From assembly GCA_027061995.1 (NCBI GenBank), contig JAMOUT010000034.1, forward strand, positions 1 through 51,150: a DNA stretch of 51,150 bases, read 5' to 3'. The notes under the pieces are model-generated. The model did not search any database. It was not told the DNA's origin and saw only the letters and a list, made by a program, of their open reading frames with translations. The translations under genes and the position numbers were made by a program. Source of the stretch: Candidatus Aminicenantota bacterium (lineage in GTDB: Bacteria; Acidobacteriota; Aminicenantia; JAMOAD01). Positions 1-51,150 of this stretch are shown piece by piece. The first letter of the stretch is position 1. Every line of letters starts with the position of its first letter.

Positions 1-6
1 ATATTG

Positions 7-35
7 TTGATTTTATTTCCTATCTTAATTATAAT
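7..35 (+). promoter_or_regulatory. Candidate promoter of gatCA
   Basis: TTGATT at 7-12 and TATAAT at 30-35 are separated by 17 bases. The predicted transcription start falls at about base 42, which is the A of the gatC ATG. No Shine-Dalgarno sequence is visible before that ATG, so a leaderless transcript is possible. The call is by eye, and the window edge limits upstream context. Confidence 0.5.
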
Positions 36-41
36 TCTTAT

Positions 42-311
42 ATGAAAGAACTAAAAAATATTTTTAAACTTGCCAAACTTGATTTTATAGAGGACGAAAA
101 CTTGTTAAAGGATGTGAATAATATCATAAGATGGGTTAATGTTATCAATAAAATTGATATAAATATGGAAAATAAGCAAGTATCCTCTCTTTTTATGAAG
201 TTAAGGGATGATGATATTAGAACTATGGTGAAAATCGAAAAAATTTATGAGAATATGCCTGAAAAAACAGATGGCTTTTGTATTGTTCCGAAGGTAATAA
301 AAAATGGATGA
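42..311 (+). CDS. gatC: Glu/Asp-tRNA amidotransferase subunit C
   Basis: Small non-catalytic subunit of GatCAB, which converts Glu-tRNA(Gln) and Asp-tRNA(Asn) to the amidated forms in the cytoplasm and stabilises GatA. The 89 residues follow the GatC pattern: an N-terminal helical LAKLDF-type segment, a linker, a RDDDIR motif in the middle (ReDev in the family) and a C-terminal FCIVPKVI matching the usual f.VPkvi ending. It is a divergent member but of nearly normal length. Identity is supported by gatA following with an 8-base overlap. gatB is not in the window. The ATG at 42 has no ribosome binding site and coincides with the predicted transcription start. Confidence 0.85.
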   Translation: MKELKNIFKLAKLDFIEDENLLKDVNNIIRWVNVINKIDINMENKQVSSLFMKLRDDDIRTMVKIEKIYENMPEKTDGFCIVPKVIKNG

Positions 312-1725
312 AATTGTAAAGAAAAATTATTTTGAATTAATGGCGCTTGTTGACAGAGGAGAGCTTACAGGGGAAGAGGTTTATAATGCTTTTTTACATA
401 CAATTGATAAAAAAGATCATGAAATTAAAGCATATTTAACAATTAATAAAGAGTATGAATATAAAAAGGGAGAGTTAAAAGGGATTCCTATAGCGGTTAA
501 AGATAATATATCCACTGAAGGAATCAAAACAACTTGCGGCTCAAAATTTCTTGAAAATTATATCCCTCCGTATGATGCGACTGCTGTAATAAGGTTGAAA
601 AATAATGGTGGAACAATTATAGGAAAAACAAATCTTGATGAATTTGCCATGGGCTCTTCCACGGAAAATTCCGCTTTTTGGACAACAAAGAACCCTTGGG
701 ATACGGAGAGAGTTCCGGGTGGTTCAAGCGGAGGTTCAGCAGCTGCTGTTGCATCTTTTCAAGCTCCCGTAGCACTGGGTTCTGATACGGGTGGTTCGGT
801 CAGGCAACCGGCTGCATTTTGCGGGATTTACGGATTAAAACCCACTTACGGAAGGATATCAAGGTATGGACTTGTAGCATTTGCATCTTCTCTTGATCAA
901 ATCGGTGTTTTATCAAGAAACCCGAAGGATATCGCAATCATATTAAAAAACATGGCAGGGGTTGATTCTATGGATGCGACCTCTTCATCGGTTAAAACGG
1001 AAGATTATGATGATTTTATCAATATAGAGCCATCACGAACGAAGATTGCCGTTTTAAAATTTCCGAAAGAATCTTTGTCTTCCGAAATGAAAATCGCCTA
1101 TGATGAATATATTGATTTTTATTCGAAAAGAGGATTTATTTTAGAGGAGATTGAATTAAAATATTGGGAATACGGTTTATTTGTTTACTATATTATTGCT
1201 TCTTCGGAAGCAAGCGCCAATCTATCAAGATATGATGGAATTCGTTTCGGTAAAAGAGCAAAAGCAGATGATATTGAAACCCTTTATCTTAAATCAAGAG
1301 AAGAGGGATTCGGAAGAGAGGTGAAAAGAAGAATTTTAATGGGCACCTATTCTTTAAGTGCGGGGTTTTTTGATGAATATTATATGAAAGCAACAAAAGT
1401 CAGAGCTGTTATTTCAGGTGAGATTAAAAATATTTTTAATGTATATGATTTTGTGATTTTACCAACTACTCCCGAGGTTGCATTTAAAATAGGGGAGAAA
1501 AACGATAATCCGATTAAGATGTATTATTCCGACTATTTTACCATTCCCTTTAGTCTCGGCGGGTTTCCTGCGATTAATATTCCGTTTAAATTAAATGACA
1601 GTGGCTTGCCTATTGGGATGCAAATTGCTTCAAATCATTTTAAAGAAAGAGAACTTTTAAGCATATCCGATTTTTTGGAAAAAGAAATTAAATTTGAAAA
1701 TAATATTTTAGGAGGTTTTAGATGA
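304..1725 (+). CDS. gatA: Glu/Asp-tRNA amidotransferase subunit A
   Basis: Amidase-signature subunit that hydrolyses glutamine and supplies ammonia to GatB for amidation of mischarged tRNA. The 473 residues have the usual length. The Ser-cisSer-Lys triad is visible: Lys66 in GIPIAVKDN, the cis-Ser at about 141 in the GGSSGGSAAA loop, and the nucleophile Ser165 in GSDTGGSVRQPA. The motif KPTYGRISRYGLVAFASSLD also fits GatA. The gene overlaps gatC by 8 bases and shares ATGA with the following lipoprotein gene, so all three are probably co-transcribed. A tRNA-Glu lies about 800 bp downstream, but a functional link would be speculation. Confidence 0.95.
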   Translation: MDEIVKKNYFELMALVDRGELTGEEVYNAFLHTIDKKDHEIKAYLTINKEYEYKKGELKGIPIAVKDNISTEGIKTTCGSKFLENYIPPYDATAVIRLKNNGGTIIGKTNLDEFAMGSSTENSAFWTTKNPWDTERVPGGSSGGSAAAVASFQAPVALGSDTGGSVRQPAAFCGIYGLKPTYGRISRYGLVAFASSLDQIGVLSRNPKDIAIILKNMAGVDSMDATSSSVKTEDYDDFINIEPSRTKIAVLKFPKESLSSEMKIAYDEYIDFYSKRGFILEEIELKYWEYGLFVYYIIASSEASANLSRYDGIRFGKRAKADDIETLYLKSREEGFGREVKRRILMGTYSLSAGFFDEYYMKATKVRAVISGEIKNIFNVYDFVILPTTPEVAFKIGEKNDNPIKMYYSDYFTIPFSLGGFPAINIPFKLNDSGLPIGMQIASNHFKERELLSISDFLEKEIKFENNILGGFR

Positions 1726-2396
1726 AAAAATATTTATTGACGGCAGTTCTGATTCTATCAATGGCTTTTATCGTTTCTTGCGGTAAACCGGAAGCCGGTT
1801 TTTTGAAAAAGTATTTTAATGCGGTTCAAATGAAGGATAATGATACTATGGCTTCAATGGCCGTAGAGCCCGTTTCTTTCATTTTCTCAAAATGGAGTAT
1901 CACTTCAATCGGAGAACTTCAACCCGGTGAAGCTGAATATGCAGCAGCAAAAAAAGCTTTCCAGGAAATAAGTGATAAGCTTGATGCTTTGAAAACCGAT
2001 GTTCTTGATGCTAATGATGCTCTTGAGGAAGCCAAAGCCAACCTTTCCAAAGCAAGAGGTTATAGGGCTAAAAAGGAGGCTCAGGCAAAAGTTGATGAAC
2101 TTCAAAAAAAGAAAGATGAACTCTTTAATAAGTTTAAAGAGTTACAAAAAAAGAAACAAGAAGCAAAGGATAATCTTGATCATATAATCATGATTATTAA
2201 AAAATCTCTCGGAGAGCATGTTGAATTAGAGGGAGCCAATATAAAGAAAGAATCAAAAGATGTTGAGATTGCCGTGGAAACACCTTCGGGAACAAAAAAT
2301 TATAAAGTGATATTTGTCAGATATATAATGGACATAAACGGAAGAACTCAGAATGGTAGATGGATAATTTTAAAATTTGTCCCTCTTAACAAATAA
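1722..2396 (+). CDS. Lipoprotein with coiled-coil middle, function unknown
   Basis: A 224-residue predicted lipoprotein. It starts with a lysine-containing n-region and a hydrophobic stretch, then the lipobox IVSC followed by Gly, so Cys20 would be lipidated after signal peptidase II cleavage. Residues about 65-155 are rich in Ala, Lys and Glu with heptad-like spacing and probably form a long coiled coil. The C-terminal 60 residues look like a small beta-rich domain ending in RWIILKFVPLNK. I do not recognise a family. The ATG overlaps the gatA stop (ATGA), suggesting translational coupling, although nothing about GatCA predicts a lipoprotein partner. It is probably an envelope protein. Confidence 0.75.
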   Translation: MKKYLLTAVLILSMAFIVSCGKPEAGFLKKYFNAVQMKDNDTMASMAVEPVSFIFSKWSITSIGELQPGEAEYAAAKKAFQEISDKLDALKTDVLDANDALEEAKANLSKARGYRAKKEAQAKVDELQKKKDELFNKFKELQKKKQEAKDNLDHIIMIIKKSLGEHVELEGANIKKESKDVEIAVETPSGTKNYKVIFVRYIMDINGRTQNGRWIILKFVPLNK

Positions 2397-2401
2397 TTTT
2401 A

Positions 2402-2431
2402 TTGACATATTAGAGAAAAGTCTGATATAAT
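2402..2431 (+). promoter_or_regulatory. Promoter of the tRNA-Lys/tRNA-Glu operon
   Basis: A perfect TTGACA (2402-2407) and perfect TATAAT (2426-2431) are separated by 18 bases, with an extended -10 TGA just before the -10 box. The predicted start at about 2438 lies six bases before tRNA-Lys. This is the best consensus promoter in the window, as expected for stable RNA. Confidence 0.8.
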
Positions 2432-2443
2432 ACTTTCACATTC

Positions 2444-2519
2444 GGGTCGTTAGCTCAGTCGGAAGAGCACCGGCCTTTTAAGCCGGGTGTCGCAGGTTCG
2501 ATCCCTGCACGACTCACCA
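2444..2519 (+). tRNA. tRNA-Lys (anticodon UUU), CCA encoded
   Basis: A 76-base cloverleaf. The acceptor GGGTCGT pairs with ACGACTC (one G-U), the D-arm contains AGCTCAGTCGG, the anticodon stem CCGGC/GCCGG encloses loop CTTTTAA with anticodon TTT, and the T-arm is GCAGG-TTCGATC-CCTGC. The discriminator is A and CCA follows directly in the DNA. The next tRNA begins after one base. Confidence 0.96.
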
Positions 2520-2520
2520 C

Positions 2521-2594
2521 GCCCCTGTCGTCTAGTCAGGTTAGGACATCGCCCTTTCAAGGCGGTAGCATGGGTTCAAGTCCCGTCGGGGGCG
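2521..2594 (+). tRNA. tRNA-Glu (anticodon UUC), CCA not encoded
   Basis: A 74-base cloverleaf. The acceptor GCCCCTG pairs with CGGGGGC, the anticodon stem TCGCC/GGCGG encloses loop CTTTCAA with anticodon TTC, and the T-arm is ATGGG-TTCAAGT-CCCGT. The discriminator is G at 2594, followed directly by a run of eight T, so CCA must be added by a nucleotidyltransferase, unlike the adjacent tRNA-Lys. An in-frame ATG of the downstream reading frame at 2570 lies inside the T-arm and cannot be the proS start. Confidence 0.95.
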
Positions 2595-2626
2595 TTTTTT
2601 TTACCCCAATAGTGAGTGGTGCAAAA

Positions 2627-4066
2627 ATGGAAAAAAAACTTGTTAAAGATATTCCCAAAAAACGGGAAAATATTTCAAAATGGTATATTAGTGTAATCAG
2701 AAAAGCTGATCTTGTCGATTATGCTCCCGTTAAGGGGATGATGGTTATTAAACCTTCGGGATATGCTATTTGGGAAAATATCCAAAAAATACTTGATTCG
2801 AAATTCAAGGAAACAGGACATCAAAATGCTTATTTTCCTCTTCTTATACCAGAGTCCTTTTTGAATAAAGAAGCTGAGCATGTTGAAGGTTTTAGTCCCG
2901 AGGTGGCATGGGTTACAATCGGAGGCTCCGAAGAACTTGAAGAAAGATTAGCCATAAGGCCTACTTCCGAATCTATAATCTGTGCAATGTATTCAAAGTG
3001 GATTATGTCTTGGAGAGATTTACCGGTTTTAATAAATCAATGGGCAAATGTTTTAAGATGGGAAAAAGTTACGAAACCTTTTTTAAGAACATCGGAATTC
3101 TTGTGGCAGGAGGGACATACGGCGCACAAAGATAAAAAGGAAGCTATAGAGGAAACACTGAAAATAATTAATATTTATAAAGATTTTATAGAAAATTATC
3201 TTGCTATTCCCGTGATTATGGGGCAAAAATCGGATAAGGAAAAATTTGCGGGAGCTGATATCACCTATTCTGTCGAAGCTTTAATGCCTGACGGAAAAGC
3301 TCTTCAGGCGGGAACCTCGCATTATCTCGGAGATAATTTTTCAAAAGCTTTTAATATCCGATTTGAAGATAAAGATAATAAACTGAAATTTGTTCATCAA
3401 ACATCATGGGGAGTTTCCACAAGACTTATCGGAGGATTGGTCCTTACGCACGGAGATGATAGCGGGCTTATAATCCCTCCTGAAGTTGCTCAGTTTCAAA
3501 CAATTATTATTCCTATAACAAGAGGAGATTGGAAGGAAACAATTCTTCCGATGGCACGAGATATTAATAAAAAATTGATGAATTCAGGGATTAGAAGTTA
3601 TATTGATGAGAGGGAAGAATATACACCGGGATGGAAATTTTCCGAATGGGAAATGAGAGGAGTGCCTTTAAGAATAGAGATTGGTCCCAAAGATATTGAG
3701 AAAAAACAAGTTGTTCTTGTTAGCAGGGTGGACAGGGAAAAAAGATTTGTCCCGGTGGAAAAGCTTGAAGAGGAAACAAAAAAATTTCTTAAGGATATTC
3801 AAAATCAACTTTTTCAAAAAGCTAAAAAATTCGCTGATGAAAATACACATTATACCGAAGATATGAAAACCTTCAAAGAATATATGAAAGAGGGAAGAGG
3901 CTTTATTAAAGCTCCGTGGTGTGGAGATGAAAAGTGTGAAATGAAAATAAAAGAGGAAACAACGGCTACCATCAGAACCGTAGGAGATAAAGCTGAATCC
4001 GGTAATAAGTGTATTGTTTGTGGAAAAGAAGCCGAATATATCCCCTATTTCGCAAAATCATATTGA
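2627..4066 (+). CDS. proS: Prolyl-tRNA synthetase, archaeal/eukaryote-like type
   Basis: Class II synthetase charging tRNA-Pro. At 479 residues without a large editing insertion it matches the ~480-residue ProS type found in archaea and some bacteria such as Thermus, rather than the ~570-residue bacterial type. Motif 2 (LRWEKVTKPFLRTSEFLWQEGHTAH), the AGTSHYLGDNFSKAF segment and motif 3 (GGLVLTHGDDSGLIIPP) are clear. The C-terminal domain carries WCGDEKC and a CIVCG pair, a zinc-binding arrangement, and ends in the conserved Tyr. The ATG at 2627 is chosen because the upstream ATG at 2570 is inside tRNA-Glu; a GTG at 2612 is another option. pcm follows with overlap. Confidence 0.95.
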   Translation: MEKKLVKDIPKKRENISKWYISVIRKADLVDYAPVKGMMVIKPSGYAIWENIQKILDSKFKETGHQNAYFPLLIPESFLNKEAEHVEGFSPEVAWVTIGGSEELEERLAIRPTSESIICAMYSKWIMSWRDLPVLINQWANVLRWEKVTKPFLRTSEFLWQEGHTAHKDKKEAIEETLKIINIYKDFIENYLAIPVIMGQKSDKEKFAGADITYSVEALMPDGKALQAGTSHYLGDNFSKAFNIRFEDKDNKLKFVHQTSWGVSTRLIGGLVLTHGDDSGLIIPPEVAQFQTIIIPITRGDWKETILPMARDINKKLMNSGIRSYIDEREEYTPGWKFSEWEMRGVPLRIEIGPKDIEKKQVVLVSRVDREKRFVPVEKLEEETKKFLKDIQNQLFQKAKKFADENTHYTEDMKTFKEYMKEGRGFIKAPWCGDEKCEMKIKEETTATIRTVGDKAESGNKCIVCGKEAEYIPYFAKSY

Positions 4067-4676
4067 TAAAAATGGGGTAGATTTACTGATATCAAAATTA
4101 GAATCACAGGGGATTAAAGATAAAAAAGTATTGGATGTGATTCGAAGTATTCCGAGAGAACTTTTTGTTAAGGAAGAATTAAAAAAGGATAGTTATGATA
4201 ACAGGCCTTTACCGATTGGTTATGGTCAAACCATCTCGCAACCATACATTGTGGCTTATATGAGTGAAAAATTGGAATTAAGTGAAAAAGATATTGTTCT
4301 TGAAGTAGGCACAGGCTCGGGATATCAAACAGCGGTTTTAGCAAAACTTGTTAAAAAAGTTTTTACGGTGGAGATAATCGAGCATCTTGGCCTTGAAGCT
4401 AAGAGAAGATTATCATCTCTCGGTCTTAGCAATATATTTTATAAGATAGGAGACGGCAAAAAAGGGTGGAAGGAGTATTCCCCTTTTAATAAGATTATTA
4501 TCACGGCGGGCGCTCAAAAGAATGTCCCTGATTCTATTTTAAATCAATTGGCTGAAAACGGGATATTGATAGCACCTGTTGGAGATTCTTTACAATATCT
4601 TTATATTTTTAAAAAAGAAAATGGAAAAATTAAAAAATACCGCGATATACCTGTTTCTTTTGTTCCTCTTGTTTAA
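4014..4676 (+). CDS. pcm: Protein-L-isoaspartate O-methyltransferase
   Basis: SAM-dependent repair enzyme that methylates isoaspartyl residues in damaged proteins. Recognisable features are RPLPIGYGQTISQPYIVAYM, the SAM-binding LEVGTGSGYQTAVLA and the C-terminal VSFVPLV ending. The start is uncertain. The reading frame opens with TTG at 4014, and GTG at 4020 is another choice. Alignment to the E. coli protein suggests that homology begins near an ATT at 4062, which overlaps the proS TGA (ATTGA). No good ribosome binding site decides it. Whichever start is used, the gene is translationally close to proS, and the next gene starts inside its 3' end. Confidence 0.9.
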   Translation: MFVEKKPNISPISQNHIDKNGVDLLISKLESQGIKDKKVLDVIRSIPRELFVKEELKKDSYDNRPLPIGYGQTISQPYIVAYMSEKLELSEKDIVLEVGTGSGYQTAVLAKLVKKVFTVEIIEHLGLEAKRRLSSLGLSNIFYKIGDGKKGWKEYSPFNKIIITAGAQKNVPDSILNQLAENGILIAPVGDSLQYLYIFKKENGKIKKYRDIPVSFVPLV

Positions 4677-5073
4677 TACTTATCTTCAAGGGAATCAAAA
4701 GAAAAAATTTATCAGATTGAACATTAACTCGAATCCGTTTATTGTTGAACTTGCATTAACTCCTTCCGAGTGGGAAAAAGGGTTAATGTTCAGAAAACAA
4801 ATTCCCGATGATTACGGAATGCTTTTTGTCTTCAGAGAAGAGGGTTATCAGTGGTTTTGGATGAAAAATACTTTTGTTCCTCTTGATATTATTTGGATAA
4901 ACAGGGAGAAAAAGATTGTTTATATCGCAGAGAATTGTAAGCCGTGCCTTGAAGAACCATGCCCCTCTTATGGAGAGGAGATTCCCGTCTTATATGTTTT
5001 GGAATTAAAAGCGGGGAGTGTTAAAAAATATGGGATTAAAAAAGGGGATAGGGTTGATTTTCTTATCCCTTAA
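4621..5073 (+). CDS. Secreted DUF192 protein
   Basis: A 150-residue DUF192 protein. The family is common in bacteria and archaea and has no established biochemical role. The N-terminus (MEKLKNTAIYLFLLFLLF) is a good Sec signal or anchor. The conserved core is present: EKGLMFRKQIPDDYGMLFVF, WFWMKNTFVPLDIIWI and YVLELKAGSVKKYGIKKGD. A CKPC..PC cluster lies in the loop near residue 110. The ATG at 4621 is preferred over an upstream TTG because it gives a clean signal peptide; it overlaps the end of pcm by 56 bases. Its stop codon overlaps the convergent ricT stop. Confidence 0.85.
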   Translation: MEKLKNTAIYLFLLFLLFNTYLQGNQKKKFIRLNINSNPFIVELALTPSEWEKGLMFRKQIPDDYGMLFVFREEGYQWFWMKNTFVPLDIIWINREKKIVYIAENCKPCLEEPCPSYGEEIPVLYVLELKAGSVKKYGIKKGDRVDFLIP

Positions 5074-5825
5074 TGTTTATTAGTATCCGAAGGTGAATCA
5101 ATTAAGACTTCGGGAACCTCTTCCTCCTCAGCCTCTATTTGCTCCTCATCGTATTGAATCAGATCTTCCTCATCCTGATCAATATATAATCTGCCTATAG
5201 CTCCCTCTTCATAATTTAAGCAGCATATTAATCTTCCGCAGATTCCGGATATTTTTGTCGGGTTTATATTAATATTTTGATCTTTAGCTTTTTGAAGGGA
5301 AACCGGCTCGAATTTTTTTAAGAATGAATAACAGCATAATGGTTTTCCGCATATCCCGAATCCTCCGAGAATTTTTGTTTCATCCCTGACTCCTATCTGT
5401 TTCATCTCTATTCTCATCCTGTATTTTCTTGCCAAATCTTTAACGAGATCTCTGAAATCTATTCTTCCTTCCGCCGTAAAATAAAATATTGATTTTTGAT
5501 TATCAAGATAAAAAACAGTTTTCAAGAGTTTCATAGGAAGTCCTCTCTCCTTTATTTTACTTTTACAAAAATCATAAGCTTCCTTCTCTTTTCTCTCTTT
5601 TTCTTTAAATGTTTTTATATCTTCTTGCGATGCTTTCCTCATGATTTCAGGTAAAATCTTGTTTTCCAACTGTTTTTTAATAATACTGCTTTCAGGCAAA
5701 ACTTTGACGAGTTGTCCTCCCCCCTCCGCTGGGATTATTACAAATTCCTCCGGGCTGATTTCTTCCTTTGATTTAAAATGAAAACTTTTTAAACTATTCT
5801 TTGATTTTATTTTTAAAACTGCCAT
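5070..5825 (-). CDS. ricT: RicT/PSP1-domain iron-sulfur protein
   Basis: PSP1-family protein of 251 residues (YaaT/RicT in Bacillus, where it forms an Fe-S complex that affects RNase Y-dependent mRNA maturation). The PSP1 core spans about residues 25-205 and carries the family's cysteine pattern: GICGKPLCC (Cys159, 164, 165) and GICGRLICC (Cys196, 201, 202). The C-terminal 40 residues are strongly acidic. A good ribosome binding site (GAGG, six bases before the ATG) supports the start. RicA and RicF partners are not in the window, so the RNA-processing role is inferred from the family. The last codon overlaps the convergent DUF192 stop. Confidence 0.88.
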   Translation of the reverse strand: MAVLKIKSKNSLKSFHFKSKEEISPEEFVIIPAEGGGQLVKVLPESSIIKKQLENKILPEIMRKASQEDIKTFKEKERKEKEAYDFCKSKIKERGLPMKLLKTVFYLDNQKSIFYFTAEGRIDFRDLVKDLARKYRMRIEMKQIGVRDETKILGGFGICGKPLCCYSFLKKFEPVSLQKAKDQNININPTKISGICGRLICCLNYEEGAIGRLYIDQDEEDLIQYDEEQIEAEEEEVPEVLIDSPSDTNKH

Positions 5826-5846
5826 TTTTACCTCTTTAACAAAATT

Positions 5847-5860
5847 ATTATATCATTATA
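5847..5860 (-). promoter_or_regulatory. Candidate -10 elements of ricT promoter
   Basis: On the minus strand two TATAAT boxes stand in tandem (5855-5860 and 5847-5852). The gene-proximal one carries an extended -10 TGA. No strong -35 is visible for either. Predicted start near 5840 gives a short leader containing the GAGG ribosome binding site. Confidence 0.45.
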
Positions 5861-5923
5861 CAGGATAATATAAAAACGGATAAAGAAAAAAGTGTTCGGG
5901 AGATTTTAAAAAAACTAAGTAAG

Positions 5924-5932
5924 TGGTAAAAT
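5924..5932 (+). promoter_or_regulatory. Candidate extended -10 promoter of the ClC gene
   Basis: TGG followed by TAAAAT (5927-5932) is an extended -10 element with no clear -35. The predicted start at about 5939 leaves only about 8 bases before the ATG at 5947, which has no ribosome binding site. Confidence 0.35.
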
Positions 5933-5946
5933 AGTGGATTAATAAA

Positions 5947-7923
5947 ATGAACAATAAATTAAAAGAAAACCTTTTCCTTATATTTGTATCGTCGTTTATA
6001 GGGGTTTTATCCGGAGTGGGAGCATACCTTTTAAAATTCTCAATAGAATGGGTGCATAATTTTTTTTGGAAAGGGAAGGATTTTTTATCACTTGATTTCC
6101 CTTTTTATTATATTATTTTAATTCCAGTGATTGGGGGTGTTTTAGTAGGGTTGTTCCAAAAAATCGTTAAAGCTGACAAAGGACACGGGATTGCCTCAGT
6201 AATAGAATCTATGTTTTTTAAAGGGGGGATAATAAAGAAGAGAGTATCTGTAATAAAATTGATTTCAGCGGCTTTGACAATAGGTTCGGGAGGTTCCGTC
6301 GGCAAAGAAGATCCTGTAGTTCAAATAGGCTCGTCAATAGGTTCTACAATGGGGCAATTATTTAAAGCGCCTGAAAGAAAAATTAAAACCCTTGTTGCAT
6401 GCGGAGCGGCGGCAGGTCTTGCGGCTGCTTTTAACGCACCTATGGCAGGAGCCATGTTTGCGGTTGAGATTATTTTGGGGGATTTTGGAATAAGCGGTTT
6501 TATGCCTATTATTGTAGCGGCTGTTATGGGAACTTTAACAAGTCATTATCTCGAAGGAAATTTTACAGCTTTTATAATACCTCATTATCAATTTAAAAAT
6601 CCCATTGAATTAATAAATTATTTTATATTGGGGGTTCTTGCTGCTTTTGTCAGTGTTTTTTTTATCAAAACATTGTATTCAATGGAAAAATTTTGGGACA
6701 ATATCTCAGTTCCCGATTATGTTAAACCTGCGCTGGGGGGGGTGTTTATCGGAGTCTTCGGATTATTGGTTCCCAATGTATTCGGAATGGGTTTTGAGAC
6801 CATTGGTTTAAGCCTTAATAATAATCTCGGGATAAAGATTCTTATATTAATTATAATTTTCAAGATTCTTGCGACCTCTATTACTTTGAGTTCAGGGGGA
6901 GTCGGAGGGGTGTTTGTCCCCTCAATGTATCTCGGAGCAATTGTGGGTCTTTTGACGGGGAAAATATCTCAGTTTATTTTTCCCTCTTTGGGAATATCCC
7001 CGGGAGCTTATGCTCTTGCAGGGATGGGAGCGGGAATAGCCGGTGCCACCCATGCTCCTATCACAGCGATTCTTCTTATTTTTGAACTTACAAAGGATTA
7101 TAATGTTATTCTCCCGCTCATGTTTGCAACAATTGTAAGCTCTACGATATCTTCATCGATATTCGATTATTCCATTTATACTCTCGGATTAAAACTTAAA
7201 GGGATTATTTTAAAAGGGGGACATGAGGTTAATCTTTTAAGATCAATCACGGTTAAAGATGTTTTATCTTCAGATTTTATTAAATTTAAAACAGGGGATA
7301 AATTATCTAAGATTTTGCAAACCGCTTTTAAAGGAAAGTATCAATTATTTCATGTGGTGGATGATAATAATAAATATATCGGAAGTTTCACATTAGCACA
7401 GCTTAAGGATGTTTTTGTCAAACAGGAACTTTTTGATCAATTAATTGTTGCAGAGGATATCGCAGCTCCTTTTCTAACCGTTAAATCGGATGAAAACCTT
7501 GAAACAATAATGGAGTTATTCGGGAAGATAGAGGATGATGAAATCCCCGTTGTTTCCGAAGACGGTTATCTGTTGGGAGTAGTCCTTAGGAAAGATGTTA
7601 TTAAAGCATATAATAATGAGATTAAGAAAAAAGAGATAACAAACAGGATTCTATCAAAATTAAAATTCACACCTGAAAAATCGGAGATTACAATTGATAA
7701 AGATTATGTTATTGCCGAGATAACACCTCCGAAGGAGATGGTCAATAAATCATTGATTGCACTTGAATTAAGAAAACGATATGGAATTGAAGTTCTCATG
7801 GTCAAAAAAAAGCCTCCGAAAGAAAATATCCCTTTTCCGGGAGCAGACTATATAATAGAAGAAGAGGATACTCTTGTTATTAGCGGTAAGAGGGAAAATA
7901 TAAAAAAAATAAGAAAAGTTTAA
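5947..7923 (+). CDS. ClC-family chloride channel/transporter with CBS and RCK-C-like domains
   Basis: A 658-residue membrane protein. The ClC core (about 1-415) has the selectivity motifs GSGGSVGKEDP with gating Glu121, and GGVFVPSMYLGA. Two CBS domains follow (about 430-555), then a TrkA-C/RCK-C-like domain (about 570-658), so gating by a nucleotide or other ligand is plausible. Two positions differ from E. coli ClC-ec1. The proton glutamate (E203 there) aligns with Ile175 in FAVEIILGDF, and the first selectivity motif reads GHGIAS instead of GSGIP, putting His80 at the central serine. Loss of the proton glutamate suggests channel-like rather than 2Cl-/H+ exchange behaviour, but that is inference. 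The gene stands alone. Confidence 0.92.
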   Translation: MNNKLKENLFLIFVSSFIGVLSGVGAYLLKFSIEWVHNFFWKGKDFLSLDFPFYYIILIPVIGGVLVGLFQKIVKADKGHGIASVIESMFFKGGIIKKRVSVIKLISAALTIGSGGSVGKEDPVVQIGSSIGSTMGQLFKAPERKIKTLVACGAAAGLAAAFNAPMAGAMFAVEIILGDFGISGFMPIIVAAVMGTLTSHYLEGNFTAFIIPHYQFKNPIELINYFILGVLAAFVSVFFIKTLYSMEKFWDNISVPDYVKPALGGVFIGVFGLLVPNVFGMGFETIGLSLNNNLGIKILILIIIFKILATSITLSSGGVGGVFVPSMYLGAIVGLLTGKISQFIFPSLGISPGAYALAGMGAGIAGATHAPITAILLIFELTKDYNVILPLMFATIVSSTISSSIFDYSIYTLGLKLKGIILKGGHEVNLLRSITVKDVLSSDFIKFKTGDKLSKILQTAFKGKYQLFHVVDDNNKYIGSFTLAQLKDVFVKQELFDQLIVAEDIAAPFLTVKSDENLETIMELFGKIEDDEIPVVSEDGYLLGVVLRKDVIKAYNNEIKKKEITNRILSKLKFTPEKSEITIDKDYVIAEITPPKEMVNKSLIALELRKRYGIEVLMVKKKPPKENIPFPGADYIIEEEDTLVISGKRENIKKIRKV

Positions 7924-7927
7924 CCAT

Positions 7928-7956
7928 TTGAAAAAAAATGATTTTTATTTTAAAAT
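7928..7956 (+). promoter_or_regulatory. Promoter of the cheX operon
   Basis: TTGAAA (7928-7933) and TAAAAT (7951-7956) are spaced by 17 bases. A strong ribosome binding site (GGAGGG) precedes the ATG at 7981. The four following genes overlap and probably share this promoter. Confidence 0.55.
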
Positions 7957-7980
7957 AAAAAATTAAAGTAGGAGGGAAAG

Positions 7981-8448
7981 ATGGATGTAAAGTATATTAA
8001 TCCTTTTATCGAATCTGTTCTTGCAAACCTTAAACAATTCGGCAATATAGAAGCAGAGAAAGAATCTTTGGATATTTTTAAAGATAAGCAAACCAAAACA
8101 GAGATATCTTCGATAATAGGTATAACAGGGAATCTTAAAGGTTCCGCTGTAATTAGTTTTCCCAAACCTTTGGCGATAAAAATAGCCGGAGCAATGTTAA
8201 TGGATGACAGTATTACAGAAGTTAATGATGAGGTTAAAGATGCAATAGGAGAATTTTCCAACATTGTTATAGGTAATGCGAGGAACAAAATTGTTGACAG
8301 TGGTATAAATATCAAGATTTCTCCCCCTACGATAGTTGTGGGAGAAAATCATAAAATCTTTTTCCCCCCGAATATTCCGGTAATAGAGGTGATTTTTAAT
8401 GCTGGAGACAGTAAATTTTATATTATCATAGGATTAAAAGAAAAATGA
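7981..8448 (+). CDS. CheX-type CheY-P phosphatase family protein
   Basis: A 155-residue cytoplasmic protein of the CheC/CheX/FliY phosphatase family. The catalytic E-x-x-N signature is present as GEFSNIVIGNA (Glu91 and Asn94), preceded by the usual NLKGSAVISF strand and the AIKIAGAML helix. Family members dephosphorylate response regulators, classically CheY-P. No CheA, CheY or receptor gene is in the window, so the target is unknown; single CheX proteins often pair with non-chemotaxis regulators. Strong ribosome binding site; the stop overlaps the next start (ATGA). Confidence 0.85.
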   Translation: MDVKYINPFIESVLANLKQFGNIEAEKESLDIFKDKQTKTEISSIIGITGNLKGSAVISFPKPLAIKIAGAMLMDDSITEVNDEVKDAIGEFSNIVIGNARNKIVDSGINIKISPPTIVVGENHKIFFPPNIPVIEVIFNAGDSKFYIIIGLKEK

Positions 8449-9149
8449 GTAAATTTAAAGAATCAAGAGAAAAATATCTTGAGTTAAAAAAATTGTATGA
8501 TGAGAATAAAATTGGTAAGGATGAATTCAAAAAGAGTTTACGAGAATTGGTGATTAAAGACTCAAACGGAATATTATGGAGTATCGGAGAGAAGAGCGGA
8601 AAATGGTATTATCTTGAAAATAACAAATGGATTGAAGGTGTCCCTGAAGAATTAAAGATGATTGAGTGCTCGCAATGCCATTTCCTTAATCCTTCAGGAG
8701 CGAAAATTTGCGGAAAATGCGGCAATTTTCTTGAAAAAAAAGAGTTGAGATGTCCAAATTGCAAATCAATTATTACATCGGGCTATAATTATTGCCCCTA
8801 CTGCGGGTATCAAATAGGGAAAAAAGAGATATCCGGCTTAAAGAAGAGGGAGATTATAAGTCTTAATCTTAAATCCTTTTTCATGTTTTTCGGAGGTATA
8901 GGAATCTTTCTCGGTATAATTTTCGGTGCTTATTATGGAGTTACACAAACTTACAGTTTTCCCATTAATAAATTGCCGCAAGCATTGCAAAATATAAGAG
9001 GTGGTCTAAAAGGGGGAATGCTCTTCGGAGTAGGAGGGGCGATATTCGGGTTTTTAGTAACCGGTTTTATCGGATGGCTTTTTTCTCTTCTCTATAATTT
9101 TGTCTCTTTTCTATTTGGTGGAACTGTTTTTATCACAAAAGATTATTAA
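8445..9149 (+). CDS. Double-zinc-ribbon membrane protein, function unknown
   Basis: A 234-residue protein. The N-terminal 70 residues form a helical segment with a W..GKWYYLENNKW motif seen before zinc ribbons in other proteins. Two zinc ribbons follow with CxxC pairs at Cys75/78 with 89/92, and Cys103/106 with 117/120. The C-terminal half has a glycine-rich hydrophobic segment (about 140-165) and a second longer one (about 193-226), so the ribbons probably face the cytoplasm from a membrane anchor. I do not recognise a named family. It shares ATGA with cheX and TAATG with the next gene. Confidence 0.75.
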   Translation: MSKFKESREKYLELKKLYDENKIGKDEFKKSLRELVIKDSNGILWSIGEKSGKWYYLENNKWIEGVPEELKMIECSQCHFLNPSGAKICGKCGNFLEKKELRCPNCKSIITSGYNYCPYCGYQIGKKEISGLKKREIISLNLKSFFMFFGGIGIFLGIIFGAYYGVTQTYSFPINKLPQALQNIRGGLKGGMLFGVGGAIFGFLVTGFIGWLFSLLYNFVSFLFGGTVFITKDY

Positions 9150-9610
9150 TGAATATTTCAGATTTACTTTCCGAAGATAATATATTCTTTTTAAAAGTAA
9201 AAAACAAGGATGAACTATTCGAAAAAATAGCTGAAATTATCAGCAAAAAAAACAAAAAGATGGAATCAAAAGAAACTCTATTATCTTTAATGAAAAACAG
9301 GGAAAAACAGGGGAATACATTTGCAAGAAAAGGGGTGGCCATTCCCCATGTTAAATGCAATAGTTTAAAAGATTTCAAAATATATCTTTTTATTGTTAAA
9401 GATGGAATTGAATATAAAGAAGGTGAGGAAAAAGTTCAAATAATATTCATGATTATAGGTCCTGAAAAAAGTTATAATATTCATCTGTTACTTTTATCAA
9501 GGCTTGCCAGATTGATTAAAGAAACCCCTGTTATTAAGGAGATTCTTAAAGAAAAAGAGATTGGCGTTATTAATTCAATCATAGGGGAAAACGAAGGAAA
9601 AATAATATGA
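9149..9610 (+). CDS. PTS EIIA-type (PtsN/fructose-like) regulatory protein
   Basis: A 153-residue EIIA domain of the mannitol/fructose/PtsN class. The phospho-acceptor motif is GVAIPHVK with His67 at the active site, and the flanking LLSLMKNREKQGNTFARKG and a C-terminal helical region fit the fold. No EIIB, EIIC, HPr or enzyme I gene is nearby, so it is more likely a regulatory EIIA than part of a sugar transporter. It begins at the last base of the previous gene's stop (TAATG) and overlaps the following P-II-like gene by 4 bases. Confidence 0.82.
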   Translation: MNISDLLSEDNIFFLKVKNKDELFEKIAEIISKKNKKMESKETLLSLMKNREKQGNTFARKGVAIPHVKCNSLKDFKIYLFIVKDGIEYKEGEEKVQIIFMIIGPEKSYNIHLLLLSRLARLIKETPVIKEILKEKEIGVINSIIGENEGKII

Positions 9611-9948
9611 AACTCCTTGTTTTTGTTTTAAATGAAGAGGAAAAATTGGAAGAAATCCTTGAAGGTTTTCTCGAAATAGGGATAAAAGGAGCTACGGTTA
9701 TTGAGAGTGTCGGAATGGGTAAAATAATCTCACAAGATATACCTATTTTTGCCGGATTAAGAGACCTTTTTGCTTCATCAAGCCCCCATAATAGAACGAT
9801 TTTTTCGATTATAGAGGATGAGATGGTCGAAAAAACAATTCATATTATAAATAAAATCATGGGAGATATTAAGGAAGAGCCCGGGAAAGGGATTTTATTT
9901 TTTCTTAATGTTGATATGTTTATCAGTGCAGAGAAAAAACTAATTTAA
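9607..9948 (+). CDS. P-II-like signalling protein
   Basis: A 113-residue protein with the compact ferredoxin-like P-II fold. It opens with KLLVFVLNEEEKLEEILEGF, followed by a GIKGATVIESVGMG segment like the strand before the P-II T-loop, and ends in GILFFLNVDMF. The T-loop is short and lacks the uridylylated Tyr of GlnB, so it belongs to the broad P-II-like group whose ligands vary. Overlap with the EIIA gene (ATGA) suggests the two act together. No glnA or amtB is near, so nitrogen sensing should not be assumed. Confidence 0.75.
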   Translation: MKLLVFVLNEEEKLEEILEGFLEIGIKGATVIESVGMGKIISQDIPIFAGLRDLFASSSPHNRTIFSIIEDEMVEKTIHIINKIMGDIKEEPGKGILFFLNVDMFISAEKKLI

Positions 9949-9978
9949 ATATCATAGTCATAGATTTTTTACATATTC

Positions 9979-10007
9979 AAAATTTCAACCACCTTTCTTG
10001 AAATTTT
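9979..10007. repeat. Perfect 10-bp inverted repeat after the P-II-like gene
   Basis: AAAATTTCAA (9979-9988) and TTGAAATTTT (9998-10007) are exact inverse complements around a 9-base loop. It lies 30 bp after the P-II-like stop and about 60 bp before the next gene. No T-run follows, and the stem is AT-rich, so it could be an operator or a weak transcription-attenuating hairpin. Confidence 0.45.
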
Positions 10008-10068
10008 ATTAATAACAAAAAATCGGGAATATCGTATAAATAAGATACTTAAAATATCGGAGGTGGTG

Positions 10069-12069
10069 ATGAAAAAAACTGCAATAATAATATTTTTATT
10101 TTCTTTATTTTTCTCTTTTCGAGTTTATGCGGATCAAGGAGATTATAAAAATTATACTCGGTTAATAAACTCCTTTAAACAATTAACCAATGCTAAGGAT
10201 ATCTCTATAGCATCCATAGGAGAATCGGATTCCGGTAAAAAACTTTATGTTTTTAAAATAGGGAATGATAAACTTCCCGCTGTTTTTATAGGGGCGAATA
10301 TCTCGGGTTTTGACATGGCTTCAAGTGAAAGCTCTCTGAATCTTGCAAAATATATCATTGAGAAAATCAAGGATAAAGATAAAAATTATACTAACAAATG
10401 TTTTTATATTATACCTGTCCTTAACCCCGATCTGTATTCGGTTTATTTTAAAAAGCCTCTCGAATACAGAGTAAAAAATTATACTCCGAAAGATGATGAC
10501 GGAGACGGATTGATAGATGAAGATCCACCCGAAGATTTAAACAAAGACGGATATATTACTATTATGAGAGTTAAAGCTGTTGATGGAAAATATATTGAAG
10601 ACAAAGGATTCCCCTGCAAATTAAAAAAAGCGAATCCCGTAAAAGGGGAAAGAGGGATTTATAAATTTTATATCGAGGGGATTGATAATGACGGGGATGG
10701 AAAATATAATGAAGATCCGAAAGGGGGCGTAATTATCAATAATAATTTTCCTGTATTATTTAAATACAATAAGAAGTCATCGGGACTTTACCCCGTTTCC
10801 GAAAAAACAACAAAAACCATTCTTGATTTTATTTTAAACCACAAAAACATTTTACTGGCTTATATAATCGACAGAACAAATAATATGATAAAGCTCCCTG
10901 AGCTCGGGAGGACATCAAAACTCGGAGACACAAAAGTAAAAATACCCAAGGGGTTCGGCAAGTTTCTCGGTTTGGATACAACTAAAAAATATGCATTAAA
11001 AGAGCTTGTGAAAATTTTAAAGGAATTGGGGATAGGAAGAGGAATGAATTTAACGGAAGAGATGGTGGCAAGCTTTCTCGGGGTGGTTCCTCCCGCAAGT
11101 GTTGATGCGCATGATTATAAATACTATAAGCAACTTTCAAAAGAATATAAAAAACTTGCAAAAAAAGATAAAGTCAATATTAAAAGGGTTGTAAAAGGGG
11201 AAAAAGACGGCTCATTGATTAAATGGTTTTATTTTAATACGGGAATTTTATCTATAGGGGTTGATATTTGGTCATTACCGAAAGCTGTTAATATTAAAAA
11301 GAAAACCGGTTTAACACTTGAAAAACTAAAAAAAATGAGTTCGGAGGAGTTTTTAAAAATCGATGATAAAGTTCTCGAACAGTTTTTTAAAAAGATGAAT
11401 GTTCCACAGAGTTTTAATATTCAGATTGTTAAAAACATGGTTAAATCAGGGAGAATCACTCCTGAAAAGATGGCGGGCTCTATGGAAAAATATAGTTCAA
11501 AAGCATCAGAAAAAGGGGAAAGTAAAAACCAAAACCTTAAAAACTATATGGAAAAAGAATTGAATGGTGAAGGGGCGATAAAGTGGAAAGAGTTTAACCA
11601 TCCGCAATTGGGAAAGGTTGAAATCGGAGGGATTATCCCTTTTGTTGAAACTATTCCGAGATACGATAAGTTGAAAAAAAATGAAAAACTGATAGAAGAT
11701 TTCTTCAATCTTCTTGTTGCAAAAACTCCGGAAATAAAAATCGAAGGGATTAAAATAATAAAACAAAAAACAGGTGTTTATAAAGTAAAATTTTATATTG
11801 TCAATGAGGGTTATCTCCCGTTTTATCTTAATATGGGAAAAAGAAACAAATATTCAATGCCTATTCTTGTTAAGTTGGAATTACCCAAGGATTCCATTCT
11901 GATAGAGGGTAAAAAGATTAACAGAATATCTGATATCGGAGGAATCGGTTCTGCAAGAGAGATTAATTATCTTATTCTTTCAGGGAAAAACAGGAAAATT
12001 AAAATAAAAGTTCACCATAAAAAAATTACTGATATTGTTCGAACTTTTGATTTGGGAGGTGTCAAATGA
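10069..12069 (+). CDS. Secreted M14-like pseudo-carboxypeptidase
   Basis: A 666-residue exported protein with a clear signal peptide (about 1-22). It is collinear with the active M14 enzyme encoded next, but the catalytic residues are gone. The HxxE zinc motif region reads GANISGFD (Ser79 and Asp82 instead of His and Glu). The third zinc histidine aligns with Arg in YIIDRTNN. The catalytic Glu region reads IGVDIWS. Calcium-type acidic loops are kept (DDDGDGLIDEDPPEDLNKDG and DNDGDGKYNEDP). A long helical insertion (about 370-500) is unique to it. The ATG at 10069 follows GGAGGT; two GTG codons lie just upstream. It probably binds peptides or partners the downstream enzyme. The stop overlaps the next ATG. 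Confidence 0.8.
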   Translation: MKKTAIIIFLFSLFFSFRVYADQGDYKNYTRLINSFKQLTNAKDISIASIGESDSGKKLYVFKIGNDKLPAVFIGANISGFDMASSESSLNLAKYIIEKIKDKDKNYTNKCFYIIPVLNPDLYSVYFKKPLEYRVKNYTPKDDDGDGLIDEDPPEDLNKDGYITIMRVKAVDGKYIEDKGFPCKLKKANPVKGERGIYKFYIEGIDNDGDGKYNEDPKGGVIINNNFPVLFKYNKKSSGLYPVSEKTTKTILDFILNHKNILLAYIIDRTNNMIKLPELGRTSKLGDTKVKIPKGFGKFLGLDTTKKYALKELVKILKELGIGRGMNLTEEMVASFLGVVPPASVDAHDYKYYKQLSKEYKKLAKKDKVNIKRVVKGEKDGSLIKWFYFNTGILSIGVDIWSLPKAVNIKKKTGLTLEKLKKMSSEEFLKIDDKVLEQFFKKMNVPQSFNIQIVKNMVKSGRITPEKMAGSMEKYSSKASEKGESKNQNLKNYMEKELNGEGAIKWKEFNHPQLGKVEIGGIIPFVETIPRYDKLKKNEKLIEDFFNLLVAKTPEIKIEGIKIIKQKTGVYKVKFYIVNEGYLPFYLNMGKRNKYSMPILVKLELPKDSILIEGKKINRISDIGGIGSAREINYLILSGKNRKIKIKVHHKKITDIVRTFDLGGVK

Positions 12070-13760
12070 GGAAAAGAGTTTTATTTTTTGTTTTGACGAT
12101 AATAATATTATTAAGTAGCTTATCTTACTCATTGATTTTAAGATATGACAGATACTATAATTATAAAGAGGTGTTTAATGCTATTCAAAGGATTAAGGCA
12201 AAGTATCCGAATTTCATCAAGATAGAAGTGATAGGGAAAAGTTACCAAGGAAGAGATCTTTGGGCGGTTACGATTAATAATCATAGAACAGGCAAAGCTT
12301 CAAATAAACCTGCCATGTATGTTGATGCTAATATACATGGGAACGAGATTCAGGGAACAGAAGTAACTCTTTATATTATGGATTATCTTTTATCTAATTA
12401 TGGTAAGATAAAAAAAATAACTAATCTTTTGGATAGAGTGAGTTTTTATATTATTCCCATAGTTAATCCTGACGGTAGAGCGGTTTTTATGGATAAACCC
12501 AATACTCCCAGCTCCTCAAGAGTTAATAAAAAACCGATAGATGATGATAAAGATGGTTTATTTGATGAAGATGATTATGATGATCTTGATAAAGACGGAA
12601 ATATTGTTCAAATGAGAAAAAAAGTAACTCCCGGGACAGGTCATTTTAAACTTTCACCTAAGGATCCTCGAATTATGGTAAGGGTGAAACCCGGAGAAAA
12701 GGGGGATTATATGCTCCTTGGGATGGAAGGAATTGATAATGACGGAGACGGAAAAGTAAATGAAGATCCTCTCGGAGGAATAGATATGAACAGAACTTAT
12801 GGTTTTAATTGGATGCCACCTTTTATTCAATGGGGAACCAGCGATTATCCCCTGCAAACTTCGGAAACAGCGGCAATCGGGAGATTTCTTATCTCTCATA
12901 AAAACATAGCGGTCACACAGGATTTTCATAATTCCGGAGGTATGATTCTAAGAGGTCCCGGGGCAAGTAATAAAGGGAGATATCCCTATATGGATATTAA
13001 AGTATATGATTACATAGGAAAAGAAGGGGAAAAATTGCTGCCGGGATATGAATATATGATTAGCTGGAAAGATCTGTATCCTGTGTTCGGAGGATTTAAT
13101 GATTTTAGTTACAGAACCCTCGGGATTCTCTCTTTTACCAATGAACTTTATAAAGCTCAACAAGATTTTAATAAAGACGGGAAAGTAACAAAAGAGGAAA
13201 GGATGAAATGGAATGATGAGATCCTTCATGGCTCGGGATTTGTCAATTGGCACCATTATAAACACCCGCAATACGGAGATATTGAGATCGGAGGTTGGAA
13301 AAAGATGACAACAAGAGTTACACCCGGGTTTCAGCTTGAGGAACTTTGTCATAGAAACGGGGCTTTTGTGATTTTTAATGCATATCATCTTCCGTATATA
13401 AAAATAGAAGAGGTTAAGAAAGAGAAAATAAGAAATAATATATATCGGATAACCGCCCTTTTAATAAACGAAAGAATGATTCCGACGAGAACTTCTCAAG
13501 CGGTTATTCATAATATAGGTAAACCGGATTTTGTGTCAATCAAAGGGGAAAAGATAACTGTTATAAGCGGAGGAGTGGAGACAAACCATCAATTTAAAAG
13601 ATATTTACCGCAAAAACATCATCCCGAGAAAATAAAAGTTAACTCAATAGAGGGGATGGGACACAGATATATCCAATGGATTGTCAAAGGTTCCGGAGAT
13701 ATTTTAATTGTATATAACTCGGAAAAAGGTGGAAAAAAGACAGCTGAAATTAAATTATAA
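12066..13760 (+). CDS. Secreted M14 zinc carboxypeptidase
   Basis: A 564-residue exported metallocarboxypeptidase with an N-terminal signal peptide. Zinc ligands are His91 and Glu94 in DANIHGNEIQG and His288 in TQDFHNSGG. The substrate-binding Asn-Arg pair is in DMNRTYGFNW, and the catalytic Glu360 is in SFTNELY. Between the first two zinc motifs and the third lie acidic DxDxDG-type loops (about 159-180 and 223-235), probably calcium-binding. A C-terminal beta domain (about 450-564) may anchor or bind substrate. It probably cleaves C-terminal residues of extracellular or periplasmic peptides. It is coupled by ATGA to the inactive paralogue upstream. Confidence 0.92.
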   Translation: MRKRVLFFVLTIIILLSSLSYSLILRYDRYYNYKEVFNAIQRIKAKYPNFIKIEVIGKSYQGRDLWAVTINNHRTGKASNKPAMYVDANIHGNEIQGTEVTLYIMDYLLSNYGKIKKITNLLDRVSFYIIPIVNPDGRAVFMDKPNTPSSSRVNKKPIDDDKDGLFDEDDYDDLDKDGNIVQMRKKVTPGTGHFKLSPKDPRIMVRVKPGEKGDYMLLGMEGIDNDGDGKVNEDPLGGIDMNRTYGFNWMPPFIQWGTSDYPLQTSETAAIGRFLISHKNIAVTQDFHNSGGMILRGPGASNKGRYPYMDIKVYDYIGKEGEKLLPGYEYMISWKDLYPVFGGFNDFSYRTLGILSFTNELYKAQQDFNKDGKVTKEERMKWNDEILHGSGFVNWHHYKHPQYGDIEIGGWKKMTTRVTPGFQLEELCHRNGAFVIFNAYHLPYIKIEEVKKEKIRNNIYRITALLINERMIPTRTSQAVIHNIGKPDFVSIKGEKITVISGGVETNHQFKRYLPQKHHPEKIKVNSIEGMGHRYIQWIVKGSGDILIVYNSEKGGKKTAEIKL

Positions 13761-13771
13761 ACCGATGATAA

Positions 13772-14344
13772 CTATTTCTTTTTAACTCTTTCAAGATATT
13801 TATTTGTAGAGGGATCTATCTTAATAATATCTCCAACATCAATGAAAAAAGGAACCGCTATTTTTAAGCCTGTTTCAAGAATAGCCGGTTTATTTGATGT
13901 TTGAACGGTTGCCCCTTTAAGATTGGGCTCGGTTTCCTTAACTTCCATCTCAATATATTTCGGAGGATCTATCCCGACAATCTTATCTCCCACTATTAGT
14001 CCGTAGAACACTGAGTTAGGTATAAGATATAGTTTCATATCCTCTATGAACTCCTCTTCAAGATGGTATTGCTCGTAATTTTCAGTGTTCATAAAAACAA
14101 AAAAATGACCATCTTCATAAAGATATTCAAGCTCCACTTTATCAGCATATTCCCTTTCAACCCTGTCAGAGGAGCTGAATTTGACCTCTTTTTGAGTTCC
14201 GTCCGCCAGATTTCTTAATTTTGTTAAGATATATCCGGCTTGTCTTCCTTGTGTGTGATGATGGACATCCATAACTCTGAATAGTTTTCCTTCATAATTT
14301 ATGATCGTTCCTTTCTTTAGTTGAGATGCTTGTATAATCTCCAT
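13772..14344 (-). CDS. efp: Translation elongation factor P, Arg-tip type
   Basis: A 190-residue EF-P with KOW-like N-domain and two OB domains. It relieves ribosome stalling at polyproline stretches. The tip loop that is modified in other bacteria reads HHHTQGRQAG: Arg34 aligns exactly with Lys34 of E. coli EF-P and with Arg32 of Pseudomonas EF-P. That excludes EpmA-type beta-lysylation and would fit EarP rhamnosylation or no modification. A strong ribosome binding site (GGAGGG) lies in the end of the upstream gene, one base separating the two. It is therefore co-transcribed with a secreted peptidase-like gene, an unusual partner. Confidence 0.95.
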   Translation of the reverse strand: MEIIQASQLKKGTIINYEGKLFRVMDVHHHTQGRQAGYILTKLRNLADGTQKEVKFSSSDRVEREYADKVELEYLYEDGHFFVFMNTENYEQYHLEEEFIEDMKLYLIPNSVFYGLIVGDKIVGIDPPKYIEMEVKETEPNLKGATVQTSNKPAILETGLKIAVPFFIDVGDIIKIDPSTNKYLERVKKK

Positions 14345-14345
14345 T

Positions 14346-15467
14346 TTAACCCTCCATATAAAATTTTATATAATTCGATATCCTATCAATCTTTGCCTTT
14401 GGAAAAGCTTCTTTAAATAATCTCATAATTTTATTAATTCTTTCTCCTGTAATATAAATCTTCCAATAAAATTCATATGAATGATCTTTACTCATAAATA
14501 ATCTATAATAATCCCCTTTCCAATTTTCAAAAAGCTTGAAATCATAATTTTTTAAAACTCCTTTCTCTTTTAGAATCAGATTGATAAAAAAAATTCCCAT
14601 ACTTCCTTTGAGATAGGTGTTATCTTGTTTTATGTTATCATCGTTTTTTATTGTTTTAAGAGGATATTTTTCAGGAAATATTATTTCAAGCGTTGTTTTC
14701 GGAGGGAATCTGTAAATGGTGTTATAGCTTTTCCCATATTTTTTTCTTATGTATTTGATAAAACGGGGACCGTAAACATAAGGGAAGATCAATTGTTCTC
14801 TTATTATTCTCGGATAAGTTTTTATATCACCGTCCGAAGAAAGATTAACAGCATCTTCTATAGTTATTCTCGGATTATCAATAAAAAGATCAAAATTAGC
14901 GATTTTTTCCATATGAATAATCGCATCCCCTTCAAGAAAAGATAATATGGCAAGACTTTTATCATCATATTCGATTCTATCGGGAATAATTTCATCAATG
15001 TTGTATTTCTGTTTTTGAATTATGTGCCACAACTCATGGAAAAGAAGCATTGCTTTTATCTTATTGTATGAAGACGGTCTTTTCCCTTTTATGAAAATCT
15101 CGTTTTTTTCACCTTCCTCATCAAAAAAACCCGCAACATTTTTATTGTATAAAGATTTTTTTATCTTGTATAAATCTATATCTTTATTAACCAGGCCAAA
15201 TACATGAAGTAAGAATACTTCTCGGTTTAATTTTGTTTTTTTTAAATCTCTTTTAATAATCTTTTCTATCTTATCGGCAAACTCTTTGTCCGATAAAAAA
15301 ACAATATGTGGCTTGGGATTAAACTTAATGCCGGCGGTCTTTTCAACAAGAGATATAATCTGTGAGAGAGAGTATCTTTTATATTCCTTTGATGCAATAA
15401 AAAAACTCAAAAAGAATAAAAAAGTGAAAAGCAGGTAAATTTTTCTTGTTTTATGTTTTCCAATCAT
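14346..15467 (-). CDS. Secreted gluzincin-like metallopeptidase, family unknown
   Basis: A 373-residue protein with an N-terminal signal or anchor (about 9-25). A zinc motif HELWH lies at 144-148 (His144, Glu145, His148) and a likely third ligand Glu179 in SFLEGDA, the HExxH...EGDA pattern of gluzincin-like proteins of unknown specificity. The rest is basic and Tyr-rich with no domain I can name. Whether it is an active protease is inference from these residues. It is the first gene of a two-gene unit with efp and has its own promoter. No ribosome binding site is evident before the ATG. Confidence 0.72.
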   Translation of the reverse strand: MIGKHKTRKIYLLFTFLFFLSFFIASKEYKRYSLSQIISLVEKTAGIKFNPKPHIVFLSDKEFADKIEKIIKRDLKKTKLNREVFLLHVFGLVNKDIDLYKIKKSLYNKNVAGFFDEEGEKNEIFIKGKRPSSYNKIKAMLLFHELWHIIQKQKYNIDEIIPDRIEYDDKSLAILSFLEGDAIIHMEKIANFDLFIDNPRITIEDAVNLSSDGDIKTYPRIIREQLIFPYVYGPRFIKYIRKKYGKSYNTIYRFPPKTTLEIIFPEKYPLKTIKNDDNIKQDNTYLKGSMGIFFINLILKEKGVLKNYDFKLFENWKGDYYRLFMSKDHSYEFYWKIYITGERINKIMRLFKEAFPKAKIDRISNYIKFYMEG

Positions 15468-15497
15468 GGTATTAATAATAGTGTAATTTAAGAAGAA

Positions 15498-15526
15498 ATT
15501 CTATCAAAAATTTAATTAATCATCAA
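15498..15526 (-). promoter_or_regulatory. Promoter of the metallopeptidase-efp operon
   Basis: On the minus strand TTGATG (15521-15526) and TAGAAT (15498-15503) are spaced by 17 bases, with an extended -10 TGA. Predicted start is near 15491, about 24 bases before the ATG. It is divergent from the motA promoter. Confidence 0.55.
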
Positions 15527-15556
15527 ACGGACAATTTTACATTAACTTTACCATAC

Positions 15557-15585
15557 TTGACAAACTCACAGATTTTTTGTTCAAT
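15557..15585 (+). promoter_or_regulatory. Promoter of the motA operon
   Basis: A perfect -35 TTGACA (15557-15562) and TTCAAT at 15580-15585 are spaced by 17 bases. An AAAGGAGTG ribosome binding site precedes the ATG at 15609. It looks like a housekeeping promoter rather than a flagellar sigma-28 site. Confidence 0.5.
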
Positions 15586-15608
15586 ATTAGATATAAAAGG
15601 AGTGAAAA

Positions 15609-16391
15609 ATGGATATAGCTTCGGTAATTGGTTTATTTGCAGCATGGGGACTTGTGTTTTTTGCCATTATAACGGGTGCCGGAATAAGTGCATATATTGA
15701 TATCGGCTCTGTTATGATTGTCTTCGGGGGTGCATTTGGTGCTTTGTTTATGAAGTTTCCTATGAAAAATCTTGTTGGTATGATAGGGGTAATGATGAAA
15801 GCTTTTTTTAATAAGATTGAACCGACCGATAAATTGATTGATGATATTTTATCACTTGCGGTAGAGGCGAAGAAAAGCGGAATCTTGGGACTTGAAAAAG
15901 TTAAAATAGAAAATCCTTTTTTAAAAAAAGGGATTCAACTTGCGATAGACGGAGTTGAACCCGAACTTATCGAATCTATTCTTAGAATTGAGTTGAATTC
16001 TATGGAGGAGAGGCATAGTACCGGAAGATCCATGTTGGAGGAACTCGGAGATAGTGCTCCCGCTTTCGGTATGATAGGAACTCTTATAGGTCTTGTTGCT
16101 ATGTTGACTAAGATGGATGATCCTAAAGCAATCGGTCCCGGAATGGCTGTTGCTATTTTAACAACACTATACGGAGCTCTTCTTGCAAATGCTCTTTTTT
16201 TACCGCTCGCAGCAAAATTAAAATTATACGGTGATTTGGAAAGTGCCCAAAAAAGCTTGATTATTCAAGGGATACTTTCAATCGCTCAAGGTGATCATCC
16301 CGCTGTTGTTCAAGAAAAACTGGCTTCTTTCTTAGATCCTAAAGGGAGAATAGCAATTGAGGAAGCTCAGAAAAAGAAGAAAGGAAAATAA
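15609..16391 (+). CDS. motA: MotA/PomA-type stator protein
   Basis: A 260-residue MotA-type inner-membrane protein with four predicted membrane segments: two near the N-terminus and two around 150-205 flanking the conserved GDSAPAFGMIGTLIGLVAML and GPGMAVAILTTLYGALLAN motifs. The cytoplasmic loop between them would contact a rotor. The length fits MotA/PomA rather than the shorter TolQ/ExbB. The TAATG overlap with motB supports a stator pair. The coupling ion cannot be decided by eye. No flagellar rotor or hook gene lies in the window, so a gliding or other envelope motor is also possible. Confidence 0.9.
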   Translation: MDIASVIGLFAAWGLVFFAIITGAGISAYIDIGSVMIVFGGAFGALFMKFPMKNLVGMIGVMMKAFFNKIEPTDKLIDDILSLAVEAKKSGILGLEKVKIENPFLKKGIQLAIDGVEPELIESILRIELNSMEERHSTGRSMLEELGDSAPAFGMIGTLIGLVAMLTKMDDPKAIGPGMAVAILTTLYGALLANALFLPLAAKLKLYGDLESAQKSLIIQGILSIAQGDHPAVVQEKLASFLDPKGRIAIEEAQKKKKGK

Positions 16392-17098
16392 TGGCGGAAC
16401 CTGAAAAAAAATGCGAATGTCCCAAAGGTGTTCCCGGATGGGTTGTTACTTTTGGAGATATGATGTCTTTGCTCTTAACTTTTTTTATTATGTTATTATC
16501 TTTTTCCAATACCAATGTTCAAAAATTCAAGGAGTTGCTTGGTTCCGTTGAAAAAGCATTCGGAGTTCAAAAAGAAAAGATAATATTAACGAGAATAGGT
16601 CAAAAAACACCAATAGACCTAATGGGAAGCACGGATTCACAAAGGGAGGCGAAAAAAGACACTCTCTTAAATCTTCTCGCTCAAGCATTGGCGGAGCAAA
16701 ACCTTGAAGGAGATGTTTCCATTATAAAAACAGACAGAGGTGTTCTTCTTCAAATAAAAGGTTCCGTTATGTTTTCTCCCGGGGAAGTTGTTTTAAAAGA
16801 TAAAGCTAAAAAGATGTTTGAAAAACTAATACCTATTATAAAAAAATCTCCTTATGAGGTTATTGTTGAAGGTCATACGGATAGTTTGCCTATAAAAAGC
16901 GATAAATATCCTTCCAACTGGGAATTATCCTCGGCAAGAGCGGGCACTGTTGTCCGATTTTTCATAGAAACAGGCAAGCTTAATCCTAAAAGATTTACCG
17001 CTGAAGGGTTTGCTGACACAAGACCCCTATTACCCAATGATACTCCCGAGCATAGAGCTCAGAACAGAAGGGTAAACATAGTTTTTGTGATACCGTAA
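16391..17098 (+). CDS. motB: MotB-type stator protein with OmpA-like domain
   Basis: A 235-residue partner of MotA. A cysteine-containing N-terminus precedes the single membrane helix FGDMMSLLLTFFIMLLSFS, in which Asp23 is the expected ion-carrying residue. The periplasmic plug and linker follow, then an OmpA-like peptidoglycan-binding domain (about 125-235) with the motifs VEGHTDSLPI, NWELSSARA and NRRVNIVF. The length is slightly short for MotB but complete. The first base overlaps the motA stop and the next gene begins after 4 bases. Confidence 0.92.
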   Translation: MAEPEKKCECPKGVPGWVVTFGDMMSLLLTFFIMLLSFSNTNVQKFKELLGSVEKAFGVQKEKIILTRIGQKTPIDLMGSTDSQREAKKDTLLNLLAQALAEQNLEGDVSIIKTDRGVLLQIKGSVMFSPGEVVLKDKAKKMFEKLIPIIKKSPYEVIVEGHTDSLPIKSDKYPSNWELSSARAGTVVRFFIETGKLNPKRFTAEGFADTRPLLPNDTPEHRAQNRRVNIVFVIP

Positions 17099-17102
17099 GA
17101 AA

Positions 17103-17861
17103 ATGAGTAAATGGGAACAATTATCAAAAACATATAATACCAAAGACATTATCTTTAAACAGGGAAGCCCTGGAGGAACCATCTTTGTTGTTAGAGAAGG
17201 AATAGTTCAATTGACAAGGATAATAGAGGGAAACAGAATACTTGTTGATGAACTTTTAAAAGGTGAGATGTTCGGAGTTCCTTCAACTATTTTGGATGTT
17301 CCGCGGCTTTATACCGCTATTGCGGGAGATGATGATACTGTGGTCGTTGAATTAATGCCCAATGTCTTTAATGATATTGTTAATAAAACACCTGAAATAT
17401 CTTTTATGATCCTAAAAAAAATGGCTTTGAGAATTTTTGATGTGGAGAATCTCGTATCATCAATAAAATTCCCGGGCACCGACACAAAAGAATTAGAGAA
17501 AAACATTGATACTAATGTGATACCGCCAAATTTGGAAGTGTCGATATTAATTCTCAAAACACAAAGAAAAGCTGTGATAACAAATACGAAAACAGTCATA
17601 GGAAGAAAAGTTTTGTCTCTTAATTATGAACCTGAAATAGATTTGTCGGAAGAGGATGAGGGAAGATATATTTCACGAAAGCATGCTATGATTTTTTATG
17701 ATCAGGGTGAATTTTTTATTAAGGAAGAATTGGGAGTTATTAATGGAACATATTTAAACGGGGAAAAACTGAAGAGTGGTGTGCCATATAAACTTAAAAA
17801 CGGGGATTTAATAAAATTTTGCAATATAGAAGCAATTTTTCAAATAGAACAAAAATCTTAG
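17103..17861 (+). CDS. cNMP-binding plus FHA domain regulator
   Basis: A 252-residue cytoplasmic protein. The N-terminal half (about 1-125) is a CRP-like cyclic-nucleotide-binding barrel (DIIFKQGSPGGTIFVVREG, GEMFG) but lacks a DNA-binding helix-turn-helix. The C-terminal half (about 155-252) is an FHA domain with VIGRK, RYISRKHAMI and NGTYLNG, which would bind a phosphothreonine partner. This combination suggests a signalling adaptor. It sits 4 bases after motB, so it may regulate the stator, but that is inference. No Ser/Thr kinase gene is in the window. Confidence 0.85.
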   Translation: MSKWEQLSKTYNTKDIIFKQGSPGGTIFVVREGIVQLTRIIEGNRILVDELLKGEMFGVPSTILDVPRLYTAIAGDDDTVVVELMPNVFNDIVNKTPEISFMILKKMALRIFDVENLVSSIKFPGTDTKELEKNIDTNVIPPNLEVSILILKTQRKAVITNTKTVIGRKVLSLNYEPEIDLSEEDEGRYISRKHAMIFYDQGEFFIKEELGVINGTYLNGEKLKSGVPYKLKNGDLIKFCNIEAIFQIEQKS

Positions 17862-17872
17862 GAGGATGAACG

Positions 17873-18748
17873 ATGAGTAGAGAAGGGATGGAATTTAAAA
17901 CAATTTTATGGGCGACGGATTTTAGTAAGGCATCTTTAAACAGTCTTGATTATGCTCTCTATTTTAAAAAACATTTTAATAGTAAAATAGTGGCACTGCA
18001 TGTTATTCCGGAGCTACCTCCTACGATGTATGATGATGTTTTTATAGATAAAAAAGACCTTGAATTTAATTTTATGAGAATAAGAAATTCAGCGGAAAAA
18101 AGATTAAACTCTCTTGTTAAAAGGAAAAACATTAAGTTTGATAAGGTAATATTACAAGAGGGGACAACCTATAAAGTTATAGACGAGGTGGCAAAAAAGG
18201 AAAAAGCGGATATTATATTCATAGGGAAAAAGAGTCATCCCTTATGGGAAAAACTTTTGATAGGAAGCACTACAAGCAGATTAATTCATCATTCCAAGAT
18301 TCCTCTTTTCCTTGTTTCAAAAAAAAGAAGAAATATAGAATTTTCGGATATTTTGGTTCCTGTTGATCTTGAGCCTATTATGAATAAAGAGATTAAATAT
18401 GCTGAAGTTCTTGCGAGAGAATTTGATTCTGTTGTTGATGTTTTGCATGTTATGGAACTTTATGAGTATGAGTTCCCTTTTGACATTCTTTCGGATATTG
18501 TCGGTAAAGTATCAAAGAAATTGGATACAAAATTAAAAGGAGTTCAGGCAAAATCAAAATATAATATTATCAAAGCAATATCAGCATCAGAGGCGATTAT
18601 AGAATATGCAAAGAAAAACAGAAGTGATATGATTGTTCTTGCTACACATTCAAGATCTGGGATTTCGAAATTTTTGTTCGGAAGTGTTTCGGAAAAAATT
18701 GTTTCCTCCTCCGTTATCCCGATTCTCTTAATTCCAAATAATGAGTAA
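17873..18748 (+). CDS. Tandem universal stress protein
   Basis: A 291-residue protein made of two UspA domains (about 8-148 and 158-291). Each begins with an ILWATDFS or ILVPVDLE strand and ends with the nucleotide-loop pattern G-x(9)-G[ST]: first domain GKKSHPLWEKLLIGSTTSR, second THSRSGISKFLFGSVSE. ATP binding is therefore plausible. Usp proteins respond to starvation and respiration stress. A GGAGG overlapping the upstream stop, seven bases before the ATG, supports the start. dprA begins immediately after the stop. Confidence 0.93.
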   Translation: MSREGMEFKTILWATDFSKASLNSLDYALYFKKHFNSKIVALHVIPELPPTMYDDVFIDKKDLEFNFMRIRNSAEKRLNSLVKRKNIKFDKVILQEGTTYKVIDEVAKKEKADIIFIGKKSHPLWEKLLIGSTTSRLIHHSKIPLFLVSKKRRNIEFSDILVPVDLEPIMNKEIKYAEVLAREFDSVVDVLHVMELYEYEFPFDILSDIVGKVSKKLDTKLKGVQAKSKYNIIKAISASEAIIEYAKKNRSDMIVLATHSRSGISKFLFGSVSEKIVSSSVIPILLIPNNE

Positions 18749-19813
18749 GTGCTTTTAAATGAATTTTTATTAATTGTTCAATCGCTTTTTCCAAAAGAGT
18801 TAAAATTATTGGATAAAATAAAAAACAGCAATATTACAGGTTCAATCTCCGAAAATGATTTACAACGAATTATTAAGAATCCTGTCAAAACAAAGGCGAT
18901 ATCCGATTATCATAATGAATCATTTGCCAAGCTTGAAAAAAAAATAAAACAATCGGATATAAAACTATTATTTATATATGAAGAATCTTATCCGACACTG
19001 CTGAAAAAAGGGTATGGTTCCCCTGTGGTTCTTTTTTATAAAGGGGATATATCTATCTTAAATTCAAAAACCATTTCAATCGTAGGCACTCGTAAACCAA
19101 CTTTATACGGAAGAAAATATGCAAGTTTTTTTTCGGAAGAGTTAGCTTCTATCGGAATAACTATTGTCAGTGGAATGGCAAGGGGGATAGATACGGAAGC
19201 TCATAAAGGTGCCTTGAAAAAAGGAAAGACTATTGCGGTGCTCGGCAGTAATTTGGAAAGGATATATCCTGCTTCTAATAAAAAACTTTTTAACAGAATA
19301 ATAGATAACGGCTGTGTTATCTCCGAGTACTCTCCGTCATATCCAACTTTTCGTTCAAATTTCCCTATTAGAAACAGAATAATAGCTTATATATCACCTT
19401 TGACTTTTGTTGTTGAAGCAAAACGGAAAAGCGGCTCTTTGATAACCGCTTATCTTGCAAATGATGCTGGAAGAGATGTTGCGGCTCTGCCGGCAGACAT
19501 TAGTAAAAAAATTTCCGAGGGGACAAATCATCTGATTAAAAAAGGTGCTTTTCTTATTCAAGAGACAGATGATATTTTATCTCTTCTCCCTTATGAAGTG
19601 GATAGAAAAGCCGTTAAAAAGCCGGTTCTTTCTTCTAAAGATAAAGAGGTTTTGGATTTAATACCATTCGATAATATTATAAATTTTGATAATATCGTGG
19701 AGAAAACAAAAATCCCTATAGGTGAGCTTTTTCAAATATTACTAAAATTGGAATTAAATGGGGAGATTAATAAAATTCAGGGTAACAATTATCAAAGGAG
19801 AGGGATATTATAA
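18749..19813 (+). CDS. dprA: DNA-processing protein DprA
   Basis: A 354-residue DprA/Smf. It loads RecA on incoming single-stranded DNA during natural transformation. The Rossmann-like core carries SIVGTRKPTLYGRKYA, SGMARGIDTEAHKGAL, GKTIAVLGSNLERIYP, FPIRNRIIAY and GTNHLIKKGA. The C-terminal 65 residues fit the winged-helix tail of the family. It starts with GTG at 18749, directly after the Usp stop. PilT elsewhere in the window is compatible with competence, but no comEC is seen here. Confidence 0.94.
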   Translation: MLLNEFLLIVQSLFPKELKLLDKIKNSNITGSISENDLQRIIKNPVKTKAISDYHNESFAKLEKKIKQSDIKLLFIYEESYPTLLKKGYGSPVVLFYKGDISILNSKTISIVGTRKPTLYGRKYASFFSEELASIGITIVSGMARGIDTEAHKGALKKGKTIAVLGSNLERIYPASNKKLFNRIIDNGCVISEYSPSYPTFRSNFPIRNRIIAYISPLTFVVEAKRKSGSLITAYLANDAGRDVAALPADISKKISEGTNHLIKKGAFLIQETDDILSLLPYEVDRKAVKKPVLSSKDKEVLDLIPFDNIINFDNIVEKTKIPIGELFQILLKLELNGEINKIQGNNYQRRGIL

Positions 19814-19823
19814 AAAATATTTT

Positions 19824-19852
19824 TTGTATTTTAAAACTTACTTTGATATTAT
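19824..19852 (+). promoter_or_regulatory. Promoter of the mlaD-radA-PIN operon
   Basis: TTGTAT (19824-19829) and TATTAT (19847-19852) are spaced by 17 bases, with extended -10 TGA. An AAGGAG ribosome binding site follows before the ATG at 19881. A TATAAT at 19850-19855 overlaps the -10 in another register. Confidence 0.5.
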
Positions 19853-19880
19853 AATAAAAGATGAATAATAAGGAGTAGTT

Positions 19881-21197
19881 ATGGAAAAAGAGAGAAAAGT
19901 AGGTTTATTTATCATTGTTTCACTTCTTATCTTTTTTTATTTGATTATAAAAGTCGGAGATATCCGGCTTAATCTTAAAAAAAAGGGTTATGAGATTTAT
20001 TCCTCTTTTAACCAGACAGCCGGGCTTCTTGAGGGAGCGGCTGTCCGACTTGCAGGTGTTAAGATAGGAAAAGTATTGAAGATTTATCTTAACAATGGTA
20101 AAGCCGAAGTTATAATGTTAATTAACAATGATATAAAGATACTCCAAAATTCCAAAGCCTCTGTTTCCTCTTTCGGGATAATGGGTGAAAAATATATAGA
20201 GATAATTCCCGGAAAAGGGGAAAAACTGTTTATTAAGGACGGAGGAAGAATCAAAGGGATTGCTCCGCTTTCGATAGATCAGATAGGAGCTCTGTTTTAT
20301 TCAATCGGACAGGATTTAAAAGCGATGGGGGCCACAATAAAAGATATTTTTACTTCAGAAGAGGGGGAATACAGGCTAAAAACCATAGTGAAAAATATGG
20401 CTGAAACAACAAATGAATTAAATGAAATGAGTAAGGAAGTCAGAAAGATGATCTCCGAAATAGTCAATGATAGTAAAGAGGAGGTGGAAAAGCTCAATTC
20501 TTCGATACTATCAATCGCAAAGCGGGTGGATAGTTTGACAAAATCATTAGCAGTGTTCATTAATAAAAACAGAGACCATTTGACCTCAGGGATGAAAAAC
20601 TTTGAAAAATTAGGGGAAAACCTTGAAAAAATCTCGGGGGAGATTTCAGATATGGCAGCGCAGATTAATCAGGGACAGGGAACAGCCGGTAAACTCTTAA
20701 AAGATGATAAATTATATAAAGATATAAAAGCCACGATTCTATCTGCCAAAGATAGTATTAAAAGGATAAAAACAAGTATAAATAAAGCCAGTAAAATGAC
20801 TCTCTCTTACGGTTTTAATACTTATTATTACGGTGAAAACAGATATAGAAATATTCTTTTAACCTCCTTGAATTTTAATTCGCAAGCCATAGGTTTTACA
20901 GTAACGGAAGACCCTTTTTCAGACAGATATTTATACGGTGTATATGCTGAGCAAAAAATGGGAATATTAAGACCGAGAGTTGGTATCCTTGATTCATCTT
21001 TCGGGTTCGGATTAAAATTATATCCTGTTAATAATATAGGGGTTGATATTATGGTATATGATTTTAAAAACAGAGAATATCCGAGATGGAGATTAAGCGG
21101 ATATCTTTTTTCAAAAAACGGGTTTAATCTTAGTGCAGGTTATGAAAACAGAGAAGAGGGTGATAAATTCTTCTTTGGAATAGGGTATTATAAATAA
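19881..21197 (+). CDS. MCE/MlaD protein with C-terminal barrel-like domain
   Basis: A 438-residue lipid-transport protein. It has an inner-membrane helix (about 8-25), one MCE domain (about 37-115, with TAGLLEGAAVRLAGVKIGKV and GIMGEKYIEIIPG), a long helical region (about 130-305) and a beta-rich C-terminus (about 306-438) of alternating hydrophobic strands ending in GIGYYK, typical of an outer-membrane barrel end. This layout resembles the long MlaD of Veillonella, described as a single-protein bridge between the two membranes. No mlaE or mlaF is adjacent; they may lie elsewhere. Barrel identity is by strand pattern only. Confidence 0.82.
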   Translation: MEKERKVGLFIIVSLLIFFYLIIKVGDIRLNLKKKGYEIYSSFNQTAGLLEGAAVRLAGVKIGKVLKIYLNNGKAEVIMLINNDIKILQNSKASVSSFGIMGEKYIEIIPGKGEKLFIKDGGRIKGIAPLSIDQIGALFYSIGQDLKAMGATIKDIFTSEEGEYRLKTIVKNMAETTNELNEMSKEVRKMISEIVNDSKEEVEKLNSSILSIAKRVDSLTKSLAVFINKNRDHLTSGMKNFEKLGENLEKISGEISDMAAQINQGQGTAGKLLKDDKLYKDIKATILSAKDSIKRIKTSINKASKMTLSYGFNTYYYGENRYRNILLTSLNFNSQAIGFTVTEDPFSDRYLYGVYAEQKMGILRPRVGILDSSFGFGLKLYPVNNIGVDIMVYDFKNREYPRWRLSGYLFSKNGFNLSAGYENREEGDKFFFGIGYYK

Positions 21198-22558
21198 TGG
21201 CAAAAAAAGAAAAGGTGGTTTATATTTGTAATAATTGCGGGTTTACAACAACAAAATGGATGGGGAAATGCCCTCAATGCGGAAGTTGGAATTCCTTTGA
21301 AGAAAAAAAAGAACTTAAAAAAAGCGGACGAATTAAAAGGAAAAACGGGGAAATAAATCTTAAAACTTTAACAGAGTTTGAAATTAAAGGGGATAAAAGA
21401 TTCTCAACTGGAATAGAGGAATTAGATCGGGTTCTCGGAGGAGGAGTCGTTAAAGGGGAGGTTATTTTGATAGGCGGAGAACCCGGAATCGGAAAATCGA
21501 CTTTACTTTTGCAAACAGTTGAAAATATCTCAAAAACAAAAAAAGTTTTATATGTTACAGGGGAAGAATCATCAGCCCAGATTAAATTAAGGGCTGATCG
21601 TTTGGGTTTAAAAGGGGATAAAATATATATTCTTTCAACAAATTCCGCTGAGGATATCCTTTACATCTTAGAGAAGGAAAAATTTGATCTGCTTATTCTT
21701 GACTCCATACAAACAATCTTTTTTGAAACAATGGATTATTCTCCCGGCTCCGTTGTCCAAATTCGTGAAGTCGCCTCTAAGTTTATTGAAATTTCAAAAT
21801 CAACGGGACTTGCCACTTTTATTGTCGGACATATAACAAAGGGAGGAGATATCGCAGGCCCCAAGGTTTTGGAACATCTTGTTGATGCTGTCCTTTATTT
21901 TGAAGGAGACCGATTTCATCAGGGGAGAATCTTAAGGGCGATAAAAAACAGATTCGGAGCTTCTTTTGAAATCGGATTATTTGAAATAACGGGTAAAGGT
22001 TTAATCCCGATGAAAGATCCTTTTAAATTGTGGGGTGAAGAAAAGAGAGAAAGAGAGAGCGGAATCGCAATATTTCCGGCAATAGAAGGCTCAAGACCTC
22101 TGCTTGTTGAGATACAAGCACTTGTCAGCCCATCCCCCTTTACCGGAAATCCGAGAAGGATGTTTCTTGGTGTTGATAGAAACAGAGCGACAATGCTTGT
22201 TGCGGTTCTTGAAAAACGGGTGGGTTTGAAATTTTATCAAGATGATATATTTATAAAAATATCGGGGGGATTAACTATTCAGGACCCCGCAATAGACCTT
22301 GCAATCGCCGTCTCTTTAATCTCCTCGAAAACAGGGATTAAGATAAAAAAAGATGCTGTATTTATGGGGGAGGTATCTCTCGGAGGATTAATAATGTCTC
22401 CCTATATGAGTGGCGCAAGGATAAAGGAAGCAAAAAAATTCGGTTTTAAAGAGATATGGACATCCGAGTTTGATAAAGAGATTAGTTCCAAAGATGTTAT
22501 AATAAACAGGTTAAGATATATAAGAGAATTAAAGAATATATTTTATAAAAAGAGGTGA
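21197..22558 (+). CDS. radA: DNA repair protein RadA
   Basis: A 453-residue RadA/Sms helicase that drives branch migration in recombination. The N-terminal zinc finger has Cys11, 14, 25 and 28. The RecA-like ATPase has Walker A GEPGIGKST (94-102), Walker B LLILDSIQT and the RadA signature KNRFG. The C-terminal Lon-like domain (about 280-453) is intact. Length is normal. The ATG overlaps the mlaD stop by one base (TAATG) and the PIN-TRAM gene starts three bases after. Confidence 0.96.
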   Translation: MAKKEKVVYICNNCGFTTTKWMGKCPQCGSWNSFEEKKELKKSGRIKRKNGEINLKTLTEFEIKGDKRFSTGIEELDRVLGGGVVKGEVILIGGEPGIGKSTLLLQTVENISKTKKVLYVTGEESSAQIKLRADRLGLKGDKIYILSTNSAEDILYILEKEKFDLLILDSIQTIFFETMDYSPGSVVQIREVASKFIEISKSTGLATFIVGHITKGGDIAGPKVLEHLVDAVLYFEGDRFHQGRILRAIKNRFGASFEIGLFEITGKGLIPMKDPFKLWGEEKRERESGIAIFPAIEGSRPLLVEIQALVSPSPFTGNPRRMFLGVDRNRATMLVAVLEKRVGLKFYQDDIFIKISGGLTIQDPAIDLAIAVSLISSKTGIKIKKDAVFMGEVSLGGLIMSPYMSGARIKEAKKFGFKEIWTSEFDKEISSKDVIINRLRYIRELKNIFYKKR

Positions 22559-22561
22559 GAA

Positions 22562-23527
22562 ATGATTGGCTTAATATTTGAGATTATTATTGTTTTAACG
22601 GCAACTTTTTTGGGTTATCTGTATCATCCTGAAAATTCGGATAAGTTTTTGTATGCGGCTATATCTTTTCTACTCTCGCTTACCATAATCTTCTTTATCA
22701 GAAAAATAGAAAAATCTGAATTCTCGAAATTTTGGGGTGGGTTGATAGGTTTTTTCCTCGGGATTATAATAAGCTCCCTTCTCTATAAGATTATCTCCCC
22801 TTTTAATATAAAATGGTTGGAATTGATTATTAGAGTTACTTTTCCCTTGATTGGGGTGGGTTTCGGTATAAAAAAGAATGATTGGTTTAAATTTTCAACA
22901 CTTAAAAGAAGTCTCATGGAGAGCAAAAGTTCGAGTTCAATAAAGATTATGGATACCTCGGCGATAATAGACGGAAGAATTGCAGATCTTTGTGAAACCG
23001 GTTTTCTTGAAGGAAAAATAATAGTTCCTTCGTTTGTTGTTAATGAACTTCAGCAGGTGGCGGATTCTTCCGACCCCATCAAGAGACAGAGAGGTAGAAG
23101 AGGTTTTGATTTTTTGCAACAGATAAAAAAATGTCCGAATATAGATTTTATAGTTGCGGAAAAATCCTATCCTGATATTAAAGAGGTTGATTTAAAGCTA
23201 TTACAGATGGCTAAGGAGATAGGGGGAAAAATCATAACCACCGATTATAATCTGAATAAACTTGCAAAAATCCAAGAGATAAAAATACTAAATATTAATG
23301 AGCTGGCTAATTCGCTTAAACCTGTTGTTCTTCCGGGAGAAAAAATAAATGTTTATATTTTAAAAGAGGGAAAAGAGAAGGATCAAGGGGTTGCTTATCT
23401 TGAAGACGGAACAATGGTTGTTGTTGACAATGCAAGAAAAATGATAGGTCAAACAGTGGAGATAACGGTTACTTCCGTCCTTCAGACTGTAGCGGGAAAA
23501 ATGATTTTCGGAAGATACGAATCATAA
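22562..23527 (+). CDS. Membrane PIN-TRAM domain protein (YacL-like)
   Basis: A 321-residue protein with four hydrophobic segments (about 2-20, 30-46, 57-78, 86-103), a PIN nuclease domain (about 127-250) and a C-terminal TRAM domain (about 260-321). The PIN motifs are IMDTSAIIDGRI (Asp131), VVNELQQVADS and ITTDYNLN, giving the acidic metal site. YacL-type proteins are widespread, and radA lies near yacL in Bacillus too. The substrate is presumably RNA but is not established. A GAGGTGAGAA sequence before the ATG supports the start. Confidence 0.92.
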   Translation: MIGLIFEIIIVLTATFLGYLYHPENSDKFLYAAISFLLSLTIIFFIRKIEKSEFSKFWGGLIGFFLGIIISSLLYKIISPFNIKWLELIIRVTFPLIGVGFGIKKNDWFKFSTLKRSLMESKSSSSIKIMDTSAIIDGRIADLCETGFLEGKIIVPSFVVNELQQVADSSDPIKRQRGRRGFDFLQQIKKCPNIDFIVAEKSYPDIKEVDLKLLQMAKEIGGKIITTDYNLNKLAKIQEIKILNINELANSLKPVVLPGEKINVYILKEGKEKDQGVAYLEDGTMVVVDNARKMIGQTVEITVTSVLQTVAGKMIFGRYES

Positions 23528-23529
23528 AT

Positions 23530-23574
23530 CTTTAAAACCATTTTATAATTATGGAATTCTTTTTGGTTGTAAAG
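23530..23574. terminator. Possible bidirectional hairpin between convergent genes
   Basis: CTTTAAAACCA (23530-23540) and TGGTTGTAAAG (23564-23574) pair over 11 positions with one mismatch around a 23-base loop. It lies in the 65-bp gap between the convergent PIN-TRAM and kinase genes. There is no clean T-run, so terminator function is uncertain. Confidence 0.3.
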
Positions 23575-23592
23575 TGGAGAGCTTAATATCGC

Positions 23593-25908
23593 CTAATCTT
23601 TAATAACTTCCGATATGATTTTGGACAAACTGTCATATGAATATGGTTTAGACAAAAAGTTAATCCCGTCTTGAATACCTCCCTCGTTAACAAGATAGCC
23701 ATTTGTATAACCTGAGGTAAAAACAACCTTTATATCGGGAAATATCTTTTTAACTTTTGAAATGAATTCTTTTCCGTTCATTTTCGGCATAATAACATCG
23801 GTTAATATCAAATCCACGCCATTCACCTTTTTTATTAAATCGAACGCTTCCTCTCCATTCTCTGCAAATAAAACATTATATCCGAGATCCTTTAAAACAG
23901 TGATTGCATAATTACGAACTTCCGAATCATCTTCTACGACTAAAATGGTCTTACCTTTTTGATGTTTATGTTCATCTTTTTTGTTTTTTCCTTTTTTCAT
24001 ATTGTCCTTATCTTTTAAGTATATCGCTGGAAAATAAATCTTAATTGTTGTTCCTATCTTTTTCTCGCTGTAAAGATAAATTACTCCATTGTGCTGCTTG
24101 ACAATTCCATAAACCGTGGATAATCCCAATCCGGTTCCCCTCCCTTTTTCTTTTGTTGTAAAAAAAGGCTCGAAAACTTTGTTTTTTGTTTTCTCTTCCA
24201 TCCCTATACCATTATCTCTTATTGAAAAACCAACATATTCCCCTGCTGTTAATAATTCCGTCTTTTCATTATAATTTTGCTCAACTATACGATAAAAAGT
24301 TTTTATTATAATCTCTTTATTCTGTTTCTTGCATTCATTTAGAGCGTCTCTTGCATTAGCAACAAGGTTTATAAAAACTTGTTCTATTTGATTTTGATCC
24401 GCTTTTATATATGGAAGATTTTCAGATAATTCTGTTTTTAAATGGATATTTTCCCCTATTAACCTCGTCAATATTTTATTAAGATCATTAATAGTGTCAT
24501 TAATATTAAAGATCGTTGGTTGAGATATCCCTTTTTTGCTTAACAATAGCAGCTTCTTTATGAGATTCTCCGCTTTTTCACTTGATTGTTTGATGACAGA
24601 TATATTCTTATAAACAACTCCTTCTTCGGGTTTGATTTTATTTAAAATAATATCGGAATATCCTTTTATCACTGTTAATATATTATTAAAATCATGAGCA
24701 ATTCCTCCGGCGAAAGTTCCTATACTTCCCATCTTTTGAGAATGTAAGAATTGTTCTTCAAATTGTTTCCTCTTTGTAATATCGAAAAGATAGGCTATTA
24801 TATAATTTTTTTCTTTCTCATTTTCTTTTTCAAGAAAAATATTAGCAAGAGTAATTATCTCTTTTCCATGTTTTGTGACCATTATAATCTCTTCATTTGT
24901 TATTTTACCGGTTTTATTAAGTTTTTTTAATATTATGTTATAGGTTTCTTTATTTTTACATAAATTTTTAAAAGTAACCCTTTGTTGTGATTCTTTAGTA
25001 TTGTAACCGAATAATTTTTCGAAAGTTGAATTATAATCGATAATTTCCCCTTCTGAAGAAGCAACAAAAATCGCACTGACATCTTGTTCAAAAAACCTTC
25101 TGTATTTTTCTTCACTCTCTTTCAAAGCAACAATAGCCATATTAAGTTTTTTTTGCCTTTGCTCTATCTGCTCTATCATATCTCTGAAAGAGCTGTATAA
25201 AATGTCTATCTCATTTTCAACGGTTTCTCCTCTTTTAAAAATTGTGCTGTCGAATGAGAATTCTTTGCTTTTTGATATCTCTTTCGAAATGTTTGCTAAA
25301 TTAAGTATTGGCTCGGTTAAGATTTTTTGAATTTTCATCGTAATCAGATAAATAATAAAAAGCACAATTATAAAGACAAGCATATTATTTAAAATTAATT
25401 TAATAATTCTTGCGGATAAGCTTTCCGTTGATATTATCAATAAGATAGCCCCCCTTCTCTCTTTATTAAAATGAATTGATTTTTTAACAAACATCTCATT
25501 GTTTATTAATAAATACTCTTTTCCGTTAAAATCAATTTTATTGATTTTTTCCTTAATTTTTTCTTTGGTGTTATTAGCGTATTTACTGTAAAAGGAAAAG
25601 ATATTTCCTTTTTTATTGTAAAGAACAGCCCCTTTTATTGTAGGAATCGTTCTAATATTTTTTAATATATTATCCGCTCCCCTTTTATCTTCAAAAATAA
25701 GGGGAGAGATACAGTATTGCCCTATGAGATTTGCTTCCAAAAGAGAATTTTTTATTAATGCGGTTTTGAAAGTTTTAATCGAATAATAAATCCCGAAGCC
25801 CATGCTTATTAATAGCCCTATTAAACTTACAAATAGTATTGTTATTATAAGTTGGGATTTAATCGGTAGTTTTTTAATATTCAAGTATTCAATAAGTTTT
25901 TTTATCAT
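23593..25908 (-). CDS. CHASE8-like hybrid histidine kinase with receiver domain
   Basis: A 771-residue membrane sensor. A first helix (about 18-40), an extracytoplasmic domain (about 41-170) and a second helix (about 172-192) are followed by a HAMP region to about 250, PAS (about 262-380), HisKA with AGGIAHDFNNIL as the phospho-His box, HATPase with NLVANARDAL, DNGIGM and GRGTGLGLSTVYG, and a receiver (about 652-771) with LILTDVIMPKMNG. The sensor module (LIGQYCISPLIFEDKRGAD region) resembles the CHASE8 domain of YfiN diguanylate cyclases. It overlaps yfiR by ATGA, which fits control by that periplasmic protein. The output partner is not in the window. Confidence 0.9.
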   Translation of the reverse strand: MIKKLIEYLNIKKLPIKSQLIITILFVSLIGLLISMGFGIYYSIKTFKTALIKNSLLEANLIGQYCISPLIFEDKRGADNILKNIRTIPTIKGAVLYNKKGNIFSFYSKYANNTKEKIKEKINKIDFNGKEYLLINNEMFVKKSIHFNKERRGAILLIISTESLSARIIKLILNNMLVFIIVLFIIYLITMKIQKILTEPILNLANISKEISKSKEFSFDSTIFKRGETVENEIDILYSSFRDMIEQIEQRQKKLNMAIVALKESEEKYRRFFEQDVSAIFVASSEGEIIDYNSTFEKLFGYNTKESQQRVTFKNLCKNKETYNIILKKLNKTGKITNEEIIMVTKHGKEIITLANIFLEKENEKEKNYIIAYLFDITKRKQFEEQFLHSQKMGSIGTFAGGIAHDFNNILTVIKGYSDIILNKIKPEEGVVYKNISVIKQSSEKAENLIKKLLLLSKKGISQPTIFNINDTINDLNKILTRLIGENIHLKTELSENLPYIKADQNQIEQVFINLVANARDALNECKKQNKEIIIKTFYRIVEQNYNEKTELLTAGEYVGFSIRDNGIGMEEKTKNKVFEPFFTTKEKGRGTGLGLSTVYGIVKQHNGVIYLYSEKKIGTTIKIYFPAIYLKDKDNMKKGKNKKDEHKHQKGKTILVVEDDSEVRNYAITVLKDLGYNVLFAENGEEAFDLIKKVNGVDLILTDVIMPKMNGKEFISKVKKIFPDIKVVFTSGYTNGYLVNEGGIQDGINFLSKPYSYDSLSKIISEVIKD

Positions 25909-26462
25909 TGATTAATAACTTCTCCCGCTCTTAAAAGCAGATAACTTACAGATATTTTACTATCTTTTAAGGACTTATAATTTATCTGAAATCTTATTTT
26001 GTTTTCAAACAAATAAAAGCCTATATGCGCACCTTTGGAAACCAATGATTTGTAATCGCTAATAATGAGAACAGGTTTACTTTTTAACCTTTTTAATGTT
26101 TTATCTATCTTTTTTTTATTATGTTTTTTTATATACAAAATTTGGCATTTCTCGATATTCTGATCGGAGGATGAAATATTAGTTATTTTAACGGGTAAAT
26201 TTTTAATCTTTTTTGCTTTGTAAATTCGGTGAAACATCTTTGTTAATTTTTTATCTCCGTATATGCAAATATTGAATTCTTTTGATTTTTCTAAAAATTG
26301 TTCAGGCCAATCGACAAACAAGGTGAATTTTCCTATCATTGCAGCTTTTACCTCATACTCATCGTATTGAGCATAAAATAAATTGGAGGTAAAAAAAATG
26401 AGGATCAGAATAAGAACAATTTTTATTGTCCTCATTCTGGTTTTTTGTTTCCTGTTTTTCAT
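25905..26462 (-). CDS. YfiR/DUF4154 periplasmic protein
   Basis: A 185-residue exported protein of the YfiR/HmsC (DUF4154) family. After the signal peptide it shows EYEVKAAMIGKFTLFVDWPEQF, FNICIYGDKKL, a CQILYIKKH strand, PVLIISD and a C-terminal VSYLLLRAGEV, all typical of the family. YfiR binds the periplasmic domain of the cyclase YfiN and holds it inactive. Here the adjacent membrane partner is a histidine kinase with a similar sensor. The ATG at 26462 has no ribosome binding site; an in-frame ATG at 26435 would give a more compact signal peptide. The gene lies one base after the TonB receptor stop. Confidence 0.88.
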   Translation of the reverse strand: MKNRKQKTRMRTIKIVLILILIFFTSNLFYAQYDEYEVKAAMIGKFTLFVDWPEQFLEKSKEFNICIYGDKKLTKMFHRIYKAKKIKNLPVKITNISSSDQNIEKCQILYIKKHNKKKIDKTLKRLKSKPVLIISDYKSLVSKGAHIGFYLFENKIRFQINYKSLKDSKISVSYLLLRAGEVINQ

Positions 26463-26463
26463 A

Positions 26464-28593
26464 TTAAAAATATTTTCCCATGCTTAGAATAAACAGTCTC
26501 CCGTATCCGTAAGTGCCTTTCTCGGCCCAACTGTTTCCCGATGTTGCAGGATAAACAATTGCATTATTCAAGAGATTGTAAATGTGAAAATCAAGATAAA
26601 CCCTTTTTAAAAAAAAGTTTTCAACTCTTAGGTTAAAATCAATCTCATAATATGCTTTGGATGGTTGCCCTATTCTTCCTCTTACTAAGTGTTGTTCTTT
26701 ATTAATAATCGTTTCATCCCATAATGTTTTCATCTCCCCCACATATCTCCCTACAAGAGCTATAGAATAATCCTTAAATGAATAATGTATTTTGAGATAT
26801 CCAAGTAATTCGGGGGAATATCCGGGGGAAATATCTTTAAACCCTTTTTCAAGATTTTTCGTTTTCTGATATGAAAGATTCGTGGAAAGGACTAATTCTT
26901 GAATAGGTAAAATTGTTAACCCTACTTCAATCCCTTTGGTTTCCATTTTTCCGCTGTTCGTGGAGTGAATCTCCCATGTTCGGGTTTTAGGATTATAGAT
27001 ATTTCTTGCTACTATAAGATCATCAAGCTTATTTTTATACAAACTTATATTAGCAAAAACGGAGGGGGAGGGAGACAGGATATAATTTAATTCAAATGTT
27101 TCTATATATGCGGGTAATAAAGTTGTTCCTTGATTAAAAAGTTGTGATATGTTTTGCATTATTGATGGATTTTTAATAGCTTTACCATATAAAAATTTAA
27201 GAGAATGAAAATCGGAAGGGCTGTAAATCAAGGCAAATCTCGGAATAAACTTGATATTTTCCTGAGAATATTCCCCCGTTATATCTTTTTCTACCGGAGT
27301 TTCTTTTGCCCTGTGAATGATAAGTTTATATTTATGTAATTTTTCAAGCCTGAAACCCGTTACTATCTTTAATTTATCGGAAAAATTATAATTTGCTTGC
27401 GAAAAAAAAGCATCCGAAATTATATCATCAGGGAAAACATCTTCTGTGTTTGTATATTCTAAGGGATATATAGGATAATCATAACTTTTGTAAAGATAAA
27501 AGATATTATGTCTTATAAAACCGGAAACCATATTCAGCTTATCATTCGGTTTGTATGTTATGTTCAGCTCAATTTCATCTGATAAACTATTGTTATAGTT
27601 TGTTGCATATGAATCTTTTTGAAGTATTTCATATTCCCAAAAGAAAGAATTATAAAGGTATGTAAATTTCCCCGTTATTGACAAATTTTTTAAGATTTCT
27701 TTCCTATACTTCAGGAAAATTGTTGTTGATCTATTGTTAAAAAATGTCCCGGGAGGGTAAGAGGGAAGTCCGTCAAAAACCCCTTTTCTTGTATCTGAAT
27801 AAGTAAAGTCAAAATGCAGGTTCTTATATTCACCCGAGAAATTAAAATATTTTCTATCGTTTTTCAACATCCCTTTTGTCCTTGATTCCATTGATAATCC
27901 CGCCCATTTAAGCATTTGATAATTATCAGTAAAACAGTTAAAAGATTTGTCAATCCCATTATCCCCGTATAAGGAGGTATTAATTGTAAATTTAAAATCA
28001 TCACTTACTTTTGAAACTCTCAAGAATAATTTTTTATATTTATCATTGCCAAAAGAAATGGAAGCCATGCTAATCGGAGTATTATTCGTAATAATATTAA
28101 CAGCACCGAAAAAAGCTCCGCTTCCGTATAAAACAGATATGGGTCCTCTGACAACTTCGATTCGGTCTATTGCTTCGACCGGAATATTTATTTTTGCGAG
28201 AGAATAATCCGAATATGAATCTCCCACTTGATTAACCCCATTAACCAGTATAACTATATCATTAAAAACACCCGGGGAAAAAAATCCGCGGATACCGAAA
28301 TTCTCGGAGCCAAGCCAATAATAATCATTAATCATGTAAAAACCCGGAATATTTTGAAGAATATCGGATAAAGATTTATATCCCTGTTTTTTTATCTCCT
28401 CTCTGTTTATAAGAACAATGCTTGCGGGAATTTCTCTAATTTTTTCCTCGACCTTGCTTGCTGTTGTTACTTTAATGTTCATCAAATCCTGAAGAGACAT
28501 TTTAAGAAGTTTTTGTTGATCCTGATAATCATATGCTTGAATTTTTATCCCTATTAAAAGGTAAAGAATAATTATAAAAAGATTCCGTTTCAT
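26464..28593 (-). CDS. TonB-dependent receptor-like outer-membrane protein
   Basis: A 709-residue receptor. Signal peptide about 1-20; a segment SLQDLMNIKVTTASK precedes the plug domain (REIPASIVLINREEI, SLSDILQNIPG, VEVVRGPISVLYGSGAFFGAVNIIT). About 480 residues of barrel strands follow, with NLLNNAIVYPATSG near the end and a terminal LSMGKYF, so it ends in an aromatic residue as outer-membrane barrels do. The ATG at 28593 has an AGGAGG site five bases upstream. It is the first gene of a three-gene operon with yfiR and the kinase, so it may sense or deliver a ligand for that pathway. The substrate is unknown. Confidence 0.9.
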   Translation of the reverse strand: MKRNLFIIILYLLIGIKIQAYDYQDQQKLLKMSLQDLMNIKVTTASKVEEKIREIPASIVLINREEIKKQGYKSLSDILQNIPGFYMINDYYWLGSENFGIRGFFSPGVFNDIVILVNGVNQVGDSYSDYSLAKINIPVEAIDRIEVVRGPISVLYGSGAFFGAVNIITNNTPISMASISFGNDKYKKLFLRVSKVSDDFKFTINTSLYGDNGIDKSFNCFTDNYQMLKWAGLSMESRTKGMLKNDRKYFNFSGEYKNLHFDFTYSDTRKGVFDGLPSYPPGTFFNNRSTTIFLKYRKEILKNLSITGKFTYLYNSFFWEYEILQKDSYATNYNNSLSDEIELNITYKPNDKLNMVSGFIRHNIFYLYKSYDYPIYPLEYTNTEDVFPDDIISDAFFSQANYNFSDKLKIVTGFRLEKLHKYKLIIHRAKETPVEKDITGEYSQENIKFIPRFALIYSPSDFHSLKFLYGKAIKNPSIMQNISQLFNQGTTLLPAYIETFELNYILSPSPSVFANISLYKNKLDDLIVARNIYNPKTRTWEIHSTNSGKMETKGIEVGLTILPIQELVLSTNLSYQKTKNLEKGFKDISPGYSPELLGYLKIHYSFKDYSIALVGRYVGEMKTLWDETIINKEQHLVRGRIGQPSKAYYEIDFNLRVENFFLKRVYLDFHIYNLLNNAIVYPATSGNSWAEKGTYGYGRLFILSMGKYF

Positions 28594-28610
28594 TATTCCT
28601 CCTATTTTAT

Positions 28611-28639
28611 AATCTAACAAAAAAAAACATTCTTTGCAA
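28611..28639 (-). promoter_or_regulatory. Promoter of the TonB receptor-yfiR-kinase operon
   Basis: On the minus strand TTGCAA (28634-28639) and TAGATT (28611-28616) are spaced by 17 bases, with an extended -10 TGT. Predicted start is near 28604, just ahead of the AGGAGG ribosome binding site. A TATAAA box three bases further in would place the start on the ribosome binding site, so it is less likely. Confidence 0.4.
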
Positions 28640-28676
28640 ATTATTAAAGATTCTATTTTTTATTAGTTTTCCGATA

Positions 28677-28685
28677 TGTTATAAT
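28677..28685 (+). promoter_or_regulatory. Extended -10 promoter of the phosphodiesterase gene
   Basis: TGT followed by a perfect TATAAT (28680-28685) is an extended -10 element. Only five bases separate it from the ATG at 28691, so the predicted transcription start coincides with the start codon. No ribosome binding site is present, which suggests leaderless translation. Confidence 0.5.
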
Positions 28686-28690
28686 TTAAC

Positions 28691-29176
28691 ATGAAAATAG
28701 GTGTTTTAAGTGATACTCATGACCATATTTCCAATATTAAAAAAGCAATTAATCTCTTCACCTCTTTGGAGATTGAATTTATATTACATCTCGGAGATTT
28801 TGTCGCCCCTTTTACGGCAAAATACTTTTTGAACATGGATGCAAAATTTATAGGAATTTTCGGAAATAATGACGGGGAAAAATTCGGATTAAAAAAAGCT
28901 TTTTCAGATACGGGGGAGCTCCATTCCCCCCCCTATGAATTAAATATTGAAGACAAGAGCTTTTTACTTTTACATGACCCAATTACACTTGACTCATATA
29001 TAAAGAGCCAAAAATATGATTATATATTATACGGTCATCTTCATAAAAAGGATAAAAGAACCATAGGGAAAACAAAAATTTTTAATCCAGGGGAGGTTTG
29101 CGGAATAGTTTCGGGAATACCCTCAATTGGATATATAGATACAAAGCAAGATATTATGGAAATTATAGATTTATGA
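28691..29176 (+). CDS. YfcE/MJ0936-type metallophosphodiesterase
   Basis: A 161-residue calcineurin-like phosphoesterase. All metal-site motifs are present: GVLSDTHDH, LHLGDF, FGNNDG, LLHDP and YGHLHKKD, plus FNPGEV near the end. Family members hydrolyse phosphodiesters with two metal ions; the natural substrate is unclear. Length is normal. It overlaps the next gene (ATGA). The predicted promoter places the transcript start at or next to the ATG. Confidence 0.92.
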   Translation: MKIGVLSDTHDHISNIKKAINLFTSLEIEFILHLGDFVAPFTAKYFLNMDAKFIGIFGNNDGEKFGLKKAFSDTGELHSPPYELNIEDKSFLLLHDPITLDSYIKSQKYDYILYGHLHKKDKRTIGKTKIFNPGEVCGIVSGIPSIGYIDTKQDIMEIIDL

Positions 29177-29631
29177 AAAACAATGAAGAATTTGCGAAAA
29201 TATTCGATGATATAGGTTTTTTTCTATCATTAAAAGGGGATAACCCCTTTAAAATAAGAGCTTATCACAATGCTTCCTTAATAATTAAAAAACTCCCTTT
29301 TCCCTTATTTCAGGTAAGGGAAAAAACAGAATTAAAAAAGATATCAGGTATCGGAGAAGCTATCTCCGATAAAATCATTGAAATAATGGAAACAGGTGAT
29401 TGTGCCTTGCATAGAAAACTTTTAAATGAGTTTTCCCCTTTAATATTAGAAGTTAGAAAGATTAATGGCATAGGGATAAAAACCATAAAAATCCTTTATG
29501 ATAATAATATAAATTCAATAAAAGAATTAAATGCGTTTTTATATAATAATGAATTAAATAAACAAATATCAGAAGATAAAATATCAGTTTTAAAACAATA
29601 TCTTAATGAGAGGAAAGATGAAAAAAAATAA
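29173..29631 (+). CDS. Stand-alone PolX N-terminal (8-kDa/HhH) domain protein
   Basis: A 152-residue protein matching only the N-terminal part of family X DNA polymerases. It has the helical 8-kDa domain with DNPFKIRAYHNAS, then helix-hairpin-helix segments ISGIGEAISDKI and INGIGIKTIKILY. The nucleotidyl-transfer palm and the PHP exonuclease domain of bacterial PolX are absent, and the frame ends cleanly before maf, so this is a short protein rather than a frameshift. It probably binds DNA ends or gaps. The ATG at 29173 overlaps the previous stop. Confidence 0.8.
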   Translation: MKNNEEFAKIFDDIGFFLSLKGDNPFKIRAYHNASLIIKKLPFPLFQVREKTELKKISGIGEAISDKIIEIMETGDCALHRKLLNEFSPLILEVRKINGIGIKTIKILYDNNINSIKELNAFLYNNELNKQISEDKISVLKQYLNERKDEKK

Positions 29632-30196
29632 ATTAATCCTTGCATCCGCTTCTCCGAGACGCTCTGAAATTCTTAATATGTTCGGGATTAAATTTGAAAT
29701 ATTTCCCGTTGATATAGATGAAACCCCTTTTAAAAATGAATCACCCGAAATTTATGTAAAAAGGGTTGCTGAAACTAAAGTTTTAGAGGCATCAAAAAAT
29801 AGAAAAGGGATTATAATAGGAGCTGATACTATCGTATGGAAAAACGGATTTTTAGGAAAACCCGAAAATAAAGCGGATGCTGAAAATATGTTAAAAAAAT
29901 TATCAGATTCGTCCCATTTTGTTTATTCGGCGGTTTCTGTTATGGATGCTGATAATAATAAAAAAGTTCAAACCTCTATCTCAAAAACAATGGTTGTTTT
30001 TCATAAATTATCGGAAGAAGAGATAGCTCTTTATATACAAACTGGGGAACCTATGGATAAAGCGGGAGCATACGGAATACAGGGTAAAGGGGGAGTTTTT
30101 ATTAAGGAGATTCATGGTAGCTATTATAATGTGGTTGGTTTTCCGATAGATTTGGTTTACAAATCACTTAAAAACTTCGGGATAGAACTTCTTTAA
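29618..30196 (+). CDS. maf: Maf-family nucleotide pyrophosphatase
   Basis: A 192-residue Maf/YhdE-type enzyme that hydrolyses non-canonical or excess NTPs to NMP and pyrophosphate. Motifs are LASASPRRSEIL, GADTIVWKNGFLGKP and DKAGAYGIQGKGGVFI. The ATG at 29618 is preceded by GAGAGGAAAG and overlaps the end of the HhH gene. An ATG 12 bases upstream is less well placed. The stop is five bases from the stop of the convergent radical SAM gene. Confidence 0.94.
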   Translation: MKKNKLILASASPRRSEILNMFGIKFEIFPVDIDETPFKNESPEIYVKRVAETKVLEASKNRKGIIIGADTIVWKNGFLGKPENKADAENMLKKLSDSSHFVYSAVSVMDADNNKKVQTSISKTMVVFHKLSEEEIALYIQTGEPMDKAGAYGIQGKGGVFIKEIHGSYYNVVGFPIDLVYKSLKNFGIELL

Positions 30197-30201
30197 AAAA
30201 A

Positions 30202-31686
30202 TTATTTTTTTGAAAAAAATGATTTTATTTTATATCGGACGAATTGTATAAAAAATATCCCGTATATAAAAATATCTTTTATCCCTCTGATTGATTTAAG
30301 GACTGTTTTGATTTTTGAGCTTGATACGATTTTTTTACTTGTAGCCGACCACCTGAAAACAAGATCAGCTATCTGAAACCATGAAAGTTTATGTTTGAAA
30401 AGGGGAACATCCCCTTGGGCGGCGGGAAGAGTATGAACTCTTCTCATATCCCCTTTTTTGGACCATGAGAAATCCTCGGGAACTATCCCCTCTTTCTTGG
30501 CAATCGCCTCAAGCGGAGTTCCCGGATATACATGCAAAATAGCTGTTGAAATGTCAGCTTGGGGATTTATCTCCTTAACTTTTTCCATTATCTCGATTGT
30601 TTGTTGCGCTTCTTCCCATGTCTCTGTATAATGTGAAAAGATAAAAAAAGGCCCGGGAATAAAATCAAATTCCTTTGACCATTCAAGAAATTGAAAAGCT
30701 TTTTCTATGGCGAAATTTTTCTTAACAATATCAACTCTTACCCTTGAAGCTCCCGCTTCTATTCCGAAAAACCCCTGTTCAAGTCCCGCTTTTCTCATCT
30801 TTTCCAAAAGGGGTTTATCAATTACATCTATCCTAAATTCATTGGCAAATTTTATATTTAATCTTCTCTCCAAAATCATATCCATGATTTTGTGAAGCCT
30901 TTGTTTATTATAATTCAGCGTATCATCGTAAAACCAGATGAATTCTGCTCCGTATCTGTCTATTAAAATCTCTATCTCTTCAATAACTCTTTCGGGGCTG
31001 TGACCTCTCATCTTTCTCCCCCAATTAACAGGGGTTGCGCAAAAATAGCAATTGAAAGGGCATCCTCTTGATGTCATAATATTTTGCGCTTTCCTTTTTT
31101 TCCCATCTCTTGTGGTGATGTAAAAATTATATTTATCCATAGGGATAAGATGTCTTGCGGGAAAAGGGAGTGTGTCAAGGTTTTCTATCCTTGGTCTTTC
31201 ACCTGTCCAAATTATTTCACCGTCTTTATCCCGATAATAAATCCCTTGGACATTTATTAAGTCGCTGCCGGTTTCAAGAGCTTGTGCAAGCTCTGCTATC
31301 GTATTTTCCCCCTCTCCGATGGATACAATATCAACATCTTTTCTGTGTTTCAAAGTATCCTCTCTTGCCATTGAGATATGTGGACCTCCGAGCATTGTAA
31401 TTATGGAAGGATTTGTTTGCTTTGCAATCTCGGCGAGTTTAAAACTTTGAAATCTGTTTTCACTCGTTGTTGTAACCCCTACGACATCAGGTTTAAAATC
31501 ATCTATTTTTTTGACTATATCATCCCAATCATATCTTAAAACATCTGAAGGAACTATTTCAATATCATGTCCGTTTTTTTCAAGAACAGCACCGAGAAAT
31601 AATATCCCCAAGGGGGGCATGGAACTCCCTTCAGACCATCTCTGTGCCACATATCCCTGCGGGGGAACAAATATCTGAAATCTCAA
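30202..31686 (-). CDS. B12-binding domain radical SAM enzyme
   Basis: A 494-residue enzyme. The N-terminal cobalamin-binding-like domain (about 1-140, with GGPHISM) lacks the histidine loop of base-off B12 proteins, as in many members. The radical SAM domain carries SRGCPFNCYFC with Cys209, 213 and 216 for the 4Fe-4S cluster, followed by FWFYDDTLN and GIEAGASRVR. The substrate cannot be told; relatives methylate unactivated carbons or build lipids, tetrapyrroles and natural products. The start is TTG at 31686, five bases after a GGAGA site. It appears to be a single-gene unit. Confidence 0.9.
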   Translation of the reverse strand: MRFQIFVPPQGYVAQRWSEGSSMPPLGILFLGAVLEKNGHDIEIVPSDVLRYDWDDIVKKIDDFKPDVVGVTTTSENRFQSFKLAEIAKQTNPSIITMLGGPHISMAREDTLKHRKDVDIVSIGEGENTIAELAQALETGSDLINVQGIYYRDKDGEIIWTGERPRIENLDTLPFPARHLIPMDKYNFYITTRDGKKRKAQNIMTSRGCPFNCYFCATPVNWGRKMRGHSPERVIEEIEILIDRYGAEFIWFYDDTLNYNKQRLHKIMDMILERRLNIKFANEFRIDVIDKPLLEKMRKAGLEQGFFGIEAGASRVRVDIVKKNFAIEKAFQFLEWSKEFDFIPGPFFIFSHYTETWEEAQQTIEIMEKVKEINPQADISTAILHVYPGTPLEAIAKKEGIVPEDFSWSKKGDMRRVHTLPAAQGDVPLFKHKLSWFQIADLVFRWSATSKKIVSSSKIKTVLKSIRGIKDIFIYGIFFIQFVRYKIKSFFSKK

Positions 31687-31711
31687 TATATTCTCCTTTT
31701 AATTAAGAGAA

Positions 31712-31720
31712 ATTGTATCA
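31712..31720 (-). promoter_or_regulatory. Extended -10 promoter of the radical SAM gene
   Basis: On the minus strand TGA precedes TACAAT (31712-31717). No good -35 is visible. Predicted start near 31705 leaves about 19 bases of leader containing AAGGAGA. Confidence 0.4.
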
Positions 31721-31752
31721 TAAAATTTAAATAGAAAAAATACGATTATTTA

Positions 31753-32682
31753 TCAAAAAGAATGAGTGTAAGAGAGATTTTTTACCTTTTTTTCTTTCCC
31801 TTTATAATAATAGACGGATTGTTTTTTGTCGGTTATCTCCCCCACTTCCATAAATCCCTGCTTATTTAATTCCAAAGATTCTTTTTCGGAAACGGTTAAG
31901 ATTAATTCATATTCCTCTCCGCTGTTTAAAATAAAATCATATAAGTCAATCTTTTCATTTTCAGCAGCTTTAACAAGATAATCATCAACCGGAAAATTAT
32001 CAAGGTAAATCTCTCCCCCCTTTCCGGAAGAGACGAGAATATGGGAGAGATCTTGAATAAAACCGTCCGATATATCTGTCATGGAGTTTATCTTTGTTTT
32101 ATTGATTATAGGGAGAAGATCAAATCTGCACCGCGGACGAAAATATTTTTCAAAAGCCATCTTATTTGCAATCTTTCCGCTTGTCAGGAATTCATTTAAC
32201 CCCGCTCTTGAATAACCGAGTTTTCCGCTTATTAAAATTTTGTCCCCTGTTTCCGCTCCCCCTCTTGTTATATATCTTTTCCCCTCTCCTATTATGGTCA
32301 TGGATAATGATAAATTTTTACCTGAAACAGTATCCCCTCCGATTATTGATGTGGAATACAAATTTAATCTGTTTTTTATTCCGTCTATAAGCTTTTCATA
32401 CTGAATCTCTTTCCCCTTTGGAAACACAATCCCCAAAAGGGCGTATTTTGGAATACCACCCATTGCTATAATATCACTTATATTGGAATCCGCCAGTTTT
32501 TCCCCTATATATTCAATAGGTGTATTTTTAAGTTCAAAGTGGGTTCCCTCCGTTATTAAATCTTTTGTTAAAAGAAGATAATCATTTCCTTTTTTTATAA
32601 TGGCACAATCATCACCGATTGATAACTCAATCTCGGATATATTGTCTTTATTGAGCAGTTTTATAAATTCCCATTCATTCAT
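31753..32682 (-). CDS. thiL: Thiamine-monophosphate kinase
   Basis: A 309-residue kinase making thiamine diphosphate from the monophosphate with ATP. Motifs of the ThiL/PurM fold are GDDCAII, LLLTKDLITEGTHF, LADSNISDIIAMGG, IIGGDTVSG and TDISDGFIQDLSHI. Length is normal. The ATG overlaps the stop of the YchF-like gene (ATGA). No other thiamine gene and no TPP riboswitch is visible in the window. Confidence 0.94.
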   Translation of the reverse strand: MNEWEFIKLLNKDNISEIELSIGDDCAIIKKGNDYLLLTKDLITEGTHFELKNTPIEYIGEKLADSNISDIIAMGGIPKYALLGIVFPKGKEIQYEKLIDGIKNRLNLYSTSIIGGDTVSGKNLSLSMTIIGEGKRYITRGGAETGDKILISGKLGYSRAGLNEFLTSGKIANKMAFEKYFRPRCRFDLLPIINKTKINSMTDISDGFIQDLSHILVSSGKGGEIYLDNFPVDDYLVKAAENEKIDLYDFILNSGEEYELILTVSEKESLELNKQGFMEVGEITDKKQSVYYYKGKEKKVKNLSYTHSF

Positions 32683-33725
32683 ATGTTAAATCTGATATGA
32701 ACAATATCACCGTCTTTAACTATATATTCCTTACCTTCCAATCTCAAAAGACCTTTCTCTTTTGCGATTTTAAATCCTTCCGATTTAATAAAGTCTTCCC
32801 AATAAATAACTTCCGCTCTTATAAACCCTTTTTGAAGATCAGTGTGAATTTTACCGGCAGCTTCATAAGCATTATCACCCTTTTTAATTGTCCAACCTCT
32901 GACTTCATCCTCCCCGACCGTAAAAAAAGAGATTAGATTTAAAAGTTCATAACTTTTTCTTAAAAATTCATCTCTTATTGAGTTTTCTATTCCGTATTCT
33001 TCCATGAAAATCTTTCTTTCATCTTCATCAAGGTCTAAAATCTCCTGCTCTATTTTACCGTAAAAAGAGATAATAATACTGTTTTTACCTTTATCCTCAA
33101 CTTTACTGTTCCCTTCAGAAAGATTAACCAAATGGATTATGGGTTTTTGGGATAAAAATTGAAAACCTCTTGTTAAAAATTCTTCACCCTCTTTTAATTC
33201 AAGTTCCCTGATAGGGATATTATTTTCAAGGTTCTCTTTTAATTTAATCAATAACTCGAATTCATCCTTAAGTTCCTTTGATTTTATCTTTTTCAAATCT
33301 TTTTCCAATCTTTCAATTCTCTTTTCAATCATAATAAGATCCGCAAGAATAAGTTCATCCTCCATCTCCCGAATATCTCTTTCAGGATTTATAGAACCAG
33401 CGGGATGAGGAATCTCTTTGTCTTCAAATCCTCTGACAACATGAACAAGTCCGTCACTTTTTCTCAGAGGATCAAGAAAAGCGGATGATTTTACCTCTCC
33501 GTATGAAAGACTCCCCGTATCAATATATTCGACTTGAGTATATTTTATCTTTGTGTTATAAAACTCATTAAGTTTATCAAGCCTTAAATCGGGGACATCA
33601 ATAACAGCTTTATGTAGAACATTTTTTGAACTTGAAAATTTATCAACCTTTTCCCTTTTTCCCGTTAATATGTTAAAAAGAGTTGTTTTTCCTGTTTTCG
33701 GATATCCGAATATTGTAAAAATCAT
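32679..33725 (-). CDS. YchF/Ola1-like TGS-domain NTPase, divergent
   Basis: A 348-residue P-loop protein. Walker A reads GYPKTGKTT rather than the usual GxPNVGKST. The G3 region reads DTGSLSYGEV where YchF has DxAGLV. The position of the specificity motif reads VNLSE, like the NxxE of YchF that gives ATP preference. A central coiled-coil insertion (about 130-180) and the C-terminal TGS-like segment DEVRGWTIKKGDNAYEAAGKIH support the family. It probably binds ribosomes, but its changed motifs make it a paralogue rather than standard YchF. It is one base downstream of the methyltransferase gene and overlaps thiL. Confidence 0.85.
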   Translation of the reverse strand: MIFTIFGYPKTGKTTLFNILTGKREKVDKFSSSKNVLHKAVIDVPDLRLDKLNEFYNTKIKYTQVEYIDTGSLSYGEVKSSAFLDPLRKSDGLVHVVRGFEDKEIPHPAGSINPERDIREMEDELILADLIMIEKRIERLEKDLKKIKSKELKDEFELLIKLKENLENNIPIRELELKEGEEFLTRGFQFLSQKPIIHLVNLSEGNSKVEDKGKNSIIISFYGKIEQEILDLDEDERKIFMEEYGIENSIRDEFLRKSYELLNLISFFTVGEDEVRGWTIKKGDNAYEAAGKIHTDLQKGFIRAEVIYWEDFIKSEGFKIAKEKGLLRLEGKEYIVKDGDIVHIRFNI

Positions 33726-33726
33726 A

Positions 33727-34287
33727 TTACCACCCTATAATTTTTCTTAGATAAATTCTTAAAACAAAGAGTAAAATTATTGTTAACAAACCTAAAAAAG
33801 CATTATATTCCCTATTGGTAAAATACCGTGTAAAAGAAAATTTTTGTGCTGTTTCTTTTGTTCTTTTAGCATATCTAAAAGGATTCGGAATCAAAAGGGG
33901 GACTTTTTCAAAATTTTCATAATCTTTAAATTTATTTTTAAGATATTTTTTTTCTCTTATTATCAGAAAAGGATAAAACAATAGAAAATATAATGATAAA
34001 AATATCGCACTTATATAACTATTGGCATTTACCATTAACCCTATCCCCATAATAATATTTCCGAGATAAAGCGGGTTTCTGGAAAATCGATAGGGACCTG
34101 AAACAGTAAGTTTATTGTTTTTATTGAGATGTCCCGATGCCCACGCTCTTATCAAAACTCCCGCAAATCCTATAACTCCCCCCCACAGAATACTCTTAAA
34201 AGTAGGTTCGGCGAATATCAAAACTAACAGTAAAACGAAAATACCGACTGAAACTCTATATCTAACAATTTTTTCTTTAAAATTCAT
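33727..34287 (-). CDS. ICMT/PEMT-like membrane methyltransferase
   Basis: A 186-residue membrane protein of the isoprenylcysteine carboxyl methyltransferase/phospholipid methyltransferase group. The SAM-binding region reads SGPYRFSRNPLYLGNIIMGIG, followed by a long hydrophobic helix and KNKFKDYENF. It has about five hydrophobic segments, including one at the C-terminus. The substrate is unknown; bacterial members methylate various lipids or small molecules. The ATG at 34287 is chosen over an in-frame ATG at 34488 because a near-consensus promoter lies just upstream of it and homology begins after it. It heads the methyltransferase-YchF-thiL operon. Confidence 0.83.
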   Translation of the reverse strand: MNFKEKIVRYRVSVGIFVLLLVLIFAEPTFKSILWGGVIGFAGVLIRAWASGHLNKNNKLTVSGPYRFSRNPLYLGNIIMGIGLMVNANSYISAIFLSLYFLLFYPFLIIREKKYLKNKFKDYENFEKVPLLIPNPFRYAKRTKETAQKFSFTRYFTNREYNAFLGLLTIILLFVLRIYLRKIIGW

Positions 34288-34294
34288 ATGAATG

Positions 34295-34323
34295 ATTTTA
34301 TCATAAACAATGGGATGTTTCAA
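34295..34323 (-). promoter_or_regulatory. Promoter of the methyltransferase-YchF-thiL operon
   Basis: On the minus strand TTGAAA (34318-34323) and TAAAAT (34295-34300) are spaced by 17 bases, with extended -10 TGA. Seven bases separate the -10 from the ATG at 34287, so the transcript would start at or one base before the start codon. No ribosome binding site is present. Confidence 0.55.
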
Positions 34324-34818
34324 AATTATGATACGCAACTCCGAGCTCTCGAATAAGGAAAAAATCAAAAAAAAGAATAAATGATAAAATAATAACGAAT
34401 CTTCTGAAAGAATAATGATGTTATGAAGAAAAACGAAGGGGAAAAAACAAGAGCGAAACACAATAATTTTCTGTATTAAATAAATCACTAACTTTGGATT
34501 TGAATAGCTTTTTATTTTTGAGTTTTTTAATTTAATCGCTTATCAAACTTTTTTCATGGTTTGTAATGTATATTATATTCGGGATTTAACTTTAATATCG
34601 GACGAATGTTTAAGATTATAATCGTAGAAGTTTTATCAGAGATTATTACAATTGCTTGACTTTTCAGACAATATCTTTGAAATAGCATGATTAAAAAAGT
34701 CGGGACATCTTCTCGGCATTATAATTTAATGCGGGGAGATTATATCGGAAATATCCTTCACTGATTTACCGCTGTTTCAGCTGTTTTCATTCGAGGTTCG
34801 GGGAGTATCATAAAGAAC
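34324..34818. other. Intergenic stretch without a clear gene
   Basis: About 500 bp between the methyltransferase promoter and the pilT promoter. It holds an upstream in-frame extension of the methyltransferase (to 34488) and a 25-codon plus-strand frame at 34687-34764 without ribosome binding site. A GCATTA/TAATGC inverted repeat lies near 34717-34733, and an isolated TTGACT is at 34656. I recognise no known RNA family or gene remnant. A non-coding RNA or long leader for pilT remains possible. Confidence 0.4.
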
Positions 34819-34847
34819 TTGACTAATATTTAAAAAAATACTATCTT
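34819..34847 (+). promoter_or_regulatory. Promoter of the pilT operon
   Basis: TTGACT (34819-34824) and TATCTT (34842-34847) are spaced by 17 bases. An AAAGGAGGAA ribosome binding site follows before the ATG at 34869. The long run of tightly spaced genes downstream may all depend on this or on internal promoters I cannot see. Confidence 0.5.
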
Positions 34848-34868
34848 TATATATGTAAAGGAGGAATA

Positions 34869-36008
34869 ATGCATATCAATGAACTTTTAAGAACGGCGGT
34901 TGAGAGAGGGGCTTCGGACCTTCATTTAAAGGTAGGAAACTATCCCATATTAAGAATTAACGGTAAGTTAACATTCTTAACCGAATTAAAAAGACTTATG
35001 CCCGAGGATACCATAGCTCTTGCATATTCTATTATGAGCCAAAGGGATAAACAAAAATTCAAAGAGAGAAATGAAATAGATCTTGCATATTCTGTTCCCG
35101 GCCTCGGAAGATTCAGAGTCAGTGTCTTTTATCAAAGGAATACAATAGGTATGGTTTTAAGGGTTATCCCCACAAAGATTAAAACAGTCAGAGAATTAAA
35201 CCTGCCGGTGGTCATAGAAAAAATAGCTAAAGAGGAGAGAGGTTTGATACTTGTAACGGGGACAACGGGTTCCGGTAAATCCACAACTCTTGCTGCAATA
35301 GTCGATTATATTAATACTTATAAAACGGCAAATATTATAACTATTGAAGATCCTATCGAATTCTTGCATAGAGATAAAAAAAGCATTATAAATCAGAGAG
35401 AGATAGGAATGGATACAATGTCTTTTTCTTCCGCTTTAAGAGCGGCTTTAAGGCAGGACCCCGATGTTGTGCTTGTCGGAGAGATGAGGGATCTTGAAAC
35501 AATAGAAACAGCACTTCTCGCGGCTGAAACAGGTCATTTGGTCCTAAGCACCCTACATACTCTTGACTCCATAGAAACAATAGATAGAATTGTGGCGATG
35601 TTTCCCCCTTATCATCAAACACAGATTAGATTGCAGCTTGCAATGGTTCTTAAATCTGTTATCTCTATGAGACTTGTTCCCATGGCTGATAAAAAAGGGA
35701 GGGTTCCCGCTGCTGAAATCATGATTACAACCCCTTTTGTTAAAGATTGTATTATAAACCCTGAAAAAACGCAGTCTATTAGAGAAGCTATCCAGAAAGG
35801 GACATCTCAATACGGAATGCAAACTTTTGACCAATCTCTGTATTATTTATGGCAACAAAAACTTATATCTTATGAGGAAGCTTTAAGATGGGCATCGAAT
35901 CCCGATGAGTTTAAACTTAAAGTTATGGGTGTTCAGTCAACTCAGGATGCTGCCATAGAGGAGATGGAAAAAATCGTAACCGGAGGAAGTGAAGATATTT
36001 ATGAATAG
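34869..36008 (+). CDS. pilT: Type IV pilus retraction ATPase PilT
   Basis: A 379-residue hexameric ATPase powering pilus retraction at the inner membrane. Walker A is GTTGSGKST (131-139), the Asp box IEDPIEF, Walker B RQDPDVVLVGEMRD, and the His box ETGHLVLSTLHT. Length is slightly more than typical PilT (~345-370). The start is supported by a strong AGGAGG site. It overlaps alaS by eight bases. No pilin or other pil gene is present; pilus genes presumably lie elsewhere. Confidence 0.96.
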   Translation: MHINELLRTAVERGASDLHLKVGNYPILRINGKLTFLTELKRLMPEDTIALAYSIMSQRDKQKFKERNEIDLAYSVPGLGRFRVSVFYQRNTIGMVLRVIPTKIKTVRELNLPVVIEKIAKEERGLILVTGTTGSGKSTTLAAIVDYINTYKTANIITIEDPIEFLHRDKKSIINQREIGMDTMSFSSALRAALRQDPDVVLVGEMRDLETIETALLAAETGHLVLSTLHTLDSIETIDRIVAMFPPYHQTQIRLQLAMVLKSVISMRLVPMADKKGRVPAAEIMITTPFVKDCIINPEKTQSIREAIQKGTSQYGMQTFDQSLYYLWQQKLISYEEALRWASNPDEFKLKVMGVQSTQDAAIEEMEKIVTGGSEDIYE

Positions 36009-38622
36009 TAATGATATACGAAAATCCTTTCTTGATTATTTTAAAGGTAAAAAACATAAAATAGTGAAAAGTTCCCCTTTGATTTTACATAAAGATCCGA
36101 CACTGCTTTTTACGAATGCGGGGATGAATCAGTTTAAGAATGTTTTTCTCGGCCTTGAACAAAGAGATTATAAAAGAGCGACCTCTTCTCAAAAATGTAT
36201 GAGAGCGGGTGGTAAACATAATGATTTGGAACAGGTGGGCAAAACAAACAGACACCACACATTTTTTGAGATGCTCGGTAATTTTTCCTTCGGAGATTAT
36301 TTTAAAAAGGAGGCTATAAATTTTGCATGGGAACTTCTTGTTGATGTATATAAACTTTCCCCCGAAAAACTAATAATAACGATTTATAAAGATGATGAAG
36401 AAGCTTTTGATATCTGGAAAAATGATATACGAGTGCCGGAAGATAAAATATATCGTTTGGGAGAAAAGGATAATTTTTGGGAGATGGGGGAAACAGGTCC
36501 CTGCGGTCCTTGCACCGAGATTCATTATGACAGGGGTAAACTTTACGGAGATTATAAATTTGACGAAAAAGAGGGGGAAAGATATATTGAGATTTGGAAT
36601 CTCGTTTTTATGCAGTATTATAGAGATGAAAACGGAACTTTATCCCCTCTTCCGAGTCCCTCCATAGATACCGGAATGGGGCTCGAAAGACTTGCAAGTA
36701 TTTTGCAAAATAGCGAGAGTAATTATGAAACAGATCTGTTTTTACCTATTATAAAGAGGGTCGAAGAGATAACAGGAGAAGATTATACCGCATCATCTCG
36801 AAATAAAGTGGCTATGAGAGTTATCTCGGATCATATAAGAGCTATAACATTCTTAATAGGAGACGGGGTTCTCCCCTCTAATGAAGGGAGGGGTTATGTC
36901 CTCAGAAGAATTATAAGAAGAGGGTATAGATACGGAAAAGAGCTGGGTTTAAATGAGCCGTTTTTATATAGATTATCGGGAGTTGTTATTGATATAATGA
37001 AAGAGGCATATCCCGAGTTAGCCGGTTCTTCGCTAACTATCTCGAATATATGCCGCTCCGAGGAAGAAAGGTTTACAAAAACTCTTGATATAGGCTATTC
37101 CAAAATAAAAGAGATTATTAGAGATGTCAAAGATAAAAAGGGTGAAAACATTGACGGGAAAATCATATTTAAACTTTATGATACCTATGGTTTTCCCCCC
37201 GATCTTGCAAAAGATATTTTAGAGGAAAACGGATTTATTTTTGATGAGGTTGGCTTTAATAAGGAGCTGAATTATCAAAGGGACAGAGCGAGAAGTTTTT
37301 GGAAAGGGGATGAGAAAATAAAAGAGATAGAAAAATATAGAATTTTTGAAAATGAGAAAATTGAATTCACCGGATATGAAAAACTTGAGGAACTTTCCAC
37401 CGTAAAAGGGATTATTAAAGATTCGCAAGAGGTTGAAAGTGTGAAGAAAGGGGAAAAAGCTGAATTAATAGTTGAAAAAACACCGTTTTATGCGGAATCC
37501 GGTGGACAGGTGGGAGATACGGGGATTATTGAAAATGATAATTTTTATGCGGAAGTTATTGATACACAAAAACCTTTGGATAATCTGATTATTCATAAGA
37601 TAAAGGTTATAAAGGGGAAGATTGAAAAAGGGGAAAAAGTTAATTTAAAGGTGGATTATAACAAAAGATGGGCAACCATGAAAAATCATACTGCAACCCA
37701 CCTTCTCCATAAATCTTTGAGAGAAGTTCTCGGAGAGCATGTAAAACAGGCGGGTTCTCTCGTTATGCCGAATTATATGAGATTTGATTTTACCCATTTT
37801 AAATCTCTTACCCGTGAAGAGATATCCCTTGTAGAGGAGATGATAAACAGGAAGATTCAGGAGACAATAGATGTTACAACCGAGGTCATGACAATAGATG
37901 AAGCTGTTAAAACAGGGGCTATGGCTATTTTCGAAGAAAAATACGGAGATATGGTAAGAGTTGTTTCTATAGGTGATTTTTCCAAAGAGCTTTGCGGAGG
38001 AACCCATATTAAAAATACGGGAGAAATAGGGGTCTTTAAAATAATAAGTGAAAACAGTATCTCTTCCGGAGTCAGAAGAATTGAAGCTGTAACAGGATTA
38101 TCCGCAATTAAAAAGATTCAGGAAATTTTTGACATATTGGATGAAGTTAAGGTAAAATTAAACTCTCCTCGAGATAAGATTATCGAACAACTTGAAAAAC
38201 TCAGAGATGAATATAAACTTCTTGAGAAAGAAAACACGGAAATCAGACAAAAGCTTATCTCTTCAAATATGGATGATATAATTAAAAAAGGGGAAAAGAT
38301 TAATGATATAAATCTGATATTTAATAAAGTTAATGGTTTGAGAAAAGAGGAGATGAGAACACTTGCTGATAATATTAAAAACAGGGTTGAAAACTCTTTC
38401 GTTATTCTTATTCAGGAAAAAAAGGGAAAGATTAGCATTGTTTTTTCCCTAAGAAAAGAGCTAACTTCAAAATTCAAAGTTAAAGAAATTATTAAAAAAA
38501 CCGCAAGAATAATCGGAGGCGGCGGAGGGGGAAGAGATGATTTCGGAGAAGCGGGAGGAAGTAAGCCCGAGAATTTGGAAAAATTCAAAAAGGAGATTGT
38601 AAATATAATAAAAAATGGTTAA
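36001..38622 (+). CDS. alaS: Alanyl-tRNA synthetase
   Basis: An 873-residue class II synthetase, full length. The catalytic domain has TNAGMNQFKNVFLG, the motif 2 region and GMGLERLASILQ. The editing domain has the zinc-site residues HTATHLLH (from about 563) and CGGTH (from about 665). The C-terminal DHHA1 domain carries the glycine run GGGGGGRDD. The ATG at 36001 is preferred to a GTG at 35989 because it matches the usual N-terminus (NDIRKSFLDYF); it overlaps the pilT stop. The GGAGG at 35982 is 14 bases away, so initiation may depend on coupling. Confidence 0.97.
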   Translation: MNSNDIRKSFLDYFKGKKHKIVKSSPLILHKDPTLLFTNAGMNQFKNVFLGLEQRDYKRATSSQKCMRAGGKHNDLEQVGKTNRHHTFFEMLGNFSFGDYFKKEAINFAWELLVDVYKLSPEKLIITIYKDDEEAFDIWKNDIRVPEDKIYRLGEKDNFWEMGETGPCGPCTEIHYDRGKLYGDYKFDEKEGERYIEIWNLVFMQYYRDENGTLSPLPSPSIDTGMGLERLASILQNSESNYETDLFLPIIKRVEEITGEDYTASSRNKVAMRVISDHIRAITFLIGDGVLPSNEGRGYVLRRIIRRGYRYGKELGLNEPFLYRLSGVVIDIMKEAYPELAGSSLTISNICRSEEERFTKTLDIGYSKIKEIIRDVKDKKGENIDGKIIFKLYDTYGFPPDLAKDILEENGFIFDEVGFNKELNYQRDRARSFWKGDEKIKEIEKYRIFENEKIEFTGYEKLEELSTVKGIIKDSQEVESVKKGEKAELIVEKTPFYAESGGQVGDTGIIENDNFYAEVIDTQKPLDNLIIHKIKVIKGKIEKGEKVNLKVDYNKRWATMKNHTATHLLHKSLREVLGEHVKQAGSLVMPNYMRFDFTHFKSLTREEISLVEEMINRKIQETIDVTTEVMTIDEAVKTGAMAIFEEKYGDMVRVVSIGDFSKELCGGTHIKNTGEIGVFKIISENSISSGVRRIEAVTGLSAIKKIQEIFDILDEVKVKLNSPRDKIIEQLEKLRDEYKLLEKENTEIRQKLISSNMDDIIKKGEKINDINLIFNKVNGLRKEEMRTLADNIKNRVENSFVILIQEKKGKISIVFSLRKELTSKFKVKEIIKKTARIIGGGGGGRDDFGEAGGSKPENLEKFKKEIVNIIKNG

Positions 38623-39289
38623 AAAACTTGTGATATTATCTTTATTGTTCTTCAGTATGAATCTTTATTCAAATATATATATCTATATTGCAAATTCCGG
38701 TAGAAAAATAATCTCTAATTTTCCCCCCACGGATTATAAAAAAATCATAAAAATAATTAAAACAAAAAGGCATTTTATAAAATCAAATATATCAAATGTT
38801 AAATATAATCATCTTATTGAAAAATATTCGAGAAAACACGGGGTGGATTCAAAACTTGTGAAAGCCATAATAAAAGTTGAATCGGATTTTAATAAATCGG
38901 CGGTTTCGTCAAAGGGGGCGAAAGGTTTAATGCAACTCATGGAACAAACAGCGAAAGATTACGGAGTTTATTCTCATGAAATCCTTGACCCCGAGAAAAA
39001 TATAGAGGCAGGGGTAAAACATCTGAAAAAACTTTTAAGAAAGTATAATAACCTTCAGTTAGTTCTTGCCGCATACAATGCGGGAGAAACAAAGGTTGAT
39101 TCTTACGGAGGGATTCCCCCGTATAGAGAAACCATTAACTATGTAAAAAAAGTTATAAGGATATACAAAGGTTCCACACCTGTTTTAAGAGTGGCTAAAA
39201 ATAAAAAAAGGAGACATTCAAGGGTAAAAACCTATTATGATAAGAACGGAATTTTATGTATCTCAAATATTCCTGACGAAGATAATTGA
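38615..39289 (+). CDS. Periplasmic lytic transglycosylase (SLT domain)
   Basis: A 224-residue exported peptidoglycan lytic transglycosylase. A signal peptide (1-20) is followed by a short DUF4124-like segment (IYIYIANSGRKIISNFP) and the SLT domain (about 62-180) with catalytic Glu89 in AIIKVESDFN, then GAKGLMQLM and LAAYNAGETKVD. The C-terminus (KTYYDKNGILCISNIP) repeats a DUF4124-like motif. It overlaps alaS by eight bases. Its place after pilT could reflect wall opening for pili, which is conjecture. Confidence 0.92.
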   Translation: MVKKLVILSLLFFSMNLYSNIYIYIANSGRKIISNFPPTDYKKIIKIIKTKRHFIKSNISNVKYNHLIEKYSRKHGVDSKLVKAIIKVESDFNKSAVSSKGAKGLMQLMEQTAKDYGVYSHEILDPEKNIEAGVKHLKKLLRKYNNLQLVLAAYNAGETKVDSYGGIPPYRETINYVKKVIRIYKGSTPVLRVAKNKKRRHSRVKTYYDKNGILCISNIPDEDN

Positions 39290-39749
39290 AATAATCGAAT
39301 ACTTTTTGTTAATTGTATTCTTTGTTTTTAATATCTTGATTTTTATTCCGACTTTAACCGGAAATAATCTTTTAAGAGATGGAATTTATAGCTTTTTCTC
39401 TATTGTTTGTCATCAAAAGGAATCATTGAGTTTTGTGATTGACTCACACAAGTTAGCCGTGTGTTCGAGATGCACCGGGATATATCAGGGATTTTTAATA
39501 AGCGGGATATTTTTCTCGTTCTTTTTTAAAAAAAGGATAACAAAACGGATAATTAAATCATTTATTATCATAACACTATTATTAACACTATTATCAAAAA
39601 TCTATCAATATTATGAGATAAATCCATTAACAAATTATATCCGCTGGTTATCGGGTTTTTTTATTGGTATAATATTTTCTTATCCAATTTATTATAAAGG
39701 AGAAAAAAATGAAACAAAACGAATCAATAGGGAATACAAAACAAAATAA
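39237..39749 (+). CDS. DUF2085 membrane protein
   Basis: A 170-residue membrane protein of the DUF2085 family. The conserved motif is present: VCHQKESLSF, then AVCSRCTGIYQGFL, which places His and three Cys near the membrane face. Hydrophobic segments lie at about 20-40, 82-96, 106-122 and 134-150. The function of the family is unknown. The ATG at 39237 overlaps the transglycosylase gene by 53 bases and no internal ATG, GTG or TTG offers a shorter start in the first segment. It overlaps the next gene as well. Confidence 0.82.
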   Translation: MIRTEFYVSQIFLTKIIEIIEYFLLIVFFVFNILIFIPTLTGNNLLRDGIYSFFSIVCHQKESLSFVIDSHKLAVCSRCTGIYQGFLISGIFFSFFFKKRITKRIIKSFIIITLLLTLLSKIYQYYEINPLTNYIRWLSGFFIGIIFSYPIYYKGEKNETKRINREYKTK

Positions 39750-40239
39750 GATATTTTTAGATGCACCTATCATCGGGGGAGCTGTTATGGCTGTTTTATC
39801 CCTTATCCCCATTATAAATCTTTTTAATGTTTTTTGTTGTATGTGGCTTATAGCGGGGGGAGTTGTAAGTTATATATATGCAAGTAAGAAGGAGGGGTAT
39901 GTCTCCCGTTCTACCGATGGATTGCTTTACGGAGTTCTATCGGGAATTTTCGGTTGGATAATGAATGTTGTTCTGGGTTTTTTAATGCTCTCAATCAGAG
40001 TTGAAAAATTCAATTTGATTAAGGAAAAATTGAGTCAAATAGCGGGGCCCGAGGCTGACAAAATAATCCAAATTATTAATAATTTCGGAGTATTCGGATT
40101 TTTCTTAACGGTTAATCTTGTTTTTATAATTTTTTATCTTATCTTTCCGTCCATAGGTGGAGCTGTTGCCCAAAGTTTGACAAAGAAAAAGGAGGTTAAA
40201 CCGGAAGTGTCGGTGGATCATAATGAATTACAGGACTAA
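39709..40239 (+). CDS. Four-helix membrane protein, function unknown
   Basis: A 176-residue predicted membrane protein. Hydrophobic segments lie at about 20-40, 43-58, 72-95 and 126-150, with a two-cysteine NVFCCMWLIAGG motif between the first two. The C-terminal tail is charged. I do not recognise a named family. A good ribosome binding site (AAAGGAGAA) supports the ATG at 39709, which lies inside the end of the DUF2085 gene. The lipid kinase gene that follows overlaps it by 17 bases. Confidence 0.7.
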   Translation: MKQNESIGNTKQNKIFLDAPIIGGAVMAVLSLIPIINLFNVFCCMWLIAGGVVSYIYASKKEGYVSRSTDGLLYGVLSGIFGWIMNVVLGFLMLSIRVEKFNLIKEKLSQIAGPEADKIIQIINNFGVFGFFLTVNLVFIIFYLIFPSIGGAVAQSLTKKKEVKPEVSVDHNELQD

Positions 40240-41128
40240 AGTTATAGTAAACCCCTATTCAGCTTTCGGAAAAACAAAAGAGAGGTGGTTGTCCATAAAA
40301 GAGGAGCTTAAATCCATGTTTAAAGAGCTGAAAGTTGAATTCACCCAAGCTCCCAAACATGCCACTCTGATAACCGAAGAAGCCATTAAACAGGGGTTCA
40401 ATCATATAGTGGGAGTTGGTGGAGACGGGACGATCAATGAAATCATAAACGGTTATCTTAAAGAGGATAAACCTTTGAATCAAAAGGCGGTTATATCAGC
40501 TTTCCCTTCGGGGAAAGGGAATGATTTTTTCAGAACAATATCCCCAACGGAAAAACACTGGAGAGAGATGTATTATGAAGATAAAAGCAGAATGGTTGAT
40601 GTCGGAAAAATCAAGACTAAAACTGGGGAGAGATATTTTTTAAATGTTTCCTCCTTTGGTTTTAGCGGAGAGGTCGCAAGGAAAATTTACAAGTTAAAAC
40701 AAAGAATCAGATCGGGTGCCGTTTATTTTATCGGGGCTTTATCTGTTTTGGCAAAGTATAAACCCGAGCAAATCAAAATAATGGCGGATGGGAAGGAGTT
40801 TACGGGCAAGTATCTTCTCGGGGCTGTTTGTAATGGTAAATATTTCGGAGGAAATATGAAAGTCGCCCCTGAAGCTGAGGTTGATGATGGATATTTTGAT
40901 CTTATTATATTGAAAGAAACTTCAAAATTTGATGTTTTAAAAAAGATGATAAAAGTTTACGGGGGTAAACATATTAATGAACCGGGGATAGAATTTATAA
41001 GAGCTAAACATATAATCATAGAGCCGGTGGAAAAAGAGGATATACCTATTGAATATGACGGAGAGGTTGATTTTTCTCTTCCGGCTGAATTTAAAATAAT
41101 ACCTGCAGCGGTTAAATTTAAAGTATAG
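40223..41128 (+). CDS. YegS/diacylglycerol kinase-family lipid kinase
   Basis: A 301-residue cytoplasmic lipid kinase. The N-terminal half has KVIVNPYSAFGK, the ATP-binding GVGGDGTINEIINGY (about 64-78) and FPSGKGNDFFRTI. The C-terminal beta-sandwich has GAVCNGKYFGGNMKVAPEAEVDDG and ends in the usual EYDGE motif region. Likely substrates are diacylglycerol or related lipids, feeding phosphatidic acid back to phospholipid synthesis. It overlaps the upstream membrane protein gene and ends eight bases before the S55 gene. Confidence 0.9.
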   Translation: MNYRTKVIVNPYSAFGKTKERWLSIKEELKSMFKELKVEFTQAPKHATLITEEAIKQGFNHIVGVGGDGTINEIINGYLKEDKPLNQKAVISAFPSGKGNDFFRTISPTEKHWREMYYEDKSRMVDVGKIKTKTGERYFLNVSSFGFSGEVARKIYKLKQRIRSGAVYFIGALSVLAKYKPEQIKIMADGKEFTGKYLLGAVCNGKYFGGNMKVAPEAEVDDGYFDLIILKETSKFDVLKKMIKVYGGKHINEPGIEFIRAKHIIIEPVEKEDIPIEYDGEVDFSLPAEFKIIPAAVKFKV

Positions 41129-41136
41129 GAGAAGAT

Positions 41137-42888
41137 ATGAGACGAAGGGGATTAATTGTTTTATTATTTTTGTTTTTATCCGTAACCCTTTTTGCTGAAG
41201 AATACTTTCCTCTGTCTAAGATAAAAGAGGGGATGGTATTGACAGGAAAAACAGCGTTGAAAGGGGAAAAATTATCTGAATTTAAAGTTAGGGTTTCCGG
41301 TATTCTTGAAAATGTTTATCCGGGTCAAAGCTTTGTCATAGGTGAAATCCTCGGGGATTATTATAAAGAAACGGGTGTTATTGCCGGTATGTCGGGTAGC
41401 CCTGTATATTATGATGGCAAGATAGTCGGTGCCGTTTCTTTTTCCTTCTCTTTTACAAAACGGGCGATTGCGGGAATAACCCCTTATGAAGAGATGATAA
41501 AGATGGTGAAAAAGAGTGCTCCGCAGGTTCATATTGATATAAATTTTAAATCGGCTTTTGAAAAGAAGATTTATAATTCACTATTTAAAATTCTTAAATC
41601 AAAGATAAACACAAATATAAATTATAAAATACCTTTAAGATTGTCGGGGTTTAATTATACCTTTGTTAATAAAATCTCAAAGGATTTCTCCGTTTTAAAT
41701 ATGATGGCTGTTCCCGCGGGAAGAGGAAAGATAAAAATTCCCGAAAAAATAAATATTGATGATGTTAGTTTAAAAGACGGTGATCCGATAAATGTTCATC
41801 TTGCAATCGGTGATTTGGATATTTCCGCGGGAGGGACTGTTACACATGTTATCGGTAATAAATTTTATGCATTCGGTCACCCGTTTTTCAATCTTGGTAA
41901 AGTTGCGTTTCCCGTATCCAAGGCAAGTGTAATAGATGTTGTCCCCAATTATCAATCCTCTTTTAAATTATCATCCATAGTTAAATATGTCGGTAAGATA
42001 ACAGAGGATAGAACTTCCGGAATAAAAGGGGAGATAGGAAGTTTCCCCGAACTTATTCCCATAAAAGTTACGATGAATTATCTGAAACCAGTTGAATTTG
42101 AAGTGAAAATTGTTAAAGACAAATTATTAACCCCTCTTCTTGTTTATAATGTTATCGCAAATATAATTTCAACAGAGGCAAAAGCTTACGGGGAGCTTTC
42201 CTTAAAAGTAAACGGAGCCGTATATCTTAAAAACGGAAAATCGGTTAGATACGATGACATTTTTTCAAGTGCGAATTCCGGAGGAGATCTTTCGATGATG
42301 TATGCTTCCTTAGCATATATATTAACGGATAATCCTATTAAAAATTTTCAGATAGATAGGATTAAGCTTGAAATCACCCCTTTTGAGAAAAACAGAGTTG
42401 CTCGGCTTAAGAGAGTGATAGCGTCAAAATACAGAGCAAAACCGGGGGAGAGAGTATCTTTTTCATTGTATTATAAACCTTCCGACGGGAAGATTATGAA
42501 AGAGGATATATCGGTTCCTATTCCTCCAATTAAGAAAGGCTCTAAATTATATATTTTAATAGGAGATTCCAAAACATTACAAAAATTTGAAACTCGAACC
42601 TATAAAGACGGGTTCAGATTTCCTTCGGATGAGCCGTCTCTTTTGAGAGCTTTGAATAATTTGAGAAAAAACAATATTATATATTTTAAAGTTATGACTT
42701 TGAAAAAGTCGGTTTTTATCAATGGTTATGATTATTCGGGAATCCCCCCTTCATTCTTTTCTTTCATTCTTCCGGCTCAAAAAGATTATAATTATACTTA
42801 CCCGAAAGTTACGACATTTAAAGATTATGCTCTCCCGATAGATTATAAATTCGAGGGAAGCGCATTGATTAAATTGGAAATAGAATAG
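41137..42888 (+). CDS. Secreted SpoIVB-type (S55) serine peptidase-like protein
   Basis: A 583-residue exported protein. After the signal peptide (1-20) it has the S55 core with GMSGSPVYYDGKIVGAV; Ser86 is the likely nucleophile. FGHPFFNLGKVAFPVS further on supplies the conserved His region. A C-terminal part (about 400-583) of beta character is not recognised. SpoIVB acts in spore-former sigma signalling, but related S55 proteins also occur in non-sporulating diderms with unknown roles. Nothing else here suggests sporulation. It is followed by a propeller gene after 11 bases, which suggests a joint function. Whether it self-cleaves is unknown. Confidence 0.85.
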   Translation: MRRRGLIVLLFLFLSVTLFAEEYFPLSKIKEGMVLTGKTALKGEKLSEFKVRVSGILENVYPGQSFVIGEILGDYYKETGVIAGMSGSPVYYDGKIVGAVSFSFSFTKRAIAGITPYEEMIKMVKKSAPQVHIDINFKSAFEKKIYNSLFKILKSKINTNINYKIPLRLSGFNYTFVNKISKDFSVLNMMAVPAGRGKIKIPEKINIDDVSLKDGDPINVHLAIGDLDISAGGTVTHVIGNKFYAFGHPFFNLGKVAFPVSKASVIDVVPNYQSSFKLSSIVKYVGKITEDRTSGIKGEIGSFPELIPIKVTMNYLKPVEFEVKIVKDKLLTPLLVYNVIANIISTEAKAYGELSLKVNGAVYLKNGKSVRYDDIFSSANSGGDLSMMYASLAYILTDNPIKNFQIDRIKLEITPFEKNRVARLKRVIASKYRAKPGERVSFSLYYKPSDGKIMKEDISVPIPPIKKGSKLYILIGDSKTLQKFETRTYKDGFRFPSDEPSLLRALNNLRKNNIIYFKVMTLKKSVFINGYDYSGIPPSFFSFILPAQKDYNYTYPKVTTFKDYALPIDYKFEGSALIKLEIE

Positions 42889-42899
42889 AGGTGAAATAG

Positions 42900-44855
42900 A
42901 TGAAAAAAAAGATTTTTTTATCAATTATTTTGTTGGTTGTATTTAATCTGTCATTATTTTCGATAACAACCGTTGAAAAAAAGTTTAATTCTCTTTCGGA
43001 TTATATCAAAGGTCATTTTAAAGGGATATCAATCTCGAAAAACGGGAAATTATCTCTTTCCTATGAGATAAAGGATTTGGTAAAACCTTCGGAAAATTTG
43101 GTGTTTTCAGCTGCGACTGATCAAAACGGTGTGATATATCTCGGAACAGGCCATAGTGGTAAACTTTACAAGATACAGGCTGGAAAAATATCGGAGATAT
43201 ATAAAACCGGAGAGCCGGATATTTTCGCTTTAACCGTTGATAACGGGGGAAATCTTTATTTTGCAAGTTCTCCCAACGGAAAAATCTATAAAATGGATAA
43301 AAAGGGAAAGGTTAAAGAGTTTTTTGATTCAAAAGACAGATTTTATTGGCAGCTTGAGGTGAACGGGGGCAAACTGTATGTTGCGGCGGGGGGAAACAGA
43401 GGTAAACTATATATAATTGATCTTAAAACAGCTTTATTATTAAAAACATATGAGATAGATGAACTTAATGTTTTCAAACTGTTTTTAAAAGGGAATAAAA
43501 TATATATAGGGGGAAGTAATAAAGGCACCGTATATGAGATAAAAGGGGAGAATAAAGAATCAATTTTTCAGGCTGATAAAAGGGAGATCAAAGGGATTTT
43601 CGTAAATGATAAGGATGAGATTTTTATTGCGCTCGGTGGTAGTTCCTTATCTAAAGAGAGCACAAGAAACAGAATAATTATCAGAAAAACCGTTTCTTTC
43701 GGGAAAATTGTCAAGATTAATAAAGACGGGGAAACAGAGGTCATATGGAAATCTAAAAATGAGATGCCTTATGATTTGACAGGTATGGGAAACAGAATTT
43801 TATGGGTCACCGGTAATAAAGGGAGAGTGTATTCCTATAATAATGATAAGGTATTATTGATTGGTGAATTAAAGGGTGAGATAGGTGTTTCATTAAAGAG
43901 ATACGGGGATAAATTCATAGGTTTATACAATTTTCCTGCCGGAGTGTTTGAGATAGATAATAAACTTATAGGAAAAGGGATATATACTTCGGATATTATT
44001 GATACGGGAACACTATCAACTTATGGCAATTTTTATCTTAAAGCAAAAGGGGAAGTTTTTGCATCGTATCGCGGCGGCAATACGGAAGAACCCGATAACT
44101 CTTGGACGGAGTGGAGCCCCTATATGAAAAATTATTTTAAAATATCATTGAATAAAAAAAGATTTTTTCAGATAAAAATTAAGATGGAAAAAAAGGTGGA
44201 GATTCCTTCTCTTGAAGAGATAAGATTTTTTTATCTTCCGGTTAATAGAAAACCGATTATAGAACGATTAATTGTTGACGGATTACAAAAACGGACAAAA
44301 AAGAACTCTTTTTTCTCAAAGTCTTCCCGTATTAAAAATAGTGGTAATAAATTTATCACCATAAGTTATAGAGCCATTGATGCCGACAAAGATAAACTTA
44401 TTTTTTCCCTTTTTATCAAAAAAAACGGAACTAAAAAATGGGATCTTGTCAAAAAAGATTTCTATGATAATAGATTTGTTCTTGACCCTACGAATTATGA
44501 AGAAGGCACCTATGTTGTGAAACTTGTTGCATCGGATTTACCTTCAAATCCTCAAAATATCGCAAAATCCTCTTATAAAATTTCCAATCCCTTTATCATT
44601 GATTATACTTCGCCTGAAATAGTATTCGAACAAAATACGGGGAATAAGATAAAATTCAGAGTAAAAGATAATTTATCCTTTATATCAAAGGTATTCTATC
44701 ATACGGGAGATAGAAAATGGAAAATATTATTTCCCGATGACAGATTGTTCGATTCAAAAGAGGAAACCTTTACAATTAATAAAAAAAGCTCTAAAATATA
44801 TATTATTAAAGCTGAAGATAAAAGAGGTAATACGAGAGTGAGGATTTACAGATAA
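42900..44855 (+). CDS. Secreted beta-propeller-type protein
   Basis: A 651-residue exported protein. Signal peptide about 1-21. From about 70 to 365 there are repeated blade-like units of the form GxIYLGTGHSGKLYKI, GNLYFASSPNGKIYKM, GKLYVAAGGNRGKLYII and NKIYIGGSNKGTVYEI, spaced about 40-45 residues, so a propeller of at least six blades is likely. The part from about 455 on looks like Ig-type beta domains (DADKDKLIFSLFIKK, YTSPEIVFEQ). It is probably a periplasmic scaffold or ligand-binding protein. It lies between the S55 and TPR genes, overlapping the latter by one base. Confidence 0.78.
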   Translation: MKKKIFLSIILLVVFNLSLFSITTVEKKFNSLSDYIKGHFKGISISKNGKLSLSYEIKDLVKPSENLVFSAATDQNGVIYLGTGHSGKLYKIQAGKISEIYKTGEPDIFALTVDNGGNLYFASSPNGKIYKMDKKGKVKEFFDSKDRFYWQLEVNGGKLYVAAGGNRGKLYIIDLKTALLLKTYEIDELNVFKLFLKGNKIYIGGSNKGTVYEIKGENKESIFQADKREIKGIFVNDKDEIFIALGGSSLSKESTRNRIIIRKTVSFGKIVKINKDGETEVIWKSKNEMPYDLTGMGNRILWVTGNKGRVYSYNNDKVLLIGELKGEIGVSLKRYGDKFIGLYNFPAGVFEIDNKLIGKGIYTSDIIDTGTLSTYGNFYLKAKGEVFASYRGGNTEEPDNSWTEWSPYMKNYFKISLNKKRFFQIKIKMEKKVEIPSLEEIRFFYLPVNRKPIIERLIVDGLQKRTKKNSFFSKSSRIKNSGNKFITISYRAIDADKDKLIFSLFIKKNGTKKWDLVKKDFYDNRFVLDPTNYEEGTYVVKLVASDLPSNPQNIAKSSYKISNPFIIDYTSPEIVFEQNTGNKIKFRVKDNLSFISKVFYHTGDRKWKILFPDDRLFDSKEETFTINKKSSKIYIIKAEDKRGNTRVRIYR

Positions 44856-45520
44856 TGTCCGAATCATATTTTATTCTTAATGTTTCCGCTGAATCACAAA
44901 CAGGGACAATAATTCAAAAGTATCTTAATTTGGTAGAACAGCTTGAATATAGATTTGAGTATGAATATGTTAATGTAAGTCCTAAAGTGATAGATGATTT
45001 TCTTTTATATCAGAGAGCGATGGATGAGATTATGGGAGCAAGGATGAAAAAAGGGGAAAATCTTGAAGTTTATCCTCCCGATATTATTAAAAAAATTTAT
45101 TATTTCAGGGGTAAAAGAAAGATTATCGAAGAAAAATACTATGATGCGGGGAAAAATTTTGAACAAGCTTTAAGATATGATGGAAGAGATGCAAAAATTT
45201 TGTATTATCTCGGCAGAACATTGCTATCTTCCAAAAAACTTACTCTTGCGGAAAATGCTTTTAAAATGGCGATAGGTGTGGATAGAGAAAATCCCTATTT
45301 TTGGGTTTATCTCGGTGATGTTTACGAAGCGGGTGGTTCTTTGAATAAAGCGGTTCACATGTGGGAAACGGCTTTTAATTTTAACAAGGGGTTTGAGCCT
45401 GCTATCCAAAGACTTCAATCAAAAGGGGTTCAAGTAAAAACAAAAATTCTTGCTGATAAAATAAAGAAAGCGATAAAAAAGATATTCGGTGAAAAAGAGA
45501 AAAAAGATGATGAATTTTAA
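44855..45520 (+). CDS. TPR-repeat protein
   Basis: A 221-residue protein without a signal peptide. TPR-like repeats cover about 85-185: KYYDAGKNFEQALRYD, AKILYYLGRTLLSSKKLTLAENAF and PYFWVYLGDVYEAGGSLNKAVHMWETAF. The N-terminal 80 residues include YVNVSPKVIDDFLLYQRAMDEI and may be another helical domain. The C-terminus is strongly basic, then acidic. TPR proteins hold complexes together; a partner is suggested by the overlapping propeller gene (TAATG), but the different predicted compartments argue for caution. Confidence 0.78.
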   Translation: MSESYFILNVSAESQTGTIIQKYLNLVEQLEYRFEYEYVNVSPKVIDDFLLYQRAMDEIMGARMKKGENLEVYPPDIIKKIYYFRGKRKIIEEKYYDAGKNFEQALRYDGRDAKILYYLGRTLLSSKKLTLAENAFKMAIGVDRENPYFWVYLGDVYEAGGSLNKAVHMWETAFNFNKGFEPAIQRLQSKGVQVKTKILADKIKKAIKKIFGEKEKKDDEF

Positions 45521-46610
45521 TTTTTTCATTCCTACAAAAATAATTTTCGGTAAAGGAAGAATAGGGGAGTTGTCTGAAAACATACCCTCTGGTTATAATA
45601 ATATTCTTCTCGTTACGGGGAAAAAATCCGCTAAACTTAATGGTGCACTTGAAAAAATCAAATTTTTATTAAAAGATAAAAATATCACTGTTTTTGATGA
45701 AGTCGAGGAAAATCCATCCTTTGATATCCTTGAAAAAGGGAGAGAGATTGCGAAAAAGAATAAAGTCGAGTTTATAATCGGTGTCGGGGGAGGTTCTCCG
45801 ATGGATGCCGCAAAAGGGATTGCTGTTCTGACAAATAATGAAGGTTCCATGCGGGATTATATGAAAGGGAAAAAACCCGTAAATAAGATTCTCCCTATAG
45901 TATGTATTCCGACAACCTCGGGAACAGGGAGTGAAGTTACCCCTTTTGCTGTTTTTACGGATCCTGAAAATGAAGACAAAGGGGGATATGCAAATCCCGA
46001 TATATTCCCCGTTTTTTCGATTATAGATCCCGAATTAACATACACTATGCCGAGAAATGTTATTATTAATACCGGCATTGATGCTTTTACCCATGCATTG
46101 GAGGGATACTTTTCCACGAAAGCAAGTATTTTAAATGATTATTTGGCTGTTCACTCTATAAAGATTATTGCGGGTAATATTATTGATGCGGCGGAAAAAG
46201 ATAATCTTGCCATGGACAGAATTTCTTATGCCTCAATGGTTGCGGGTATAGTTATAGCAAATGCCGGAACGCTGCTATTACATGCGGCGGGATATCCTTT
46301 AACCGTTTATCATAAAATCCCTCACGGACTTGCAAATGCGATTTTACTTCCCGAGTTTATTCGGTTTTTGAAGAGAAAAGAAGTCTTGGTGGAAAAGATA
46401 GAGATAGTTGAAAATATTTTTGAATCCATGGGAGGAATCGAAAAATTTTTAAACGAGATAGGGATTAAAACCAAACTTTCCGCTTATGATATAAAAAGAG
46501 AGGAGATCAAGAATTTTGTCGAAAAAACGATTCATAAAAAGAATCTTTTAATTACCCCTGTCAAAATCAATGAAAAGGATTTGTATGATTTTTATGAAGA
46601 AACATTTTAA
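45507..46610 (+). CDS. Iron-containing alcohol dehydrogenase
   Basis: A 367-residue type III alcohol dehydrogenase. The NAD-binding part has GVGGGSPMDAAKGIAV and PTTSGTGSEVTPFAVF. Metal ligands are visible as Asp and His in GIDAFTHALEG, His in LLLHAAGYPL and His in IPHGLANAILL. The enzyme probably interconverts an alcohol and aldehyde in fermentation; substrate unknown. The start is ATG 45507 or 45510, inside the end of the TPR gene. An upstream GTG (45489) is less likely, since the family usually begins at NFNFFIPT. Confidence 0.93.
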   Translation: MMNFNFFIPTKIIFGKGRIGELSENIPSGYNNILLVTGKKSAKLNGALEKIKFLLKDKNITVFDEVEENPSFDILEKGREIAKKNKVEFIIGVGGGSPMDAAKGIAVLTNNEGSMRDYMKGKKPVNKILPIVCIPTTSGTGSEVTPFAVFTDPENEDKGGYANPDIFPVFSIIDPELTYTMPRNVIINTGIDAFTHALEGYFSTKASILNDYLAVHSIKIIAGNIIDAAEKDNLAMDRISYASMVAGIVIANAGTLLLHAAGYPLTVYHKIPHGLANAILLPEFIRFLKRKEVLVEKIEIVENIFESMGGIEKFLNEIGIKTKLSAYDIKREEIKNFVEKTIHKKNLLITPVKINEKDLYDFYEETF

Positions 46611-48504
46611 TTTAATGATAAAAAGCATTCATATAAAAAACATATTATTAATTATTGTATTAATCGGAAGTATATTTGTTATTTCATGCAGAAGAATGAT
46701 AAAGGTGGAATTTCCCGGAGGAGTGAAGATAGAATCCCCGATAATAAAAGTAGGGATAGGGGAGAATCTTCAGAAAACAAGAATATCATCCACAATGGGG
46801 ATGAAGATATATAAAGGTGGTGAACTTTTAACTAATCTGAATAAAGGGAATATTTTTATTAAAAATCTGAGCAGATCCATTAGTGTTTCGATAGGAGATA
46901 CAAAACATAGAATAATGTCAACGATATATATTGTTCCTAATAGATATTCATACCTCAAATATGATAATAAGGAATACAGAGGGATAATAGAGATTCTGTT
47001 AACGGATGAAGGATTTAATGTTATAAATATATTAAATATTGAAGAATATTTAAAAGGGGTTGTTCCTTATGAACTTCCGCCGAACAGATATTCCGAGATT
47101 GAAGCGCTTAAAGCTCAAGCTATAGCGGCGAGAACATATACGCTTTATACTATTGGAAAATACAGGGAGAAAGGGTTTGATATATGTTCAACCATAGCTT
47201 GCCAGGTTTATAATGGTAAAAAAGGGGAAACACCTCTTTCCAATCGTGCGGTTGAAGAGACGAGCGGACTTGTTATAGTCTATAATAACAAATTAATTCC
47301 CGCTTTATATAGTGCTTCTTGCGGAGGGTTTACGGAAAACATTGATAATGTTTTTGCGGGTGAAAAATCTTCTGTTTTGACAGGTAAGCCTTGTGATTAT
47401 GATAATATTAGATTAAATTGGATATATACTGATAATTTTAAACCTTATTCGGTGGAAGAAAATCTTGCAATTGTTTTAAAAATAGCAAAAGAGAGTATTA
47501 TTAGAAAAAACACTCTTCTGATAGACGGAAAAACAGCAAATTCAATTTTGGAAGGGATTTATAAAATAACAGGCAAAAAGGGTGATTTTTTTCAAACATC
47601 TAATATCTCGATATCTTCTGTAATTTTAAAACTGAATGAAACTTTTTCCTTTTATAAAAAGGGTGTTAAATATATAAAAGGTTTTGAGATTCCTCAGGAG
47701 CTTATGTTTAAATATGGCAAAAAGAAAAGTTTTATTATGGTTCATCTGTATAAAGAGGGGATACTGAAAAATTATAATAAGCTTGATGTTCCTTTAAACA
47801 TAAAACAATTTATCAGATTCACAATGAAACTTTTGATTAAATACTATAATGTTTTTGAGAAGAGTAAATATGTATCTTCCGAATCAAAAACCATACTATT
47901 GAAAAACAGCTTTAATAAAGAGGAGAGATACTATCTTGGCGGGGCAATTTTTTACAGAAAAGTTAATAATAAATTGTTTCCCGCTCATATGTTATATCTT
48001 ACGGGAAAAGAGCAACTCAAAATGTTTGCAATAAAAGACAGAATAAAAATATTGATAGTGGATTATCCCCGTTTTTCACTGTCCCCTAAAAATATTTACC
48101 CTTTATGGCATAAGGTATATAAAAGAAGCAAGCTTGAAAAAATAATCAAATCAAGGTTAAGCCTTGATTCCCTTAAAGATATTGTTCCTCTGAAAAGAGG
48201 GGTTTCCGGTAGAATTAACAGATTAGAGATTCAGGGAAAAAGGAAAAGTTTTTTCCTTTTCGGAATACAGATTAAAAAAACATTGAATTTGAAAGATAAT
48301 AACTTTGTTATAGACAGATGGTTTGATGGTCGGAATATAAAATATTTCACATTCATAGGGAGAGGTTGGGGACATGGTGTTGGGATGTGTCAGGTAGGTG
48401 CATACGGAATGGCATTACAGGGAAAAGATTATCGAGATATACTTAAATATTATTATACAGGGGTTAATATCATAAGATACGATAATTTGATGAAAAACAA
48501 ATGA
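46585..48504 (+). CDS. SpoIID/LytB-domain lipoprotein
   Basis: A 639-residue protein. Hydrophobic segment LLIIVLIGSIFVISC ends in a lipobox-like VISC, so it is probably a lipoprotein. The SpoIID core is clear: YLKGVVPYELPPNRYSEIEALKAQAIAARTYTLY, FDICSTIACQVYNG, ASCGGFTENI, and at the end GRGWGHGVGMCQVGAYGMALQGKDY. Between them lies a large insertion (about 290-560) not typical for SpoIID. Related proteins cleave stem-peptide-free glycan strands. ATG 46585 has an AAAAGGA site five bases before it; ATG 46615 would give a shorter n-region and 46570 is also open. Sporulation is not implied. Confidence 0.88.
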   Translation: MIFMKKHFNLMIKSIHIKNILLIIVLIGSIFVISCRRMIKVEFPGGVKIESPIIKVGIGENLQKTRISSTMGMKIYKGGELLTNLNKGNIFIKNLSRSISVSIGDTKHRIMSTIYIVPNRYSYLKYDNKEYRGIIEILLTDEGFNVINILNIEEYLKGVVPYELPPNRYSEIEALKAQAIAARTYTLYTIGKYREKGFDICSTIACQVYNGKKGETPLSNRAVEETSGLVIVYNNKLIPALYSASCGGFTENIDNVFAGEKSSVLTGKPCDYDNIRLNWIYTDNFKPYSVEENLAIVLKIAKESIIRKNTLLIDGKTANSILEGIYKITGKKGDFFQTSNISISSVILKLNETFSFYKKGVKYIKGFEIPQELMFKYGKKKSFIMVHLYKEGILKNYNKLDVPLNIKQFIRFTMKLLIKYYNVFEKSKYVSSESKTILLKNSFNKEERYYLGGAIFYRKVNNKLFPAHMLYLTGKEQLKMFAIKDRIKILIVDYPRFSLSPKNIYPLWHKVYKRSKLEKIIKSRLSLDSLKDIVPLKRGVSGRINRLEIQGKRKSFFLFGIQIKKTLNLKDNNFVIDRWFDGRNIKYFTFIGRGWGHGVGMCQVGAYGMALQGKDYRDILKYYYTGVNIIRYDNLMKNK

Positions 48505-48549
48505 GCTATATGATAGAGTTGATATTTTATATTAAAAAAAGGAGGAGAA

Positions 48550-49269
48550 ATGAGAACTAATAAGAAGGTTATAGTGTTTATTCTGATGTTTTTTATTTTT
48601 GACTTTTTTTTATTATTCGGACAAACTATAAAACAGTCGAATAGTAAAAAAACCGGTGTTAGAATTATCTATTTAATAAGGCACGGACGATACAATCATA
48701 AGGATAAAAGAAGTCCTTTTATAGGAAAAAAACTTATCCCTCTCGGAATTGCTCAGGCAAGGCTTGTTGCGACAAGGCTCAGATCACTCGGAGTTACATT
48801 CTCCACCCTTTACAGCAGCACAATGACAAGGGCAAAAGAAACCGCCATGGAGATTAATAAGGATTTTCCCTATTTAAAATTAAAACAATTCAGAATGATA
48901 AGTGAGTGCCTCCCAACGACAAGAAGATTGGATGTTATGAAAGAAGCGACCAAAGAAGAGGTTAAAGAGTGTGAAAACAATCTTGATAAAGCATTCGATA
49001 AATTTTTCATCCCTTCCCCGGATGAGAGAACGAGATACGATATTATTGTATGTCACGGTAATGTTATAAGATATTTTGTAACAAAGGTTTTGCAGGTGGA
49101 TACAAAAGCGTGGCTCGGAATGTCTATCGGAAACTGTAGTTTGACAGCGGTAAGAATAAAACCTGATGGTTCGATGAAACTTTTGTTTTTCGGAGATGTG
49201 GGTCATATTCCCGTGAATCTTCAAACAGGGTTATATAATAAAACAGGGAAATTAAAGATAGAATATTAA
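48550..49269 (+). CDS. Exported histidine phosphatase (PGAM-like)
   Basis: A 239-residue histidine phosphatase-superfamily protein. A hydrophobic N-terminus (about 6-24) serves as signal or anchor. The catalytic motif LIRHGRYNH has His45; YSSTMTRAKETAME and VCHGNVIRYFV (His169) supply the other active-site residues. The overall pattern is like PGAM5, a protein phosphatase, rather than glycolytic phosphoglycerate mutase. The start has a strong AAAGGAGGAG site. The stop overlaps the stop of the convergent FAD oxidase within one TTAA. Confidence 0.88.
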   Translation: MRTNKKVIVFILMFFIFDFFLLFGQTIKQSNSKKTGVRIIYLIRHGRYNHKDKRSPFIGKKLIPLGIAQARLVATRLRSLGVTFSTLYSSTMTRAKETAMEINKDFPYLKLKQFRMISECLPTTRRLDVMKEATKEEVKECENNLDKAFDKFFIPSPDERTRYDIIVCHGNVIRYFVTKVLQVDTKAWLGMSIGNCSLTAVRIKPDGSMKLLFFGDVGHIPVNLQTGLYNKTGKLKIEY

Positions 49270-50624
49270 AAAATCTTATCGGGATTTAACAGGTTTTTCG
49301 GGTCAAAGAGTTTTTTTATATTTTTTTGGAGTTCTATTTCTGTTTTTGAAAGTTGCAAAGGGATATACGGTTTTTTTGCAATTCCTATACCATGTTCTCC
49401 CGATAGAACTCCCCCCGATTTAACTACGAATTCAAACAGCTTTGTTAAAACAGTCCGAATAATTTTTTGTTGTTCTCGGGTAATCATGAAATTAGTATGG
49501 ATATTACCATCAGCAATATGTCCGAATTGAATGGTTTTTATCCCGAAATCTTTTCCGAGAGAATAAACAAAACCAACAGTATCAACAAGTTTATCTCTCG
49601 GCACAACAATATCTTCATTCACTTTTATAAGATTGGATTTTGAAATTGCCCCCGAGATATTTCTCCTTATCTCCCATGTTTTTTCCATATCCTCCTCTTT
49701 ATCCGCAGTGATTATCTCTGTTATTTTTTCGTTAGAGAAAAGATTTGTTAATTTTAATAATTGAGCTTTAATCTCCTCTTTGATTCCGTCAAATTCAAGA
49801 ATCAAAAACGCTTTTGTTTGTTCGGGATAATTAAAAGGGAAAACACTGTTAACTTCCTCGATAGCGGTTTTATCCATGAATTCCAAAGCGGAAGGGAAAA
49901 GCCCGTGGGTAATTATTTTTGTAACACCTTCTACAGCATCGGAGAGATTTTCAAATCCTATCCTTGCCACAGCACGGGATTCGGGTTTGGGAATCAATTT
50001 TAATATTATTTTTGTTATTATTGCAAGAGTTCCCTCCGAGCCTGTTAATAAATCGGTAAGATTGTATCCCACCACATTTTTTATTGTTTTTCCCCCTGTT
50101 TTTATTATCTCCCCGTTCATTAAAACAGCTTCAAGTCCGAGAACATAATTTTTAGTTACTCCGTATTTAAAACACCTCGGTCCTCCCGCATTCTCCGCAA
50201 CATTTCCTCCGATTGTGGAAGTTTTCAGAGAAGCGGGATCAGGGGGATAAAAAAGCCCTGTTTTCTCCACCTCTTTTTGAAGATTATAAGTTATCACTCC
50301 CGGCTCTACAATTGCTGTTCCGCTTGTTGTATTTATTTCCAGTATTTTGTCCATTTTGGTAAAAGAGATTAAAATCCCCCCTTTAACAGGCAAAGCTCCT
50401 CCTGTTTGACCTGTCCCCGCACCTCTTACGGTTACGGGGATATCATGTTTTGAACTTATATTTACGATTTTCACTATATCTTCCGTTGTTTCCGGAAAAA
50501 CAACAACCTCGGGCGGAAATTTTTTTCTCATTGCATCAAAAGAATGCGTTATAAGATACTCCTCTTCTGTTCTGACCTTTTTTTTGCCCAGTTTTTTTAT
50601 AAGCTCTTTTATATGATTGTTCAT
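49266..50624 (-). CDS. FAD-binding oxidase/dehydrogenase, GlcD type
   Basis: A 452-residue flavoprotein of the GlcD/D-lactate dehydrogenase family. The PCMH-type FAD domain has PVTVRGAGTGQTGGALPVKGG, IGGNVAENAGGPRCFKYG and GGKTIKNVVGYNL. The C-terminal substrate domain has FGHIADGNIHTNF and GVLSGEHGIGIAKKPY. It probably oxidises a 2-hydroxyacid such as glycolate or D-lactate. No glcE or glcF iron-sulfur partner is adjacent. It overlaps the coaD stop by four bases (ATGA), so they form one minus-strand operon. Confidence 0.92.
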   Translation of the reverse strand: MNNHIKELIKKLGKKKVRTEEEYLITHSFDAMRKKFPPEVVVFPETTEDIVKIVNISSKHDIPVTVRGAGTGQTGGALPVKGGILISFTKMDKILEINTTSGTAIVEPGVITYNLQKEVEKTGLFYPPDPASLKTSTIGGNVAENAGGPRCFKYGVTKNYVLGLEAVLMNGEIIKTGGKTIKNVVGYNLTDLLTGSEGTLAIITKIILKLIPKPESRAVARIGFENLSDAVEGVTKIITHGLFPSALEFMDKTAIEEVNSVFPFNYPEQTKAFLILEFDGIKEEIKAQLLKLTNLFSNEKITEIITADKEEDMEKTWEIRRNISGAISKSNLIKVNEDIVVPRDKLVDTVGFVYSLGKDFGIKTIQFGHIADGNIHTNFMITREQQKIIRTVLTKLFEFVVKSGGVLSGEHGIGIAKKPYIPLQLSKTEIELQKNIKKLFDPKNLLNPDKIF

Positions 50625-51103
50625 CTATCGAATTTATTTTTCAGATATTTTTCCACTGCGGGAGGAACAAGGTCGGGAGCTCTTCCTCCGAATCTGTATA
50701 TCTCTTTTATAACACTTGAATTAAGAAAAGTATAATTTATTGCGGGGACCATAAAAAAAGTTTCGAAATCAGGGTAAAGTTTTCTGTTTGTAAGAGCCAT
50801 TTGAAATTCAAGCTCAAAATCGGATACAGCTCTTAATCCTCTGATCACAATATTATAATTGTGTTTTTTAAGGTAATCTATCAGCAATCCCTCAAAATAA
50901 TCAACCTTTATTCTATCCTCCCCTTTAAAAACATCTTGGATTATCTCCATTCTCTCTTTTAAAGAGAAAAGAGGTTCCTTTTTAGTATTTACAAGAACCG
51001 CTATTGTAACTTTGTCAAATATTTTCAGTGCCCTATATACCAAATCAATATGTCCGTTTGTTATCGGGTCAAATGACCCCGGGTAAACCGCTGTTTTACT
51101 CAT
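50621..51103 (-). CDS. coaD: Phosphopantetheine adenylyltransferase
   Basis: A 160-residue enzyme catalysing the fourth step of coenzyme A synthesis, ATP plus 4'-phosphopantetheine to dephospho-CoA. Motifs are YPGSFDPITNGHIDLV with His18 of the nucleotidyltransferase T/HxGH site, then NIVIRGLRAVSDFELEFQMA and SSSVIKEIYRFGG-like C-terminal sequence (SSVIKEIYRFGGRAPD). Length is standard. An AGGAGA site lies eight bases before the ATG. Its promoter would lie in the last 40 bases of the window, where I see only a weak TATATA box. Confidence 0.97.
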   Translation of the reverse strand: MSKTAVYPGSFDPITNGHIDLVYRALKIFDKVTIAVLVNTKKEPLFSLKERMEIIQDVFKGEDRIKVDYFEGLLIDYLKKHNYNIVIRGLRAVSDFELEFQMALTNRKLYPDFETFFMVPAINYTFLNSSVIKEIYRFGGRAPDLVPPAVEKYLKNKFDR

Positions 51104-51150
51104 TTTTTATTATCTCCTTTATATAGTATATTGTAAATCTCCGAAAAAAT

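Follow-up and report, generated by a model that had tools for sequence, protein, structure and literature searches.

The window, that is, the whole stretch of 51,150 nucleotides analysed here, carries at positions 23593–28593 three adjoining minus-strand genes for a TonB-dependent outer-membrane receptor (TBDR), a DUF4154/YfiR protein and a hybrid histidine kinase (Table 1). The positions and products given by the initial annotation were verified, as were the single base that separates the TBDR and YfiR genes and the ATGA overlap that joins YfiR to the kinase. The receptor starts with the ATG at position 28593, with AGGAGG just 5' of it, and an alternative, longer TTG start is unlikely. The flanking genes on both sides run on the opposite strand, so the three genes form a self-standing unit. 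Elsewhere in the window, two adjacent overlapping genes (10063–13760) both match the zinc carboxypeptidase family Peptidase_M14, and a 373-aa ORF (14346–15467) has no Pfam match at 1e-5. A SpoIVB-type S55 peptidase domain and a SpoIID domain were found at 41137–42888 and 46570–48504, respectively, in this acidobacterial genome; the 651-aa ORF lying between these two genes (42900–44855) has no Pfam match.

Table 1. Genes and features of the receptor–YfiR–kinase operon in the window.
Feature	Position	Strand	Remarks
TonB-dependent outer-membrane receptor (TBDR), 709 aa	26464..28593	-	Operon gene 1; Plug and barrel, without STN
TBDR pre-plug segment LLKMSLQDLMNIKVTTASKVEEKIREIPASIVLIN	28405..28509	-	Motif marking YfiR-linked receptors
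YfiR (DUF4154) periplasmic protein, 185 aa	25905..26462	-	DUF4154 2e-35; YfiR fold
Hybrid histidine kinase, 771 aa	23593..25908	-	CHASE8, PAS, HisKA, HATPase_c, receiver (Pfam)
CHASE8 periplasmic sensor of the kinase, carrying F72	25441..25764	-	6.8e-11; AF2 pLDDT 90

The receptor matches the Pfam plug (6.6e-24) and barrel (2.9e-24) domains, and the nearest solved structures to its plug are those of the colicin I receptor and BtuB. The NCBIfam model NF053590 (TonB_dep_TOL0244) matches the plug region only, with 81.2 bits (6.6e-23), below its curated cut-off of 645. No STN domain was found in a Pfam search with matches up to E = 1 considered, and signalling of the FecA type was rejected for this receptor on that ground.

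The second gene product scores 122 bits (2e-35) against DUF4154 (PF13689), for which the curated Pfam cut-off is 24.9. Its N terminus is hydrophobic and resembles a signal peptide. The match to NF053591 (YfiR_like_TOL0243) reaches 108 bits (4.2e-31), below the curated cut-off of 125. As a single sequence the protein has no true match in the PDB, but the family profile matches the PDB entry 4yn7 with 6.6e-13. The AF2 model (pLDDT 90) retrieved P. aeruginosa YfiR structures as its top 15 Foldseek matches; ABC substrate-binding proteins came next among the folds, followed closely by the L-Trp-bound 3lft. In alignment with P. aeruginosa YfiR, Cys66 and Cys106 fall at the positions of Cys71 and Cys110, and the second cysteine pair is absent. 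In Yersinia HmsC the first pair, Cys87-Cys126, is required for function (PMC5550408). A 2012 proposal named three hydrophobic residues of YfiR; according to the alignment, the window protein does not conserve the one at position 183.

The initial annotation had described the sensor of the kinase as CHASE8-like. The profile agrees with it: the CHASE8 match (PF17152), which falls in the periplasmic loop, scored 39.3 bits (8.2e-10) with Pfam and 43.3 bits (6.8e-11) in a whole-genome scan, above the cut-off of 27. The AF2 model of residues 1–243 (pLDDT 90) gave a PAS/Cache-like periplasmic domain, and the LapD-type output domain CdgS9, WalK and CitA are among the solved structures closest to it in fold; by sequence, the sensor has no match in the PDB. 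On the output side, Pfam places HisKA, HATPase_c and receiver domains after a PAS domain, without GGDEF. The phosphorylation motifs are intact, with the AHDFNN His box, the N, G1 and G2 boxes, and the Asp in LTDVIMP. The score against NF053592 (HK_near_YfiR_like) is 114.7 bits (4.4e-33), below the curated cut-off of 194.

The genome contains one DUF4154 gene, one CHASE8 gene, eight GGDEF genes, four ExbD genes and seven plug domains. The four ExbD genes indicate that a TonB system exists. CHASE8 was found in none of the eight GGDEF proteins; the N terminus of one of them (L007) is cut, but the CHASE8 scan covered the whole genome. With a single YfiR, a single CHASE8 gene and CHASE8-free GGDEF proteins, the window YfiR therefore has no separate YfiN. 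The other arrangement envisaged at the outset, of unlinked genes with YfiR paired to a diguanylate cyclase located elsewhere, is thus not the one found. The name “phosphorelay” is tentative for this system because a search for Hpt domains in the approximately 95% complete genome found no dedicated Hpt: the only two matches lie in CheA-type proteins.

Gene order in other genomes, the survey called for by the initial annotation, was followed in 199 Acidobacteriota genomes and then in 80 added named loci from Acidobacteria, Ignavibacteriae, Nitrospirae, Verrucomicrobia, Desulfobacterales, Planctomycetota, Armatimonadota and others. Neighbourhood classes were assigned from domain matches on all six-frame ORFs. 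The linkage is far beyond chance. In the 199 genomes, a CHASE8 gene lies on the same strand within 3.5 kb of 49 of the 56 DUF4154 genes, and for 47 of these it is within 260 bp. Over the many phyla sampled, 110 of the 133 YfiR genes (a few contigs being counted twice) adjoin a CHASE8-kinase gene, 77 with a TBDR and 33 with no TBDR on the same strand inside 5 kb, some of the latter lying at contig ends. The existence of such TBDR-free loci means that the receptor is not obligatory. A CHASE8-GGDEF gene stands beside YfiR in 5/133 cases, two of these with a TBDR; a TBDR without a same-strand CHASE8 gene accompanies YfiR in 9 or 10 of the 133, and a receiver-GGDEF gene lies near YfiR in 20. The order TBDR-YfiR-CHASE8-GGDEF occurs at L123, L168 and L227, the last from the window's own class, and L208, of the same family as the window, possesses the full kinase triad with a YfiR 50% identical. 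On the YfiR tree, which is poorly resolved, the output label switches at least two and up to five times. Judging from this survey, each of the three parts recombines, with YfiR as the common element, CHASE8 as the constant partner of YfiR and an output that can be exchanged.

Some loci depart from the simple triad. Tandem YfiR genes or domains (two or more), or two successive TBDR-YfiR pairs, were observed at L218 (6207–7986), L226 (6525–7751) and L213 (5909–9321); two YfiR per kinase have reportedly been described once, in Thauera. At L100 and L120 a TBDR-YfiR pair is followed by a downstream CHASE8 gene on the opposite strand, and the set therefore stays together even when it is not co-transcribed.

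Evolutionary distances were compared in 66 non-redundant kinase triads, in which all values share the species history. The correlation was highest between YfiR and CHASE8 (r = 0.71), followed by YfiR and plug (0.49). Between CHASE8 and the kinase core, which belong to one polypeptide, it was only 0.21, although common descent by itself should lift this within-protein value too. The YfiR–kinase core correlation was 0.18 and dropped to 0.05 with CHASE8 held constant; that of kinase core and plug was 0.17.

A residue-level signal was found in the sensor itself. Mutations in P. aeruginosa place the proposed docking site for YfiR within the AAVVF motif of YfiN, which has a central Phe (PMC3375315). 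The window kinase has SPLIF at this place, and its F72 aligns with the Phe of the E. coli YfiN AAVVF. This docking Phe is present in 135 of 142 YfiR-paired sensors versus 9 of 15 CHASE8 sensors that have no YfiR in their vicinity (Fisher 3e-4); for the adjacent Asp, paired and unpaired sensors did not differ (p = 1). Given the linkage, correlated evolution and docking residue, the window YfiR may dock on its CHASE8 partner and, by analogy with the P. aeruginosa system, repress it. The initial annotation had YfiR controlling the kinase: YfiR and CHASE8 do evolve as a unit, while the direct contact and the sign of the control are presumed.

The receptors linked to YfiR were also found to share a distinctive N-terminal segment ahead of the plug. 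They start with a sequence resembling LSLEELMNxEVTSVSK, the counterpart of which in the window TBDR is MSLQDLMNIKVTTASK. In the 199 Acidobacteriota genomes, 36 of the 44 strong matches to this motif lie within 6.5 kb of a YfiR gene. When the loci that seeded the model were removed, the figure was 20/28 (chance about 0.1%). In the remaining receptors of the window's own genome with a readable N terminus, the start resembles a canonical TonB box (ETIVVTAS and similar). Judging from the sequence, the pre-plug segment may act as a TonB box of a special kind or touch YfiR, and it is a candidate contact for TonB or YfiR.

In three loci (L239, L242 and L243) a substrate-binding protein of approximately 310 aa, PF04392 (TrpX-like), takes the place of YfiR between the upstream TBDR and the CHASE8 kinase, and most of the junctions overlap by four bases. 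With this protein as query, 20 more loci were examined, 18 of them with room on the contig. A CHASE8-like sensor protein adjoins the PF04392 protein in 17 of these 18, three of which lack a kinase-profile match. A TBDR is present in 13 of the 23 PF04392 loci, several of them then having a receiver-GGDEF gene. The CHASE8 scores of the linked kinases are marginal (22–31 bits), and L295 has no detection. At the docking position these sensors have T, A, I or S, with F in 0/19, which could reflect family descent since they are divergent CHASE8 relatives. These TBDR-PF04392-CHASE8-like operons are a sister version of the YfiR triad, and YfiR may be a one-lobe descendant or counterpart of a PF04392-type binding protein, placed between receptor and CHASE8 sensor. 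Further operons of a TBDR, a PF04392 protein and a CHASE8-like hybrid kinase were seen at L286, L287, L293, L295, L297, L298, L300, L301 and L303, often with a receiver-GGDEF gene next.

We consider it rather likely that the operon encodes one signalling chain from the outer membrane to the cytoplasm, in which the receptor controls YfiR and YfiR sets the kinase. The gene content, domains, linkage, correlated evolution and docking residue on which this reading rests are directly observed. In the model, YfiR would be exported to the periplasm, dock on CHASE8 around F72 and set the kinase activity, by analogy with the repression of YfiN. The TBDR in the outer membrane would in turn control YfiR. 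This step could take two forms: either the ligand-loaded or TonB-pulled receptor would use its periplasmic face and pre-plug segment to bind YfiR, or it would import a putative ligand that YfiR senses. The released kinase would autophosphorylate and pass the phosphate to its own receiver and on to a presumed unlinked regulator. The output probably often returns to c-di-GMP, since a gene for a receiver-GGDEF protein neighbours the locus in many relatives.

Other readings of the same locus were weighed. The TBDR could be an ordinary transporter, YfiR, as a one-lobe relative of ABC substrate-binding proteins, binding the imported solute and carrying the signal to CHASE8 with no need of a TBDR–YfiR contact. 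The PF04392 protein, a full binding protein, does fill the YfiR position before a CHASE8-like kinase, in the three initial loci as in 17/18 others and with a TBDR in 13/23, and substrate-binding proteins, closely followed by the L-Trp-bound 3lft, are the next folds to the YfiR model. The YfiB pocket of P. aeruginosa YfiR moreover accepts L-Trp and vitamin B6, but the binding is weak, with affinities of tens of mM (PMC4887326), and the conserved pre-plug motif of YfiR-linked receptors points less to plain transport than to a special TonB box or a contact between proteins. We regard this relay by a ligand as somewhat unlikely.

It is more improbable still that the TBDR is a co-transcribed target or passenger, with YfiR and the kinase alone sensing the redox or envelope state and regulating the receptor. 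Such a role would fit the occurrence of TBDR-free YfiR-kinase pairs, the responsiveness of HmsC/YfiR to periplasmic redox (PMC5550408) and the first cysteine pair kept in the window YfiR. It accords poorly with the YfiR–plug distance correlation (0.49 versus 0.17 for kinase core and plug), with the TBDR-YfiR pairs that have no same-strand CHASE8 (L041, L042, L047 and L075) and with a pre-plug motif that tracks YfiR. As for the idea that three unrelated envelope genes are neighbours by chance or for house-keeping reasons, both surveys (49/56 and 110/133) and the distance correlations contradict it, and it was rejected as having next to no likelihood.

If the favoured signalling chain is extended to the binding-protein operons, a general, hitherto undescribed mode of TBDR signalling may be tentatively envisaged: a receptor would act on a periplasmic adaptor of substrate-binding-protein fold (YfiR or PF04392), which would dock on a CHASE8-type kinase, and the output of the kinase would often feed a receiver-GGDEF protein. 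On this view, YfiBNR would belong to a wider receptor–adaptor–CHASE8 family as one of its branches, YfiB having taken over from the receptor. Exchange of YfiR for a full binding protein, with the matching absence of the Phe, offers a natural test of the residues that fit YfiR to CHASE8.

The window operon resembles the YfiBNR/HmsCDE systems of Pseudomonas, E. coli and Yersinia (PMC2837407, PMC3375315, PMC5550408) in having YfiR beside a CHASE8 membrane protein, and in the YfiR fold, one cysteine pair, the docking Phe and an outer-membrane third component. It differs from them in its output, a hybrid histidine kinase instead of GGDEF, and in its third gene, a TBDR instead of the OmpA-like lipoprotein YfiB. 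The replacement of YfiB by the receptor as outer sensor had been suggested by the initial annotation. As to position, the TBDR holds the place of YfiB in dozens of loci across phyla and this substitution is widespread; as to function, sensing would proceed through a putative contact with YfiR.

The pairing of YfiR with a kinase in place of a cyclase is not new. In their 2012 paper, Malone et al. presented a modular YfiR-YfiN[PAS] core, predicted histidine or hybrid kinase outputs in distant species and included the acidobacterium Ellin345 among the distant homologues aligned (PMC3375315). The window shares with those modules the YfiR gene adjoining a CHASE8 kinase gene and the conserved docking residue. 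It differs in its receptor: the main text of that paper makes no mention of TonB, and the distant operons are described there only as lacking YfiB. In the main texts of the open-licence papers searched, none linking a TBDR to YfiR was found, and both the TBDR in the YfiB position and the binding-protein variant appear to be undescribed in papers. The NCBIfam models NF053590, NF053591 and NF053592 cover the same three kinds of protein and, by name and numbering, form such a neighbourhood; all three proteins of the window operon score under the curated cut-offs.

The TBDR-PF04392-CHASE8-like operons share the three-part plan, the gene order and the tight junctions of the window, but have a full ABC-type binding protein and no docking Phe. 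The signal sensed by YfiBNR is poorly defined, and the ligand-gated receptor present here makes the input searchable. As in FecA-FecR, a TBDR would signal inward across the periplasm, here judging from the genes. Unlike FecA, the window receptor has no STN domain, and its partners are YfiR and a kinase rather than an anti-sigma factor. If the chain works as we propose, a receptor-to-kinase route would be added to the known receptor-to-anti-sigma route.
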